Assembly (NCBI GenBank): GCA_902537395.1 | Contig: CACBBE010000004.1 | Location: 1 to 53,708, forward strand | Direction of reading: 5' to 3' | Length of the DNA: 53,708 nucleotides | Source: an uncultured Synechococcaceae cyanobacterium | Lineage (GTDB): Bacteria; Cyanobacteriota; Cyanobacteriia; PCC-6307; Cyanobiaceae | Notes under the pieces: generated by a model | What the model was told of the DNA's origin: nothing | Database searches by the model: none | Seen by the model: only the letters and a program-made list of their open reading frames with translations | Part shown: in pieces, positions 1 to 53,708 of the stretch | How the letters are laid out: the number at the start of each line of letters is the position of its first letter | Numbering within the stretch: position 1 is the first letter of the stretch | Translations under genes and position numbers: made by a program

Positions 1-391
1 GATAACCTTCTCTTAAAATTATAAAAAAACTTACCTCTTTAATAATTTTTTCAAAATTTTTCCAGCAGAAAATATCTTGAATCAAATCACTTCCAATAAC
101 GAAATCTAAATTATCAATTTCATAAATTTTTTTACATTTTTTAATCGACTCTAATGCCCATTTGCTAGTAACACTTTGATTAAATAAAATTTTATGATTA
201 TCTAAATCTTCAATAAGAGTTTTTAATAATTGGCTACGGATTGCGATATCCTCTTTATGCTTTTTGTTCGGATTGTTACTTACATAACAAATGGTATGAG
301 CATAAATTTTGGATAATTCTTCTAATATTTTCTCATGACCAGCGGTAGGTGGATCTGCACTAGTACCAAATAATGCAATGCTTTTTCCCAT
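1..391 (-). CDS. nadD: Nicotinate-nucleotide adenylyltransferase (3' part outside window)
   Basis: The N-terminal 130 residues are visible and the gene runs off the left edge. It begins MGKSIALFGTSADPPTAGHE, the GxFxPxHxGH nucleotidyltransferase signature of NadD (here TAGH). Family enzymes join ATP to nicotinate mononucleotide to make deamido-NAD in NAD synthesis. A later segment, DFVIGSDLIQDIFCW, fits the family's conserved GxD region. The ATG lies 8 bp after the stop of the upstream GTPase gene, so it is probably the last visible gene of a three-gene minus-strand operon. Confidence 0.85.
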   Translation of the reverse strand, partial: MGKSIALFGTSADPPTAGHEKILEELSKIYAHTICYVSNNPNKKHKEDIAIRSQLLKTLIEDLDNHKILFNQSVTSKWALESIKKCKKIYEIDNLDFVIGSDLIQDIFCWKNFEKIIKEVSFFIILREGY

Positions 392-399
392 TTTACGTT

Positions 400-1641
400 T
401 TAAGGCAGAAAACTAATAAAATTATTATTTAGATTTCTATTTGATAAGTAAATATTAATGTGGTTAAAAACATCTGGTTCATTTAAAGTTAAATTTTGAA
501 TCATTATGAAAGGTTCTATTAAGGAAACTTTGCTTCTTAAAAATATCTCTTTTGTTGCTAATCTCCCAAGGATTTTTGTAGAGTTTATAGCAATTGCTGC
601 TTGAATAATTGCTATTGGCCCATAGGGTAATAATGAAAGACCGTTAGTGAAAGGTGCCGTTAATAAAATTACTTTCCTAATAAGGTTGAAAGATGTATTA
701 ACTCCGACTTGAGTCACGCCCAAGTATAAATTATTAATGGATATATTTTTAAAGATTATTCTTGTTGATTTACCCTTCAAATTTAAACCATAAATTTTAC
801 TTAATTCTCCAATCATTGCAGTATCTAGTGCAAAACTACCCGCAATATCAAACAGAACAAATGGATTAAGAGCTACTGCTGATGCCTTTATGGTCGAAAA
901 TTTACCAATAGTTGATTGAGCTAATTTCTGTCTTTTTTTCAATCTTTGTTGTTTTATTTGCAAAAACAATTTGTCAGCTAATTGAAGTGAATTAAGTGTT
1001 AACAATGTCTCACCATGTTGATTTATTATTTTTGTTAGGTAATTTTTAAGATTGTTTCCATGATTAAGAATTATTGGAATATTAAAATCTTTTGGAAGCT
1101 TAAAGTTAATATTTTCCATGATTTCTTTTAAGTCATTTTTATTAAAAAGATCAATTTTATTTAAAATTACAATTATTTTTTTCCCATCTTTAATTAAGGA
1201 GCTGATCTCGTTTAATTCATTTCTATTTAAATCTCCCGAAACTATAAAAAGAACAAGATCTGAATGATTTATGAAAGAGTAAACTTTATCTGGGAATTTA
1301 ATATTGCAAAAATCAAATCCTGGAGAATCAATCAACTCTATACTACAAAGTGTTTTTTCTTTGAGGATCCAAGGTTCCGCTTGTATTTCTTTTGTAGTTC
1401 CATTGATAATATTTGTTGTGAATATACTTTTTTTTAGTAAGGAATTTAAAACAGAAGATTTTCCTACGCCTGATTTACCATATGCGCCAATTCTTATTTT
1501 TTTTTCTTTGAACCTAAATAGTTGTTGATTAAAAGAAATTATTTCTTTATTAAATAAACTTTTTTCATAGTTGGTAAGATCAAGAGTCTCCCACCATTTT
1601 TTTAAATGTAAATAATTTTTATTAATTTTCATTTGTTTCAT
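400..1641 (-). CDS. Dynamin/Era-like GTPase with C-terminal DUF697 domain
   Basis: A 413-residue protein. G-domain motifs are clear: P-loop GKSGVGKS (about 55-62), G3 DSPG (105-108) and G4 NKID (161-164). The stretch around 255-290 (AVALNPFVLFDIAGSFALD, then ELSKIYGL) matches the DUF697 membrane-associated domain that follows Era-like G domains in YcjF-type proteins. Such proteins are thought to act at membranes; the substrate is unknown. It starts 3 bp after the stop of the CNNM gene and ends 8 bp before nadD, consistent with co-transcription. MKQM offers two nearby starts (MKQ or MKI). Confidence 0.8.
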   Translation of the reverse strand: MKQMKINKNYLHLKKWWETLDLTNYEKSLFNKEIISFNQQLFRFKEKKIRIGAYGKSGVGKSSVLNSLLKKSIFTTNIINGTTKEIQAEPWILKEKTLCSIELIDSPGFDFCNIKFPDKVYSFINHSDLVLFIVSGDLNRNELNEISSLIKDGKKIIVILNKIDLFNKNDLKEIMENINFKLPKDFNIPIILNHGNNLKNYLTKIINQHGETLLTLNSLQLADKLFLQIKQQRLKKRQKLAQSTIGKFSTIKASAVALNPFVLFDIAGSFALDTAMIGELSKIYGLNLKGKSTRIIFKNISINNLYLGVTQVGVNTSFNLIRKVILLTAPFTNGLSLLPYGPIAIIQAAIAINSTKILGRLATKEIFLRSKVSLIEPFIMIQNLTLNEPDVFNHINIYLSNRNLNNNFISFLP

Positions 1642-1644
1642 GAT

Positions 1645-2622
1645 TTATTTTTTCCACCATCCAGCTATTACTGATAAAACAGCTTCTGCACCAATAATCC
1701 CCACGAATCCCCCAAATTCATCTACTACTACTTTTACTCCATTATGATTCTTGTCAAATCTTGTTAATAATTGATCTGCCTTAATCATTTCGGGAATGTA
1801 TTCGACAGGTTCGCAAATTTCTGATAAAGATTTCTTATTTTCCCCATTAATTAATTCTGCTAACATTTTTTCACGCTTAACTACACCTTGTATTTTGTCA
1901 ACTTTATCTCCTAAAATTACCCACCATGGAGAGTTGTCAGACATTATTAGTTTTGAAATTTCATCAAGATTGGAAGACCCATCAAGACAAGGTGCCGAGA
2001 CCCTAGGGATCATTAAGTCTTTAGCTTTTAAGTCATTTAATTGAAAAATCTTAAATATCATTGCTGCCTCATCAGCTTCTATTAAACCTTTTTGACTCCC
2101 AATTTTTGCCATTTGTCTAATTTCCTCTTCATCAGTTGAAATTTCATTTTCTGCAGTAATAACTGGAAATATTTGTTCGATCAATATTAAGAATGGCTTC
2201 ATTAAGATATTTAATATTCTCAAAACTGGTACTGATAATAAAGCTATTTGAACTGAAAATCTTGTACCAAGAGCTTTCGGAAGAACTTCTCCCACTAAGA
2301 CAACTAATATATAAAAAACAATTGAAAATAAGGTTAAGCCATAACTATTATTTATTATCAAGGCTCCGTATACACCTAAAATAAGACTTCCAATGATGTT
2401 AAATCCATTATTTGTAATTGTAATTACAGTTAGAGTCCTGCCAAGGTGTTTTCTGAGTTTTAGTAGTTGATTTGCGGAACTTTTTGGCTTTTGTTTTGAG
2501 GCTATTTCTAAAATTCTAATTGAATTCACAGCTAAAAAAGCCGCCTCTACTCCCGAACAACATGCTGACCCAATTAAAATAATAGTAATGAGTAAAATTA
2601 AGCCGTAAACACTTGGTTCCAT
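1645..2622 (-). CDS. CNNM/CorC-type membrane protein with CBS pair
   Basis: A 325-residue protein. Residues 1 to about 160 are a DUF21/CNNM membrane domain with several hydrophobic helices and the conserved CSGVEAAFLAVN and LVVLVGEVLPKALGTR motifs. From about 170 the protein is soluble and acidic, followed by a CBS-pair region (MIPRVSAPCLDGSSNL through FGGFVGIIGAEAVLSV). Related proteins (hemolysin-like, CorB/CorC, CNNM) are linked to magnesium or cobalt homeostasis. No C-terminal CorC_HlyC domain is present, so this is the short form. First gene of the minus-strand set with the GTPase and nadD. Confidence 0.82.
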   Translation of the reverse strand: MEPSVYGLILLITIILIGSACCSGVEAAFLAVNSIRILEIASKQKPKSSANQLLKLRKHLGRTLTVITITNNGFNIIGSLILGVYGALIINNSYGLTLFSIVFYILVVLVGEVLPKALGTRFSVQIALLSVPVLRILNILMKPFLILIEQIFPVITAENEISTDEEEIRQMAKIGSQKGLIEADEAAMIFKIFQLNDLKAKDLMIPRVSAPCLDGSSNLDEISKLIMSDNSPWWVILGDKVDKIQGVVKREKMLAELINGENKKSLSEICEPVEYIPEMIKADQLLTRFDKNHNGVKVVVDEFGGFVGIIGAEAVLSVIAGWWKK

Positions 2623-2695
2623 TAAAATAGAATAGGATTTAAATCTGTTTGATTCATTCTTCCATTTTTTTTAAAAACACGCCAATACACAATTT

Positions 2696-4021
2696 ATGTC
2701 TAAACCCTACAATAAAGTTTTTGAAGAAAGAAGAGAAATATTCCTAAATAAATTGGGTGGAAAAGCTGCTATTATCCCTGGGGCTAATCTTGTAAAGCAT
2801 CATGCTGATTGTGAATATCCTTTTAGACAAGATAGTAATTTTTGGTATTTAACCGGTTTCGATGAGCCAGATGCAATCGCTCTTTTCTTATCACATAAAC
2901 CAAAGGGTGAGAGATTTATTATGTTTGTTTCTCCCAAAGATGTTATTAGTGAAGTCTGGCATGGCTTTAGATGGGGTTTAGAAGGCGCTGAAAAAGAGTT
3001 TAATGCTGATAAGGCTCACTCTATAAACGAATTAAGAGATTTACTCCCAGCTTACATAAATGGTTCTGATGAGCTTGTCTTTTCAATTGGCAAGCATCCA
3101 ATAATAGAGAAACTAGTACTTGAGATATTTTCGCAACAACTTGATAATCGCTCAAGATTAGGGATTGGTGCAAATTCTATAAAATCTCCAGAAGTTTATT
3201 TAAACGAGATGAGATTAATTAAAAGTGAATTTGAAATTAAGAGAATGAGAGAGGCTATACAAATCTCAGCCGAAGCTCATGAACTAGTTAGAGAATCTAT
3301 CTCATCAAAGAAAAATGAAAGACAAATTCAGGGCATTTTAGAGGGATTCTTTCTTGAAAAAGGGGCGAGAGGACCAGCTTATAACTCAATTGTCGCATCA
3401 GGAGATAATGCCTGTATTTTGCATTACACCTCAAATAACTCACCCTTGAAGAAGGAAGATTTATTATTGGTGGATGCTGGCTGCTCACTAATTGATTATT
3501 ACAATGGAGACATAACAAGAACTTTTCCAATAGGTGGTAAATTTTCGAATGAGCAAAAAGCTATCTATGAAATTGTATTAAATGCGCAGAAAAATGCAAT
3601 TAAAAGTGCTGTAAAGGGATCGAATTCCAGTTCAGTTCATAATGTTGCTTTAACAATTCTTATTGAAGGATTAAAAGAAATTGGTTTATTGTCGGGTAGT
3701 ACTGAAGAGATAATTGAGAATCAATCTTATAAACATCTTTATATGCATAGAACTGGACATTGGCTCGGCTTGGATGTTCATGATGTTGGAGCATACAGAA
3801 TGGGGGACTATGAAGTGCCATTACAGAATGGAATGATTCTTACGGTAGAACCTGGGATTTACATAAGTGATAGGATCCCAGTCCCTGATGGACAACCCCC
3901 TATAGATGAGAAATGGAAAGGCATAGGGATCAGAATAGAAGATGATGTCCTGGTCACAGATACAAAACCAGAAGTTTTAAGTATTGCTGCTCAAAAAGAA
4001 ATTTCTGATTTAGAATTTTGA
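2696..4021 (+). CDS. pepP: Xaa-Pro aminopeptidase (M24B)
   Basis: A 441-residue metallopeptidase that removes N-terminal residues preceding proline. Residues 5-140 form the aminopeptidase-P N-terminal domain (YPFRQDSNFWYLTGF is typical). The M24 pita-bread domain follows with all five expected metal ligands: D260 (VDAG), D272 (GDITRT), H355 (HRTGHW), E385 (VEPG) and E415 (IRIEDD). Length matches the family. It is divergently oriented from the CNNM gene, with 73 bp between starts. Confidence 0.93.
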   Translation: MSKPYNKVFEERREIFLNKLGGKAAIIPGANLVKHHADCEYPFRQDSNFWYLTGFDEPDAIALFLSHKPKGERFIMFVSPKDVISEVWHGFRWGLEGAEKEFNADKAHSINELRDLLPAYINGSDELVFSIGKHPIIEKLVLEIFSQQLDNRSRLGIGANSIKSPEVYLNEMRLIKSEFEIKRMREAIQISAEAHELVRESISSKKNERQIQGILEGFFLEKGARGPAYNSIVASGDNACILHYTSNNSPLKKEDLLLVDAGCSLIDYYNGDITRTFPIGGKFSNEQKAIYEIVLNAQKNAIKSAVKGSNSSSVHNVALTILIEGLKEIGLLSGSTEEIIENQSYKHLYMHRTGHWLGLDVHDVGAYRMGDYEVPLQNGMILTVEPGIYISDRIPVPDGQPPIDEKWKGIGIRIEDDVLVTDTKPEVLSIAAQKEISDLEF

Positions 4022-4075
4022 AATTTGACTTATTAAGTTAATAGATTTATTTTTTGTTAAGTTTAAAGCTCAAAA

Positions 4076-4234
4076 ATGAATAAGTCCGATTCATATGATT
4101 CGAAACTTTCTCAAGCAAGAGGCTTAGCTAGTCAGCTTGGCATGTTCGCAGAAGAAAATGATATCCCCAAAGATCTCTGGGATTCATTGGAAGCCACTAT
4201 TTATGATTTTTATGAAGTATCTCATGATAGATAA
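4076..4234 (+). CDS. Small conserved-looking acidic protein, 52 aa
   Basis: ATG to TAA encodes 52 residues starting MNKSDSYDSKLSQARGLASQ and ending YDFYEVSHDR. It is soluble and acidic, predicted largely helical, with no signal peptide. It follows pepP on the same strand after 54 bp and precedes PSRP-3. Its codon use resembles the core genes, and the region would otherwise be an empty gap. I do not recognise a family. Confidence 0.6.
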   Translation: MNKSDSYDSKLSQARGLASQLGMFAEENDIPKDLWDSLEATIYDFYEVSHDR

Positions 4235-4340
4235 AAATCCTTTTTGGAAGCTATAAATAACTTAAATCAAGAAATTTTCAATAAATCAATCAAAATGTGA
4301 CCATAAACTGATAAATTATTTAATAAATATAAATAAGTGA

Positions 4341-4817
4341 ATGACTTCATCAGATAAGTTAAATCAAAATTCAACAGAAAAAAAGGAAAAAAAAAGTGAT
4401 GCACCAAACTCTAAAAATTCTTCTTCTAATTTAGGAATGATGGGAGCCACAGCTGTATTGGCCGCTGCCACGATTGATGAAGATGGGGTACCCACTGGTT
4501 ATACCCCTAAACCTGATGAAGGAAGGTTCATAATTAAAGTATTGTGGTTGCCTGATAATGTGGCTTTAGCAGTGGATCAAATAGTGGGTGGAGGCCCAAG
4601 CCCTCTTACTGCCTATTATTTTTGGCCAAGAGATGATGCTTGGGAAAAATTAAAAAGTGAACTTGAGAATAAAGGTTGGATTACCGATAACGAAAGAGTA
4701 GAGATATTGAATAAAGCTACTGAAGTGATAAATTACTGGCAAGAAGAAGGTAAGACAAAAAAATTAGAAGAAGCCAAATTAAAGTTTCCCGAAGTAACTT
4801 TTTGTGGAACCGCTTAA
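4341..4817 (+). CDS. Ribosomal protein PSRP-3 / Ycf65 (cS23)
   Basis: A 158-residue protein. The C-terminal 100 residues match the PSRP-3/Ycf65 family, a small-subunit ribosomal protein of cyanobacteria and plastids: [20 protein letters not shown], then [25 protein letters not shown] and [11 protein letters not shown]. The first 35 residues are Lys/Ser/Asn-rich and low complexity, followed by a short hydrophobic Ala-rich stretch, an extension longer than in plastid homologues. It converges on atpC with a 10-bp gap. Confidence 0.9.
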
Positions 4818-4827
4818 ATATTAGTTA

Positions 4828-5232
4828 TTAGTTCTTTGCTGCTTGAATCCTAGCCTCAGCCTTTGAAACCTCTTTCAAGGCTTTAATTTTCTCTGGATTT
4901 TTTTCATTTTCAGAAAATTTGCTAATTGTTAATTTTGCTTCTTTAAGATCTTGCTCAGCATTTTGTACATTAATTTCAGAACCAATTTCAGCATTATTTA
5001 CTAAAACTATAACTTCATCTGATTCGATTTCAGCAAAGCCTCCCATAAGAGCTATTGATTTCCACTGGGAATTCATTCTTAGCCTTAAAACGCCAATATC
5101 AATAGCAGTAACTAAAGAAATGTGTCCTGGCAGTATACCAAGTTGACCAGTAGTACTAGGAAGGATTACTTCTTCAGCTTCGCCTTGGTAAACATTTTTA
5201 TTAGGTGCTAAAACTTTTAGTGAAATTGCCAT
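4828..5232 (-). CDS. atpC: F-type ATP synthase epsilon subunit
   Basis: A 134-residue protein with the epsilon beta-sandwich N-terminus ([30 protein letters not shown]) and a C-terminal helical hairpin ending [10 protein letters not shown]. It belongs to CF1 on the thylakoid or plasma membrane, coupling and regulating rotary ATP synthesis. It lies 40 bp downstream of the beta gene on the same strand, the usual cyanobacterial beta-epsilon operon separated from the main atp cluster. Plastid nomenclature calls it atpE. Confidence 0.95.
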
Positions 5233-5272
5233 AAATTTAAAATTATCGAATGTTAAATATATATGTAGATAT

Positions 5273-6951
<1,679 letters not shown>

Positions 6952-7263
6952 ATGGCAGCTGTTTCACTTACAGTCTCTACAGTAAAACCACTGGGAGATA
7001 GAATATTTATTAAAGTTTCCGCATCTGAGGAAAAAACTGCTGGGGGCATTCTTTTGCCTGATTCAGCTAAAGAAAAACCACAGATTGGAGAAGTTGCTCA
7101 GGTGGGCCCTGGCAAACTTAATGACGATGGTTCTCGACAAACTCCAGAAGTGAGTATTGGCGATAAAGTTTTGTACAGCAAATATGCTGGAACAGACATT
7201 AAATTGGGAGGAGATGAATATGTCTTGCTCTCAGAAAAGGATATTTTAGCTGTAGTAAGCTAA
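6952..7263 (+). CDS. groS: Co-chaperonin GroES
   Basis: A 103-residue chaperonin lid subunit with the family core [12 protein letters not shown], the mobile loop [24 protein letters not shown] (read in two parts), and a [25 protein letters not shown] tail. It forms a heptameric cap on GroEL. It is 51 bp upstream of groL and surely co-transcribed. An upstream in-frame start is not needed; [10 protein letters not shown] is the usual cyanobacterial beginning. Confidence 0.96.
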
Positions 7264-7287
7264 AATATTTGTTTCAAAAATTATTAA

Positions 7288-8952
<1,665 letters not shown>

Positions 8953-8976
8953 CTAAACAATAGCTTTTAATAATTT

Positions 8977-9008
8977 TAAAAGGGATCATTCAAAATGGTC
9001 CCTTTTTT
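8977..9008. terminator. Bidirectional terminator between groL and secG
   Basis: AAAGGGATCATT, a CAAA loop, then AATGGTCCCTTT and a T-run form a 12-bp stem with one wobble pair. A-runs and T-runs flank both sides, so it can serve groL (plus) and the convergent secG operon (minus), whose stop is 10 bp away. Confidence 0.8.
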
Positions 9009-9017
9009 ATTCAACTT

Positions 9018-9245
9018 TTATGAAATCCAACCAGCACTAAGAATAACTGCGAGAGATAAAAATATCACTAAAAAAGTCCAGGTTATTTTGTTTAGAGAGG
9101 CTTCTGCACTACTTGCGCTGTTGAACATAGAGCTTCCACTGGCGGCTATTCCTCCCATTCCATCACCTTTGGGACTATGGAGTAAAACTAAAAGAATGAG
9201 AAGAACTCCAGAAAATACCCAAATCCAACTAATAATTTGAATCAT
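9018..9245 (-). CDS. secG: Preprotein translocase subunit SecG
   Basis: A 75-residue protein with two membrane segments (about 5-22 and 54-73) joined by the family loop LLHSPKGDGMGGIAASGSSM. It is the accessory subunit of the SecYEG channel. It lies 22 bp downstream of gpmI on the same strand. Confidence 0.92.
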   Translation of the reverse strand: MIQIISWIWVFSGVLLILLVLLHSPKGDGMGGIAASGSSMFNSASSAEASLNKITWTFLVIFLSLAVILSAGWIS

Positions 9246-9267
9246 TGCTTAAAAACTTTTATGTAAT

Positions 9268-10890
9268 TTAAACGTGTTGAACGACTTTATTATAACCCTT
9301 TAATTCAATTTCTTGAATAAGTGATTTGCCTGTCATTTCTCTTGGTATTGGAAGATTTAATAATTGCAATAAGGTGGGAGCAATATCTGCTAGGCCAGCG
9401 TTTTCTCTTAAATAAATTTCATTTCCCATATTGGGTATTTTCCGTTTTTCACCTTCAATCAAAATTAATGGAACTTTATTTATTGTGTGTGCTGTCCATG
9501 GTTCTCCTTCAGAACCTTTCATAACCTCTGCGTTACCATGATCGGCTGTAATAACAATGCTACCGCCCATTTCTCCAGTAGCATTAACTATTTGACCCAT
9601 ACATTTATCTACTTTTTCTATAGCTTTAATTGTTGCATCCATGTTGCCTGTATGACCGACCATATCAGGATTGGCAAAATTGATTACAACAAAAGCATAA
9701 TTCCCGCTTTTAATTGCTTTAGAGCAACTAATAGTTAATTCCTCAGCGGACATTTCAGGTTTCATATCATAGGTTGCGACTCTTGGAGATGGAATCAAAT
9801 GTCTCTCTTCTCCAGGTAAGGGTATCTCAACTCCTCCATTGAAAAAGTATGTTACGTGAGGATATTTTTCAGTTTCCGCGGTTCTGTATTGTTTAAGTCC
9901 GTTTTCTGAAACTATTTGGCCTATAAAATTATTGAGTGATTCAGGAGGAAATGCAACTTTAACGGGAAAGTTGGGATCATATTGAGTAAAAGTAACAAAA
10001 TCTAGATTTGGATAATTTTTTCTTTCAAAGTCTGAGAATTGATTGAGCGAGAGGGATTTGACTATTTGTCTTGCTCTGTCTGGACGAAAGTTAAAGCAAA
10101 TCAAACTATCCCCATCTTTAAGATAGTTTTCAGACATTCGTATCGGCTCTATAAATTCATCGGTTATATTTTTGGCATAACTTTTTTCTATGTAATCCTT
10201 TGGAGAAATGTTTGTTACTTGAATATCTGGATCAGTCAAATTAGAATATGCTTTTTCTGTTCTATCCCATAAAAGATTTCTATCCATTATCCAGTATCTT
10301 CCGCATATGGAGGCTATTTCGCCTAAGTTAAATTTTTTTATACATGATTCTATTTGATTTAAATATTTCGAGGCACTTTTTGCAGGAGTATCTCTTCCAT
10401 CAGTAATAATATGGATTGCAACTTTTTGAAGTTTATTATCAGATGCCCATTTTATTAAACCTAATAAATGATCGATATGACTATGAACTCCTCCATCTGA
10501 ACATAATCCCATGATATGTAAAGTAGAATTATTTTTCTTTAATGAAGCAGCCATCTCTTTTAACTCACTTACCAAGCCTAATTGATTATTTTTTACAATA
10601 TTTGATATCCTTACAAGTTCTTGTTGTATTATTCTACCCGAGCCAATGGTAAGATGCCCTACCTCTGAATTCCCCATTTGACCATCTGGGAGACCTACAT
10701 CAGATCCACTAGCACTTATAAGGGTGTGTGGGTAAGCATGCCACAATGAATCCATGATTGGTGTATTGGCACTTTTTATAGCATTATCTGATTTTTCATT
10801 TCGATATCCCCATCCATCTAGTATTGCAAGAACTACAGGGCTCTGAGGAACACTTAATCTTTTTATATTTTTGCTGCTAATCTTTGACAT
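9268..10890 (-). CDS. gpmI: 2,3-bisphosphoglycerate-independent phosphoglycerate mutase
   Basis: A 540-residue two-domain enzyme interconverting 3- and 2-phosphoglycerate. The alkaline-phosphatase-like metal site is visible: LAILDGWG near the start, the active-site serine region [10 protein letters not shown], and ITADHGNAE near 460. The inserted phosphotransferase segment contains HSHIDHL, ITDGRDT and RYWIMDRN. Length is slightly above the common 510-515 because of a short N-terminal extension. It is transcribed towards secG. Confidence 0.96.
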
Positions 10891-11027
10891 ATTTAGATCA
10901 AATTCATTGTTAACTGATCCAACCTTAAATCTAGCTTCAAAGGTTACTCTTTAACAATTTATATTTAACATAGTTAGCTTTTGCTAATTTATGAAAATAT
11001 TATATTAATTTTATTTCTTGATAAATC

Positions 11028-11564
11028 ATGTCCAAGAAGACAAAAAAGATCGTAATACTTACTGAAGTTGAGCTTAGAAAAACTATTTCGCGTTTAACTT
11101 GCGAAATTATCGAAAAAGTAAAAAAATTGGATAACCTTCTATTGGTCGGTATCCCGACTAGAGGAATTGAGCTGACTGAAGTGCTAGAAAAGGAATTATT
11201 CTCTAAAACAGGTTTAAGAGTTAGAAAAGGAACAATCGATCCAACTTTTTATAGAGATGACCAAAATAGAGTTGGAACTCGCCTAATACAAGCTGCAGAT
11301 ATTCCGACTCCTATTGAGAAACAAGAAATTCTTTTAATTGATGATGTAATTTACACAGGTAGAACAATTAGAGCTGCAATGGATGCTTTATATTCATGGG
11401 GTAGACCTAAAAGAGTGATGTTATTAGTAATGGTAGATAGAGGTCATAGAGAATTACCTATTCAACCAGATTTTTGTGGTAAAAAAGTGCCAACTAGTAA
11501 AATTGAAAGTATTAGTTTACGTTTAAATAATGTTGATAATGAAGAAGGGGTTTTTCTTCAATAG
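11028..11564 (+). CDS. pyrR: PyrR-type uracil phosphoribosyltransferase / pyr regulator
   Basis: A 178-residue type I phosphoribosyltransferase. The PRPP-binding motif ILLIDDVIYTGRTIRAA is at about 102-118, and LLVGIPTRGIEL and DRGHRELPIQPDF-type PyrR segments are present. In Bacillus PyrR attenuates pyr mRNAs; in cyanobacteria the regulatory role is less certain and it may act mainly as an enzyme. It converges on the Hsp70-like gene with a 7-bp gap and is divergent from gpmI. Confidence 0.87.
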   Translation: MSKKTKKIVILTEVELRKTISRLTCEIIEKVKKLDNLLLVGIPTRGIELTEVLEKELFSKTGLRVRKGTIDPTFYRDDQNRVGTRLIQAADIPTPIEKQEILLIDDVIYTGRTIRAAMDALYSWGRPKRVMLLVMVDRGHRELPIQPDFCGKKVPTSKIESISLRLNNVDNEEGVFLQ

Positions 11565-11571
11565 TTATCTA

Positions 11572-13140
11572 TCAGAAGATATTCCCTAAATTATATTCTC
11601 CAAAAAATAAATCTTTAGTATCAAAACACTTAACTAATAAATCAGCATTTTTTGTAATTTTAAAAAAAAGTTTTAAAGTATCTTCTCCAATATTAGATTT
11701 ATTTTTTAATACTATTTTGAGTGGTTTTTTGTCCCATTTTGTAATTTCTTCTTCATTTTGAATCTCTGATAACTTTGGTAATCCATTTTCAAAAGTAACA
11801 TCATACGCTCTTTCATTTTGTGTCTCTCCAATTATTATTTCGAATATTTTCTGATTTTTTTTACTGGGTTGGAGGATAAGTTTAAATGGTGTTTCAGTTG
11901 GCCATGTTTGACCTTTGCAAAAAATAGGATGCCAAAAGTGTTTTTGCTCTCTTTTATTAAATAATCTTATAGATAATCCTTTGTTTAATATGTCTTTAAT
12001 TTTTACCCCTGGGGTCATTGCTAAAGCTCCCAAAGCTATTGATTCAATTGGGGGTGGCGACTTTATTTTAATTTTTGGAATTTTTTGTTTTATCCATTCT
12101 TTAATCAGCGGTATTTGAGTTCCTCCACCAACCAAAACAATTGAATTTAAGTCGTCAACTGTGCAAAATTTACCTCTTGCTTGATTTAATAAATCTTTTA
12201 ATAAAGAGTCAAGGTGATTAAGAAGATTATTGCCAATGAGTATTTTCTCAAAGATTTCTTTACTTAGGTAAAATTCACTTTCTTCATTGTGTTCATTAAA
12301 TAATTTTATTGGATATTTATTTTCATATTTGATTACAGATGAGCTGAGTTTACATTTTATTTTTTCTGCCTTTGAAAGATTTTTAATATAATCATTACCT
12401 GGAATAAAATAATCAACTATCCATTGATCAAAATCTTTCCCACCAATTTTTGAGCCTGTTTTTCCAATTATTTCAGCACACCTTGTTTTTTGTTTCGAAA
12501 TTGAGCTTACATCATTACCTTTAAATTTTAATAGTTCAGCTATTGGATCAGATTTTCCCTCTCCCCCCTCTATTTTGACTATATTCATATCGACTGTACT
12601 TCCTCCAATATCTAATGTCATAATTTTTGAGCCAAATGGTACATTTATTCCTAAACTTGCCGCAGTAGGCTCATCAACAAGGGCTATTTCATCTACAGAT
12701 ATTTTCTCGCAAAGGTTAACTAACCATTCTCTATACCCCTTATATGTATCTATAGGAGCAGTTAAAACAAGTCTTTTGATCTTATACTTGTGCGGAATAT
12801 TTGCCCACAAAATTTGAAAAAATTTTTCCCCACATTCATTAGGGGTTAAAATATTTATTTGGTTAATTTTTTCAATAGAATTTCCAATAAATCTCTTAAA
12901 ATTCGAATGAAAAAATAAATCAGAATTTGAGTTATCCCTCATCTTTAAAGCACTAATACCAATTTTAGTAATCTTTGAAGGTTCCTCGAACCAAACAGCT
13001 GAAGGAATAACTCCTGGAGATGATGTAATATTCGGTATTTCAACTAAAACAGAATTTATATCTTTTTGATCTTGAAAAGCTACAACAGTATTAGTATTTC
13101 CTAAATCAATAGCAAGTGTTCCAAATAAACTTTCTTCCAT
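11572..13140 (-). CDS. Divergent Hsp70-family protein (short, no lid)
   Basis: A 522-residue actin-fold ATPase. Phosphate motif 1 LAIDLGNTNTVVAF is at about 9-22, motif 2 TLDIGGSTVDMNIV at about 175, the VDEPTAAS segment at about 156, and the adenosine motif IVLVGGGTQIPLI at about 334. The nucleotide-binding domain is followed by only about 150 residues, enough for a beta-sandwich but not the alpha-helical lid of a 630-residue DnaK. It is therefore a divergent Hsp70-like protein, not dnaK. Client and partner are unknown. Confidence 0.85.
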   Translation of the reverse strand: MEESLFGTLAIDLGNTNTVVAFQDQKDINSVLVEIPNITSSPGVIPSAVWFEEPSKITKIGISALKMRDNSNSDLFFHSNFKRFIGNSIEKINQINILTPNECGEKFFQILWANIPHKYKIKRLVLTAPIDTYKGYREWLVNLCEKISVDEIALVDEPTAASLGINVPFGSKIMTLDIGGSTVDMNIVKIEGGEGKSDPIAELLKFKGNDVSSISKQKTRCAEIIGKTGSKIGGKDFDQWIVDYFIPGNDYIKNLSKAEKIKCKLSSSVIKYENKYPIKLFNEHNEESEFYLSKEIFEKILIGNNLLNHLDSLLKDLLNQARGKFCTVDDLNSIVLVGGGTQIPLIKEWIKQKIPKIKIKSPPPIESIALGALAMTPGVKIKDILNKGLSIRLFNKREQKHFWHPIFCKGQTWPTETPFKLILQPSKKNQKIFEIIIGETQNERAYDVTFENGLPKLSEIQNEEEITKWDKKPLKIVLKNKSNIGEDTLKLFFKITKNADLLVKCFDTKDLFFGEYNLGNIF

Positions 13141-13205
13141 ATGAAATTTTTAAATTAATTTAAGTTCTTTTTGTAATTTATGTTTTGAAACGGTCGAATA
13201 AACTG

Positions 13206-13219
13206 TAAGATATATCTTA
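13206..13219. promoter_or_regulatory. 14-bp perfect palindrome between hsp70-like gene and rpoZ
   Basis: TAAGATATATCTTA is a perfect palindrome and the flanks CTG/TAG extend it with one mismatch. It lies between divergent starts at 13140 and 13237, where an operator could act on both genes. It is AT-rich, so chance is not excluded. Confidence 0.4.
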
Positions 13220-13236
13220 TAGTAAAAAATTTTTTA

Positions 13237-13473
13237 ATGAACATATCTAATAATGCAGGGTTTGATTCCAATGATCTTGCAAAGAGAGGTGAGAGCTTGA
13301 TAAGAAAATCAACTAATAGATATTTAACTACAGTTAAAATTGCTTTCAGAGCTAAACAAAGACGTTTTGATGATTTTGATGGCCTATTAGAGGAGTCAAC
13401 TATTAAACCTGTTCAAAGGTCAATTATTGAACTTAGCGATGAACAAGATCAACCAGATTTACTTCCAGGCTAA
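13237..13473 (+). CDS. rpoZ: RNA polymerase omega subunit
   Basis: A 78-residue protein matching cyanobacterial omega: [32 protein letters not shown], read here as consecutive pieces, then an acidic tail. Omega binds the beta-prime C-terminus and assists polymerase assembly. The next gene begins 2 bp after the stop, indicating translational coupling. Confidence 0.93.
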
Positions 13474-13475
13474 TT

Positions 13476-13847
13476 TTGGTAAAGGGCCAAAAAGGATGGA
13501 GATTATTAAAAGATTTTAAAAAAGGCAAATTTTGCTTTTTGATTGGTGTTGACAATTGGTCAATCGAGTTGCAAAAAAGTGAATTCTATTCACTTTACCT
13601 TCTACTCTCAAGAATTAATGAACAATTATTAGCTATCAAGGATCAACTAATGGATGAAGAATCCATTAATTTAGAATTAGAAAAACTTCCTTGGTATATT
13701 CAGTTAGAGGGGAAAAAGAATGAATGGAGTTTGAGGTTTGTTTTTGAAAGCCAAGACCAAACTAGATCCTTCGAAATGTATTGGCCGATACCAATAGCAC
13801 AAAATTTATTTTATGAAATAAAAAACATGTGGGAATCAATGGATTAA
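13476..13847 (+). CDS. DUF1818 family protein
   Basis: A 123-residue protein. GQKGWRLLKDFKKGKFCFLI, then VDNWSIELQKSEFYSLYLLL and LPWYIQLEGKKNEWSLRFV match the cyanobacterial DUF1818 family of unknown function. The start is TTG, 2 bp after the rpoZ stop; no in-frame ATG lies near, so the coupled TTG is preferred. It is probably read from the rpoZ promoter. Confidence 0.8.
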   Translation: MVKGQKGWRLLKDFKKGKFCFLIGVDNWSIELQKSEFYSLYLLLSRINEQLLAIKDQLMDEESINLELEKLPWYIQLEGKKNEWSLRFVFESQDQTRSFEMYWPIPIAQNLFYEIKNMWESMD

Positions 13848-14158
13848 AAGATAAATAAAATTGGAAATTTTAAAGAATATTTCCCCCTTCAAAAAAAAAT
13901 TTTTCACAACTTTTCCACAGTATTTTTTTAAAAAATATCTAATGATCTAAAGCATGTGGAAAACTTTTGATTTTATATAAATCTTTATACTAAAGTAAGA
14001 TTTAATTTTACAAAATTAATCTCCATGACTCCCCCTTTCATCACTTAATTCTCATCATTCTAGAACCTGAGACTATCTCTTAGTAATGATTGTTGACGAT
14101 TTAGTGATTTTGGAGAAAACTACATCTTGTAGATTTAAATTTCAAATAGTTTTTCAAT
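13848..14158. other. Intergenic region with two inverted DnaA-box-like sites
   Basis: No gene seen. TTTTCCACA at 13911-13919 and its exact inverse TGTGGAAAA at 13955-13963 match the cyanobacterial DnaA-box consensus and flank a very AT-rich stretch (TTTTTTTAAAAAATAT). A weaker TTTTTCACAA lies at 13900. dnaA or dnaN are not nearby, so this may be a DnaA titration or regulatory site rather than oriC. Confidence 0.5.
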
Positions 14159-14410
14159 ATGCAAGAGTTAAATTACGACGAAAATTCAAAAGTATTAAAT
14201 CATAAAGATGAAGTTATAAGTTTCAAATGTGAACTTCAAGAAAATCTTCAAAAGGCTATGAAAGAATTCGTTGAGGAGCATCCTAACTGGGATCAATACA
14301 GGATACTACAAGCCGCTATTGCAGGGTTTTTGATGCAAAAAGGATTTCAAAATAGGGATTTAACGAGACTCTATATTGGCAATATGTTTTCAATGAATTT
14401 TAAGGATTAA
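14159..14410 (+). CDS. DUF2811 family protein
   Basis: An 83-residue protein containing EELQEN-like N-terminus and the family core EFVEEHPNWDQYRILQAAIA followed by FLMQKG and TRLYIGNMF. DUF2811 is a small cyanobacterial family of unknown function. It is preceded by the DnaA-box region and converges on the EVE gene with a 7-bp gap. Confidence 0.8.
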   Translation: MQELNYDENSKVLNHKDEVISFKCELQENLQKAMKEFVEEHPNWDQYRILQAAIAGFLMQKGFQNRDLTRLYIGNMFSMNFKD

Positions 14411-14417
14411 AAATTTT

Positions 14418-14876
14418 TTATATTTTTTCTAGTAGTATTTTTGCAATATCATTTCTGACAGGTAATATAGATAACCTATTTCCTTTTTTTACGACTAATA
14501 ACTCATCCTCATTAAATAAATTCTTTAATTCAGGTAGACTTAAAATCTTATCTGATTTAAATTTATATTTTACTTTTACACAATCCCACCTCGGATTATC
14601 AGTTTTCGATTTTGGATCAAAATATTTTGAATCTTGATCAAATTGAGTAGGATCAACAATATTTAGATCTATTACCTCCATAAGTCCCACAATACCTGGG
14701 GGTTTACAATTTGAATGATAAAAAAAAACTTTATCTCCTTTTTTCATTTTCCTCATAAAATTTCGAGCCTGATAATTTCTTATTCCATCCCATAAAGTTA
14801 CACCGTCATTTTTTAAAGTATCTATGCTGTAAGCATCAGGCTCACTTTTCATTAGCCAGTAATTTATCTCAGTCAT
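14418..14876 (-). CDS. EVE-domain protein (DUF55)
   Basis: A 152-residue single EVE domain: NYWLMKSEPDAYSIDTLKND, VTLWDGIRNYQARNFMRKM, GDKVFFYHSN, then GIVGLMEVI and PRWDCVKV. EVE domains are PUA-like and bind modified bases in DNA or RNA. The first 13 codons are duplicated at 16416-16453, and the gene marks the left edge of the island. The 5' end may therefore have been rewritten by insertion; the reading frame is intact. Confidence 0.88.
   Translation of the reverse strand: MTEINYWLMKSEPDAYSIDTLKNDGVTLWDGIRNYQARNFMRKMKKGDKVFFYHSNCKPPGIVGLMEVIDLNIVDPTQFDQDSKYFDPKSKTDNPRWDCVKVKYKFKSDKILSLPELKNLFNEDELLVVKKGNRLSILPVRNDIAKILLEKI
14839..14864. repeat. Left copy of 26-bp direct repeat (att-like, in EVE 5' end)
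   Basis: The 26 bp starting GGCTCACTTTTCATTAGCC and ending AGTAATT recur identically at 16416-16441 in the same orientation. Similarity continues through the EVE start codon to 14876. The spacing between copies (1,577 bp) encloses three genes, as expected for attL/attR of a small integrated element. Confidence 0.65.
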
Positions 14877-14901
14877 ATCAATTGATTTGGAGGAATGTGT
14901 C

Positions 14902-14921
14902 TGCTAGAATTTTGCTAGAAT
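14902..14921. repeat. Inner repeat D, left copy
   Basis: TGCTAGAATTTTGCTAGAAT is itself two TGCTAGAAT units spaced 11 bp apart. An identical 20-mer lies at 16356-16375 and a partial copy at 29209-29226. It sits 38 bp inside the left att-like repeat. Confidence 0.65.
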
Positions 14922-14995
14922 CAGAATTTTTTTTATATTTTTATTATCCATTAAAGTTCCTATTTAGGAAAGTGATGGGTGGTATTGGTGCTGCT

Positions 14996-15643
14996 TTACT
15001 CCTCTTTTTTTATTATTAATTTTTTCTGATCAACGTAAGGAATATATTTTGCACAATTATTCAACATATTTACATCCCCGTATCTACCTCCTGTTTCTGT
15101 CCATTTAACAATAGCTTTTTCCTCAGAATATGTTCCCTCAAGGAATCTATAACAAACGGCTTCTCTATCAGGTAGATACCACCAATGACCTATAAATATG
15201 GATATTCCGTAAACAATAATTATAAATCCACTGGCAAAAGGTCTTATTTTAAATAAGTTTCCCCCTTCACTAAATTTAAGAAATTTATCTTCTATTTTTA
15301 ATAAAGGTTTTGCAGTAAGGAATGCCAACCCAAATGAAATTAGGCTTGTTATTAGAAAAGCCAGCAAAAAAGACAGCAGTGAAACTATACCATTATCAAT
15401 TTCGCTATATCTCTTTCCATCATTAAATAGACGAATTAATTCTGGTACGGGAGCAATCCATAACCAAAAATAAAATAATGCCCAAATACCTTTAAGTAAT
15501 AGTATTAAGCCCGCTACTAAACCATTAAAAAAAGGCGGTAAGGTAAAAGTTTTCTTCTCGAGAGAAGGATTAAATAACTTCAGTAGATAAGTTATAAAAA
15601 AACTTCCAAAAACTATCAGATAAAAAATTATATAGTCCTTCAT
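14996..15643 (-). CDS. Polytopic membrane protein, unknown
   Basis: A 215-residue protein with about four or five hydrophobic segments (roughly 1-20, 38-65, 85-110 and 135-155). A C-terminal domain follows with two cysteines, the first in REAVCYRFLEG and the second in MLNNCAKYIPYVD, possibly a periplasmic disulfide. No family recognised. It overlaps the upstream gene by 4 bp (ATGA), the last of three coupled minus-strand genes inside the repeat-bounded block. Confidence 0.65.
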   Translation of the reverse strand: MKDYIIFYLIVFGSFFITYLLKLFNPSLEKKTFTLPPFFNGLVAGLILLLKGIWALFYFWLWIAPVPELIRLFNDGKRYSEIDNGIVSLLSFLLAFLITSLISFGLAFLTAKPLLKIEDKFLKFSEGGNLFKIRPFASGFIIIVYGISIFIGHWWYLPDREAVCYRFLEGTYSEEKAIVKWTETGGRYGDVNMLNNCAKYIPYVDQKKLIIKKEE

Positions 15644-15867
15644 TTACCTTTTAAACAAACATATCGCATAGATGTAGACATAGCGGATTTACCATAAATA
15701 CCACTATCTTTATAAGCTTCGCCCTGTTCTTTGCATTGCTCCATACTATTCATTTGTATTTTCTGAGAAGTTTTAGCATTAAGAAAAACAATTAGCCAAT
15801 AACTTTCTGCATTAACAGCAGTAGGTAAAGCGAGGGCTGCTAGTAGTGCAAGTAGTAAGCGTTTCAT
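15640..15867 (-). CDS. Small secreted protein with shared signal peptide
   Basis: A 75-residue preprotein. The signal peptide MKRLLLALLAALALPTAVNA is nearly identical to that of the unrelated protein at 22045. The mature part, about 55 residues starting ESYWLIVFLNAK, has two cysteines (EQCKEQG and RYVCLKGK). It overlaps the T5orf172 gene by 4 bp and the membrane-protein gene by 4 bp, so all three are translationally coupled. Function unknown. Confidence 0.7.
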   Translation of the reverse strand: MKRLLLALLAALALPTAVNAESYWLIVFLNAKTSQKIQMNSMEQCKEQGEAYKDSGIYGKSAMSTSMRYVCLKGK

Positions 15868-16247
15868 TGAATAAATTTTTCTATCCTTTTACAAAAAAAT
15901 TCTAAACTCTCATCTCTTACAAATTCTTTAAAAGTCCTTCCATTTATGTATGGAGTATACATATAAACAGGCTGAATAGAGCTATCAAATACTCCTTTAT
16001 CGTTTTTCTGCATCATCAATGATTTAAAAATATTTTGTTCTACTTCATATGGATTTTTTGTTTTCCATGTTTTTTCTACTACAAAATCCTCTTTTAAACC
16101 TGTAGCTTTTTTTAGAGCTTTTGCTCTTTTTTCTACGTCATTACTAAAACCTATTTTGAACATATTAGGAAGTTCTTTATTAGAAAGTATATAAATAGAA
16201 CCTTCCTCATAAGAACTATTCCTTTTGACAACTTCTTGCCAATCCAT
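15864..16247 (-). CDS. T5orf172 / GIY-YIG-like domain protein
   Basis: A 127-residue protein. GSIYILSNKELPNMFKIGF, NDVEKRAKALKKATGLKED and the NPYEVEQNIFKSL region match the T5orf172 (MUG113) subgroup of the GIY-YIG nuclease superfamily, common in phages and mobile elements. Here the GIY-YIG pair reads IYI then FKIG. First gene of the three-gene coupled unit; a recurrent leader/terminator element lies just upstream of its ATG. Confidence 0.7.
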   Translation of the reverse strand: MDWQEVVKRNSSYEEGSIYILSNKELPNMFKIGFSNDVEKRAKALKKATGLKEDFVVEKTWKTKNPYEVEQNIFKSLMMQKNDKGVFDSSIQPVYMYTPYINGRTFKEFVRDESLEFFCKRIEKFIQ

Positions 16248-16259
16248 TTAAAAATTAAA

Positions 16260-16303
16260 AAAAAGGAGCTAAATGCCCCCTTATTTTAGATCGAATGTCA
16301 ATC
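16260..16303 (-). promoter_or_regulatory. Recurrent leader/terminator element P, copy 1
   Basis: On the minus strand: GATTGACATTCGATCTAAA, then a GC-rich imperfect hairpin and an 8-T run ending 9 bp before the ATG at 16247. The same arrangement recurs at 22893, 26441, 29799 and 32867. TTGACA and TAAAAT are promoter-like, while the hairpin plus T-run is terminator-like. Confidence 0.55.
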
Positions 16304-16355
16304 ACAAATCATCCTAAATCCTTACCTCAATGAATGAATTTATATTTATTAGTTT

Positions 16356-16375
16356 TGCTAGAATTTTGCTAGAAT
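16356..16375. repeat. Inner repeat D, right copy
   Basis: Identical to the 20-mer at 14902-14921 and in the same orientation, lying 41 bp inside the right att-like repeat. The near-symmetrical inner position suggests arm-type recombinase sites. Confidence 0.65.
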
Positions 16376-16415
16376 AGAATTTAAGAAAATTTGAGAAACC
16401 TAGTCATATCAAGCT

Positions 16416-16453
16416 GGCTCACTTTTCATTAGCCAGTAATTAACGTCAGTCAT
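16416..16453 (-). pseudogene. Remnant of EVE gene 5' end (right att-like repeat)
   Basis: Read on the minus strand it encodes MTDVNYWLMKSEP and then hits a stop, versus MTEINYWLMKSEP in the intact gene. The inner 26 bp (16416-16441) are identical to 14839-14864, but the start-proximal bases differ at several positions. The two copies therefore look like different alleles rather than a recent simple duplication. Confidence 0.65.
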
Positions 16454-16479
16454 TTCAATGTGTTATGAGAAAGTTACAA

Positions 16480-16693
16480 TGTGTGAACGATGTGTGAACA
16501 GAGTGCATATTTAGTCTTCTCTGCAAACGTTCAAATCATCGATTTATTTAATCTAATTTACCGTAAAAAAATATAGAAACAGATCGCTGGTTACAGATCT
16601 TTTTTTCTCTATTTATTGGAGCCAAATAAAATCCTAGTTATAGCTTGATTCTTGAACTTACTGTTCACACAGAATTGATTATCTGTTCACATA
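16480..16693. repeat. Helically phased TGTGTGAAC repeats
   Basis: TGTGTGAAC occurs at 16480-16488 and 16491-16499 (11 bp apart). Its inverse GTTCACACA lies at 16663-16671, and GTTCACATA at 16685-16693 (22 bp apart). Direct pairs facing an inverted pair, at one and two helical turns, suggest binding sites for a recombinase, replication initiator or repressor. Confidence 0.55.
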
Positions 16694-16757
16694 TGGGTTA
16701 TAAATTAAAGCTATTACTAGGTTTTGTGCTCTCTCTAAAGAACTACGCACCAGATCC

Positions 16758-16988
16758 TCAAGCTGCTTCTGGAGCAAATATTCGATTATCTTTCCTCCAG
16801 CAACTACAGCCCTTAACTAAATGATCTCCTTGTGGAATAAGCCTCTGGTGAAAGGGACAAGTCAAGATAGTTACACATTGATCTGTCATGCTGTAGCGAA
16901 AGTGAGTGCAAGTAATGCAAATCTTTGTGCGTTTGCTTTTTAGCTCTCCGTGATAATCGAAGTATTCCCATTCCTGCCAGTCCTCCAT
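16758..16988 (-). CDS. Cysteine-rich small protein, probable zinc binding
   Basis: A 76-residue soluble protein with CITCTHF, DQCVTILTCPFHQ and KGCSCW motifs, at least seven cysteines plus histidines, which could bind one or two zinc ions. I recall similar hypothetical proteins in picocyanobacteria but know no function. It begins the minus-strand side of the island proper. Confidence 0.65.
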   Translation of the reverse strand: MEDWQEWEYFDYHGELKSKRTKICITCTHFRYSMTDQCVTILTCPFHQRLIPQGDHLVKGCSCWRKDNRIFAPEAA

Positions 16989-17049
16989 GATTAGTTAGTA
17001 CAAGTGTACTAATATTTATATCATTAGTAAAGGTTGGAGGTCAATAAAT

Positions 17050-17364
17050 TTATTTGCTGGTTAGTAAAATTTCTCTTGCTTTATGCCATCTTTTCTCGAA
17101 GGAATCTTTGCTTACTTCTATCTGATTGCCATACTTATCTACACCGCTGTAGTAAGAGCCTAGAACGTACTCTGCAAAGGGTTTAAGAGCTTTTGTACTC
17201 TTTGATTTAAGAAGCTTTGTGAACGCTTCCATCGACCTCTCAAGCTTGTCTCCCTTAAGGTTTTGTATCCATAATGAACCTTGATGATGATAGAGAAGAA
17301 CCTTCACTACCTCTTCATAGGAAAGCCAAGGATGAGCATCCTTAATTTGTTGTGTTCTGTCCAT
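17050..17364 (-). CDS. Hypothetical soluble protein, 104 aa
   Basis: A 104-residue protein, MDRTQQIKDAHPWLSYEEVV to KAREILLTSK, mostly helical and basic, without membrane segments or signal peptide. No family recognised. It is isolated: 61 bp to the Cys-rich gene downstream and 226 bp upstream to the next gene. The upstream gap (17365-17590) is relatively G-rich around 17410-17445 and holds nothing I can name. Confidence 0.6.
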   Translation of the reverse strand: MDRTQQIKDAHPWLSYEEVVKVLLYHHQGSLWIQNLKGDKLERSMEAFTKLLKSKSTKALKPFAEYVLGSYYSGVDKYGNQIEVSKDSFEKRWHKAREILLTSK

Positions 17365-17590
17365 TTGTTTTAAGTTTTAATTGATTAATTATGAGTAGTT
17401 TTCCAGGGGTGGCATGGGGTCAATGGGACCGTGCTAAATCGTATATTTGACCTGATAAATTTCTGTCAAAATTTTAGAGCTGATTAATTTAATAGATAGG
17501 GGTTGGATGTGGGCTTCTATAGTTGGACCGCAGATCCCTTGAAATTTATTTACGAGCTATACGTGTTCCATTGATTCAATTTATTAAATA

Positions 17591-18130
17591 CTATTTTGAT
17601 CTAAATTCATAACAATTTTTTATGGCTAATTCTTTTATCGTTGAGACACTGAATTGATTAACAGCAAAATCGCAACTAAAATCTTTTAGTTCATTCTTTT
17701 GAATATCATTGTAATAATCATTTTTTGTATATAAAAATAATTTTTGATTCTCATAGGTATATAAGTTATTTACAGAATTAATGTTATCGGTGTGTGAGTC
17801 GAAAAATTTCAAGTTTCTTTTGCGATTACTATATTCATACTCTTTACCAATTACTCCTACTTGATATCTCTCACAATCAAATTTATTATCTTTATAAGGT
17901 TCTAAAGCACTAAAATATATTTCCCAAACTTTAGATGAATTATCTACATAAATAAAAGTTTTATAAGGCTCAATGTATTGAAGTTCTTTAGCTAGCTTCG
18001 TACAGTTACTTAGTTTTTCATCTTTTAATATTTCTTGTTGAATATAAGAATCTTTTAAATTTGAAATTTCAGCATTAATACCAGTCGGTAAAGCAAGAGA
18101 AGCTAATAGTGTGAGGAGTATACTTTTCAT
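17591..18130 (-). CDS. Secreted protein with shared-type signal peptide, 179 aa
   Basis: The signal peptide MKSILLTLLASLALPTGINA resembles those at 15640 and 22045. The mature domain, about 159 residues, is unrelated, with four cysteines (SNCTKL, FDCERY, FSCDFA, KNCYEF) that could form two disulfides. Family unknown. It lies 16 bp downstream of the 162-residue gene at 18147, the last member of a four-gene minus-strand run. Confidence 0.7.
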   Translation of the reverse strand: MKSILLTLLASLALPTGINAEISNLKDSYIQQEILKDEKLSNCTKLAKELQYIEPYKTFIYVDNSSKVWEIYFSALEPYKDNKFDCERYQVGVIGKEYEYSNRKRNLKFFDSHTDNINSVNNLYTYENQKLFLYTKNDYYNDIQKNELKDFSCDFAVNQFSVSTIKELAIKNCYEFRSK

Positions 18131-18146
18131 TTTTTATTTCTATTAA

Positions 18147-18635
18147 TCATCCTTTTTTTAATATTTCATTTTTATCTAGGCACTGGTTAATTAAAGCAGC
18201 AATCTGTTCAGGATAGTAAAAAGTTGCGGCTGCTTCGGCTTCTATCAGGATTATAATTTCTGATGGATCTACTCCTAATTCTTTATAAATCTCAGTCAAT
18301 TTATTTCCATCAATACCACTAGTATTTATGAAATCTTCAAATGGTTCTCCCCACGGATAAAAAGTGATTGATTTCGTATCATCATGTTTCCACATTCTGC
18401 AATGCTGAAGTACGTGCCAACTTAGTCGTTTTAGAACATGAACTGAGGGTTTATCTTCAGCAAAAATGATCTTCCTTTTATCTAAAAGATAAACTCCTTC
18501 TTCGTGACTGGAACACTGCTTTTCATCAAAATCTATTAAAATGCCAGCTTTATCTAAGGTCTTTAATAGATATTCAACTCCTTCATATCTTGAGTCTTCA
18601 TATTTTGAATCTTTATTTTCTAGAGAGCTTTTCAT
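18147..18635 (-). CDS. Hypothetical protein, 162 aa
   Basis: Soluble acidic protein. The segment LSWHVLQHCRMWKHDD has an HxxxHC arrangement that could bind metal, and a downstream IEAEAAATFYYPEQIAALIN segment may complete a helical bundle. I see no secure family, though a metallopeptidase-like fold is conceivable. The start ATG abuts the stop of the upstream gene exactly (TAA then ATG), implying translational coupling. Confidence 0.65.
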   Translation of the reverse strand: MKSSLENKDSKYEDSRYEGVEYLLKTLDKAGILIDFDEKQCSSHEEGVYLLDKRKIIFAEDKPSVHVLKRLSWHVLQHCRMWKHDDTKSITFYPWGEPFEDFINTSGIDGNKLTEIYKELGVDPSEIIILIEAEAAATFYYPEQIAALINQCLDKNEILKKG

Positions 18636-19016
18636 TTAATTCCACCCATAACAATATTTCTTTTTAATTTCTAAATCTGAAGCAATACAAGTTTCAAATG
18701 CTCTTTTAACAAAGAACTTTTTTTCTTTTTTACTTAATTTTCTAAAGCTACATTGTGTGCCTGCTGTACTAGGAAAATAAGAATACTTATCATTTGGTTT
18801 TTCTGGAAAAAGGTAAGTTTCAGGGAATTTATATTTTTCATCTCCATCATCTTCAAATTTCATAACTCTTCCAGCTTTAAAAGAAATTAAATGTTTTGGT
18901 TTATTATCTGCACAGCGAACTTCTATACCTTCATTAAAAAATGGATAAATATATATCCCTGCATTAGCTGCAGGAATTAAACCTAATAACAAAGGTATGA
19001 ATAGTAAGCGTTTCAT
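18636..19016 (-). CDS. Small secreted protein, 126 aa
   Basis: The signal peptide starts MKRLLFIPLLLGLIPAANA, with a likely cleavage after ANA. The mature part of about 107 residues has cysteines in VRCADN, TQCSFRK, ETCIAS and KKYCYGW, probably disulfide-bonded in the periplasm. Its ATG directly follows the TAA of the SnoaL-like gene and its stop directly precedes the next ATG. Function unknown. Confidence 0.7.
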   Translation of the reverse strand: MKRLLFIPLLLGLIPAANAGIYIYPFFNEGIEVRCADNKPKHLISFKAGRVMKFEDDGDEKYKFPETYLFPEKPNDKYSYFPSTAGTQCSFRKLSKKEKKFFVKRAFETCIASDLEIKKKYCYGWN

Positions 19017-19400
19017 TTATTCCCAAGTTTTCATATCAGTAGTTCCTTGTGATCTTTGCATCCAAGAATATTTCCAAGTGCCATTTACATTTTTAAAAAT
19101 GCAGGTGTAAGTTGAAAGATCTTTATTTTGATTTCCTTTATAACTGAAGATTTCATTTAAGGTAAAAACTGCGTAAGCTATCTCACCGTAAATTTCAATC
19201 TTGTGGGTTTTGATTAGTTCTGATGATTCTGCGACTAAATCTTTACTATCAAACATTCCCACTAATCCCTTTGCAGAGATTGGATTTCCACTCGGTCTTA
19301 CAGCCAAAAAATCCTCAGTTACGTTTGGTATTAGAAAAGAAGAATCTTCACTGGTTGCATAACCATTAATTAAATCTTCTATGGCTTTAGTATTTGACAT
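19017..19400 (-). CDS. SnoaL/NTF2-like protein (copy 1)
   Basis: A 127-residue cone-fold protein: AVRPSGNPISAKGLVGMF, IAYAVFTLNEIFSYKG, TSTYTCIF-type strands and GTWKYSWMQRSQG. It is a paralogue of 32480-32866 (shared RPSGNPI, SYKG/TYKG, WMQRS). Fold relatives include polyketide cyclases, isomerases and non-enzymatic binders, so the role is open. The final 25 bp, including codons for DMKTWE, are repeated at 25777-25801. Confidence 0.75.
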   Translation of the reverse strand: MSNTKAIEDLINGYATSEDSSFLIPNVTEDFLAVRPSGNPISAKGLVGMFDSKDLVAESSELIKTHKIEIYGEIAYAVFTLNEIFSYKGNQNKDLSTYTCIFKNVNGTWKYSWMQRSQGTTDMKTWE

Positions 19401-19542
19401 TAAAAAGGAGCTAATTAACAGGCATGATAGTTATAATTTCTAATCCAATCAATAATCTATTAATGACTATTGATTTAAAGGATATATACTCTTACTCTCC
19501 TCCTCCTAACTCTACTAATAATATGTATATCACTTATTTAAA

Positions 19543-19601
19543 TAGTTAAAGTAGTTAGTGGTAGTAGTTAGAAGTGATATCAAAAAGTGATATCCAGCTA
19601 A
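19543..19601. repeat. Direct repeat A (second copy 19688-19745)
   Basis: The two copies differ by one indel and one substitution. Each carries GTTAGTGGTAGTA followed by AGTGATATC, AAAA and AGTGATATC, so each contains two AGTGATATC boxes, and ends CCAGCTAA. The copies start 145 bp apart. Confidence 0.75.
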
Positions 19602-19687
19602 CAGTACTTTAAAGGGAGATTCCATTCTCCTTCCCCCTATTAGAGTGTGCTCGAGTTAAACCGAGTTATAGTAATACTTTTTATGTC

Positions 19688-19745
19688 TAGTTAAAGAGTT
19701 AGTGGTAGTACTTAGAAGTGATATCAAAAAGTGATATCCAGCTAA
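19688..19745. repeat. Direct repeat A, second copy
   Basis: 58-bp match to 19543-19601. The doubled AGTGATATC boxes are fully conserved, as expected for protein-binding sites. Confidence 0.75.
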
Positions 19746-19790
19746 GCTTGTTGTATTAAATGAGACTTGTTGTATTTATAATCTTCCCTC

Positions 19791-19880
19791 TATTAGCCCG
19801 TGATTACTCTCCCCTTATTAACCCGCCATTACTCTCCCCTAACAGCCCATGCTTGCTCTCTTATAAGCCAGTGATGAAGA
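19791..19880. repeat. Degenerate 25-bp tandem repeat
   Basis: Units TATTAGCCCGTGATTACTCT+CCCCT (19791-19815) and TATTAACCCGCCATTACTCT+CCCCT (19816-19840) share 22 of 25 bp. Two shorter decayed units follow (AACAGCCCATGCTTGCTCTC; TATAAGCCAGTGATG). A direct repeat CTTGTTGTATT precedes them at 19747 and 19766. Confidence 0.65.
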
Positions 19881-20009
19881 GTTCAAAAGTTTAATCTATT
19901 GAAAATGCAAGAAAGGAATATAAGCAGTTATTGGATGAGGGTTGGAGGAAGACAAGTATATTTAAAAGCTATTTTTAATAAGCCAAAAGGATGATTTGCT
20001 CTCTTAGAC

Positions 20010-20114
20010 ATAAGCTGAACTTATTAAAGCCCCCTTGTAGATAGACCAACCTTATTAGGTCGTACTTGTGACCTAAAGCCATTCTTTTATTAGGGACCAG
20101 TATAGGAGAAAGAG
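20010..20114. repeat. About 105-bp direct repeat with conserved hairpins, copy 1
   Basis: It begins ATAAGCTGAACTTATTAAAG and matches 20156-20262. Two small hairpins are visible: ATAAG/CTTAT, and AGGTC/GACCT. The loop of the second differs between copies while its stem is kept, suggesting selection on structure. Confidence 0.7.
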
Positions 20115-20155
20115 CCTTTTTAAAATAAGCTAGAAGGATATTTTGAGCCAAAATA

Positions 20156-20262
20156 ATAAGCTGAACTTATTAAAGTGCCCTTGTAGATAGACCAACTTAA
20201 TTAGGTCATGATAGCGACCTTAAGCCATTCTTTTTTATTAGGTTGCACTATAGGAGAAGAGT
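20156..20262. repeat. About 105-bp direct repeat with conserved hairpins, copy 2
   Basis: Matches 20010-20114 at most positions, with the AGGTC/GACCT stem conserved around a different loop (ATGATAGC versus GTACTTGT). The 40 bp upstream of each copy are also related. Confidence 0.7.
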
Positions 20263-20301
20263 GACATCTTGTAGAGAAATCTGAGAAAAAGATCTTATTC
20301 C

Positions 20302-20444
20302 TGTGGATAAATTCTAATGTAACGAAAATGAAGAATAATGTAATAATCTTTAGAGCAATTACCATGACTTGATTTATTTAAATTTGTACTTTTTACGTTT
20401 TATCGGTTATTATCTATTCCATTGTGACAACTAGCTTTTCCACA
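20302..20444. other. Two DnaA-box-like sites
   Basis: TGTGGATAA at 20302-20310 is the inverse of the classical TTATCCACA box. TTTTCCACA at 20436-20444 is the cyanobacterial form. They lie between the long direct repeats and the inverted repeat, in AT-rich DNA. Confidence 0.5.
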
Positions 20445-20477
20445 TTTATTCTTTATATTTTAAGTTAGATTACTTAT

Positions 20478-20559
20478 AGAGGTTGTTAATACAAACTATA
20501 AGAAATTTTATGGTTTGGTTTCTGGTTCTGGTTCCTTTTTCGTATAGTTAACAACCTCT
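20478..20559. repeat. 12-bp perfect inverted repeat before HNH gene
   Basis: AGAGGTTGTTAA at 20478-20489 and TTAACAACCTCT at 20548-20559 are exact inverses. Inner CTATA/TATAG adds pairing, and the loop contains a GGTTTCTGGTTCTGGTTCC run. The right arm ends 25 bp before the HNH start, so it could be a leader hairpin, operator or strand-processing site. Confidence 0.65.
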
Positions 20560-20584
20560 AAATATTCAATTATCTAATAAACCA

Positions 20585-21259
20585 ATGAGAAAAATTATTT
20601 CAAGAAAAGATGCTATTGCAAAAGGGATGAATCGCTACTTTACAGGAAAGGAATGTAAAAATAATCATATTGATGAGAGATCAGTAATTGATTGGGCTTG
20701 CGTATCTTGCAGAAACGAAATAAGACGAAAAACACATATTAAAAATATTGAAAAAGACAAAGCAAGAGACGCAAAATACTATCAAGAAAATAAGGAAAGA
20801 TTAGATGAAGTAAATAAGCAATGGAGAAAAGATAATCCTGAAGCATGCAAGAAACATAGTAGGCAAAGTTTTTTAAATAATCCTGCGAGGGTTGATTTAC
20901 ATACCAAAGCAAGGAGAGCTCATACAAAAATTAATCTCAGCAAAGATGAGAAAAAAAGAATGCACGACATTATTAATACAGTTAGGGAGATAAATAGATT
21001 AGCTGGAGAAGTAGTTGTTCATAGGGATCACATCTTGCCATTGAACCCTGTACACCATATAACTAAAAAACCTTTACCTATTAAAGGTATGGATCATCCT
21101 GATAATTGCCAAATACTTAGTGCAACGGAAAACATGGAAAAAGGGAATAAATTCAGACCTGTAGATCAATTACTTTTTTTAGAAAGAATGAACTTTTTAA
21201 AGCCCTTAACAAATAAAAACTTTTATGAGGAATTAAGTATTAAAAAGAAAAATGTATAA
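20585..21259 (+). CDS. HNH endonuclease
   Basis: A 224-residue protein. Near the N-terminus, GKECKNNHID and WACVSCRNEIRR suggest a zinc knuckle. A charged helical middle follows (KARDAKYYQENKERLDE). The C-terminal HNH core reads VVVHRDHILPLNP, then HPDNCQILSATENMEKGNKF. Such nucleases are frequent in phages and integrative elements, as homing nucleases or in packaging. First gene of a five-gene plus-strand run whose members overlap or abut. Confidence 0.8.
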   Translation: MRKIISRKDAIAKGMNRYFTGKECKNNHIDERSVIDWACVSCRNEIRRKTHIKNIEKDKARDAKYYQENKERLDEVNKQWRKDNPEACKKHSRQSFLNNPARVDLHTKARRAHTKINLSKDEKKRMHDIINTVREINRLAGEVVVHRDHILPLNPVHHITKKPLPIKGMDHPDNCQILSATENMEKGNKFRPVDQLLFLERMNFLKPLTNKNFYEELSIKKKNV

Positions 21260-21428
21260 AGAAAAAGAATCAACAAAACTACTTCGACTGATTCTTTCAA
21301 TAAGAAATGATTTAGATCAAATCCAGCATTCGGAAACTTGTAAGTTTCTCGAAGTAAGAAGATTAGAGCAATTAGACAAAGCGTTTACCGCAAGCTTATT
21401 CCATACCCTTATAGATGAAGTCGTATGA
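21252..21428 (+). CDS. Small helical protein, 58 aa
   Basis: MYKEKESTKLLRLILSIRND to HTLIDEVV, soluble, strongly helical, one cysteine. Its start overlaps the HNH stop by 8 bp and its stop overlaps the next ATG by 4 bp (ATGA), so the three genes are translationally coupled. Unknown function; a regulator or nuclease partner is possible. Confidence 0.65.
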   Translation: MYKEKESTKLLRLILSIRNDLDQIQHSETCKFLEVRRLEQLDKAFTASLFHTLIDEVV

Positions 21429-21637
21429 AAAACCTACCAACCGCTGACAGATTTTCTACCAAAATCCTTAAAGACCTTTCAAGAAACCGAGAGGAGCTTT
21501 TAGAAATAGAGTCCTCGGATAGACCATTCACTCACCTAATTGACCCACTATTAGCTCGTGATAGACAACTCTCAGAAATGCTAGTTGATTGTCTAATCCA
21601 TGAACTTGATTTAAAAAAAGATGAGGTAAAAGAATGA
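21425..21637 (+). CDS. Small charged protein, 70 aa
   Basis: MKNLPTADRFSTKILKDLSR to HELDLKKDEVKE, soluble and helical with no cysteine cluster besides one Cys. It overlaps both neighbours by 4 bp (ATGA at each junction). It resembles the preceding 58-residue protein in size and helix pattern, but I see no clear sequence identity. Unknown function. Confidence 0.65.
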   Translation: MKNLPTADRFSTKILKDLSRNREELLEIESSDRPFTHLIDPLLARDRQLSEMLVDCLIHELDLKKDEVKE

Positions 21638-22044
21638 AGAGATTTGCGCTTGCACTTGTATTATTTTCTAGTCCTGTGTTGGCTGAAAAATATACCATTT
21701 ACACAACTGAAAGACCACCTAGTTCTTGGTCGGGAATAATTGATTCTGAAGGATATTATTATTGGTTCACTAATGGTATTCCTCCTGCTGAGAAACATAA
21801 GTGCGATATACTTTCTCAAGGTTGTTGGATAAAGACCAATGAAAAAGCGGAAATAATAAATAAAGATATTATCAAAGTTAATAGATATGGAACAGAGAGA
21901 TACTTCTGTTCAGAAGAGCATATACAAGCTCGAAAAAAGGCTGACCCAAAACCTGTACTTCGGCGTGGTGGTGGTTACATGGATTATGGATATGGAATCT
22001 GTACTAAAAATGGTTGGGTAACAAAAAGTTTAGACGATTTATAA
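21634..22044 (+). CDS. Secreted protein, 136 aa
   Basis: Signal peptide MKRFALALVLFSSPVLA with cleavage likely before EKYTIY. The mature domain is aromatic-rich (GYYYWFTNG) with cysteines in HKCDILSQGCW, RYFCSEE and GICTKNGW, plausibly two disulfides. No family recognised. The start overlaps the previous stop; the stop is followed immediately by the ATG of the next secreted protein. Confidence 0.7.
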   Translation: MKRFALALVLFSSPVLAEKYTIYTTERPPSSWSGIIDSEGYYYWFTNGIPPAEKHKCDILSQGCWIKTNEKAEIINKDIIKVNRYGTERYFCSEEHIQARKKADPKPVLRRGGGYMDYGYGICTKNGWVTKSLDDL

Positions 22045-22566
22045 ATGAAACGATTACTACTCCCACTACTAGCCGCTCTTGCTTTACCTACTGCTGTTTA
22101 TTCAACAACAGTAATTGAGCCTGAACCTAGATCTCAAATTTTAAATAATCCATTTGAAAGATTAGGAAAAGAGGCTAAATTTGATTGCAAAGAATTTGGA
22201 GACGATAGTTGTTTCTCAAGATTTATTGCGATGAGCGCTTGTACTTTTGCCCAAAGCATCAATAGCGATAAGACGGTTAAAGAGTCTTTAGATATTGCAG
22301 ATGATTTGTTTTATCTACTTGCTTCAGGTCATGGATTAGACATTAATGACATTTTTGACGACAAAGATTTGGTTAAACAAGATATCAGAGTTGAAACGAT
22401 TGCACGAGTTAATCTATGCAACGAATGGGCTAAAGAAGCAATTCCAAAAATTGTTTTAGAAAGAACTGGCAAACCAGCAACGCCAGAATTTATTGAAGGT
22501 GCGACAAGGACTTTTGGTATGTGGTGGTTGAGTAGTCTTGAAGGTGTGAAAAGGAGAGGATACTAA
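22045..22566 (+). CDS. Secreted protein with shared signal peptide, 173 aa
   Basis: Signal peptide MKRLLLPLLAALALPTAVYS, about 85 percent identical to that at 15640 although the mature domains are unrelated. The mature part, about 150 residues, has FDCKEFGDDSCFSRF, SACTFAQS and NLCNEWAKE cysteines and ends with a GMWWLSSLEGVKRRGY tail. Last gene of the HNH-led plus-strand run, starting exactly at the preceding stop. Unknown function, periplasmic. Confidence 0.7.
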   Translation: MKRLLLPLLAALALPTAVYSTTVIEPEPRSQILNNPFERLGKEAKFDCKEFGDDSCFSRFIAMSACTFAQSINSDKTVKESLDIADDLFYLLASGHGLDINDIFDDKDLVKQDIRVETIARVNLCNEWAKEAIPKIVLERTGKPATPEFIEGATRTFGMWWLSSLEGVKRRGY

Positions 22567-22606
22567 GAAAGATCTTTAATTACATCATCTCTAAGTAATC
22601 GTTTCA

Positions 22607-22888
22607 TTAACGATATAGAGCAACTGTTTCATCTAAATCTGCACAAGGTTCAATAGTAATCTCCATTAATTCTCTCCAAGGTCTCCATTGACGCCAAATA
22701 GTTTCTAGAGAATCCGTATCTACCACAGAGTAACCGTTTCCATGTTGAGGTAAGAAAATCCAAGATTTAACGTCATATCCCTCTGGTCTATTTTGTGGAC
22801 CTCCTTTGTCGTACCATTCAGTTAGCATTTTCGCCCCTTTCTCTTGTGCGTTTGCATCAGAGAATTTATAAGAAATTAGAAACAACAT
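22607..22888 (-). CDS. DUF3303 family protein
   Basis: A 93-residue ferredoxin-like (dabb-type) small protein: MLFLISYKFSDANAQEKGAK, QNRPEGYDVKSWIFLPQHGN, YSVVDTDSLETIWRQW and LMEITIEPC. DUF3303 is a family of unknown function. There is no Shine-Dalgarno before the ATG, only the T-run of leader element P ending 4 bp upstream. A 14-codon remnant MKRLLRDDVIKDLS overlaps its stop (TAATG) at 22607-22563. Confidence 0.75.
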   Translation of the reverse strand: MLFLISYKFSDANAQEKGAKMLTEWYDKGGPQNRPEGYDVKSWIFLPQHGNGYSVVDTDSLETIWRQWRPWRELMEITIEPCADLDETVALYR

Positions 22889-22892
22889 AAAT

Positions 22893-22937
22893 AAAAAAAG
22901 GAGCTAATTGCTCCCTAGTGTAGATCGACTGTCAATC
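22893..22937 (-). promoter_or_regulatory. Leader/terminator element P, copy 2
   Basis: Minus strand: GATTGACAGTCGATCTACAC, perfect hairpin GGAGC-AATTA-GCTCC, then T7 directly before the DUF3303 start. It lies between the stop of the 45-residue gene (22947) and that start, so it could terminate the first and/or lead the second. Confidence 0.6.
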
Positions 22938-22946
22938 AATAACAGA

Positions 22947-23084
22947 CTACATCATCTCGTAGTTCTCGAATTTAGTTTTTAGCTTTGCTGCTTTATGTAT
23001 TAGTCCAACTGCTTCTTTTCTTCCAGTAGCTTGTTGCGCCTGATGCATTAATTCAGCATATTTTTTTACGATTTTCTTTTGCAT
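22947..23084 (-). CDS. Small basic helical protein, 45 aa
   Basis: MQKKIVKKYAELMHQAQQAT to FENYEMM. Highly basic amphipathic helix pattern, no membrane segment. Codons look constrained, and I recall near-identical short proteins in other picocyanobacteria. Leader element P follows its stop by 10 bp and could act as terminator. Unknown function, perhaps nucleic-acid binding. Confidence 0.6.
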   Translation of the reverse strand: MQKKIVKKYAELMHQAQQATGRKEAVGLIHKAAKLKTKFENYEMM

Positions 23085-23341
23085 GGTTTAGATTAAATAA
23101 AGACCGTTTTTGAATCTCAAGCTGCAAGGAACAACCTTCAAAAGATAAGGAATCAACGGTAAAACCTCAGAGTCAACAAATTGGAACGGGTTAACTCGTG
23201 TGTAATATTTATAATCAATTAGCTAAATACCTGTTGGTATCTACGATTACATTGTTTTCAAATCCTGATTTATTTCAGTTTTATCTATTGGAGAAGATTT
23301 CTTTTTAAATATTGAGTGTGTTTTAATTCTTGAATCGATCT

Positions 23342-23491
23342 CTAATAATTTATGGTTGGCTTCAGTTGTATCCCTGCAACTGCCTCATGACAACCATGTA
23401 TTAATCCTAGGACTGCTTTAGTATTTATTGATTCAAAAAATATACCTCTTTCCGTACCTAATAGTTCCTCAAACCGACCTATAAATTTCAA
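23342..23491 (-). CDS. Possible 49-aa protein or gene remnant (TTG start)
   Basis: An open frame from TTG reads MKFIGRFEELLGTERGIFFE, then SINTKAVLGLIHGCHEAVAG to PTINY. It looks protein-like. Part of it (RFEE-LGTERG-FF) is repeated in frame at 25168 on the plus strand, where it soon stops. It may be a truncated gene whose 5' end was lost. Element Q coincides with this coding stretch, so coding and regulatory readings compete. Confidence 0.4.
   Translation of the reverse strand: MKFIGRFEELLGTERGIFFESINTKAVLGLIHGCHEAVAGIQLKPTINY
23442..23476 (+). promoter_or_regulatory. Recurrent element Q, copy 1
   Basis: ATACCTCTTTCCGTACCTAA, three bases, then GTTCCTCAAACCG lies upstream of the small gene at 23534. 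It recurs inverted at 25168-25202 and again at 29091-29127, each time upstream of a small-protein gene and in the same orientation relative to it. Confidence 0.5.
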
Positions 23492-23533
23492 GGCAATAGG
23501 AGGACAATATAGGCATAGATCTAGGAGGTCTAA

Positions 23534-23716
23534 ATGAAACTATTCAATCAATTCACTATCCTTCCAAGATACCTAAAAGCATTTAATTATGCTGGGAACA
23601 GAATGGAAGAAACAACAAGAAATCTTGATAGAGATAACCATTTATTTGAAGACTATTGGAAGAGGGAATGCAGAGAACACCCAACTAATCAGCATTGTTT
23701 AGTCTATTGCGATTAG
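23534..23716 (+). CDS. Small YWxxEC family protein, 60 aa (paralogue 1)
   Basis: Starts MKLFNQFTILPRYLKAFNYA and ends with the motif YWKRECREHPTNQHCLVYCD. It shares FT-hydrophobic N-terminus and C-terminal EC-x2-(H/Y)P-x-N-x2-(H/D)C-x4 motif with 28875 and 28525. The three-cysteine tail may bind metal or form disulfides. A strong RBS (AGGAGG) precedes the ATG. Unknown function. Confidence 0.65.
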   Translation: MKLFNQFTILPRYLKAFNYAGNRMEETTRNLDRDNHLFEDYWKRECREHPTNQHCLVYCD

Positions 23717-23784
23717 CTAATCATGCCCCTCTTTCATAGGAGCAATAAGTTAGATATAAATGGTTTAAGGACTTGTCCTTTTCG

Positions 23785-23801
23785 TAAGGACTTGAACCTC
23801 A
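23785..23801 (-). tRNA. tRNA T-arm-like remnant (partial, not a full tRNA)
   Basis: On the minus strand TGAGG-TTCAAGT-CCTTA is a textbook T-stem and T-loop, followed by CGAAAAGG like a 3' acceptor strand. I cannot fold a complete tRNA around it. An inverted TAGGAGC/GCTCCTA pair (23737-23743, 23823-23829) encloses it. The truncated recombinase 130 bp away makes a tRNA-derived attachment site plausible. Confidence 0.35.
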
Positions 23802-23933
23802 CGGTTTCAAGGTTAACTCCGCGCTCCTACACACGAGTACAAAAACCTTTTTCATTAATGAAGATCTCTTCTAAGACACTTAGCTTGCTGCTTAATGTAG
23901 CTTTCGTGCTTTGTGTCTTTGTCATTTAAAGGA

Positions 23934-24185
23934 TTATTCGTCAAAGAGGCTGATAGTCTCGGGATTGCCTTTCTTCGAACCGAACTCAATATCGGTTAAT
24001 TCCTTAGTCCTCTTCCTTATGTCTATTCGTTCATAAGTCTGCATGATTGTGGCTACCGAGTTACCACATATTCGAGCTAATAAATAAGCATCAGTACCTC
24101 TCAAGATATGATTCTCGATAAATGTTGAACGCATCGAATATAAGGTATATGGACGATATAAAGAGACTTTATAAATTTTTGTCAA
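23934..24185 (-). pseudogene. Truncated tyrosine recombinase (C-terminal fragment)
   Basis: 83 residues covering only the catalytic C-terminus. LYSMRSTFIENHILRGTDAY keeps the box II arginine (RSTF), ARICGNSVATIMQTYERIDI keeps the G-(N for H)-S and the catalytic tyrosine (TYERI). Intact enzymes have about 300-400 residues; the N-terminal and core-binding domains and the first catalytic Arg are missing. The TTG start is arbitrary. It resembles integrases of Prochlorococcus integrative elements. Confidence 0.7.
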
Positions 24186-24250
24186 ATTATCAGCTACTCA
24201 CACTTGGGCTTTTTATGTAACATAATAAGTTTACATAAAGTAACAATTAA

Positions 24251-24445
24251 ATGAAAAGACTTTTCCCTTATATTGCCTTTGCATGTTTAACTGGTTTTAC
24301 GGCTACAACCGGTTTACCTGTTATTGCCGGCGGTTGTAGTAGCCACATGAACAAAAAAGCCGAAATCAAATGCGCTGAAGATGATACTGAGTGTCAAATT
24401 GAAAAAGCCGAAAAGTTTGATTTAAGAGATTCACTCAAGTCATAA
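24251..24445 (+). CDS. Small secreted/lipoprotein-like protein, 64 aa
   Basis: Signal peptide MKRLFPYIAFACLTGFTATT followed by VIAGGCSSHMNKK. The GGC could be an atypical lipobox or the start of a disulfide-rich mature peptide with KCAEDDTECQIEK. The mature part is about 35 residues and acidic. The start is followed by a 34-codon membrane peptide gene 4 bp after its stop. Function unknown. Confidence 0.65.
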   Translation: MKRLFPYIAFACLTGFTATTGLPVIAGGCSSHMNKKAEIKCAEDDTECQIEKAEKFDLRDSLKS

Positions 24446-24449
24446 ACTT

Positions 24450-24554
24450 ATGACTCAAATCAGTTTTTTTATGAACTCTGCCCCAAGAGATTTAATTGAG
24501 TTCGTATTGTTCTCTGCTATTGGCTTTACTGCTGGATTATTGGGATTAATTTAG
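24450..24554 (+). CDS. Small membrane peptide, 34 aa
   Basis: MTQISFFMNSAPRDLIEFVL, then FSAIGFTAGLLGLI: one C-terminal transmembrane helix with Gly-rich face. It begins 4 bp after the previous stop and is probably co-translated. No family recognised; the size is typical of accessory subunits of photosynthetic complexes, but that is only analogy. Confidence 0.5.
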   Translation: MTQISFFMNSAPRDLIEFVLFSAIGFTAGLLGLI

Positions 24555-24564
24555 GTATAGAAAA

Positions 24565-24657
24565 TTGGCTCATTCTTTTTTTCTCTTAACCTTTTCAAGT
24601 CTTTCTTTCTTTTATGTGATGGCTTGCTTATGGAGAGATTTAATTAATCAAAAGTAA
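24565..24657 (+). CDS. Possible membrane peptide, 30 aa (TTG start)
   Basis: From TTG the frame reads MAHSFFLLTFSSLSFFYVMA then CLWRDLINQK, one hydrophobic helix. It lies 10 bp after the preceding small gene. No ribosome-binding site is clear, so it may be chance in AT-rich DNA. Confidence 0.3.
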   Translation: MAHSFFLLTFSSLSFFYVMACLWRDLINQK

Positions 24658-24672
24658 AAATTTTTTTTTAAA

Positions 24673-24915
24673 TTACCTTTTATAGATAAATTTTTGTATG
24701 TCTTCGAATAGATTAGATTTTGATTTAAAAAATCCATTACTTTTTAAATAAGATTTTCCTTTTTCTATATTTTCAATTCTTTTTTCATAAGAATTTTCAT
24801 CGTAATTTTTTTGCATTAAAAAAATAGTCGGACTCTTATTCTGAATAATGCTGACAAAAAAGCGGTTACCTTTAATACAAAATTTAAATTCTTTTATGAA
24901 TTGCTTCTCATTCAA
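24673..24915 (-). CDS. Hypothetical protein, 80 aa
   Basis: MNEKQFIKEFKFCIKGNRFF to DIQKFIYKR. Lysine-rich soluble protein with a short beta-like N-terminal region (FCIKGNRFFVSIIQN) and a helical C-terminus. No family known to me. It is the second of two minus-strand genes, 38 bp after the 45-residue gene at 24953. Confidence 0.5.
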   Translation of the reverse strand: MNEKQFIKEFKFCIKGNRFFVSIIQNKSPTIFLMQKNYDENSYEKRIENIEKGKSYLKSNGFFKSKSNLFEDIQKFIYKR

Positions 24916-24952
24916 ACTTAAGATCTAATAAAAAAGAGTCTTTCTTAAATTT

Positions 24953-25090
24953 CTAAGAATGTTTTGATATTTTGTTCTTCATGTCCTCAATAATATTAAT
25001 TAATTTGTCTAACCATTCTGTATTATCTTCTGGTTTTAAATATGTAATTTTTGGTTGATTAATTTCAAGAGTCTCAAAATCTCCACTCAT
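24953..25090 (-). CDS. Small protein, 45 aa
   Basis: MSGDFETLEINQPKITYLKP to KISKHS. A clear ribosome-binding site AAAAGGAG lies 7 bp before the ATG, and element Q lies about 80 bp upstream. Soluble, acidic N-terminus and helical C-terminus. Unknown function. Confidence 0.6.
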   Translation of the reverse strand: MSGDFETLEINQPKITYLKPEDNTEWLDKLINIIEDMKNKISKHS

Positions 25091-25167
25091 AAATTCTCCT
25101 TTTATATTTGTATAACTACTTATTTGTTCTAATTGATTTGACTAAAACACTGCGTATCTAATGTGTG

Positions 25168-25202
25168 CGGTTTGAGGAACATTTAGGTACGGAAAGAGGT
25201 AT
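25168..25202 (-). promoter_or_regulatory. Recurrent element Q, copy 2
   Basis: On the minus strand ATACCTCTTTCCGTACCTAA, ATGTTCCTCAAACCG, then CACACAT. It matches copy 1 at 33 of 35 positions and extends to CACACAT like copy 3. It lies upstream of the 45-residue gene at 25090. Confidence 0.5.
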
Positions 25203-25317
25203 GTTTTTTTTTGTCATTTAAATCTTTGGCTGACCTAAATTAGAAATATGGTTGTCATAAGTCAGTTGCGTTGCTACAACTTAAATCAACCATAAACTTT
25301 AAATTGCATTTAATAAA

Positions 25318-25500
25318 ATGACTTACTACAGTTGCTTTGATCAAAAAGGAAACATAATTGCTCGCTGTCAGACTAAAGAAGATATAAATGTTCTTAAGAA
25401 AATGGGCAGACCAATAATGGAAATAAAAGAAATGAAAAAAGAGGAATCAGTTGTTTGTTCTCTAACTGGTAGTCCATCCGATTACAACGACGATTATTAA
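25318..25500 (+). CDS. Small protein, 60 aa
   Basis: MTYYSCFDQKGNIIARCQTK to SPSDYNDDY. A compact soluble N-terminal unit (YYSCFDQKGNIIARC) followed by a basic helix and an acidic tail. Similar orphan proteins occur in Prochlorococcus as I remember them; no function. It is followed by the pseudogene remnant at 25524. Confidence 0.6.
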   Translation: MTYYSCFDQKGNIIARCQTKEDINVLKKMGRPIMEIKEMKKEESVVCSLTGSPSDYNDDY

Positions 25501-25523
25501 GAGTATGACTCAATGTTGGATGG

Positions 25524-25752
25524 ATGTTTTTAAAAGTAAATGTTTGGAAAAAATCAGGAATTCCTTTTGCTATTACTGATGGCTTAACTGTTTATGCCCC
25601 AGATTCTCAAAAAAAGTTTTTTAGATGATCTTATTCTTGACCATTATCAAGATTTAACGGGAGGAGGATTTTTAATAAGTGCTTCAAAAGGTGCTACAAA
25701 AAGTTCATGTGGATCAGGTTTTAAATTTATAAAATATCAGTTGCAATTTTAA
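25524..25752 (+). pseudogene. HesB/IscA-like (A-type Fe-S carrier) remnant with frameshift
   Basis: Frame 1 reads MFLKVNVWKKSGIPFAITDG, LTVYAPDSQKKF, then shifts by one base within a A7/G/T6 homopolymer run near 25611-25625. It continues LDDLILDHYQDLTGGGFLIS and SCGSGFKF. This order (DG-x-V, S-x5-L, LD-x2-Q-x-L-x-G-GF, SCGxGF) matches A-type iron-sulfur carriers. The N-terminal third is absent and of the three conserved cysteines only one remains, so it is probably dead. Confidence 0.55.
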
Positions 25753-25778
25753 TATGGTGCAAGTAATAAGTTTTTAAT

Positions 25779-25964
25779 TTATTCCCAAGTTTTCATATCA
25801 GAGAAGTCGCTCGCTATTGCATGAAGCATCCCTCCTACAAATGACCTTGGACAACCAAGTTTGTTAACTAAAACTTCTGATTGTTTTTTGATATCTTCCC
25901 ATGTAGGTCTGATATCCTCATTTATTTGTTTAAGACTAGGTTTAAATTCTTCAGAATCACTCAT
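25779..25964 (-). CDS. Small protein with 3' end shared with SnoaL-like gene, 61 aa
   Basis: MSDSEEFKPSLKQINEDIRP to FSDMKTWE, soluble. The middle (WEDIKKQSEVLVNKLGCPRS) is helical. The last seven codons and downstream bases (25777-25801) are identical over 25 bp to the end of the SnoaL-like gene at 19017, although the proteins are otherwise unrelated, so the 3' end was probably acquired by recombination. Confidence 0.55.
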   Translation of the reverse strand: MSDSEEFKPSLKQINEDIRPTWEDIKKQSEVLVNKLGCPRSFVGGMLHAIASDFSDMKTWE

Positions 25965-25990
25965 ATAAAAATGTATTAACTTATTAAAAA

Positions 25991-26146
25991 TTACAAAATA
26001 AATTCTTTTGAAATTATTCTAAGCTGATTTAAATTCAGATTATTTAAATAATTATTTGCAATCAATTTTTCCTCATTAATTTCGAGATCTTTAATCTCAG
26101 AAATAATGCTATTAGATATTAAATCAATTAAATGTTCTTTATCCAT
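25991..26146 (-). CDS. 51-aa small protein (paralogue of 46551-46706)
   Basis: MDKEHLIDLISNSIISEIKD to LNLNQLRIISKEFIL. The distant gene at 46551-46706 has exactly the same length and conserves MDK-HLIDLISNS, LNL-QLR and SKEFIL. Conservation at the protein level supports both as genuine. Soluble helical protein, function unknown. It lies 27 bp upstream of the 61-residue gene. Confidence 0.7.
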   Translation of the reverse strand: MDKEHLIDLISNSIISEIKDLEINEEKLIANNYLNNLNLNQLRIISKEFIL

Positions 26147-26730
26147 TACTTATATATAAACCTAAAACAAACATTAATTATTTAAAGTCTTCAACTCAAC
26201 ATATAAGTAAAAATACTTAGATAAATAGAAAACTCATAGGTTAGTTAAATCACTTTAATAGTTTGAAATTCCAAGGCAGTTTTAATAACATCAATATCAT
26301 ACATTTTGGTAGAAATAAACCTAATGAGTTTTAATTCTAAAAACCTATTCGTTTTTGGCAATCAATATCTAAAAAGCAAATCACCACTATTAACGTTTGT
26401 CCATTTCTCTTTCATTTGTTTTAAGTAAAAATTTTTGCCGAAAAAAAGAGGTTTTATTCCTCTAAGTTTAAATCTACTTTCAATGTAAATTTTCCTTATT
26501 CAGTTTTATAAATTAAATCTTAAATTAAGTAGAGAAACTTATATAGGAGTTGTTTATGTATAAGTTATATAAATCAAATTAAGTAGTCTTTTTTACCAAT
26601 TAAATGTACCTGTTGCTAAATACATATATTTGTCCCTGAAATGCCTCTAAAAACCTCTTTTTCTTGAAATAAAGATTGACAAGACATTCATAAAAAAAAC
26701 TTTTATAAAACATTAACTTCTTTTATAAAT
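26147..26730. other. Intergenic region with decayed element P (copy 4)
   Basis: No convincing gene over 584 bp. At 26441-26485 the minus strand carries a diverged element P: CATTGAAAGTAGATTTAAAC, hairpin GAGG-AATAAAA-CCTC and T7. Otherwise AT-rich sequence with nothing recognisable. Confidence 0.5.
26441..26485 (-). promoter_or_regulatory. Leader/terminator element P, copy 4 (diverged)
   Basis: The hairpin and T7 tract are kept and the TAAACTTAGAGG junction matches copy 3. The GATTGACAG box has decayed to CATTGAAAG. No gene starts directly downstream; an 18-codon frame begins about 30 bp further. Confidence 0.45.
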
Positions 26731-27039
26731 ATGTTTCTAACCAACAAGACTCGTTTAAAAATTAAGGATATAGTAAAGAGGATTTCATTAAATGAACCTG
26801 TCGCATTGGAAGAAAGAATTTATGTAGAAAAGTTTGCAAAACATAATTCAACTATATGGACATGGCTTAAGAAAGCTAATAGCTTGAGGAGATATGGCAA
26901 GCAAAAATCAGATGGAATAAATGGACTTATCCAAAATCTTGGCCTTGATGGTTTAGAGACTGAAAATCATTTCGATCCCAAAAATGATGATCTTGCTGAT
27001 TGGTTTAGTGGATCTCCTGATTGGGTGAGGAGGAGCTAA
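26731..27039 (+). CDS. Conserved hypothetical protein, 102 aa
   Basis: MFLTNKTRLKIKDIVKRISL, then ERIYVEKFAKHNSTIWTWLK, ending DLADWFSGSPDWVRRS. Soluble, with a helical basic N-terminus and an acidic Trp-containing tail. I believe similar proteins occur in marine picocyanobacteria, without a known function. It converges on the LOG-family gene with a 31-bp gap. Confidence 0.65.
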   Translation: MFLTNKTRLKIKDIVKRISLNEPVALEERIYVEKFAKHNSTIWTWLKKANSLRRYGKQKSDGINGLIQNLGLDGLETENHFDPKNDDLADWFSGSPDWVRRS

Positions 27040-27070
27040 TTGCCCTTCGTTTAAAATAATTAGCTTACCT

Positions 27071-27934
27071 TCAAGCTGAGATTTTTGATGATTTGATAAT
27101 TTCCCATGCTTCTGATGCATTGTCTGCATATTGGAAAAGATTTAAATTTTCATCTGAAATTAATCCAAGATCAGCTAGATATTCGAAGTTAATTATCTTA
27201 TTCCAATACTCTCTACCAAAAAGTATGATTGGGATTTTAGTTTTCATTCCTGTTTGACATAGTGTCAATAGATCAAATAATTCATCTAGTGTTCCAAAAC
27301 CTCCAGGGAAAAATACAGCAGCTACTGATCGCATGACAAAATGGATCTTTCTTAATGCAAAATAATTAAACTTAAAGCAAAGACCGGGAGTTATAAAAGC
27401 ATTTGGGATTTGTTCATTAGGGAGACTGATATTTAACCCTATAGATTTACAATTTGCTTCAAATGCACCTCTATTAGCAGCTTCCATAATTCCTGGCCCC
27501 CCACCTGTCACAATCACATGAGAATTACAGTTTTTATTTTGATTACTAATTGAAGCAAGTTTAGAAAACTCCCTTGCGGATTGATAGTAATGACTCATTA
27601 GAAGCAAATTTTCTAATCTATTTAAATTTCGTTTTAAAAGTATCGATTTAGGATTTTTTTTAATCAAATCTTCTATATTTTCAAGTCTCTTTTTTATATT
27701 TGATTCTTCTGTAATGCTTGCGCCTCCAAAAATAATTATTGTTGAAAGAATTTTATTTTCTTCAAGGATTAAATCTGGTTTAGTAATTTCAAGAAGCATT
27801 CTGACTCCACGCATATCATTTCGGCTAAGTAAACCAATATCTTCGTGAGCCAATTTATAAGTATCAGAATTAATAATTAAATTCAGGTTTTTTAAATTAT
27901 TACTAGGGGATATATTTTTTTTCATTTCAAACAA
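27071..27934 (-). CDS. LOG-family protein (TIGR00730; lysine-decarboxylase-like fold)
   Basis: A 287-residue protein with both LOG signatures: VTGGGPGIMEAANRGAFEA (about 140-158) and FFPGGFGTLDELFDLLTLCQ (about 207-226), matching PGGxGTxxE. Family members cleave cytokinin or nucleotide monophosphates to free base and ribose phosphate. The N-terminal 70 residues are an extension. It overlaps the upstream cupin-like gene by 8 bp, so they are likely co-translated. Core-type genes here interrupt the island. Confidence 0.85.
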   Translation of the reverse strand: MFEMKKNISPSNNLKNLNLIINSDTYKLAHEDIGLLSRNDMRGVRMLLEITKPDLILEENKILSTIIIFGGASITEESNIKKRLENIEDLIKKNPKSILLKRNLNRLENLLLMSHYYQSAREFSKLASISNQNKNCNSHVIVTGGGPGIMEAANRGAFEANCKSIGLNISLPNEQIPNAFITPGLCFKFNYFALRKIHFVMRSVAAVFFPGGFGTLDELFDLLTLCQTGMKTKIPIILFGREYWNKIINFEYLADLGLISDENLNLFQYADNASEAWEIIKSSKISA

Positions 27935-28445
27935 GAGTTTTAACTTTTCTTTCTAGAGGATTAAAATAAACTCTTTTGATTTTGTTATTTTCGAAAATCC
28001 AATAAACAGGCGGACTTTTTCTTGCTTTAATTAAATTAGTTTTGTCTAATTTTTGAGGGGTAAATTCTTTAGAAGGATCAAAATATTTAGCTCTTTTGGG
28101 TTGGTTTAAAACAATGCTACCTTCTTTCCCTGAGATAGATCTGTGATAAGTTCCTATAGGAATTTCTAATGCTCCCATAGATCTATTTAAATAAATCACA
28201 TGATGAGGTTCATCCCAGGAAGGATTTATTAAAACAAATGTCCTTTCTCCAGTGATAACTAAATTGTGGTCAATTTGATGATTGTGAACGTAATATTGCT
28301 CATCTTTTAAATCATTTGGAGGAGATATAGCTTCCCCAGAATGGATCACAACATCAGAACCATTAGAACTATCTATGCCTGCATCGAAGAATGTGACTTT
28401 TGGAGTCTCTCTAAAAATATTTATTGGGAAGAATCTTAATTCCAT
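27927..28445 (-). CDS. Cupin-like conserved hypothetical protein, 172 aa
   Basis: MELRFFPINIFRETPKVTFF with a beta-rich middle: YYVHNHQIDHNLVITGERTF, then HHVIYLNRSMGALEIPIGTY HRSI (read as pieces). Histidines HNHQIDH plus a later H fit a metal-binding cupin-like barrel such as WxcM/sugar isomerase-type proteins. No firm family. Coupled to the LOG gene by an 8-bp overlap. Confidence 0.6.
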   Translation of the reverse strand: MELRFFPINIFRETPKVTFFDAGIDSSNGSDVVIHSGEAISPPNDLKDEQYYVHNHQIDHNLVITGERTFVLINPSWDEPHHVIYLNRSMGALEIPIGTYHRSISGKEGSIVLNQPKRAKYFDPSKEFTPQKLDKTNLIKARKSPPVYWIFENNKIKRVYFNPLERKVKTLV

Positions 28446-28524
28446 AGTGCTAACTCCCTTTTAGAAAATTTATAAATACTAATAAAAATTTATTTACTTT
28501 TAAAAAACAGCTATTTTTTGATTT

Positions 28525-28671
28525 TTAATTGAAACAAACCAGGCAATCTTCTTGATTTGGATAATCTATACATTCTTTATTTAAAATTTCTTCTAAAAAA
28601 TCTACTTTTTTAACATAATCAAGATCTTTTAATTTTTTGTTTGGAACCGTGAACTGAGTTTGTAGTTTCAT
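28525..28671 (-). CDS. Small YWxxEC-like protein, 48 aa (paralogue 3)
   Basis: MKLQTQFTVPNKKLKDLDYV to FLEEILNKECIDYPNQEDCLVCFN. It aligns with 23534 (MKL-x2-QFT, KEC-x2-P-N-x2-C-LV-C). A Shine-Dalgarno AGGAG precedes the ATG by about 9 bp. It follows the 33-residue membrane peptide by 15 bp, suggesting a two-gene unit. Confidence 0.6.
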   Translation of the reverse strand: MKLQTQFTVPNKKLKDLDYVKKVDFLEEILNKECIDYPNQEDCLVCFN

Positions 28672-28686
28672 TTTCTATTCTCCTAA

Positions 28687-28788
28687 TTAATACTGTTTTT
28701 TGAATCCATTCCAAGTTTGAGAAAACCTTAATCCCAGATAAGAAATTAAAATTGTCCAAAATAAAATTTCTATACCTAAATTAGTCAT
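28687..28788 (-). CDS. Small membrane peptide, 33 aa
   Basis: MTNLGIEILFWTILISYLGL then RFSQTWNGFKKQY: one transmembrane helix and a basic tail. A very strong ribosome-binding site AAAGGAGG lies 8 bp upstream. Upstream, ACCCGTACTAAAG resembles the core of element Q. Unknown function. Confidence 0.6.
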   Translation of the reverse strand: MTNLGIEILFWTILISYLGLRFSQTWNGFKKQY

Positions 28789-28874
28789 TTGCTTGGCCTC
28801 CTTTCTATCTGATGATTCTTTAGTACGGGTGTTATGTAAAAATCAAGCGTAAGAATACCTAAAAGTTAAAGTTT

Positions 28875-29027
28875 TTAATCACAAAAAATCTTGCAATGGT
28901 TGTTACTCGGATGTTCTATACATTCATTATTCCAATAAGCTTCAATTTTTTTGAGCTTATTATCAAATGAAAGGTCTTTTTTATTCAAATTAATTTCTTG
29001 GATAGTAAATGTGTCATTTAGTGCCAT
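28875..29027 (-). CDS. Small YWxxEC-like protein, 50 aa (paralogue 2)
   Basis: From the internal ATG: MALNDTFTIQEINLNKKDLS to YWNNECIEHPSNNHCKIFCD, aligning with 23534 (FTI, then YW-x2-EC-x-EHP-x-N-x-HC-x3-CD). A longer frame to 29132 would encode element Q, so the start at 29027, preceded by AGGGGTAAG, is preferred. Function unknown; the conserved Cys/His tail suggests a metal site or disulfides. Confidence 0.6.
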   Translation of the reverse strand: MALNDTFTIQEINLNKKDLSFDNKLKKIEAYWNNECIEHPSNNHCKIFCD

Positions 29028-29090
29028 AAGACTTACCCCTTGTCTACAACAATGTTCTAATTCATTTGAATAGTAAATTTCAAGTTTTAT

Positions 29091-29127
29091 GTGTGCGGTT
29101 AGAGGAACAAAATTGTACGGATTAAGG
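29091..29127 (-). promoter_or_regulatory. Recurrent element Q, copy 3
   Basis: Minus strand: CCTTAATCCGTACAATTTTG, TTCCTCTAACCG, CACACAT. It keeps CCGTAC, GTTCCTC-AACCG and the CACACAT extension of copy 2. It lies about 65 bp upstream of the paralogue-2 start. Confidence 0.45.
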
Positions 29128-29208
29128 ATCAAAAAAAAATCTCAAATTATGAATAATTGGAAGAAAAATATTCTCAAAAAATTTATTCCAACTTTAAAAA
29201 ATTTGTAT

Positions 29209-29226
29209 AAATTTTGCTAGAAATTT
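29209..29226. repeat. Partial copy of inner repeat D
   Basis: AATTTTGCTAGAAATTTT contains one TTTTGCTAGAA unit of the doubled repeat at 14902 and 16356. It may mark another former element boundary. Confidence 0.35.
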
Positions 29227-29263
29227 TATTCTCTTAATACCTTCTTAGGTCTTCTATTATCTA

Positions 29264-29431
29264 TCATTTATCTAATCTATCTGCATATTCTCTTAAAATC
29301 TCAGCCATCTTTTGAGGTGGAATTTCTTGTTGATATTCTCTACAAAAATCAAAAAATTTATCTAATAAATCTTTATTGAAGAAGATATAAAAATTAGCGT
29401 CTAATTTTAAAAGTAAAGTATGCAAACCCAC
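29264..29431 (-). CDS. Possible 55-aa soluble protein (GTG start)
   Basis: From GTG: MGLHTLLLKLDANFYIFFNK to REYQQEIPPQKMAEILREYA DRLDK (pieces). The C-terminal 35 residues look like a genuine helical protein. The start is uncertain; the frame overlaps the upstream 31-residue gene by 38 bp. Fourth member of the compact run at 29.26-29.74 kb. Confidence 0.45.
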   Translation of the reverse strand: MGLHTLLLKLDANFYIFFNKDLLDKFFDFCREYQQEIPPQKMAEILREYADRLDK

Positions 29432-29489
29432 CAAGCAATAAAAGACTCACAACCCCATAAGTAATCGCTATGCCGTAGATATAAGTCAT
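29394..29489 (-). CDS. Micro membrane protein, 31 aa
   Basis: MTYIYGIAITYGVVSLLLLG then GFAYFTFKIRR. One transmembrane helix with a positively charged cytoplasmic end. It overlaps the stop of the upstream micro-gene by 4 bp (ATGA), which supports translation. Unknown function. Confidence 0.6.
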   Translation of the reverse strand: MTYIYGIAITYGVVSLLLLGGFAYFTFKIRR

Positions 29490-29626
29490 TTATTTATAAA
29501 GATATAAGCAGAATATAAATAAACTAAGAAAACTCCAATAGCTATTGAACTTCCATAAATAAGAAAGTTCCAAAATCTATATAATTTAGGATTTTTAAAT
29601 TCTTTTTCTTCTTCTTTAGTAATCAT
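29486..29626 (-). CDS. Micro membrane protein, 46 aa
   Basis: MITKEEEKEFKNPKLYRFWN followed by a single hydrophobic helix FLIYGSSIAIGVFLVYLYSA. Charged N-terminal tail. ATGA overlaps at both ends place it in a translationally coupled chain of three micro-membrane genes. Unknown function. Confidence 0.6.
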   Translation of the reverse strand: MITKEEEKEFKNPKLYRFWNFLIYGSSIAIGVFLVYLYSAYIFINK

Positions 29627-29739
29627 TTATTTTCTTTTTCTTTTCTGGCAGCATTACCTTTTGCTCTTAATACCAAAGTTATCGTAAGGGCAGCGCTTAA
29701 TATCACAGCATCAATTAATAGGTGCGGGGAAATATTCAT
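29623..29739 (-). CDS. Micro membrane protein, 38 aa
   Basis: MNISPHLLIDAVILSAALTI then TLVLRAKGNAARKEKENK. One helix and a strongly basic tail. First in the overlapping chain; element P copy 3 lies about 60 bp upstream. Unknown function. Confidence 0.6.
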   Translation of the reverse strand: MNISPHLLIDAVILSAALTITLVLRAKGNAARKEKENK

Positions 29740-29798
29740 CAGCTGAAAAGAGAAATAAGAAGAGTCATTATCTTTTCAGCAATAAATCTATTAAACAT

Positions 29799-29844
29799 TA
29801 AAAAAGAGGGGTTTATCCCTCTAAGTTTAGATCGACTGTCAATC
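29799..29844 (-). promoter_or_regulatory. Leader/terminator element P, copy 3
   Basis: Minus strand: GATTGACAGTCGATCTAAAC, TTA, perfect hairpin GAGGG-ATAAAC-CCCTC and T6. It lies 45 bp after the stop of the gene at 29890 and just before a 19-codon frame (MFNRFIAEKIMTLLISLFS, from 29798) and the micro-membrane operon. Confidence 0.6.
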
Positions 29845-29889
29845 GCAGTCTATTTAAGGTTTTTAGCTTCTAAAAAAACAGTATTTTAT

Positions 29890-30045
29890 TTAGCCAGAGC
29901 AAGAGAAGGCACCTGCAAGAATATTTTTAAAAATTGGTGCTTGACCCAAGGCATACAAAAAGAAAGTTGATGATGTGAGAGTAATAGCTATTTTAGAAGC
30001 CCTGTTAACTTTCAAATTTGAGACTTTTGCAAATGCAGAGTTCAT
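29890..30045 (-). CDS. Small protein with one membrane segment, 51 aa
   Basis: MNSAFAKVSNLKVNRASKIA, then ITLTSSTFFLYALGQAPIFK to FSCSG. A basic N-terminus and one weak hydrophobic helix. Element P follows it and may serve as terminator. A plus-strand frame over the same DNA (29722-29970) is judged a shadow. Unknown function. Confidence 0.5.
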   Translation of the reverse strand: MNSAFAKVSNLKVNRASKIAITLTSSTFFLYALGQAPIFKNILAGAFSCSG

Positions 30046-30120
30046 TTTTCTTTAATTTATTGAACTTATAATAGCTGCAAAAATTAAATATTCAGCATCA
30101 ATATTTACCAAAGAATAATT

Positions 30121-30324
30121 TTATTGTTTTTTTTTCTTAGCTTGCATTTTTACTAGCTCAAATTCTTTTTTAGAAACTATTCTGATTTTGTATGCTGGAT
30201 ATCTTGTCTTCCACCATTTATTGATCGAAATAGCTACTCCTTCTAAATTTTGGGTACAAATATTGACCCATAGAATTTTAGTTTCAACTTCTTTGTAGAA
30301 TTCCCAACTTGTTGGTGAAGCCAT
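30121..30324 (-). CDS. Hypothetical basic protein, 67 aa
   Basis: From the internal ATG: MASPTSWEFYKEVETKILWV, then NICTQNLEGVAISINKWWKT to MQAKKKKQ. Small alpha/beta-like soluble protein with a Lys-rich tail. The start could also be 12 bp upstream (MRFL). Unknown function; it overlaps the upstream membrane-peptide frame by 41 bp in another frame. Confidence 0.55.
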   Translation of the reverse strand: MASPTSWEFYKEVETKILWVNICTQNLEGVAISINKWWKTRYPAYKIRIVSKKEFELVKMQAKKKKQ

Positions 30325-30430
30325 TAAAAATCGCAAATGAAAAAATTAAATAAATTATGGGAAATGATCCATAAGCTAAAACTTTTGTTTTTTTAATAAG
30401 AGGACTTAGTTGAAGATATGGAGTTTTCAT
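30284..30430 (-). CDS. Possible small membrane protein, 48 aa
   Basis: MKTPYLQLSPLIKKTKVLAY then GSFPIIYLIFSFAIFNGFTN. One hydrophobic helix. It overlaps the start of the 67-residue gene by 41 bp, unusual but matched by other overlaps in this region. No clear ribosome-binding site. Confidence 0.4.
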   Translation of the reverse strand: MKTPYLQLSPLIKKTKVLAYGSFPIIYLIFSFAIFNGFTNKLGILQRS

Positions 30431-30540
30431 TAAGTGGTAATAAAAAACTTTAAACAAAAGATTTACATCACTTTCGACCTCTAGGAAAGTATTACTTTAA
30501 TTTTATAACCAGTTTCAATTAAAAAATATCTCCGCAAAGA

Positions 30541-30590
30541 AGGGGCCAAAAATTAGCCCCTCTTGGTGAAACTCTTCCAAAGAAACACCA
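30541..30590. terminator. Two consecutive hairpins, possible terminator
   Basis: AGGGGC/GCCCCT (30541-30546, 30556-30561) is followed by TGGTG/CACCA. They lie between the 69-residue gene and the next minus-strand genes. No long T-run, so termination is uncertain. Confidence 0.35.
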
Positions 30591-30650
30591 TTAAAATCTT
30601 ACTCTGAAAGTTGCAAAGTTAAACAAATTAACAAAATCAAGATTAACAAT

Positions 30651-30860
30651 TTATGCGGCCTTTTTAAAAGGGTTCATATTCCTTAAAAAGTTATTACTTT
30701 TGCGGGTACTCATTTTTCTATATCTTTGATTTATATCCAGGATATACTTTCTAGCTTTCTTATCACTTTCAATTTTCTTTTTTCGAAGATGTAAAGCCCT
30801 TAAATCTTCTATGGACATGAGGCCATCATCTTCATTAAAATTTAAATGATCAAATTGCAT
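30651..30860 (-). CDS. Hypothetical basic protein, 69 aa
   Basis: MQFDHLNFNEDDGLMSIEDL then a Lys/Arg-rich helix (ALHLRKKKIESDKKARKYIL) and NNFLRNMNPFKKAA. Soluble, helical; could bind nucleic acid by charge, but that is inference only. No family recognised. Confidence 0.55.
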   Translation of the reverse strand: MQFDHLNFNEDDGLMSIEDLRALHLRKKKIESDKKARKYILDINQRYRKMSTRKSNNFLRNMNPFKKAA

Positions 30861-31099
30861 CAGTTTAAGAAATTAAGTTTCTTCTTTAAGTGCAAGATTA
30901 ACAACCTTATCTTTATTTGCAATAGAGATTATTAACCAACTTAACTCAAATTAGTTATTCAATGTTCAGAAAGCTATGAATTTAAGTATTAAAAACTTTT
31001 GATTGAATTAGATGGACCTTCTACAGATATAAATGATTCTCCATAATGAGATTCGGCTGATCTTATCAGGAACCAATAAAAGAAATTTACTAAAGCTTT

Positions 31100-31115
31100 C
31101 TCCACGAGGATTTAG
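31100..31115. repeat. 16-bp inverted match to the loop of the 31250 hairpin
   Basis: CTCCACGAGGATTTAG is the exact reverse complement of CTAAATCCTCGTGGAG at 31256-31271, 140 bp downstream. The downstream copy spans the 5' stem and loop of the hairpin, so pairing would compete with hairpin formation. Confidence 0.6.
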
Positions 31116-31249
31116 AAACTTATTTAAATAAACTTATCATTTTTGTTATAGCAATATACAAAATAAATTTATTACGCAATCAAGATATTTACCTCATAAA
31201 GCATACTTGCATATTAATTAAGAAAAATTTGCACTCTCATGCTTTAGGC

Positions 31250-31299
31250 AGCGGACTAAATCCTCGTGGAGTATTGGACTTTAGTCCGCTCTATTTTTT
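31250..31299 (+). terminator. Strong hairpin terminator, possible sRNA 3' end
   Basis: AGCGGACTAAA (31250-31260) and TTTAGTCCGCT (31280-31290) form a perfect 11-bp stem followed by CTATTTTTTT. There is no upstream plus-strand gene to terminate within 4 kb, which suggests a non-coding RNA. Confidence 0.6.
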
Positions 31300-31498
31300 T
31301 AGCAAAAGAAAAACAGCACTGCAAGGTAACTAGATCACCAATTTTTATATTTGACTCTGAATAAGCTTATTGAGCAAGAGAATCTGAGCATATGTTGGTG
31401 TTGTTTATTGTATAAATTTGCTACGAAACTTTTGTTATATCAATGGCTTCAGTATTTTTGCTCATTGATATATTTATTCTTAAATAATATTATTATTG

Positions 31499-31612
31499 AT
31501 GCCTAAAGAAGGTTTAATTTTGAAAAAAATAATTAAATTTTTTAAACTGCTCAAGAGAAGAATCGATATTCTTAATGCAGAGACTGAATTGAAATTTATA
31601 TTGGAAAATTAA
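31499..31612 (+). CDS. Small basic protein, 37 aa
   Basis: MPKEGLILKKIIKFFKLLKR then RIDILNAETELKFILEN: strongly basic amphipathic helix and acidic tail. It ends 2 bp before the next ATG, supporting co-translation. Unknown function. Confidence 0.45.
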   Translation: MPKEGLILKKIIKFFKLLKRRIDILNAETELKFILEN

Positions 31613-31614
31613 TA

Positions 31615-31761
31615 ATGGGATTCCCACATTGCCCCATTTGTGTAGTTCTAGCATTTGTTTCAGTTATTATGGGAGTCACTCGTAGTTATATGTTCTATAT
31701 TCTTGTTCGGGAGTTTATGAGAGCCGAATCTACTTTTAAATTTAAGTTTAGTTTCTATTAA
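31615..31761 (+). CDS. Small membrane protein, 48 aa
   Basis: MGFPHCPICVVLAFVSVIMG, VTRSYMFYILVREFMRAEST, FKFKFSFY. An N-terminal CxxC motif and one or two hydrophobic helices. It starts 2 bp after the preceding gene. Unknown function. Confidence 0.5.
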   Translation: MGFPHCPICVVLAFVSVIMGVTRSYMFYILVREFMRAESTFKFKFSFY

Positions 31762-31799
31762 TTGTTGACATCTAAGTATAAATACTTTATAAATAGATT

Positions 31800-31897
31800 G
31801 TAGTTAATACTACAAAATCGTCCGATCTACCATCTGATAGACCGCAGTACGACTCAAGCCATAGGACGGGGACTTGAGCAAGTTCAGGAGCTGCATC
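31800..31897 (+). ncRNA. Structured leader with pseudoknot potential (candidate riboswitch)
   Basis: Elements in order: hairpin GTAGT/ACTAC (31800-31813); CGTCC (31819-31823) pairing with GGACG (31864-31868), enclosing a small TCTA/TAGA hairpin; CTCAAG (31853-31858) inside that pair matching CTTGAG (31873-31878) outside it, i.e. an H-type pseudoknot. CTTGAGCAAG can instead fold on itself. AGGAG (31886-31890) follows, 7 bp before the ATG. The tract is conspicuously G+C-richer than its surroundings. Confidence 0.55.
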
Positions 31898-31999
31898 ATG
31901 GTAAACATGTATTTCAATGGAAAGTCATTCGTATATTGTAGAAAACAAGAAGAAAAGATTATAAAGCTTACTTATAGAGGATCTATTTACTTGAAATAA
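31898..31999 (+). CDS. 33-aa peptide with DUF4278-like C-terminus
   Basis: MVNMYFNGKSFVYCRKQEEK then IIKLTYRGSIYLK. The KLTYRG-x-Y motif is typical of short cyanobacterial DUF4278 proteins. It has an excellent Shine-Dalgarno (AGGAG, 7-bp spacing) and a long structured leader, suggesting regulated translation of the peptide. Confidence 0.6.
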   Translation: MVNMYFNGKSFVYCRKQEEKIIKLTYRGSIYLK

Positions 32000-32399
32000 G
32001 ATTTCTAATTTCTTTTTAAAAAAAGTTTGGACATTTATTGACGTTTTTGGATTAAGTATTTATTAATACTTTATAAGAAGAACTTATAATGAACATATTT
32101 TTTGCCTATTTAAAAATTCATATATTCGTATATTTAGTAACGAGAAATTAATTTTAAAATAATTAATTTGTAATTAGATTTTTAAAAGTTTATGCAACCT
32201 ATTTCTGAGGAACTTTACAAAAAAATAGTTGAGAGTTCCAAAAAATGAGTAAGTTACTAATTGCTTTATTAGCTTTAGATATAGGAGTTAGTCTGTCTAA
32301 AGTTTTTATTTTTACCTGAAAATCAAATTACTTAGCATAAAAGAAGCAATTATTTTCTAAAAAAAGAGATAGTTACTGGGTATTATTTATTTGATCTAA
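32000..32399. other. Intergenic, nothing firm
   Basis: Very AT-rich. Two overlapping frames of 18 and 24 codons (from 32191 and 32244, ATGA overlap; the second begins MSKLLIALLALDIGVS) could be micropeptides, but nothing supports them beyond the overlap. Confidence 0.3.
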
Positions 32400-32489
32400 T
32401 TATTTTATAAAATACAAGATTAAACCAACAAAAGAACTTCCTACAAGTAGTAGCACCATTAAAATTGCTATTAACTTTGCTAATCCCAT
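32400..32489 (-). CDS. Micro membrane protein, 29 aa
   Basis: MGLAKLIAILMVLLLVGSSF then VGLILYFIK, almost wholly one transmembrane helix. The ATG lies within the last codons of the SnoaL-like gene (10-bp overlap), a typical coupled arrangement in this island. Confidence 0.5.
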   Translation of the reverse strand: MGLAKLIAILMVLLLVGSSFVGLILYFIK

Positions 32490-32866
32490 AAAGATAAATC
32501 CGAATTTCCTGTAGATCTTTGCATCCAGTGAATTTTCCAAACATTATTTACTTTTTTAAAAATTGACGTAACTGTTGGTAAGTCATCATTAGGTGTCCCT
32601 TTATAAGTAAATTTTGAACCTAGTGTAAAAATGCACATTACTATATTTTCGCTTAAAAATTCGAATCGGTGAATTTTAGTTATTTCTGCCTTTTCTTGAA
32701 CAATTTCATCAGTAATCATTTGTTCAAAACTCTTTGCATCTATAGGATTACCACTCGGTCTTATGAATAAAAAATCTGAAGTCGCGTTTTTAACAAAAAA
32801 TGAGGCCATTTTTTTTGGATTAGCAAACTCATTTAATAATGAAATTATTGTTTCTTTATCAATCAT
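32480..32866 (-). CDS. SnoaL/NTF2-like protein (copy 2)
   Basis: A 128-residue paralogue of the protein at 19017: FLFIRPSGNPIDAKSFEQMI, IVMCIFTLGSKFTYKGTPND, TSIFKKVNNVWKIHWMQRST and DLSLWD at the end. The shared cone-fold core suggests a common small-molecule or protein-binding role. Element P copy 5 directly abuts its ATG. Confidence 0.75.
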   Translation of the reverse strand: MIDKETIISLLNEFANPKKMASFFVKNATSDFLFIRPSGNPIDAKSFEQMITDEIVQEKAEITKIHRFEFLSENIVMCIFTLGSKFTYKGTPNDDLPTVTSIFKKVNNVWKIHWMQRSTGNSDLSLWD

Positions 32867-32905
32867 AAAAAAAGGGAAGTAATCCTTCTAGTTTAGAACT
32901 ACTGT
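32867..32905 (-). promoter_or_regulatory. Leader/terminator element P, copy 5 (diverged)
   Basis: Minus strand: ACAGTAGTTCTAAACTAGAA, hairpin GAAG-GATTA-CTTC, CCTTTTTTT, then ATG with no spacer. The hairpin-T7-ATG layout matches copies 1 and 2, although the TTGACA box is lost. Confidence 0.45.
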
Positions 32906-32953
32906 TTAAAATTTACAAATTGAAATAGGATAATCCTAAAAAAATTCGTTAGG

Positions 32954-33109
32954 ATGTTCAAAAGAAACATATTTTTTATATATATCATGATTGATTCATT
33001 AAACAAATTATTGCCCGTTGGCAAAAAGGTCAAAAAATATTTGCCTTTCTTTATTGGATTTAAATTACTTACATTTACTGGCTTTCTTACTTATTTAATT
33101 AATCGCTAA
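32954..33109 (+). CDS. Small basic membrane protein, 51 aa
   Basis: MFKRNIFFIYIMIDSLNKLL then PVGKKVKKYLPFFIGFKLLT, ending TYLINR. A basic segment followed by one hydrophobic helix. A later start (MIDSLNK, 32987) is possible. GTTAGG sits just before the first ATG. Unknown function. Confidence 0.5.
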   Translation: MFKRNIFFIYIMIDSLNKLLPVGKKVKKYLPFFIGFKLLTFTGFLTYLINR

Positions 33110-33152
33110 TTGATATATCCTTAACAATAAAGTTTAACTAAATTAAAATCTA

Positions 33153-33356
33153 GTGAATAAAGAAGAACGAAGTAAAAGATTTAAGTCTATGTCAAGTATG
33201 CAAAGACAAGAACTGATATTAAAGAAGATGAAAGAGAGAGGCATAGAGGTGGGAAGTGGAATTCCGAATAAAAAATACGATAGCAAAGAGGTATATGAAT
33301 TAATTCATATTGCAAATTGCTTCCCAGAATTAAGAGAGGGGAAAAAAAATATTTAG
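33153..33356 (+). CDS. Hypothetical basic protein, 67 aa (GTG start)
   Basis: MNKEERSKRFKSMSSMQRQE, LILKKMKERGIEVGSGIPNK, then KEVYELIHIANCFPELREGK. A soluble helical N-terminus and a compact C-terminal motif. The GTG start gives the longest sensible protein; an ATG 30 bp in is an alternative. Unknown function. Confidence 0.55.
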   Translation: MNKEERSKRFKSMSSMQRQELILKKMKERGIEVGSGIPNKKYDSKEVYELIHIANCFPELREGKKNI

Positions 33357-33375
33357 GTTTCTTTAGTTAAGTAAT

Positions 33376-33756
33376 TTATTTTGGTTCCCTTATTGCAGTA
33401 ATAATTAATCCACCTATCAATGCGAGATTCATAAATACTGCTCTTTGATGAAAAGGAAATATATGAAAAATTATTGTTGTAGGAATAATAAATAGTAATA
33501 AAAAGACTGAACCGATTTTTTGATTTTCCCCAAATATAAAAAATCCAGAACCCAAGATAAGACATATAATTGCTCCCACGAGAAGAATAGATGAAATTGG
33601 TTCTGGAATACCTTTTGAAGAGATATATTCAACTGTTCTCTCAAAATCATTTATTTTGCCTGGTATTGCCGAGATAAATATTGCTGAAATTGATACTCTT
33701 GAAAAAAAATCTAAAAAAGATTTGATCCTTTTATTTTTCAAAAAAGAAATTTTCAT
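33376..33756 (-). CDS. DoxX family membrane protein
   Basis: A 126-residue protein with four membrane segments. FSRVSISAIFISAIPGKIND, VGAIICLILGSGFFIFG, FLLLFIIPTTIIFHIFPFHQ and NLALIGGLIITA fit the DoxX/SURF4 pattern, including the FH-x5-FH region. Family roles include quinone- or thiol-linked processes. It is single and flanked by orphan genes. Confidence 0.75.
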   Translation of the reverse strand: MKISFLKNKRIKSFLDFFSRVSISAIFISAIPGKINDFERTVEYISSKGIPEPISSILLVGAIICLILGSGFFIFGENQKIGSVFLLLFIIPTTIIFHIFPFHQRAVFMNLALIGGLIITAIREPK

Positions 33757-33951
33757 AACCTTATTATAAGAATTAGAATTTATACGTTTGATAAATACTT
33801 AATTAGTCTGAAATACTTTTAAATTTTTCTCAAAGAAGTCTAGCTGAATTTATAGAAATCTTATAATTAATGTGAATCTTATTAAGGTAATTAATAGAAA
33901 TTTATGAATTGTCTTTTTATATTTATGAAATAATAAATCTAATTAAAATAA

Positions 33952-34428
33952 ATGTTTAAAAAATTTCTTTTAACTTCTTTTTTACTTTTAAGTTCCCTTT
34001 TAACTATATATCCTTCAAAAAAAGAAAATACTAAATTTTTGGATTATTGTTATTCTTTAGAAAAAATAATTTCTAGAAATACAGTAGAAAAAAATAAGAA
34101 TTTATCTAAGAATTTTAGGCCTTTAGCAAAAGATATTGCTCTATTTGGGACTAAAAAAACTAAAGGGACTTTCGCTAATAAGATAATTGATCAATATAAA
34201 AATTCAAAAAAATTATTTATTATTACTTTTGTTCCAAACAAAATTTATTGTTTATCAGGATATTGGATAGAGACGGTAAGTCCAGGAAAATTTGAATCAA
34301 TTCTTTATGAGAAAACCAAAAGAAAAATAAATGAATATAAGAATACTAAAAAAGAAGTAGATGAATTTATTAAAGGAATTAATTTAGAATATAAATCTAT
34401 AAAAAAAGAGATTAATGATTTTTTTTAG
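33952..34428 (+). CDS. Secreted lysine-rich protein, 158 aa
   Basis: An N-terminal hydrophobic stretch MFKKFLLTSFLLLSSLLTIY acts as signal peptide or anchor. The mature part is very Lys-rich with two cysteines (LDYCYSLE, KIYCLSGYW) and a predicted C-terminal coiled helix (KRKINEYKNTKKEVDEFIKG). No family recognised. The signal peptide differs from the shared LLAALALPT type used elsewhere in the island. Confidence 0.6.
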   Translation: MFKKFLLTSFLLLSSLLTIYPSKKENTKFLDYCYSLEKIISRNTVEKNKNLSKNFRPLAKDIALFGTKKTKGTFANKIIDQYKNSKKLFIITFVPNKIYCLSGYWIETVSPGKFESILYEKTKRKINEYKNTKKEVDEFIKGINLEYKSIKKEINDFF

Positions 34429-34459
34429 AAAGTTAAAATTTTTTTCCAATAAAATTAAT

Positions 34460-34615
34460 TTATTTTGACTTTCTAGTTCCTCCATAGGAATAATTTTTAT
34501 GTGTAGAAATTAGATCCCAACATTCTTTACAACAAAAAATCCAGTTCGTATGAATTATGGATTTAACTCTGTAATGAGTTTTATCTGGCTTATGACATAA
34601 ATCACATTTTTTCAT
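34460..34615 (-). CDS. Small zinc-finger-like protein, 51 aa
   Basis: MKKCDLCHKPDKTHYRVKSI, IHTNWIFCCKECWDLISTHK, NYSYGGTRKSK. Two Cys pairs (CDLC-H and CCKEC) spaced like a treble-clef or ribbon zinc site. The conserved layout supports a real gene despite its size. Function unknown. Confidence 0.65.
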   Translation of the reverse strand: MKKCDLCHKPDKTHYRVKSIIHTNWIFCCKECWDLISTHKNYSYGGTRKSK

Positions 34616-34960
34616 TTATCTATTAATTTTTTAATTTATTTTAGATATGCAAAAGTATGATTTAAAAGATTCACGAAAAAAATTTTATCGTGTCATTGTA
34701 TAAATGCATTCTACACATCCTCAAGCAAAGCATTGGTTTTGATGAGTAAGGTTATTTTAATTACCGGATAAAAATTTCTAATTTTTACTTTTTAAAATTT
34801 TTTTAGGCAACCTCTATATTTATATAAAATTTATTAGACATTTTATATGGCTTTCATTAAAAATAAATATTAGATTATACATCTAAATTAGAACTTTAAA
34901 AAGAAACTCACGAATCATATTTAATTAATTTTATTATGATTTTAATGATTTTTATATAGT

Positions 34961-35104
34961 ATGAACATTTACTTATTCTGGATATTGTTCTTAGCTCTAT
35001 GGGCAATAGTTCCCTTAATGATTTTTAAAGGTAGGGTAGATGAAGCTCCTAAGATTCAGACTTCACCAAAAGTCAAAGAAAAGGAAAAAGGTTGGTTTAA
35101 TTAA
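34961..35104 (+). CDS. Small membrane protein, 47 aa
   Basis: MNIYLFWILFLALWAIVPLM, IFKGRVDEAPKIQTSPKVKE, KEKGWFN. One N-terminal transmembrane helix and a soluble charged tail. No ribosome-binding site is obvious. Unknown function. Confidence 0.5.
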   Translation: MNIYLFWILFLALWAIVPLMIFKGRVDEAPKIQTSPKVKEKEKGWFN

Positions 35105-35403
35105 AGGAAATTTCACTTTAATCTAAATATTTTTAGAAGTTGTTTTTATAATTAAAAATCAGTAAACTTTAAATATAAAAATTCAAATATTCTAAAATTT
35201 TACACTTAATTGTTTTTGAGCAAAGCCATTAATACATGATTTCATTTCCATAATATCTAGTGGTCATATTTTTAAATATTGGGCTTATATAAGATAAATT
35301 AAGAGTCATTATTTTGGCAGAATTAAAATAGATGAAAAAATTCATAAATTATTCATCTAAAAGCAGATTTTAGCTAATTTTTATAATTTTCAAAAATGTA
35401 ATT
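35105..35403. other. Intergenic, nothing recognised
   Basis: AT-rich gap of 299 bp without a credible frame, repeat or terminator. Confidence 0.4.
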
Positions 35404-36576
35404 TTAAAGACTTTTTAAACCTTCTTTAGAGAAAAAACTCAAAATAAATAATGAGATAATTGCAGCCATGTAGCCAGATATATTTAAAAATGGTGGAAGT
35501 ATTAGCGGAAGAACAATAATTATTTTTAAAGAAGGTTTTATTTTTTCATAACTAAAAATAAAGAGAGGAACGTACCAGAATAAACCCATAATCCATGATA
35601 TTGGGTTAATTATATTAATCCAATTCATGATTGTAAAAAAGCATAACGATATTGAATATTTTGCGTACTTAAAGAGGCAAATTAGAGCCCCAATAATTCC
35701 AATTATTCCGCTCAAAAATAAATTATTAGATAATAAGGGATTAGCAAATCCAAAAACAAAAAAATGAGAATGAAATAAATTTCTAGCATCGGATGTTCTC
35801 ACCATCATAGAATCTTTGATAACACCTATATTGTTTGGAAGTTCTTTTAAATCTCCTAATGGCATTCGATTCCATGGAATCATTAATCTCTCGATAAATG
35901 ATTGCCTCCATTCCAGCGGACATAAAGTTAGATTTAAAAAGTAAAGTATTAGTAATGAAGAAATTAGATATATGAAGAATTTCTTTTTTCTAAAACTTTT
36001 AATAAAGGCGAGCCCTAATAATAAAGGAAATACTTTGATAAATCCCATAATTGCGATCATGCTGGCACTTAAAAAGATCTTATCTTGTTTATAAAAATAT
36101 AAAGACATCAATGCCATGCAAACTATTAAAATCTCTACTTGGCCTCTTGATATGATTGCCAGAAATGGGAAACTTATTCCAACAATAATTAAAGAATAAG
36201 GATTAATAAAAAAAATTCTTTTTTTTATAACAAAAAAAGTTATTAATGAAATACTTAGAAGAGAAATAAAATTAAAAATATTTTTTGAAAGTTCATAAGG
36301 TAAAGTTGCAAGAGGTGTAAAAAAATAGGATGCTAATGGTGGATATTTCCAACCAGAAAATTTATATAGTTCAGAATTAATCGGCCCATAGAAATCACTA
36401 CTTAAGGAGATATGATTTAAGTAGGGATTGAGATTATTTAGCACAGATTTTCCTGCTAAATAAAAGGCTCTATAGTCAATAGCATAGGTTTCATTACTTA
36501 TATAAAAAATAAGAAATATAGGACTAAGAGCAATAATATATTTATCCCATTCGATTTTCTTTTTAATACTATTCAT
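35404..36576 (-). CDS. GT87-like polytopic glycosyltransferase (DUF2029)
   Basis: A 390-residue protein with about ten hydrophobic segments. The first loop has IDYRAFYLAGKSVLNNLNPY and FSGWKYPPLASYFFTPLATL, the D-x-R/YPP features of GT-C family GT87 mannosyltransferases that use polyprenyl-phosphate sugars. It is divergent from the GT2/GtrA gene (68 bp), which could make such lipid-linked donors. Inferred role: cell-surface glycan assembly. Confidence 0.78.
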   Translation of the reverse strand: MNSIKKKIEWDKYIIALSPIFLIFYISNETYAIDYRAFYLAGKSVLNNLNPYLNHISLSSDFYGPINSELYKFSGWKYPPLASYFFTPLATLPYELSKNIFNFISLLSISLITFFVIKKRIFFINPYSLIIVGISFPFLAIISRGQVEILIVCMALMSLYFYKQDKIFLSASMIAIMGFIKVFPLLLGLAFIKSFRKKKFFIYLISSLLILYFLNLTLCPLEWRQSFIERLMIPWNRMPLGDLKELPNNIGVIKDSMMVRTSDARNLFHSHFFVFGFANPLLSNNLFLSGIIGIIGALICLFKYAKYSISLCFFTIMNWINIINPISWIMGLFWYVPLFIFSYEKIKPSLKIIIVLPLILPPFLNISGYMAAIISLFILSFFSKEGLKSL

Positions 36577-36644
36577 CCTTATTTTATTTCTTTTAGCATT
36601 ACATTAAGATACTATAAAGTAATTAGGTTTAATAGTCCAAAGTA

Positions 36645-37736
36645 ATGATATCGATAGTGATACCTACATTTAATGAAGTACAAAATATAATACCTCTTAT
36701 AAAAAATTTAATTGTCTTAATAAGTGATTTTGAATATGAAATTATAGTTGTTGATGATGATTCTCCAGATGGAACTTCCGAAGAGGTAAATAAATATATG
36801 AAGTTGAATAATAGAATTAAATTAATAACAAGAATTGGTAGGTCTGGTTTATCTAGTGCTATTAAAGAAGGTTTAATTTTCTCTCAGGGGAAATATATAT
36901 TAGTTCTTGATGGTGATGGTCAACATCATCCTTCTTTTGTATTAGATATGTTAAATGTAATTAATAAAAAAAAATCTGATATTGTCATTGGAAGTAGGTT
37001 TCTTAATAAATCTAAATTAGAGGGGTTATCAAATAAAAGAACTCTAGGATCAAATATTTCTAATAAACTAGCCCGAATATCTTTGCATAGAAATTACTCA
37101 AAATTAACCGATTATTTAAGTGGATGTTTTTGCTTAGATAGAGAAAAGACTAAGAAATTTATAAGAAAAATCGAAATTAATGGATTTAAATTTTTGTATG
37201 AATTACTTGCTTTAAGTAAGGGCAATCTAGAGGTGAATGAGGTCCCATTGATTTTTAAGGAGAGAAGATTTGGTAATTCAAAATTAGACTTAGCTATAAT
37301 TTGGGATTTTCTCGTTTCAATTATTCATAACCTGATTTTCAGATTATTACCTAGAAGGGCAATAAGTTTTGGACTAGTTGGCATTTCTGGAGTTTTTGTT
37401 CAACTTTTTATTTCTTCATTTTTAGTAGAAATTCTTCTTTTTGACTTCTATAGGGCATTACCTTTTGCAATAGTATCTGCTGCAACATCTAACTTTTTAA
37501 TTAATAATCAGGTAACTTTTCGCTCTGAGAGGTTAAAGAATTCAGCTTTATTAATTGGTCTTTTCAAATTTCTTATCGTTGCCTCATTACCTGTAATTGC
37601 CAATATAGGGATAACTACAGCTTTCTATAGATATATATCGGCAGATACATTTATAGCGCAGATTGCTGGTATAGCAATTGTTTATGCTTGGAATTATTTG
37701 GCCAGTGCTTCATTTGTATGGAAAAAATCAATTTAA
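36645..37736 (+). CDS. GT2 glycosyltransferase fused to GtrA-like domain
   Basis: A 363-residue protein. The N-terminal GT-A domain has SIVIPTFNEVQNIIPLI, VVDDDSPDGTSEEV and LDGDGQHHPSFVLDML (DxD equivalent), like dolichol-phosphate mannosyltransferase. From about 240 a GtrA-type four-helix membrane domain follows (FGLVGISGVFVQLFISSFLV, SNFLINNQVTFRSE). Likely makes polyprenyl-phosphate sugar and moves it across the membrane. It is 10 bp upstream of the permease gene, so probably one transcript. Confidence 0.85.
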   Translation: MISIVIPTFNEVQNIIPLIKNLIVLISDFEYEIIVVDDDSPDGTSEEVNKYMKLNNRIKLITRIGRSGLSSAIKEGLIFSQGKYILVLDGDGQHHPSFVLDMLNVINKKKSDIVIGSRFLNKSKLEGLSNKRTLGSNISNKLARISLHRNYSKLTDYLSGCFCLDREKTKKFIRKIEINGFKFLYELLALSKGNLEVNEVPLIFKERRFGNSKLDLAIIWDFLVSIIHNLIFRLLPRRAISFGLVGISGVFVQLFISSFLVEILLFDFYRALPFAIVSAATSNFLINNQVTFRSERLKNSALLIGLFKFLIVASLPVIANIGITTAFYRYISADTFIAQIAGIAIVYAWNYLASASFVWKKSI

Positions 37737-37746
37737 ATATTTGAAT

Positions 37747-38943
37747 ATGGAGGCTAACTTTATGTTTTTAAAAATAATAAGGAGCGAGTTGAGGAAAGTA
37801 ATAATCAAAATCCCACTTGTTGATCGTTGGTTAATTAGTCAATTACTGCCACCGATGTTGTTTGCAATTGGAGCATTTACTGCGGTGAGCTTAAGCGTAG
37901 GAATTATGTTTGATTTAGTTAGGAAAATAGTTGAATTTGGATTGCCACTTCAAATCGCTTTGAAAATATTAATTTTAAAACTACCTGGTTTTCTTGTCTT
38001 ATCTTTTCCTATGTCAATGCTTCTGTCTACATTGCTTGCATATGGAAAACTATCTTCTAATTCGGAATTGACAGCCCTAAAGAGTTTAGGATTTACCAAT
38101 ATAAGAATAATTATACCTGCAGTTTTTCTTTCATTATTTATGACATTTATAACTTTTAATTTTAATGATAGTCTTGTACCTATTTCGAATAGAGTGGCGG
38201 AAAATACTATGAGATCATCTTTAGGAACAGCTTTAAGTTCGGAAGAGGGGAAACATATAATGTTTTCTAGATACGGTTCACAAATTGATTCTTCTAATCA
38301 AATTTCAAAAAGTAATGAAAACTTAACGCATATTTTTTATGCAAAATTTTTTCGTAATAATTTTATGGAAGAGGTAACTCTTATTGATTATTCAAGACTA
38401 GGCATTGAACAAACTCTTAAAGCAAAAAAAGGAGAATTTGATCAAGATAATAATCTTTGGATCTTTTATGATGGCCGGTTAACGATTGCTCAAGACGACG
38501 GAACAGTAAGTTTTATTAATTTCAACAGATATAAATATCCTTTTGGAGAAGGCCCAAGGGAGTTAGCAAAAGTACCCTCTGACGCTAATGATATGTCATT
38601 AAAAGAAGCAAAAATGGCAGAAGCAATTTATCAAAAATCTGGCAATATAAAAGAAGCGAGAAGGATGCGAGTAAGAATACAAGAAAAATTTACTCTTCCA
38701 GCAGCTTGCTTAGTCTTTGGTTTAATTGGAAGTGGTCTTGGTGTAAGATCAATTTCAAGATCATCAAAGAGTCAAGGCTTTGGAGTTAGTGTCTTACTAA
38801 TATTTGCTTATTATGTTTTATCTTTTTTTTCAAGCTCACTTGGAGTAAAGGGGATTTTAAATCCCTTTGTAGCAGCATGGGCTCCTGTATTTCTATCTAT
38901 AACATTGGCGTTATTCATAGTTAAAAGAGCAAGTAAAATTTAA
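37747..38943 (+). CDS. LptF/LptG (YjgP/YjgQ) family permease
   Basis: A 398-residue protein from the ATG at 37747 (MEANFMFLKII); a longer in-frame extension to 37678 would overlap the GT2 gene by 59 bp and is less likely. DRWLISQLLPPMLFAIGAFT, FLVLSFPMSMLLSTLLAYGK and a C-terminal triple helix (LPAACLVFGLIGSGLGVRS) flank a beta-rich periplasmic domain. LptF/G export lipopolysaccharide with LptB2. One copy of the pair is seen here. Confidence 0.85.
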   Translation: MEANFMFLKIIRSELRKVIIKIPLVDRWLISQLLPPMLFAIGAFTAVSLSVGIMFDLVRKIVEFGLPLQIALKILILKLPGFLVLSFPMSMLLSTLLAYGKLSSNSELTALKSLGFTNIRIIIPAVFLSLFMTFITFNFNDSLVPISNRVAENTMRSSLGTALSSEEGKHIMFSRYGSQIDSSNQISKSNENLTHIFYAKFFRNNFMEEVTLIDYSRLGIEQTLKAKKGEFDQDNNLWIFYDGRLTIAQDDGTVSFINFNRYKYPFGEGPRELAKVPSDANDMSLKEAKMAEAIYQKSGNIKEARRMRVRIQEKFTLPAACLVFGLIGSGLGVRSISRSSKSQGFGVSVLLIFAYYVLSFFSSSLGVKGILNPFVAAWAPVFLSITLALFIVKRASKI

Positions 38944-39054
38944 TATTTCATTTAGGTCTTAATCAAACAAAACTAATTTTTAAGATTCTATTTACAAAAT
39001 TAACCATTGAAATCCACCTCTTTTTGTGTTTTCTTAGGGAATAGTCAGTAATCT

Positions 39055-39168
39055 ATGAAATCTAAAACATTAATAAAAAAATGTAACTGCATCCATTGCC
39101 TTGAGAAACAAGAACAAATAAATCGTTCAAAAGAATACTGGTCAAAAGTTTTATTAATTAAAGGTTAA
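39055..39168 (+). CDS. Small Cys-rich protein, 37 aa
   Basis: MKSKTLIKKCNCIHCLEKQE then QINRSKEYWSKVLLIKG. A KKCNCIHCLEK motif with three cysteines and a histidine may bind metal. The size is near noise, but the composition is distinctive. Unknown function. Confidence 0.45.
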   Translation: MKSKTLIKKCNCIHCLEKQEQINRSKEYWSKVLLIKG

Positions 39169-39210
39169 TTTTAAGAAAAAATAGCTGTGCTGTTTTTCTT
39201 GTAAGCCTCA

Positions 39211-39240
39211 TCGATTTAATACAATTTTTAATCGAGCTTT
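39211..39240. terminator. Possible terminator hairpin
   Basis: TCGATT (39211-39216) and AATCGA (39230-39235) form a 6-bp stem followed by GCTTTTT. It would end transcripts from the 37-codon gene. Confidence 0.4.
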
Positions 39241-39313
39241 TTAAAGTACATTATTTATAGATGATAATAAAGTTTTTGATTTTTAATTTTCTTCCTCATC
39301 TTAATTAATCTAA

Positions 39314-39415
39314 TTACTTAGCCTTTTGATTTTTCTTGTAGATAATATTTTCTCTATTTAAAAGAAAAAGAATAATAAGAATGAAAGAGGGGATGAGGAT
39401 AAAATCTAAAGACAT
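39314..39415 (-). CDS. Small membrane peptide, 33 aa
   Basis: MSLDFILIPSFILIILFLLN then RENIIYKKNQKAK: a single transmembrane helix and basic tail. Weak evidence beyond the membrane pattern. Unknown function. Confidence 0.4.
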   Translation of the reverse strand: MSLDFILIPSFILIILFLLNRENIIYKKNQKAK

Positions 39416-39869
39416 ACTTTTTGAACTTTATATTTTTTATTTAGCAATAAATAAATTTATTGACATTTTTATAAAAACTGAAAATTAATTTTTTAGAAAA
39501 ATATTTTATTTAAATAGGTTTATTTATTTGCTTTTAAAATTGAAAGAGCTTGCAGTATCCCAACGGCAAGCTCATGACGACTTAGTTAATTCAGATTATC
39601 TGATGTTAACCAGCTAAGCACTTCCTAAATGCTATTAATATCTTACTAAGTAAAATTACTTACTGTGAGTATAAATGCTTATTTATAATGAATTATTTGA
39701 AAATTTAATGAATATGAAGTGTTCTAATGAAAAATTTTGTGCACTTTAAAATTTTTTAAACAAATATGTCACATATTGACCCTTAGATAAGCAGAGGCGG
39801 AGCATGGGAGGCTTTGGTTTACATAAGTTAATATTTGTGTTACTTTAGTTTACAATTATCAACTTTTTA
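39416..39869. other. Intergenic upstream of Hli gene, with one strong hairpin
   Basis: No gene accepted. A perfect 8-bp stem GAGCTTGC/GCAAGCTC (39546-39553, 39566-39573) lies in an otherwise AT-rich stretch and could belong to a small RNA; a 25-codon TTG frame overlaps it. The Hli promoter should lie within the last 80 bp. Confidence 0.4.
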
Positions 39870-40076
39870 ATGACAAAATCAGGAGTTACTACCGAATCAG
39901 GTGGAAGACAGAATATGTTCCCATCAGAAACTAGGCCTTATATTGATGAAACTGTGTCTTACGATGGATATCCTCAAAATGCAGAAAAAGTAAATGGCAG
40001 ATGGGCTATGATTGGCTTTGTTGCATTATTAGGTGCCTATATAACAACAGGACAAATAATTCCAGGAATTTTTTAG
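39870..40076 (+). CDS. hli: High-light-inducible protein (Hli/Scp)
   Basis: A 68-residue single-helix chlorophyll-binding protein. The motif AEKVNGRWAMIGFVALLGAY followed by ITTGQIIPGIF carries the conserved E-x2-N-x-R-x-A-M chlorophyll ligands. An N-terminal tail of about 35 residues (GGRQNMFPSETRP) distinguishes it from the two short copies at 40715-40962. Hli proteins protect photosystem II or its assembly intermediates under excess light. Confidence 0.9.
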   Translation: MTKSGVTTESGGRQNMFPSETRPYIDETVSYDGYPQNAEKVNGRWAMIGFVALLGAYITTGQIIPGIF

Positions 40077-40714
40077 TACCTGAATATCCGTTTTTATAAA
40101 CTTCTTGTTGAAGTTATATTATTTAATTCTTTTAAAAGAAAAATTTTTATCTAAAATTAGATATTAAGAAAAAACAAATAAAAGTTATAGCATTTAGGCT
40201 AAATATCATACCTAGTAATATAAAAACAAATTTTTGCCACTAAATGTTGTCTCCAGTTCAAGCTTTACTCTCATTAAATCCTCTAATTAACTTGATAAAG
40301 ATAGCATCAGTTAACAAATAAATGTAAGTTTTAAACAAAAAAAATAATCAAAAAAATATTTATTTTTAAAATATTATTTTAATATTAATCACTTCCCTAC
40401 CCAAGCTTTCTAAAAGGAAAATTTTTATTCTTTAATATTGTTGCTTATAAACTTAGGTTGAGTTGTTGCCCACTAATATAGCTTATAGAATTAACCCAAA
40501 AATCTCTCAAACCAACTTTTAGTATTAGATATATGCCTCATAACCAAAAGGATTATGATCTAATTTAAGAAATCAGATAAATATTTTTTATACTGAGTAT
40601 TGGTATATTTTGAAATAGAATTATTCAAAACAATGTTAGTAAATACCATTTTTAACGAAAAAAAAAGCCCAATTTAAATTTAAATCAAGCTATTTTAAAG
40701 ATAAAAGATTTATG
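40077..40714. other. Intergenic between Hli genes; minus-strand terminator
   Basis: 638 bp without a credible gene (one 25-codon frame near 40244 is not supported). The right end holds the terminator of the Hli pair (40658-40690). Confidence 0.45.
40658..40690 (-). terminator. Terminator of hli pair
   Basis: On the minus strand GCTTGATTTAAA/TTTAAATTGGGC folds into a long stem with G-T pairs, followed by nine T. It lies 24 bp after the stop of the second Hli gene. Confidence 0.65.
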
Positions 40715-40855
40715 CTAGATAAAACCTGGAATGATTTGGCCTGTAGTTAAATATGCTCCAACAAGAGCAACAAAACCTAACATAGCGAATCTACCGTTAA
40801 GCTTTTCGGCAACGATTTTTTCTTTTTCTACTATTTTTGGCTCGTTATTTTTCAT
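40715..40855 (-). CDS. hli: High-light-inducible protein, 46 aa
   Basis: From the ATG overlapping the previous stop: MKNNEPKIVEKEKIVAEKLN then GRFAMLGFVALVGAYLTTGQ and IIPGFI. The E-x2-N-x-R-x-A-M chlorophyll motif is intact. A longer frame to 40933 is only read-through of the adjacent gene in another frame. It shares TAATG with the upstream hli, so is translationally coupled. Confidence 0.88.
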   Translation of the reverse strand: MKNNEPKIVEKEKIVAEKLNGRFAMLGFVALVGAYLTTGQIIPGFI

Positions 40856-40962
40856 TAGAACCAGCCTGGAACTATCTGGCCTGTAGTGACATATGCACCA
40901 ACTGCTGCAACGAAACCTAACATTGCTGCCCATCCGTTAAAACGTTCTGCTTCTGGAGTCAT
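40855..40962 (-). CDS. hli: High-light-inducible protein, 35 aa
   Basis: MTPEAERFNGWAAMLGFVAA then VGAYVTTGQIVPGWF, a minimal Hli with only the helix and C-terminal TGQIVPG motif. The motif arginine is Trp here (FNGWAAM), a common substitution in short Hli proteins. First gene of the coupled pair. Its size is at the lower limit for the family. Confidence 0.85.
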   Translation of the reverse strand: MTPEAERFNGWAAMLGFVAAVGAYVTTGQIVPGWF

Positions 40963-41205
40963 TTTATTTAAGTAATTTGTTAATAAATATAACATATTTA
41001 TTTAATAATGTAAAGGAAATTAGGAATTATTCCTTGTTTTGCCAGAAAAAATTAAAAGCTGTTACATATATGTGTCGGAATATACCTTATCGTGACGCTT
41101 ATTTTTGTTCTTATTATTTAAATTTGAAAAAAAAATATAAGCTTTTCACCTTTTTTTTAAGAGGTATATCCTCATTTAGAGGTAATTTAAATTAATATAA
41201 AACCA

Positions 41206-41241
41206 GAGTCAGCTAGTAGGGATACAGGCTGACTCTTTTTT
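41206..41241 (+). terminator. Strong terminator without an obvious gene
   Basis: GAGTCAGC/GCTGACTC (41206-41213, 41228-41235) is a perfect 8-bp stem with a T6 tract. The plus-strand frame before it (40977-41195) does not look like protein, so a small RNA starting near 40980-41050 is a candidate. Confidence 0.65.
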
Positions 41242-41319
41242 GAGAATTTTGTGTTTTGACTATAAGTAGTTTTTAGAATTCAAATAATTGCTATTAATTA
41301 ATTAGATATTTATGAATTC

Positions 41320-41484
41320 ATGTCATTAGCTACTTACTACATGCATTTAATTTTTGGAAAGATTCCTTCTCTATTGAGTTCTGATTTAATACTTTATATC
41401 TTGCCTGCTCTGACAATTTCAATATTATTCTTTAGCCTTAAAGTAATGTTTTTCAAGACTCCTAAATTGAGAAAGGTTAACTAA
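41320..41484 (+). CDS. Small membrane protein, 54 aa
   Basis: MSLATYYMHLIFGKIPSLLS, SDLILYILPALTISILFFSL, KVMFFKTPKLRKVN. One strong transmembrane helix and a basic C-terminus. It lies 51 bp upstream of the methyltransferase gene. Function unknown. Confidence 0.5.
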   Translation: MSLATYYMHLIFGKIPSLLSSDLILYILPALTISILFFSLKVMFFKTPKLRKVN

Positions 41485-41535
41485 AAAAGTATTTTAGAAT
41501 TATTCTTTTTACTGAAGCGCCTAATTTTTTTAATT

Positions 41536-42153
41536 TTGGATAATAGACTTTTTTTTCCTGCAACTCAAAGAAATAGAGACTGCATTGGTGATGTGCTATC
41601 CAGAATTATAAAAAAAGGATCAATATTGGAAATCGGTAGTGGCAGTGGCGAACATGGAGTGGTTTTTCAAAAACGCTTTCCTGGAATAATTTGGCAAACA
41701 AGTGACCCAGATTTAGTTCATAGAAAAAGTATAAGTTCTTGGATTGAGTATGAAGACCTAACTAAGAAAATGCCCAAGCCTCTTGAAATTGATGTTGAAA
41801 AAATTCCTTGGAAAATTCCATTGAGATTACTTCATTCTTTGCAAGGAATAGTCTCAATAAATATGATTCATGTAGCACAGTGGTCTTCTACTGAAGCACT
41901 CTTTAGAGAGTCAGGAAAATTACTCAAGAAGGGGCAATTTTTGATTTTGTATGGGCCATTTAAAATATGTAACAAGCATATAAGTAAAAGTAATTATTTT
42001 TTCGATAATTCATTAAAAATGCAAAATGATCTTTGGGGCATAAAAAATCTTGAGGAAGTTTGTGATGAGAGTAAGAAAAATGGTTTTTCTCAAGAAGATA
42101 TTATAGGGATGCCTGCAAATAATTTTTCAATAATTTTCAGAAAAGTTTCTTGA
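41536..42153 (+). CDS. DUF938 SAM-dependent methyltransferase-like protein
   Basis: A 205-residue Rossmann methyltransferase. FPATQRNRDCIGDVLSRI, then SAM motif I ILEIGSGSGEHGVVF (about 34-48), WQTSDPD and SINMIHVAQWSSTEALFRES match DUF938. Substrate unknown. The start is TTG; no ATG is in frame nearby, and MDNRLFFPATQRN agrees with the family beginning. Confidence 0.82.
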   Translation: MDNRLFFPATQRNRDCIGDVLSRIIKKGSILEIGSGSGEHGVVFQKRFPGIIWQTSDPDLVHRKSISSWIEYEDLTKKMPKPLEIDVEKIPWKIPLRLLHSLQGIVSINMIHVAQWSSTEALFRESGKLLKKGQFLILYGPFKICNKHISKSNYFFDNSLKMQNDLWGIKNLEEVCDESKKNGFSQEDIIGMPANNFSIIFRKVS

Positions 42154-42203
42154 TAAGGCAAATACAAATATCAATAACTTATTAAAATCGTCATATTAGA
42201 TGA

Positions 42204-42365
42204 TCAGCCTGATAATTTTTTGCTCCATTCTTTATGCTTTTGATCTAAATCTGAAATTTTTTCGCCTAAACTTAACTGTCTTTCTAATAGTTCAACTTTT
42301 GAAAGTGTTATTTTTTCCGAATAAAATTTAATAGGTTGTTTACCATGCAAATTGTCGCCACTCAT
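42204..42365 (-). CDS. Small soluble protein, 53 aa
   Basis: MSGDNLHGKQPIKFYSEKIT, LSKVELLERQLSLGEKISDL, DQKHKEWSKKLSG. Charged and strongly helical (possible coiled coil at 20-45). Unknown family. It lies between two convergent enzymes and has ordinary local codon use. Confidence 0.55.
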   Translation of the reverse strand: MSGDNLHGKQPIKFYSEKITLSKVELLERQLSLGEKISDLDQKHKEWSKKLSG

Positions 42366-42482
42366 AGAATTACTAAATTTCTAATACTTTCTAAGATGGA
42401 AAATTTCTTATTGCTAATTCTTTAATATTCTTTTCAGATTTGCGCAAATTAATGTGATAAAGAATTGATATTTATCGTGTTT

Positions 42483-43649
42483 TTAATTGACCATTTTGTA
42501 TGAAGATTGCCATATATATCTTCTTCTCTTGATGTCTGACTCAACGGCGACGCAATTGCAAGCAATATTCCATAGAGCTTTGTGTATTGGATCAGGATTA
42601 AAAAGATATGCTTTTTTAAAGGCTTTTTTAATTAGGACAGTTGCCTTTTTCCCATGATAATGAGGGATCGTTGGACATACATGATGAACGACATGGCTAG
42701 AACCTATATTATGGTGAAGAAAATCAAGAACTCTGCCATAAGGCCTGTCAATAGAAAGAAATGCGCCTCTCATAAAGGAAAATTCCGTATTTGAAAGATG
42801 AGGTACATCTGTATCTGTATGATGAAGCCATGTATAAACTACTAGCCAACAATTAACCACTAATAAAGGGCCAAAATACATAGCAATTACTGGAAATAGT
42901 CCATACTTGAAAACTAAAGAAAAAATTCCCACTAATGTCAAAACTACACCAATATCTGATATCCAAACTTTCTTGGCCCATGCTGATGGCCATAATGCTT
43001 TAGAAAATGGTTTAATTGGCCAAAAATGATTTGAAGTACCATATTTAATACCTCCTGTACTTCCCGTAAGTAAATAAGCAGGCCAGCCAAATATTAGATG
43101 TAAAACAAGTTGAAGAATTCCATAATTTTTCTTACCTAAGGAATTCGAAAAATGTAATTCTTTTTCTCCGCCAACTTTTTCTGCAACTCCATTGCCTTTA
43201 ATGACTAAAGGAACGTGAGTTTCTCCATTGGTTATGTTATTTGTGAATCGATGATGAACTGCATGAGAACGCTGCCAAGAAAAATAAGGCACTAGAAGCA
43301 ATGAATGCAGTAAATAACCAGTAATAGTTTCCAATGTCTTATTTTTAGAGAATGCTCCATGCCCACATTCATGGGCAATTACCCAGAATCCCATTGCAGT
43401 GGTGCCTGATAGTAATGCGTAAATAATCCAAATTGGGATCAGTTTTGGGGTGAATGGAATAGATAAACCTATTGCAACTACTAATGATTGAATTAAAGCT
43501 GATTGTAAAAGATACCTCAAAGAAGTTTTGGTATTGCACTTGAAGTAGTGATCTGGGATAACATCCTTAAATTCTTTTATGCTTGGGATATCTTTATCCT
43601 CTATTAAAAGCGCTTGGCCATGTAGACCTGAAAAGTTTATATTACTCAA
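42483..43649 (-). CDS. desA: Delta12-type acyl-lipid fatty acid desaturase (DesA-like)
   Basis: A 388-residue membrane di-iron enzyme with all three histidine boxes: HECGHGAFS (about 94), HAVHHRFTN (about 131) and HVVHHVCPTIPHYH (about 324), the last typical of DesA/FAD2-type omega-6 desaturases. These introduce a double bond at delta12 of lipid-bound oleate and maintain membrane fluidity. Several transmembrane segments surround the boxes. Substrate position is inferred from family resemblance. Confidence 0.87.
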   Translation of the reverse strand: MSNINFSGLHGQALLIEDKDIPSIKEFKDVIPDHYFKCNTKTSLRYLLQSALIQSLVVAIGLSIPFTPKLIPIWIIYALLSGTTAMGFWVIAHECGHGAFSKNKTLETITGYLLHSLLLVPYFSWQRSHAVHHRFTNNITNGETHVPLVIKGNGVAEKVGGEKELHFSNSLGKKNYGILQLVLHLIFGWPAYLLTGSTGGIKYGTSNHFWPIKPFSKALWPSAWAKKVWISDIGVVLTLVGIFSLVFKYGLFPVIAMYFGPLLVVNCWLVVYTWLHHTDTDVPHLSNTEFSFMRGAFLSIDRPYGRVLDFLHHNIGSSHVVHHVCPTIPHYHGKKATVLIKKAFKKAYLFNPDPIHKALWNIACNCVAVESDIKRRRYIWQSSYKMVN

Positions 43650-43897
43650 ATTTTTTGGTTAAGAATTTTGTTAAATAAAAGTGAATTTATATATTCTATT
43701 ATCCATCACAGGCTCACATAATGAAAAGAATTTATAATTTTTTTTTGATAAAGTTTTTACGATTTAAATTTCATCTTCAAATAAAATTATTTGTGCAATG
43801 AATTTTTTATTTTATTCTTTTATCGCAATCTATTTAAATATCTATTTAATTCTTTTTTATCCTGATTGTCTTTGCTCTTCTTTAAAGCTTAATTAAT
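43650..43897. other. Intergenic, nothing recognised
   Basis: AT-rich sequence upstream of the desaturase start; its promoter must lie here. No gene or repeat seen. Confidence 0.4.
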
Positions 43898-44029
43898 TTA
43901 AAGACCGCGTATATACCTTTTAGGTAAACCAGATTGTTTACGAGGCTTTACTAGAATAGGTAGAACAATAACACCCGCCGTAAAAAGACAGATTGGAGCA
44001 ACTACCATTAATATAGATTCTAGAGACAT
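43898..44029 (-). CDS. Small membrane protein, 43 aa
   Basis: MSLESILMVVAPICLFTAGV, IVLPILVKPRKQSGLPKRYI, RGL. One helix and a basic, Pro/Gly-containing tail. Size and layout recall NDH-1 or photosystem micro-subunits, but I cannot assign one. Confidence 0.6.
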   Translation of the reverse strand: MSLESILMVVAPICLFTAGVIVLPILVKPRKQSGLPKRYIRGL

Positions 44030-44217
44030 TAATAATTTTGAATTTATTAATTAGTAGCAGGATTTTTGTTTAAAGTCATGCGTATTTATATCTATTTTGT
44101 GAGAATTTATTTACAATTTTTATGAATTATTAAGTAAAAAAGAAAAAAAGATTAAAAAAAATCAATTTTTTCATAATCCATCCTATTTACTTAAATATTC
44201 TTTAAAAGAGCTTAGTT

Positions 44218-44358
44218 ATGGATGAAGAAAAAAAGTGGATGCTTATGACTTATTATTGTCCAACTCATGGCGATTCAGGTTTAGTAGAACCGATTCAACT
44301 AACAAAAAAAGAAATTAGTAAAACATTCTTAAAAAAAGGTATGAGTTCAAAAAATTAA
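44218..44358 (+). CDS. Small soluble protein, 46 aa
   Basis: MDEEKKWMLMTYYCPTHGDS, GLVEPIQLTKKEISKTFLKK, GMSSKN. The TYYCPTHGDSGLV segment looks like a zinc-ribbon half. Unknown function; single gene. Confidence 0.55.
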   Translation: MDEEKKWMLMTYYCPTHGDSGLVEPIQLTKKEISKTFLKKGMSSKN

Positions 44359-44614
44359 TTTTTAAAATTAAACCTAAGACATCTTGTAAAAGTTCTTAAT
44401 CTTGATTGAAATCTCGTTAATTAAAAAATTGATATCTTAAGTTCTAATTAAGCTGCTTTTTATCAGCAGCATTGGTAAAATATTGAAAAAGAAATATTTA
44501 AATTTAGTCTGATTTCAGATCATAAAAAATGCAGCTTATTAGAAATATTTTTCTAATACTAGAATCAAATTTTTACTTAATTAATAATTTAAAAAGATCT
44601 AGAAATAATAGTTT

Positions 44615-44767
44615 TTAACCTTTATCAGAATCGCATGTTAATTTACATTGATTAAGATCATGAGTTGATATTTTTTCTAAAATTCTCAACATATCAATTT
44701 CCGAAAGCTCTCCATTCGTGTTCCATTTTAAAGTTGTTTTCCTTTGGGGTGAATTCTTTTTATTCAT
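44615..44767 (-). CDS. Small soluble protein, 50 aa
   Basis: MNKKNSPQRKTTLKWNTNGE, LSEIDMLRILEKISTHDLNQ, CKLTCDSDKG. CKLTC near the end. Its start overlaps the stop of the upstream small Cys protein by 8 bp, suggesting translational coupling. Unknown function. Confidence 0.55.
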   Translation of the reverse strand: MNKKNSPQRKTTLKWNTNGELSEIDMLRILEKISTHDLNQCKLTCDSDKG

Positions 44768-44918
44768 TTTGATCACCCCCCTTTAAATGAACTTCTAAAC
44801 AACGAGTAATACATTCTTGATGACCATCGATAATACTGCATTCAGTGATGCACTCAAAATATGAATTAATAGAGTCTATCTCTGTATTCTGGTTTGAAGA
44901 AACAAATGAATCATTCAT
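44760..44918 (-). CDS. Small Cys-rich protein, 52 aa
   Basis: From the internal ATG: MNDSFVSSNQNTEIDSINSY, FECITECSIIDGHQECITRC, LEVHLKGGDQNE. Two repeated EC-x3-C/x2-CITRC pairs (ECITEC and ECITRC) suggest a helical hairpin with two disulfides (CX3C-type). A TTG start at 44969 is possible but less likely. Coupled to the 50-residue gene. Confidence 0.6.
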   Translation of the reverse strand: MNDSFVSSNQNTEIDSINSYFECITECSIIDGHQECITRCLEVHLKGGDQNE

Positions 44919-45132
44919 AATACTGTTAGATTTATTTGGAATAGAGATATAGCACGAAATTATGTTCAAAAATTTAATTTATTAAGTTAATTAGAAAAAA
45001 TAAGTATTATTTCCTAAATTTATTTTGCACCTGAATTACCTTTAAAAAGGAACTCATATTTATCTTTTAAAACAGAAAAGAAAACAATAATTTTGAACAT
45101 TTAATATTAATTTTATTAGGTAATATTCCACA

Positions 45133-45154
45133 AAATCAGCATAAAGACTGATTT
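45133..45154. other. Perfect 7-bp hairpin
   Basis: AAATCAG/CTGATTT with an 8-bp loop in the gap 44970-45206, followed by a short T-rich tail. A weak terminator is possible; nothing else seen in that gap. Confidence 0.35.
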
Positions 45155-45206
45155 ACTTTTCAGTAATTTAGTTAGATGATAAAAAAGTACATTTTTAGAT
45201 TTTCAA

Positions 45207-45359
45207 ATGAAATCAGTAATTAATTGGCTTTCGAAAATGTTAGAAAGTATGGCAAATGCTTTTATACATCCTTTAAAGAATGACTTGCCTCCATCTATTG
45301 GAGCCCATGCATATAGCAGTATTCCTCTAAAAAGAAAATTGAGAAGAAGGTTGAATTAA
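45207..45359 (+). CDS. Small protein, 50 aa
   Basis: MKSVINWLSKMLESMANAFI, HPLKNDLPPSIGAHAYSSIP, LKRKLRRRLN. An amphipathic N-terminal helix, a Pro-rich middle and a strongly basic C-terminus. Unknown function; it converges on the second desaturase gene with a 4-bp gap. Confidence 0.55.
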   Translation: MKSVINWLSKMLESMANAFIHPLKNDLPPSIGAHAYSSIPLKRKLRRRLN

Positions 45360-45363
45360 GGGT

Positions 45364-46470
45364 TTAACTTATTGGAATTAATTTTTCATTTTTATTATCC
45401 CAAATAATATATTTGAAGCAATTTGAAAAATCGCTCAATTTTAAGAATTTTGATTGTTGGAGTAAATGAATGTTTGCTTTATGACAAGCTCTTAAGTTGT
45501 AATTTGGTATCCTCTCAGAGAGATGATGAATGCTATGAAAGGATATATCTGCTAAAAACCAATTTAGCCAATTAGGGATATCTAAATTACTACTACCTAA
45601 AATCGCTCCATCAATAAGATCCCAATTTTTTGTATTTTTAGCATATGTGTTCTCATAATTATGTTGTACGAAAAAAACACATATTAAAATTGCTGCTGAT
45701 AAGGTTAATACCATGGAATAAAATGATAAAAAAAATACTAACCCAAACCATTTACACATAAAAATCCACCCTACTATTACTACTATGTTGTTAATTATTA
45801 ATTCACCTATTTCACTAAAATTATCTCCATAATCAGAAAAAGGTGATTTTACTCTTGAATTAATAGCTAGAAGTTGAGAAATTTCTCTGTTTTTTAATTT
45901 GATAAAAGTCTCTAAAATAAAATCTTTAGTAAAATTATAAATAATAATAACCAGTCCTAATCTAGGTTTTAAAACCAAGTAAAAAAAACCACCAGGGAAA
46001 AGCATCATCCAGTTTCGACTTACTTTATAAATTATTTTCTCTCTTTTTGTAAGGGAATTATAATCTTCAAGACTTAAAACATCTATAGGCCCTTTGTAAA
46101 TTTCCCAATTTCCATTATTTCTATGATGAAATGCATGATCAATTGACCATGACTTCTGAGGAATACCATTAACTAAGCCAAGCAAAAATCCAAAAAAGCG
46201 GTTTAATTTACGTTTTGTAAAAAGAGAATTATGACCGCAATCATGCATTAATGAGAATGTTCGAGAAGAGAACAGAGTTAGGAGAACTATAAAAGGTATC
46301 AATAGAAATCCTTTTATCAATAATGGAAAAGATTGATTTATTATTTGGTAGATGATTAACCAAATAGAAATTATTGGAATTATTGTAGAAATAATTTGAT
46401 AGGAGGCTCTAATATTATTTCTTTTTAGAAATGGCTTTATTAAAAAATCACCTCTATTTAAATTAAGCAT
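45364..46470 (-). CDS. Fatty-acid-desaturase-family protein (second, divergent)
   Basis: A 368-residue membrane protein with three histidine boxes in desaturase order: MHDCGHNSLFTKR (about 75), DHAFHHRNNGNWE (about 112) and FHSIHHLSERIPNYN (about 320). Box 1 and 3 differ from the DesA-like protein at 42483, so it is another subfamily. It could act on lipids, carotenoids or other hydrophobic substrates. About six membrane segments. Substrate cannot be inferred. Confidence 0.78.
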   Translation of the reverse strand: MLNLNRGDFLIKPFLKRNNIRASYQIISTIIPIISIWLIIYQIINQSFPLLIKGFLLIPFIVLLTLFSSRTFSLMHDCGHNSLFTKRKLNRFFGFLLGLVNGIPQKSWSIDHAFHHRNNGNWEIYKGPIDVLSLEDYNSLTKREKIIYKVSRNWMMLFPGGFFYLVLKPRLGLVIIIYNFTKDFILETFIKLKNREISQLLAINSRVKSPFSDYGDNFSEIGELIINNIVVIVGWIFMCKWFGLVFFLSFYSMVLTLSAAILICVFFVQHNYENTYAKNTKNWDLIDGAILGSSNLDIPNWLNWFLADISFHSIHHLSERIPNYNLRACHKANIHLLQQSKFLKLSDFSNCFKYIIWDNKNEKLIPIS

Positions 46471-46550
46471 ATTTCTCTTATTTTTTTGATGGTAACAATT
46501 TTTAAAAAGTATTGATTATTAAATAACAATAAAATATTTAAAACATCAGA

Positions 46551-46706
46551 CTAAAGAATAAATTCTTTAGACATAGTTCTCAATTGATCTAGATTTAATC
46601 TTTCTAAGTAATTTTTAAAATCACTAAGATTTCTATGAGAGCCAGAATTTTTACTCTCATAAAGAAGGCTATTAGAAATTAAATCAATAAGATGATCTTT
46701 ATCCAT
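46551..46706 (-). CDS. 51-aa small protein (paralogue of 25991-26146)
   Basis: MDKDHLIDLISNSLLYESKN to LNLDQLRTMSKEFIL. Same length as the island paralogue, with the N-terminal MDK-HLIDLISNS and C-terminal SKEFIL conserved and a variable middle. Function unknown. Its presence 20 kb away, outside the island, suggests the island copy was derived from it or vice versa. Confidence 0.7.
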   Translation of the reverse strand: MDKDHLIDLISNSLLYESKNSGSHRNLSDFKNYLERLNLDQLRTMSKEFIL

Positions 46707-46790
46707 AACTCCTTATAGACCATAATTCCTGTTTAAAAAATTAAGGTCTTGAATTCGAGATCATTAACTTATCTTTAAAAAAGTAATTTT

Positions 46791-47009
46791 TTACAAATTT
46801 TTTAAATCTTGCTCTATTTTTTCTAATCTTTCATTTAAATCTTTTTTTTCATTAATTAAGGCTTTTTTCTTTTCTGCAAGCTCTTTGTTCAAAGGAGAAT
46901 TAAAATATTTTTGGTAAGAAACAAAAAAAACTGCTATTGCTACTGCAATACCAAGAGCACCAATTATTAAGATTGGAGATGAAGGAAAGTCATAAAATGG
47001 AATTGACAA
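46791..47009 (-). CDS. Membrane-anchored coiled-coil protein, 72 aa
   Basis: MSIPFYDFPSSPILIIGALG, IAVAIAVFFVSYQKYFNSPL, then a charged heptad-rich helix (ELAEKKKALINEKKDLNERL). One transmembrane helix (about 13-30) and a cytoplasmic coiled coil. Unknown family, plausible membrane-complex partner. Confidence 0.65.
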   Translation of the reverse strand: MSIPFYDFPSSPILIIGALGIAVAIAVFFVSYQKYFNSPLNKELAEKKKALINEKKDLNERLEKIEQDLKNL

Positions 47010-47216
47010 TGTATTTTAATAAAAACAAATTCTAGCTATCTCATGAAAAAAAAAATGAGTAATAAATACTTATTCTTTACGAAGTTTTATGGGTAATCAT
47101 GTCCATTTTGTAAAAAATAAATAAGGTTTATCTTTAATAAAATTATAAAAATAAGTAATTGTACAGCTGTCAAAGAATGAATAACTAATAATGATTAAGC
47201 TAGTAAAAAATTTTTT

Positions 47217-47534
47217 ATGAAGAAAATCATAAATAAAAAACATAATAAAAATGAACCATGGTTTAAATGGTTAACGAGAAAACTTAATTCTTATGAAGCT
47301 TTTGAGGATTTCCAATCAGGCAAGAATCCTCGAGATGTTGCAGAGGATTTTATTTCTAGAAATAGTATTGCTATTTCAGAAGTATTCGAGGATTTTGATC
47401 AAGAAGATAAAGATACACTCGATCAGTTTCTTAAATTAACCGAATGCGAGATGCATGTTTTTAGAATTATTGAAAAACATGTAGAGTTAAGAAACAAGAT
47501 TAGATTTGTAGATTTTAAAAAAAAGAAAAAATAA
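47217..47534 (+). CDS. Hypothetical soluble protein, 105 aa
   Basis: MKKIINKKHNKNEPWFKWLT, RKLNSYEAFEDFQSGKNPRD, VAEDFISRNSIAISEVFEDF, ending with a Lys-rich tail. Predicted mostly helical; a short KNPRDVAEDF segment may be a functional motif. No family recognised; it converges on the DUF805 gene with an 11-bp gap. Confidence 0.6.
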   Translation: MKKIINKKHNKNEPWFKWLTRKLNSYEAFEDFQSGKNPRDVAEDFISRNSIAISEVFEDFDQEDKDTLDQFLKLTECEMHVFRIIEKHVELRNKIRFVDFKKKKK

Positions 47535-47545
47535 AGAGTTAATTT

Positions 47546-47875
47546 CTATATAAGTTTATTTTTCCCATTACCGGTTTTACCAAAGCCTAACCAGATTAAC
47601 CACAATATCCATCCGAAGATAGGTATTAAATTAATAAAGATCCATTTCCAATCTTTTCCAAAATCTCTGATTCTTCTTATATCAATAGCTATTTGAGGAA
47701 CAATACAAACAAGTCCATAAGCATTGAAACCAAAAATTTTTAAAAATATTGGGATAGTTAGGAAAGAAATTATAAGATTAGCTAATTGAACTAACCACCA
47801 GTCTGATCGAGATGTGAATCCTTTGAAGTCTGTAGCTTTAATCCAAAACTCCTTATATGCATTTAAAAAAGTCAT
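47546..47875 (-). CDS. DUF805 membrane protein
   Basis: A 109-residue protein with three or four helices and the family pattern: FKGFTSRSDWWLVQLANLII, a central hydrophobic pair, IDIRRIRDFGKDWKWIFINL (the DxRRLHD-like loop), IPIFGWILWLIWLGFGKTG. DUF805 proteins are inner-membrane proteins of unknown function. Confidence 0.82.
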   Translation of the reverse strand: MTFLNAYKEFWIKATDFKGFTSRSDWWLVQLANLIISFLTIPIFLKIFGFNAYGLVCIVPQIAIDIRRIRDFGKDWKWIFINLIPIFGWILWLIWLGFGKTGNGKNKLI

Positions 47876-47947
47876 TAATTATAAATTAAAAATTCAGAGA
47901 ATTTAAAATTGTTAATTTAATCTTCAATTTAACAAAATGTTATTTAT

Positions 47948-48115
47948 TTACTTAATAGGATCAAATAAATTCATATCATTTGAATCTTGTTTTTGGATAT
48001 CATCTTGATTTGGTAATGAACAGAATCCGTCTTTGCAAATCATCTTTTCTTTTGAAATACTTGAAGTCTGTGAGAATATATTTTTGTTATTTTTACTTGA
48101 AGATTCTTTCAGCAT
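47948..48115 (-). CDS. Small protein with Cys motif, 55 aa
   Basis: MLKESSSKNNKNIFSQTSSI, SKEKMICKDGFCSLPNQDDI, QKQDSNDMNLFDPIK. A C-KDGFC-SLP hairpin-like motif in an otherwise low-complexity soluble peptide. I recall CxDGFCxLP motifs in other picocyanobacterial small proteins. Unknown function. A plus-strand frame here is a shadow. Confidence 0.6.
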   Translation of the reverse strand: MLKESSSKNNKNIFSQTSSISKEKMICKDGFCSLPNQDDIQKQDSNDMNLFDPIK

Positions 48116-48542
48116 TTATAAAAAAATTAAATCCAATATTAAATTAATAACTCAATTTATTTTTATAGGCAACAAAATTAATAATTATTATTTATTCACT
48201 TTTTTTGATTTGGCAAGTCTCTCCAAAATAGCGCCATTATATAAATGAATAAAGATATAGAACAGATATACAGTAAAGAATTTAGATGCATGTTTACTTT
48301 TTAAAGTAATTACTAAAAGAAGGTTTTCCAAAAAAATGAGATATCAATAGATTGGTAATTGTTTAACTTAGCAATCTTACAAATTCTAGTGTTTATTTAG
48401 GTTTTTTATGATTTTCACAAACTTTCATAAGGAAAAGTTTTTAAATATTAGGAATAAATCTTTTTATTTAATAAAACTTATAAATCTAAAAGTTTAATAA
48501 ATCAAATGAAAATCCCATATTTTTAAACGTTTTTAGTGATAT
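48116..48542. other. Intergenic, nothing recognised
   Basis: 427 bp, very AT-rich; no credible gene, repeat or terminator seen. Confidence 0.4.
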
Positions 48543-48680
48543 TTAAGATTTATCCTTTTTTATATCTGTAAGAGCTTTTCTTCCTTCTTTAAGGGTTCTC
48601 AAGAAAAGCCAAGAAAAAGAGGAAATAATAAAAATAGTAAGCGTTATAAATGAAATAAGTGTAATATCGATACTAATCAA
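48543..48680 (-). CDS. Small membrane protein, 45 aa (TTG start)
   Basis: MISIDITLISFITLTIFIIS, SFSWLFLRTLKEGRKALTDI, KKDKS. One N-terminal helix and a basic amphipathic tail. There is no in-frame ATG. The membrane-tail design matches neighbours, but the start is uncertain. Confidence 0.45.
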   Translation of the reverse strand: MISIDITLISFITLTIFIISSFSWLFLRTLKEGRKALTDIKKDKS

Positions 48681-48727
48681 TTTAATGGAACTGTTTTAAA
48701 GGTTGTAATTTAAAACCTAATGTTATT

Positions 48728-48910
48728 TCAAGTGTTAGATCTAGAGTAAGCAGGAATAAGCATCCCACCATCTTGATCATCATTATTATCATCATCAAAA
48801 CCACCTCCAAGTAGTAATTCAATGATTACAAGCACAGCTAATGGGTAGAGACACCATAATATCGCTGTAAATGGAGTTACTGAGGAAGATGCCGAATAGA
48901 ATTCTGTCAT
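48728..48910 (-). CDS. Small membrane protein with Asp-rich DDQDGG motif, 60 aa
   Basis: MTEFYSASSSVTPFTAILWC, LYPLAVLVIIELLLGGGFDD, DNNDDQDGGMLIPAYSRSNT. One transmembrane helix followed by an acidic D/N-rich loop and GGMLIPAY tail. The loop motif D-D-Q-D-G-G-x-L-I recurs in an unrelated small membrane peptide at 50047. Possible divalent-cation site. Confidence 0.65.
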   Translation of the reverse strand: MTEFYSASSSVTPFTAILWCLYPLAVLVIIELLLGGGFDDDNNDDQDGGMLIPAYSRSNT

Positions 48911-49192
48911 ATTTAAATAGTAATCTAAAGAAATAACAATTGTGGATCCTTTGGCGAGTGTTATTTTTATTGCGATAAATTATCTTTTAACTTTTTTTCT
49001 TTCATACAAATAAATCTAGGATTTATATTGATGTTCTTATATTTGAATTATAAATTTAAATAATAATTTTCTTGAATCTACTGAGCAACTAATAATGACA
49101 TAATGAATCGCGAAATTGTTATTTTTTATACTTAACATTAATTGTACAATTCTGATTCAAAAACTAATATTTATCTTGATTTTATAAATTCT

Positions 49193-49324
49193 ATGTTTTC
49201 TTTCACTTTTGATCCTTTGGCTGCGATATTTGGTATTTCAGGAATTGTTGGCTTCTTTTTCTTCGTTTCTGCTGCTAAGGGGACTTCAAGTATCAATACA
49301 AAACCAAAAAAGGAATTAGATTAG
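49193..49324 (+). CDS. Small membrane protein, 43 aa
   Basis: From the ATG: MFSFTFDPLAAIFGISGIVG, FFFFVSAAKGTSSINTKPKK, ELD. One Gly-rich transmembrane helix. A TTG start at 49142 would add 17 soluble residues. Similar in layout to photosystem micro-subunits but not assignable. Confidence 0.55.
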   Translation: MFSFTFDPLAAIFGISGIVGFFFFVSAAKGTSSINTKPKKELD

Positions 49325-49384
49325 AACCTATTTAGTCGGACAAATAAATTTAGATTTGAAATCTATTTTCAAAATGCTTGTTAA

Positions 49385-49558
49385 TTATTCCTTATTCCAT
49401 TGTCTAGAAATAAACTCAAGAAAATCTTTTAGGTCCTCTTCAGGACAATTCGTTTCTTTTTGTAAATCAATGCAAATTTGCTTAATATTTTCAAAGGCCT
49501 TTTTTACTATTTCGTTTTTTTCGATAACCTCAAAATATTCTTGATCAGTAAAAGGCAT
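49385..49558 (-). CDS. Small acidic helical protein, 57 aa
   Basis: MPFTDQEYFEVIEKNEIVKK, AFENIKQICIDLQKETNCPE, EDLKDFLEFISRQWNKE. Soluble, predicted three-helix; two cysteines. Plausible genuine gene of unknown function. A plus-strand frame over it is a shadow. Confidence 0.55.
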   Translation of the reverse strand: MPFTDQEYFEVIEKNEIVKKAFENIKQICIDLQKETNCPEEDLKDFLEFISRQWNKE

Positions 49559-49651
49559 AATATTAGTTCCCCTTTTGAAAATTATTTATTAACCATATTT
49601 TATCTGCATTGACTTGACAGTAAAGAAAGAAAAAAATCTTTTTTCTTGAAT

Positions 49652-49927
49652 TTAGCTACCCAATCGATAATGTTTTTTAATACTTTTGGTTACCTCCCAT
49701 TCGCAGTAAAGTCCAGCAGGAAACTCAACTAGATCTCCTGCTTTAATCACATATATGTCTCCGTTTTGGGTACTTATTTTCGCTTGACCTTCAATAATTA
49801 AGCAAATTTCCTTATCATCGTATTTCCATTGAAATTTGCTTGGCTCACATTCCCAAATAGGCCAACTTTTTATTCCATACTGAATTATTACGCTTGCACT
49901 ACAGGGGGAAGTTATTAGAACTTTCAC
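49652..49927 (-). CDS. Cupin_3 (DUF861) protein
   Basis: A 91-residue single cupin: WPIWECEPSKFQWKYDDKEI, CLIIEGQAKISTQNGDIYVI, KAGDLVEFPAGLYCEWEVTK. EutQ/ureidoglycine-aminohydrolase-type DUF861 proteins share this W-x-CEP...EGxAxI...GD-x-FPAG pattern. The role is unknown in cyanobacteria. Confidence 0.82.
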   Translation of the reverse strand: MKVLITSPCSASVIIQYGIKSWPIWECEPSKFQWKYDDKEICLIIEGQAKISTQNGDIYVIKAGDLVEFPAGLYCEWEVTKSIKKHYRLGS

Positions 49928-50046
49928 GAAATAGTTCGGATGTGTTTTTTCATTTTACAAATAAAAGAAATATTTATTTTCGAGAATGTGTATTTCTTTA
50001 CTGTCTTTTATTTTTTTTCGTTTATCATAAAAAAAATTTCTAATTT

Positions 50047-50181
50047 ATGGATGAGCTTTCTGTATTGTCAATTTCGCTATCTATAGCTTCTTTAGGAATA
50101 TTTTTTTTATTTTTCGCTTCAAATGATGATGATGACCAAGATGGAGGTAAGTTGATTAAATCATTAGAAAGAATTAATTAA
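50047..50181 (+). CDS. Micro membrane protein with DDQDGG motif, 44 aa
   Basis: MDELSVLSISLSIASLGIFF, LFFASNDDDDQDGGKLIKSL, ERIN. One transmembrane helix followed by DDDDQDGGKLI, closely matching DDNNDDQDGGMLI in the protein at 48728. Its end overlaps the end of a convergent small gene by 4 bp. Confidence 0.6.
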   Translation: MDELSVLSISLSIASLGIFFLFFASNDDDDQDGGKLIKSLERIN

Positions 50182-50300
50182 TTCCAAGTAAATAAAATAT
50201 TTAATAGAGATTTATAACCTATAAAGCCAGCATAAATGCAGCTTAAAAAAATAACATAAACTTCCAATGTGCCGAGTCTTTTTTTCTTTAATGTTTTCAT
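50178..50300 (-). CDS. Small membrane protein, 40 aa
   Basis: MKTLKKKRLGTLEVYVIFLS, CIYAGFIGYKSLLNILFTWN. A basic N-terminus and one helix. It overlaps the convergent 44-residue gene by 4 bp. Unknown function; a coding call rests on the positive-inside pattern only. Confidence 0.45.
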   Translation of the reverse strand: MKTLKKKRLGTLEVYVIFLSCIYAGFIGYKSLLNILFTWN

Positions 50301-50377
50301 TGTTTTGAGTGTCTATAGAGTAATTTTATTTAATTTGATTTTTATTAACATGAGTATTTTTTACATTAACTCAGAGA

Positions 50378-51250
50378 TTAAAGAATTATTAATGTCAAGC
50401 CAAAAAATAAAAAACAAGTAAAAAATATTATTTTTTTGGTAATTTCTCTTTCCTCAGTCTTAGCAAAAAATAAGGAAATTACTGGAGATATGCTTAATAA
50501 AGCCCATCCTACTCCTAGGGGAAGGGTTTTAAAAACAACTTGTTGAAGAAATATTCCTATATTTGTTCCAAGAAGTATTGAAATAAAAAATCTTTTTTGT
50601 TGTTTTTTGTCTATGTTTTTTAAGAAAAAATTAATCTTAAATCCTTTTAGACTAATTAAAAAAATTATTGCACCTAATAATCTTATTTCAGTTGTAAGGA
50701 AAGGAGATAAATTGCTTTGAAGGAAAACCATCCTTGATAAAAGACCTCCAAGAACAGCGCATAAAACTGATAAAAAAGGAAAAGCAAAAATCTTAAAGTT
50801 ATTTTTTTCTGAGAAAGAGGAGTTTTCCTCTTTAAAATCGTTACCTTTTTTGAGAATTATGAATAGCGAAATCGTTACTATAATTATTCCAACCCATGAC
50901 TTAGTTGTTAAATTTTCATTAATAAAAAATTCCCCTGATAAAGCTGCCATTACCGGAGAAAGAGTTTCTATAGATAAAGTTTTTCTTGTGCCAATTGTTT
51001 GTAGTGACTTTAAATAGAAAGTATCACCTAAACCAATACCTATTATTCCACTAATTAGTAGGATAAATATGTTTTTTAATTCAGTTGTAGAACTTAGATT
51101 GATAAAAGCAGGTATAAAAATTAAAAAAGCTATTATATTTTTTATTAAATTAATATCTATTGATTTATATTTTTGAGTTTGCGAGCGCCAAATAAAGCAC
51201 GCATATGTCCAAGATGTAGCAGCTCCAAAAGCAGAAAGGATTCCAATCAA
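50378..51250 (-). CDS. EamA/DMT-superfamily transporter
   Basis: A 290-residue protein with ten hydrophobic segments in two EamA repeats. The first repeat includes GIIGIGLGDTFYLKSLQTIG and LSPVMAALSGEFFINENLTT; the second, LLGTNIGIFLQQVVFKTLPL and LSISPVISLFFAKTEER. The internal duplication is typical of drug/metabolite transporters. Substrate unknown. Confidence 0.8.
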   Translation of the reverse strand: MIGILSAFGAATSWTYACFIWRSQTQKYKSIDINLIKNIIAFLIFIPAFINLSSTTELKNIFILLISGIIGIGLGDTFYLKSLQTIGTRKTLSIETLSPVMAALSGEFFINENLTTKSWVGIIIVTISLFIILKKGNDFKEENSSFSEKNNFKIFAFPFLSVLCAVLGGLLSRMVFLQSNLSPFLTTEIRLLGAIIFLISLKGFKINFFLKNIDKKQQKRFFISILLGTNIGIFLQQVVFKTLPLGVGWALLSISPVISLFFAKTEEREITKKIIFFTCFLFFGLTLIIL

Positions 51251-51270
51251 AACGAATAATTTTTAAAATT

Positions 51271-51369
51271 TTATTTTATAAATTGAGTAAATGCTAAAAA
51301 GAATACATAAATAAGAATCAAAATCCCCGGTAAGTACTGAATTAGTGATTTGAAATTATTTTTTTTCAT
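51271..51369 (-). CDS. Small membrane peptide, 32 aa
   Basis: MKKNNFKSLIQYLPGILILI, YVFFLAFTQFIK. One helix with basic N-terminus. It sits between the 78-residue gene and the EamA gene on the same strand, 20 bp after the former, which supports co-transcription. Confidence 0.45.
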   Translation of the reverse strand: MKKNNFKSLIQYLPGILILIYVFFLAFTQFIK

Positions 51370-51389
51370 GTTTCTAAAATAGTTTTAAT

Positions 51390-51626
51390 TTAAACAGTTT
51401 TTTTATTAGTAGGGTACAAACTCTCTAACTTCTTTCTTCTTTGAACTTTCGCATTAATTCTTTCTTCTTTTTCTTTTTTCTTGATCTCATCATTTATCTT
51501 GTTTTGTCTATATCCAAACCAAAGTAGAACCCAAATAACAGAAGTTATTAAAAGAAGAGCAGTATATTGACCAGTCATAGGAAAACTGGCCTCAGAATAT
51601 TTAACGTATGAAAATAACGAATTCAT
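51390..51626 (-). CDS. Small membrane protein with basic helical tail, 78 aa
   Basis: MNSLFSYVKYSEASFPMTGQ, YTALLLITSVIWVLLWFGYR, then a charged helix QNKINDEIKKKEKEERINAK and a C-terminal VQRRKKLESLYPTNKKTV. One transmembrane segment and a positive cytoplasmic tail. Unknown family. Confidence 0.6.
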   Translation of the reverse strand: MNSLFSYVKYSEASFPMTGQYTALLLITSVIWVLLWFGYRQNKINDEIKKKEKEERINAKVQRRKKLESLYPTNKKTV

Positions 51627-51811
51627 TTAAATAACTTAAAGCATAAAAATAACGACTGTGTTGATTTTTCTAGAAATTTAAAAATTAGCGAATCGTAGCT
51701 ATTTATTATGTATTTTTAAAGTTTTATATTTATTTTTTTATGGTTTATGGATTAATTTTTCTTTATAACTAATTGCTATTATCAAATTGAAGCATATTAA
51801 ATAATAAGTTT

Positions 51812-53056
51812 TTGGAACCTTTTGATTTAGCAGTTGTTGGAGGCGGTGCAGCCGGTTTTATGACAGCAATAACTGCTGCTGAAAATGGAGCAAAAAGAAT
51901 AATAATTCTTGAAGGAACTTCAAAACTTATGGAGAAAGTAAGGATTAGTGGAGGGGGAAGATGTAACGTCACTAATGCAACATGGATACCGAATGAACTA
52001 ATTGAGAATTACCCCAGAGGTGGAATTCAGCTCTTGGAATCATTTAATCGTTTTGCTGCTGGAGATGTATACGATTGGTTTGAGAAAAAAGGTTTAAAAT
52101 TAAAAATTGAGGAAGATCTAAGAGTATTCCCAGTGTCTAATTCTTCTTCAGATGTTATTGATTGTTTGAGAAAAAGTGCTTTATCAAAAAACGTAGAGAT
52201 AATAACAAAATTTTTTGTAAAAGAAATTGCAAAAACTCCAGATAATATATTCAATATTTTTAGTCTTAAAAAAGCAAAGGTAACTGCAAAAAATATTATT
52301 CTTTCAACTGGAGGTAATCCAAGCGGATATAAAATAGCTCAAAATCTTGGACACACCATTGTTAAACCTGTACCATCGCTTTTTACTTTTTCCACAAAAG
52401 AACCAAATTTGGATGAATGTAGTGGGGTATCGATAAGGGGCATAGATATAGAGATTAATTTAAACAATAAGAATTTTCAAAACAGAGGCGATTTACTAAT
52501 AACGCATTGGGGGTTTAGTGGGCCAGCAGTATTAAAACTTTCATCAATTGCAGCAAGGGAACTTTATAACCAAAAATATAAATTTAATTTAATCATTAAA
52601 TGGTCTTCTTTAAGTTATGAAGAGTTAAAAGAAAAAATTAATTATTTAAGATTAAATAAAGGCAAGGTGAATCTTATTAATAGTAGACCTGTTCCACTAT
52701 TAACAAAAAGATTATGGATTTTTTTATTAAAGAAAATAGGTATTGATAAAGAGAAAAAGTGGGCTGATTTACTGGCGGATGAAAGAGAGAAAATGATAAA
52801 TACTCTAATGAGGGATAAATATATAATTTCGGGCAAAGGTCCATTTGGAGAGGAATTTGTTACTTCCGGAGGCGTAAAAATTAATGAGGTTAATTTTAAA
52901 AGTATGGAGAGCTTAATTTGTCCAGGGTTATTTTTTTCTGGAGAAGTTTTGGATGTTGATGGGATCACTGGTGGATTTAATTTTCAACATTGTTGGACAA
53001 GTGGATGGATCGCTGGGATGGCAGTCTCAAAGTTAAATCAATCAATAATAAATTAA
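51812..53056 (+). CDS. BaiN/HI0933-family flavoprotein
   Basis: A 414-residue FAD protein: FDLAVVGGGAAGFMTAITAA (dinucleotide-binding site), KVRISGGGRCNVTNATW, later GDLLITHWGFSGPAVLKLS and VLDVDGITGGFNFQHCWTSG at the C-terminus, all conserved in the HI0933/YhiN/BaiN family. The reaction in most members is unknown. The start is TTG; MEPFDLAVVGGG gives a normal N-terminus. Confidence 0.85.
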   Translation: MEPFDLAVVGGGAAGFMTAITAAENGAKRIIILEGTSKLMEKVRISGGGRCNVTNATWIPNELIENYPRGGIQLLESFNRFAAGDVYDWFEKKGLKLKIEEDLRVFPVSNSSSDVIDCLRKSALSKNVEIITKFFVKEIAKTPDNIFNIFSLKKAKVTAKNIILSTGGNPSGYKIAQNLGHTIVKPVPSLFTFSTKEPNLDECSGVSIRGIDIEINLNNKNFQNRGDLLITHWGFSGPAVLKLSSIAARELYNQKYKFNLIIKWSSLSYEELKEKINYLRLNKGKVNLINSRPVPLLTKRLWIFLLKKIGIDKEKKWADLLADEREKMINTLMRDKYIISGKGPFGEEFVTSGGVKINEVNFKSMESLICPGLFFSGEVLDVDGITGGFNFQHCWTSGWIAGMAVSKLNQSIIN

Positions 53057-53175
53057 TAAGTAATAAATCAGTAAGTAACAATTCAATAAGTTTATCTTTT
53101 TTTTATTAAGTATTAGACGGAAAAAGTTTTTTGGAGAAACTTTAATTTTAAAGTTTTAATTATTGGTGAAGATTA

Positions 53176-53708
53176 ATGCAGAATCTTGTATCAAAAAAAG
53201 AAGAAGAGGAAAGAAGATTAAAAGCTTTAGCAGAATATAGGATTTTGGGAACCAAGCCAGAATCATGCTATGACGATATTACAAAAATTGCTGCTACTAC
53301 CTGTAATGTGCCTATTTCTTTAATGACATTGGTAGACAAAGATAAACAATGGTTTAAATCCAAAATAGGACTTCAAATATCAGAAACTAGAAGGGATTGG
53401 TCTTTTTGTACCCATGCAATAAAAGAAAATAGTCCATTAATTATTAATGATGCTTTCCAAGATGAGAGGTTTATAAATAATCCATTGGTAACAGGAGACC
53501 CCAAGATTCGTTTTTATGCAGGTTTTCCCCTTAGAAATAGTGATGGTAATAAACTTGGAACTCTGTGCGTAATAGACAGAAAGCCAGGAAATCTAACTAC
53601 ACAACAATTTAATATTATGGAATTATTATCCAAGCAAATAGTTTCATTTTTAGAGCTTAGAAAAAAGTCATTAAATTTGCTAGATGCTTTATCTAATTTG
53701 CATAAACA
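53176..53708 (+). CDS. GAF-domain protein (3' end outside window)
   Basis: The first 177 residues: MQNLVSKKEEEERRLKALAE, YRILGTKPESCYDDITKIAA, then a GAF domain (VPISLMTLVDKDKQWFKSKI, SFCTHAIKENSPLIINDAFQ, FYAGFPLRNSDGNKLGTLCV). This arrangement often precedes a histidine-kinase or GGDEF module, but the remainder is cut off, so the output domain is unknown. Cyanobacterial GAF proteins of this class need not bind bilin; no obvious chromophore cysteine motif was identified. Confidence 0.8.
   Translation, partial: MQNLVSKKEEEERRLKALAEYRILGTKPESCYDDITKIAATTCNVPISLMTLVDKDKQWFKSKIGLQISETRRDWSFCTHAIKENSPLIINDAFQDERFINNPLVTGDPKIRFYAGFPLRNSDGNKLGTLCVIDRKPGNLTTQQFNIMELLSKQIVSFLELRKKSLNLLDALSNLHK

Follow-up and report, generated by a model that had tools for sequence, protein, structure and literature searches.

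What binds four short repeats beside an att-like repeat in the genome of an uncultured Synechococcaceae cyanobacterium is the question raised by this locus, which lies in a stretch of 53,708 nucleotides that was analysed as a whole and is referred to here as the window. Exact TGTGTGAAC is found at 16480-16488 and 16491-16499 on the plus strand and at 16663-16671 on the minus strand; the fourth site, TATGTGAAC at 16685-16693 (minus strand), differs from it by a single mismatch. The sites of the direct pair are 11 bp apart and those of the inverted pair 22 bp apart (start to start), and 163 bp separate the two pairs. The four-site array described in the earlier note is present, with one imperfect site. 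No earlier description of it was found in the open-access literature searched.

The earlier note had proposed to judge the array by the genome-wide frequency of the motif and by the conservation of its spacing, and both speak for it. Exact TGTGTGAAC occurs four times in the whole assembly of 1,067,473 bases, three of them at this locus. With exact half-sites, the 11-bp pair (TGTGAAC-N4-TGTGAAC) is present in 24 of 121 genomes of the same genus and the 22-bp pair in five, while 400 genomes of the family yielded 51 matches to the 11-bp pair in 43 genomes; the reversed-pattern controls gave none. The proposed one- and two-turn phasing holds inside the pairs, where 11 and 22 bp are fixed, but not for the gap between them, which lacks helical phase and varies from 192 to 211 bp (start to start) inside one sequence type, that of the window, named type A. 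Phased looping over a fixed distance of about 165 bp is therefore unsupported, and bending is favoured over a rigid loop. Inverted arms, CCTAGTTATAGCTT and AAGCTATTACTAGG (about 16634-16648 and 16704-16720, within 16629-16720), flank the 22-bp pair, for which a terminator or hairpin reading was considered; similar words are found after EVE stubs too. An Rfam search of 14-20 kb of the window returned chance matches only.

On the minus strand, ATGACTGACGTTAATTACTGGCTAATGAAAAGTGAGCC lies about 30 bp past the direct pair and represents the opening codons of an EVE-domain gene; the intact EVE gene is located 1.58 kb further on. The att-like repeat adjoining the array, which is real (repeat families D2 and D19), is therefore an EVE stub, a duplicated 5' end of this gene. 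The features concerned are as follows.

14418..14876, minus strand: intact EVE-domain gene, the integration target (PF01878, E 3.7e-53)
14848..14861, minus strand: recombination core inside the intact EVE gene
16416..16453, minus strand: EVE stub, start codon and first codons, duplicated through integration
16425..16438, minus strand: recombination core TACTGGCTAATGAA inside the stub
16480..16499, minus strand: two type A arm-type sites in direct orientation at 11-bp spacing, reading GTTCACACATCGTTCACACA on this strand
16579..16588, minus strand: AGCGATCTGT motif between the pairs, common to all arm types
16663..16693, plus strand: two arm-type sites in inverted orientation at 22-bp spacing

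Among 80 named cyanobacterial EVE loci, nearly all from Prochlorococcus, such stubs are recurrent, with up to four within 10 kb upstream of the gene; the cultured Prochlorococcus strains MIT 9314, MIT 9302 and MIT 9201 are among those that have them. Up to base 29 of EVE, locus L084 matches the uninterrupted locus L094 at 98.4% identity; a 6.4-kb insert follows, after which EVE resumes at 96%. This comparison places the target at the 5' end of EVE, with TACTGGCTAATGAA as the core. Because a further stub lies inside the insert, more than one element may be contained in it. The core is duplicated at both ends and relatives carry an uninterrupted site, as is usual for integrative elements. There are no tRNA genes in the window, and the tRNA-gene integration that defines tycheposons is not seen, the target being EVE. 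Both the DNA upstream of EVE and its first codons change with the arm type, that is, with the element, so that integration supplies the target with new upstream DNA and a new N-terminus, at the sequence level the hallmark of a 5'-end integrator. The EVE promoter and first codons would be replaced in this way, the incoming DNA presumably being active as a promoter. A near-empty mini-element in locus L102 (2201-2324) consists of two stubs at a distance of only 123 bp, with type C pairs on both sides.

Across Prochlorococcus the layout is constant, an inverted 22-bp pair facing a direct 11-bp pair beside the core, and at least nine half-site sequences fill it. The position of the GTTCACA pair is occupied in other strains by direct 11-bp pairs of CATTCACGATT, ATTCTAGCAAA, CATACCAGCAC, TGACTAGCAAA, ATCCACACCC, ATTCGAACCTC, TTATTCACACT or TTTACCCAAAC. 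When each locus was searched with its own 8-base half-site, allowing up to two mismatches, 21 loci showed the inverted pair at the 22-bp spacing; other spacings from 9 to 44 bp occurred in at most two loci each, and the direct orientation in none. The control with half-sites of other types gave three hits in 901 at up to three mismatches. The inverted pair lies about 190-235 bp outward of the direct pair (start to start) and has the same sequence: the two pairs change sequence together. The AGCGATCTGT motif between them is a candidate bend or directionality-factor site.

Direct repeats at 11 bp upstream of a start codon resemble PhoB/OmpR-type boxes, and the direct pair begins at a fixed 46 bp upstream of the EVE start codon, as might be expected if the pairs were operators for a regulator of EVE. 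Strains with the same EVE gene, however, have wholly different half-sites, and the uninterrupted EVE loci L094 and L100 lack the 11-bp pair. The same pairs also recur downstream of the stubs, at the elements' other end, and, as described below, their sequence tracks a domain of the integrase; a role as operators is very improbable.

At that other end, a second 11-bp pair lies about 60 bp past the core in most stubs. Of 50 typed neighbours, 25 have left and right ends of one type where 8.2 would be expected, a level unreached in 100,000 shuffles; because the shuffles ignore relatedness, this is to be taken as an indication and not as a probability. The half that disagrees points to exchange between elements or to sites that were missed. 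Both end types match in five complete elements (L115 and L168-L171, 5.6-12 kb), where the integrase gene starts shortly after the left pair, and the same arrangement of integrase, left pair and core is found in further genera of the family. Arm sites flank the core on both sides in the joined element ends, as in lambda-type systems. The pairs share short, phased repeats with iterons and could on that ground serve as binding sites for the replication initiator of an element with a plasmid-like form. Their position is, on the contrary, fixed relative to the recombination core, they are present at both element ends and tracked by the integrase N-domain, and the ORFs examined included no recognisable initiator gene, which leaves this reading with next to no credence. 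An element of about 2.62 kb that recurs among the loci (L060, 7398-10001) combines a left stub without a recognisable arm pair with a type A right end; its copy in L060 carries three genes on the opposite strand, and its left stub is also present in L063, L064, L082, L084, L098, L101 and L105.

Judged by its sequence, the element integrase is a divergent tyrosine-recombinase-like protein. The PF00589 profile detects 11 of 12 members weakly (best E 5.9e-5), below the cut-off for the EVE-site clade, and a full-length relative, L195, exceeds that cut-off. The box II Arg and the C-terminal Tyr are conserved (YSxRS, TYERID), and the box I Arg is replaced by Ser in every aligned EVE-site member and retained in more distant relatives. 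NCBIfam and PHROGs provided no name for the integrase or for the Cys-rich gene described below, a PDB sequence search gave nothing useful, and an AlphaFold model from a two-row alignment was unusable (mean pLDDT 36.5). Phage records gave no match by DNA search and none for the integrase protein, and neither the type A pair nor the integrase was found in viral contigs. The same assembly contains a second integrase-like open frame, distantly related and 505 aa long (G000, contig C10, 5757-6194).

In 14 integrases of known arm type, the N-terminal domains, which measure about 85 aa, are 61-100% identical within an arm type and at most 48% identical between types, so that arm sequence correlates with the N-domain, as a correlation of sequences only. 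Types F and G-prime differ in their arms and have N-domains about 43-45% identical, with catalytic domains 95-99% identical, a contrast that reads as a naturally occurring domain swap. In another genome, a truncated element (L204) encodes an N-domain 93% identical to that of L171 beside the same arm word. The array is thus very probably the P arm, made of arm-type sites, of an integrative element in the 5' end of EVE, and not a transcription operator. Of the binders suggested in the earlier note, a recombinase binding cooperatively beside an att site agrees well with sites that behave, by their sequence relations, as integrase arm-type sites at a real attachment site; neither a CRP-like repressor nor a replication initiator finds support.

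In the window the type A right end spans 16416-16693, and on its EVE side lies a second element, a type C cassette of 1.58 kb with matching ends, in which no integrase was recognised.

14902..14921, minus strand: right-end arm pair of the cassette, type C, 11-bp spacing
14996..15643, minus strand: hydrophobic, membrane-like cassette-cargo protein, 215 aa
15640..15867, minus strand: small cassette-cargo protein with a signal-peptide-like start, 75 aa
15864..16247, minus strand: T5orf172/GIY-YIG-like cassette cargo, 127 aa (PF10544, E 1.7e-9)
16356..16375, minus strand: left-end arm pair of the cassette, type C, 11-bp spacing
16758..16988, minus strand: Cys-rich protein adjoining the P arm, 76 aa
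16997..17010, minus strand: LexA-like box AGTACACTTGTACT, 22 bp upstream of the Cys-rich gene
17050..17364, minus strand: conserved element gene (MDRTQQ...), 104 aa, which the L115 element has at its right end too
23937..24170, minus strand: C-terminal integrase remnant, matching the L115 query at 95% identity over residues 395-471

The Cys-rich protein is a candidate directionality factor. At this gene 20 of 21 loci fit the LexA consensus taken from PMC3091678, and excision may be controlled through the LexA-boxed gene. The conservation of this small gene beside the array, together with the absence of the 22-bp pair from many small cassettes, would suit pairs bound by a separate directionality factor (excisionase) and not by the integrase itself. 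The Cys-rich protein is, however, nearly the same beside arrays of different types, and it is the integrase N-domain that changes with the array; an excisionase as the binder of the pairs is accordingly given very little credence.

As for the type A element, C-terminal remnants were found but no intact integrase. With the integrase truncated in the window, the array probably survives as a relic or is served by an integrase acting in trans, and it probably marks an old type A element no longer able to produce an integrase itself. Small cargo genes (MDKEHLIDLIS..., MTYYSCFD..., MKRLFPYIAF...) at 24250-26150 are fused next to the integrase remnant and recur in elements of different arm type (L058, L088, L103, L104). 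The island also contains long direct repeats (49 nt, 98%) and three 25-nt tandem repeats, at 19540-19745 and 19785-19858. Small cassettes without an integrase are stacked in tandem at the EVE site, and many of them have neither the inverted pair nor a recognised integrase. The last 25 or so integrase codons are kept in dozens of genomes, with matching DNA at the left ends of cassettes, and the small cassettes look like internal-deletion derivatives that retained their ends.

With the array taken as a P arm, the core-binding and catalytic domains of the integrase would hold TACTGGCTAATGAA, the strand-exchange core within the opening codons of EVE, while its small N-terminal domain would bridge to the direct 11-bp and inverted 22-bp pairs, the DNA between them being bent, perhaps at the conserved AGCGATCTGT. 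At the opposite element end a second 11-bp pair of the same sequence lies beside the integrase gene. Integration duplicates the core and gives EVE new upstream DNA, a start codon and first codons. Elements have the core in common and differ in their arm sequences, which exchangeable N-terminal domains would set. Whether these form a modular address system is a more tentative matter, and we consider it possible, at somewhat below even chances, that the elements compete for one core, that joint exchange of N-domain and arm pairs prevents mutual excision, and that integrase-less cassettes stack in ordered arrays, each mobilised solely by integrases of its own arm type.

With at least nine arm codes, this natural series around a single core would amount to a set of interchangeable recombination addresses, and because it includes integrases that differ in their N-domains while their catalytic domains are almost the same, the role of the arm sites becomes directly testable. 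The same holds for whether arm sites give orthogonality to elements sharing one target, and the series is a source of candidate orthogonal integrases. The EVE site is, moreover, a non-tRNA hotspot shaping the gene content of an abundant marine phototroph.

Among known systems, lambda-type tyrosine integrases act on a core with two arms, the N-terminal domain reading arm sites, several of which stand in direct and inverted order. The EVE array shares the core, the two arms and the direct and inverted arm sites; it differs in its fixed 11-bp and 22-bp pairs, in having one core with at least nine arm sequences, and in the box I Arg-to-Ser change of its integrase. In IntDOT, the tyrosine recombinase of CTnDOT, Ser likewise replaces the box I Arg, a resemblance between proteins of unrelated host and target. 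Integrons accumulate small gene cassettes in tandem at one site, as happens at EVE, where, unlike in integrons, every junction has arm pairs beside its core and some of the elements bring the integrase with them. Tycheposons of Prochlorococcus are tyrosine-recombinase islands of 4-200 kb with cargo, associated with seven tRNA genes (PMC10872708). The EVE elements resemble them in organism, recombinase type and cargo, and differ from them in targeting the 5' end of a protein gene and in the many cassettes of about 1-4 kb. No conjugation genes were recognised in the EVE-site elements listed. The SXT element at prfC and the dusA elements give their target gene new upstream DNA and a new N-terminus on integration (PMC8409611). 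The SXT/R391 ICEs and dusA elements thus do what the EVE elements appear to do, supplying upstream DNA and first codons; the EVE elements differ from them in target gene and host group, and in that a single core serves many stacked elements whose arm types differ. The array is well supported as the P arm of an integrative element that targets EVE, and the EVE elements are a new variant among the 5'-end integrative elements; their unusual part is the combination of one core with many arm codes.

Follow-up and report, generated by a model that had tools for sequence, protein, structure and literature searches.

The island at about 14.9 to 26.7 kb of this cyanobacterial contig very probably owes at least part of its growth to elements that integrated site-specifically at the 5' end of a gene encoding an EVE-domain protein, and the truncated recombinase gene within it would be the relic of such an integrase. 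We consider that this remnant most likely belonged to an integrase that targets the EVE 5' end, in the manner of the dusA islands, and not to one that targets a tRNA gene. The window analyzed here is the whole stretch of 53,708 nucleotides, which is contig C4 of an incomplete genome (1,067,473 bases, 61% complete). The coordinates of its features are collected in Table 1.

RESULTS

The window retains the end of a recombinase found at full length in related strains

The initial annotation described an 83-residue recombinase C terminus next to a tRNA-like hairpin. Indeed, the open reading frame (ORF) has 83 codons, starts with TTG, and holds the motifs MRSTF and QTYERI. Its homology to the full-length recombinase begins at about residue 5 to 10 (residues 10 to 83 in the comparison with the relatives), and the homologous part, from about position 24157 to 24173 downwards, amounts to some 74 to 78 of about 528 residues. 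The search for the full recombinase that had been proposed alongside was successful: the gene that is a remnant in the window is complete in the same hotspot of related strains. With the 83 residues as the query, matches were obtained in 48 of the 200 genus genomes searched. Long frames with 92 to 99% identity over the remnant occur in G046, G121, G063, G205, and G119, with G126 split into two frames, and many other genomes retain just the last 23 codons or so, mostly with stops. The five intact proteins can be aligned over about 528 residues, for a full length of about 529 amino acids. The EVE gene is reached in four of the six loci with a full recombinase (L090, L091, L094, and L095); L092 extends instead to the gene on the opposite side (window position 26731), and the sixth, L089, is a 4-kb contig. 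The recombinase points towards the EVE side in L090, L091, L092, L094, and L095.

Tyrosine recombinases share the catalytic pattern R ... R ... Y. The C-terminal arginine (MRSTF) and the tyrosine (QTYERI), assigned by eye, are invariant in the five aligned sequences, and at what we take to be the position of the first catalytic arginine (GMR) all five read GMS (GMSPEE), with a serine. Three of the four recombinases tested match PF00589 at E values of 0.001 to 0.003, below the family cutoff; of the two compared with phage protein families, L090 matches the phrog_216 integrase (E, 2.8e-4) and L095 no integrase family. The PDB sequences yielded nothing relevant (one match, E 0.69, taken as chance), and the AlphaFold model is poor (pLDDT, 47.5), with a fold too poor for a structure search. 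Weak as the family scores are, we regard the remnant as a truncated tyrosine-recombinase-like gene.

Table 1. Features of the window, with coordinates, strand, and the basis of each assignment
Feature	Position	Strand	Basis or remark
EVE-domain gene, putative chromosomal target; first codons form the attachment site	14418..14876	-	PF01878, E 3.7e-53; N-terminal codons vary between relatives, always in frame
Attachment repeat, EVE-proximal (TACTGGCTAATGAAAAGTGAGCC, core TGGCTAATGAA)	14839..14861	-	Identical to 16416-16438
Arm-type tandem repeat at EVE end of cassette (TTCTAGCA x2, 11-bp period)	14902..14920	-	Absent from 100 shuffles
Cassette gene (215 aa); membrane-like on visual inspection	14996..15643	-	ORF; without Pfam match at E<=0.01
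Cassette gene (75 aa); start resembles a signal peptide on visual inspection	15640..15867	-	ORF; nothing beyond a weak match to LPAM_1 (E 0.45)
Cassette gene with T5orf172/MUG113 domain (127 aa)	15864..16247	-	PF10544, E 1.7e-9
Arm-type tandem repeat TTCTAGCA x2, other end of cassette	16356..16374	-	Same word as at 14902
Attachment repeat, distal copy; core-to-core 1,577 bp	16416..16438	-	23-bp identity; empty site in L097
Arm-type tandem repeat, other class (TTCACACA x2), left of distal attachment copy	16477..16499	-	Sequence
Conserved block of ~175 bp, after recombinase stop codon	23755..23930	-	Block matches in genus genomes
T-arm-like hairpin, inside conserved block	23785..23801	-	Sequence read; stem private to window copy
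ORF with C-terminal remnant of putative EVE-targeting recombinase	23934..24185	-	ORF list and homology to full relatives
Rfam matches: Glutamine-II riboswitch, cyanobacterial RNA Yfr20	31816-31878, 39547-39634	+, -	

The start of the EVE gene is repeated beside the recombinase and within the islands

A copy of the EVE gene start lies upstream of each of the six full recombinase genes. The core GG(C/T)TAATGAA stands 72 to 108 bp upstream of the recombinase frame in all six genus loci (five intact, one split), where the 77 bp given for G063 refers to an open frame whose start precedes the aligned recombinase start by about 30 bp. The repeat, with core TGGCTAATGAA, recurs on one strand within the islands and in the EVE gene itself. 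When up to six mismatches were allowed, at least one copy was present in 33 of the 42 sources scanned and none in the other nine (L054, L191, L214, L219, and L228 to L232); in each source all copies lie on the same strand, and EVE comes last wherever it is reached. The two copies in the window are identical over 23 bp, which was found in none of 100 shuffles.

The sequences around the core appear to be exchanged between elements. Among 137 distinct core contexts from 88 sources, seven main left-flank clusters are freely combined with several right-flank clusters, and the EVE-type right flank is combined with eight left clusters. The left flanks bear the start codon, and the EVE N termini read MTEINYWLMK, MTEEKFWLMK, MPQQEPSYWLMK, MTEPNYWLMK, and others; there are 23 distinct ones, each with an in-frame ATG before SEPDAYSI. 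This free combination of flanks and the in-frame EVE starts would be expected if each element supplied the target with its own 5' end.

A cassette between two repeats is absent from an empty site

In the window, two copies of the repeat bound a 1,577-bp cassette of three genes (14996 to 16247), with no recombinase among them. An empty counterpart is found in L097 (genome G175), where the match to window positions 17476 to 16416 (82%) runs straight into the EVE gene, matching window positions 14880 to 14600 (97%), and the two alignments overlap by just 42 bp around the core. Since the neighbors are joined there without the cassette, the window carries a 1,577-bp insertion between two cores. Together with the variants of the EVE start, this empty site places the insertion within the 5' end of a protein-coding gene, whose end is replaced in frame. 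The remnant had been proposed as the source of the recombinase missing for this cassette at 14.8 kb. The family to which it belongs fits that role, as its full relatives adjoin the repeat that bounds the cassette, but this copy itself would be no more than a candidate for the cassette's mover. The remnant has no attachment site of its own left, and its tie to the local cassette would be one of family membership.

On each side, the core is flanked by a 9-bp word that occurs twice, with an 11-bp spacing. The pair of TTCTAGCA words occurs at both ends of the cassette and nowhere else in the window at up to one mismatch; in L097, which has the empty site, arms similar to the pair of TTCACACA words immediately precede EVE. 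We surveyed 66 intervals between successive cores from 35 sources, allowing periods of 10 and 12 with a handicap of 0.3 points. A clear right-hand pair was found in 53 intervals and a clear left-hand pair in 45, all with a period of 11, and the words vary among elements (CATACCAGC, TATCCAAAC, TACTCAAAC, GTCCACACC, ATTCTAGCA, TATTCACAC, CATTCGAAC, and ATTCACGAT). The same word is present at both ends of 22 of the 34 scorable intervals (32 were not scorable), whereas 2,000 shuffles averaged 10.5 and reached 20 at most, none of them being as high. This figure is no strict probability, since the genomes that supplied the intervals are related and the loci were chosen mainly by the block or the recombinase, so that the intervals are not independent. 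All four scorable intervals with a full-length recombinase match (L090, L091, L094, and L095, with L094 split). The arms are unmatched in the other 12, for which missed decayed sites or deletions may account.

We also considered that the EVE-start repeats are ordinary duplications, shuffled between islands by homologous recombination without a site-specific enzyme. The island flanks are common to strains, and repeats and flanks together would be long enough for some homologous exchange; the 12 intervals without matching arms fit such a process as well. However, the point of exchange is limited to the 11-bp core, matched arms with an 11-bp period are commoner at the interval ends than in any of the shuffles, the empty site is clean, and the recombinase gene lies at a nearly fixed distance from the repeat. 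Homologous shuffling thus appears unlikely as the explanation, and we favor site-specific integration at the EVE 5' end.

The T-arm-like hairpin is almost certainly not the trace of a tRNA gene

The hairpin TGAGG-TTCAAGT-CCTTA is present as described, on the minus strand at 23785 to 23801, and lies 133 bp from the recombinase ORF (130 bp in the initial annotation). With the adjoining remnant, it had been read as the scar of a tycheposon-like element integrated at the 3' end of a tRNA gene. Its GGTTCAAGTCC stretch is identical to the T-loop stretch of several tRNAs and a recombinase remnant does lie beside it, yet ARAGORN found no tRNA in the window, and neither a bordering tRNA gene nor a displaced tRNA 3' fragment, as expected of a tycheposon, came to light. 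We compared the region with 60 tRNAs (42 distinct) read by ARAGORN in 51 loci, namely, 21 tRNA-family places of the strain's own genome and, in G015, a complete relative, 30 out of 37. The best match covers 17 nucleotides of tRNA-Thr at the generic GGTTCAAGTCC loop and contains two mismatches; its score of 13 was equalled by 15 of 200 base-shuffled controls. As far as a 61%-complete genome allows, none of the strain's tRNAs shares the 3' half. A search of the same genome with the 124-bp stretch around the hairpin returned the self-match only, and Rfam, applied to positions 22500 to 25500 at E values up to 5, returned three chance matches to snoRNAs and nothing else. At Rfam's own thresholds, just two families are found in the window (Table 1), unrelated to the hairpin.

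The hairpin is embedded in a conserved block of about 175 bp, and its conservation can be followed there. The loop form YTCAANT is present in 68 of 79 distinct block copies, that of the window included, and reads TTCAA in 17 of those 68; five pairable stem positions are found in the window copy alone among the 68. In an alignment of 31 rows, 30 of which have letters here, the outer two stem pairs are unpaired in 28 and 26 rows, and among the weak block matches listed for 266 genus genomes, none covers the T-arm positions. Since the stem can pair only in the window copy and the outer pairs fail elsewhere, the T-arm is, on sequence grounds, a private coincidence, a chance likeness inside a conserved block that has only the generic loop in common with the available tRNAs. 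Furthermore, a tRNA gene occurs in 3 of 43 relative loci, each time tRNA-Met, and in none of 11 further loci, and what is repeated next to the full recombinase genes is the start of EVE. A tRNA scar is therefore extremely improbable: for the tRNAs available from this incomplete genome and its relative, we regard that reading as refuted, and we retain an integrase directed at the EVE 5' end.

A conserved block follows the recombinase gene

By our own count, the block is present in 96 of the 266 genus genomes (E<=1.8e-7). It begins about five bases past the recombinase stop codon, and a recombinase end, intact or decayed, precedes 48 of the 79 distinct copies. The remaining 31 comprise 20 that share this edge (positions 1 to 4) but follow quite different sequences and 11 that are recognizable only from a later position. 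In L225, L180, and L217, the edge follows a dienelactone-hydrolase-like gene (decayed in L217) at about 27 to 32 bp, a site without recombinase that is possibly the block's original place. The block also follows a methyltransferase-like gene (both genes were named from sequence), at 16 to 58 bp in three loci, with the edge extrapolated, and at about 340 to 370 bp elsewhere. Searching 26 sources for the junction of recombinase and block returned the known copies and a few weak look-alikes. Second copies on the same strand are found in G054, G215, and G057 (L178, 16719 to 16882; L179, 14027 to 14136; L180, 1464 to 1605); no recombinase end precedes them, and the usual edge is present in the L180 copy only. 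The two copies of G054 enclose relatives of the window genes at 27071 and 27927 and therefore do not bound one small element, and we did not adopt the block as attL and attR of one island. Nor did we adopt it as a protein gene, with stops or frameshifts in most of 31 aligned copies and a second codon position that is not the most constrained.

The block might instead be a structured RNA gene or a 3' element, carried or targeted by the elements and independent of the recombinase, a serious possibility that we hold slightly short of probable. Three hairpins, the T-arm not being one of them, have moderate support, with 88.8% of cells paired, compared to 38 to 53% in slid controls, and the covariation score of 0.108 (0.077 when shuffled) was attained in none of 500 shuffles. 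The block core (positions 70 to 150) varies less than the adjacent recombinase end, with mean pairwise differences of 0.046 versus 0.113 in 20 decayed copies and 0.069 versus 0.120 in 7 recombinase-bearing copies; its occurrence behind other genes also agrees with such an independence. However, the count of pairs changed on both sides was reached by 111 of the 500 shuffles, relatedness alone can beat shuffles of this kind, RNAalifold reports little covariation, and Rfam has no match for the block in the window or in five relatives. A decayed gene is another possible origin, as L090 has an intact ORF of 58 amino acids and the first half of the block has an uneven codon-position pattern; this ORF matches no Pfam or NCBIfam family, and its only PHROG match is weak (E, 0.23).

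Two other features were noted around the remnant. An inverted repeat of about 128 bp (77% identical) flanks it at 23349 to 23476 (plus strand) and 25168 to 25296 (minus strand), and many relatives contain matches to it. A TTGATTGACAGTCGATCTA-like motif beside a terminator-like hairpin and a T-run is found at about 22918 to 22945 of the window and in the right flank of the block in several relatives.

Occurrence of the repeat and the recombinase in other genomes

The TWYTGGCTAATGAA pattern is present in 246 of the 266 genus genomes by our own counts, with as many as nine copies in series on one strand within 18 kb (G057), compared to ten matches in all for the reversed control pattern; at least for the places listed, part of the 246 is owed to a second site of recurrence, which in many genomes lies far from the array. 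Among the matches listed, several genomes have pairs of TTTTGGCTAATGAA exactly 1,184 bp apart and far from the EVE array (for instance, G004:C1:847135 and 848319, and G215:C1:1482074 and 1483258).

Recombinase relatives were sought in Cyanobiaceae, in GTDB contigs by exact pattern, in viral contigs, and in phages. Of 400 Cyanobiaceae genomes, 59 match the recombinase profile, in 17 of 59 genera. The exact-pattern scan of GTDB contigs yielded nine named loci that encode recombinase relatives, all in Prochlorococcus genomes. A second set comprised 18 loci fetched from the profile matches, 17 of them assessable (the L246 contig does not include the start). Read by eye, the EVE-start repeat lies upstream of the recombinase in 12 of the 17, in diverged form in L237 and L247; these 12 loci all have at least 47% recombinase identity and the five without the repeat at most 44%. 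EVE itself lies inside three of the 18 stretches (L236, L244, and L249), the remaining ones being possibly too short. In L230 (G069:C1), a direct repeat (CAAGCACTTGGTTAAGTAGTTGCCTGAT...) flanks a more distant recombinase, upstream of and after the ORF at 5122 to 6600, which suggests another target for a sister recombinase family. The viral contigs gave one pattern match, which was not confirmed. No phage relatives were found by tblastn; by blastn of the region, 44 Pseudomonas phage records gave one short 81% match each, taken as chance.

DISCUSSION

The repeats, the arms, the in-frame EVE starts, the empty site, and the repeat beside the recombinase genes can be read directly in the sequences, and we propose the following mechanism from them. 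The island would have been built, at least partly, by integration at the 5' end of the EVE-domain gene. The attachment site of each element would consist of the core TGGCTAATGAA between two pairs of 11-bp-spaced arms of the element's own class, and the tyrosine recombinase (about 529 amino acids), encoded directly beside the site, would exchange strands at the core. The element would enter upstream of EVE, where its promoter-side sequence, start codon, and first codons would be fused in frame to EVE; thanks to this incoming 5' end, the EVE gene would survive. Elements would accumulate in series, some with a recombinase and some without. Those without one, such as the cassette at 14.85 to 16.44 kb, would presumably be mobilized in trans. 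Circular intermediates are presumed as well, and both excision and catalysis would be the work of this recombinase family. The fragment in the window would then be what is left of a recombinase gene after loss of the N-terminal 85% or so and of its attachment site.

A more ambitious version of the proposal would make the EVE start the seat of an integron-like system, in which a single core serves many element classes, the arms act as address codes for different recombinases, recombinase-less cassettes are traded in trans, and every event gives EVE a new promoter region and N terminus. We put this forward tentatively and are inclined to doubt it in this full form. EVE domains bind modified bases, and the new N terminus or promoter region could possibly tune the EVE protein.

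In the published description, the dusA islands carry a tyrosine integrase that inserts in the 5' end of dusA and replaces that end, and they are flanked by 21-bp direct repeats (PMC4482086). The EVE system would be like them in its target, the 5' end of a conserved protein gene, in the supply of a new 5' end, and in its short direct repeats. It differs in that the target is EVE (PF01878) and the core TGGCTAATGAA, and the likeness is one of mechanism. Unlike what is described for dusA islands, the EVE system has several small elements in series, class-specific arms, and at least one cassette without a recombinase. Among the published descriptions compared, the dusA islands are the nearest in mechanism.

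Tycheposons are described as bordered by a tRNA gene and as measuring 4 to 200 kb (PMC10872708). Like those of Prochlorococcus, the elements proposed here would build islands, combine a tyrosine recombinase with cargo, and belong to the same organisms. The recombinase expected at one end is present, as a remnant in the window and in full in relatives, with weak family scores. They differ from this description in having no tRNA; their att-to-att intervals of 317 to 12,017 bp (median, 3,049) overlap the size range in part.

Integrons collect small gene cassettes in one orientation by means of a tyrosine recombinase and attC hairpins. The EVE system resembles them in its series of small cassettes of the same orientation, presumably moved by a tyrosine recombinase. 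Unlike attC hairpins, the EVE sites look like a core with tandem arms, derived from a coding gene. Moreover, in the EVE system the recombinase lies beside one of the repeats inside the series. We found no EVE-gene integration site in the literature searched, which took in few subscription papers and from which we claim no absence from print.

The mechanism proposed here would provide a concrete route for the gain and loss of small gene sets in a hypervariable island of very abundant marine phototrophs, without a tRNA target. It predicts exact junctions, and it would tie the growth of the island to the repeated re-fronting of one conserved gene.
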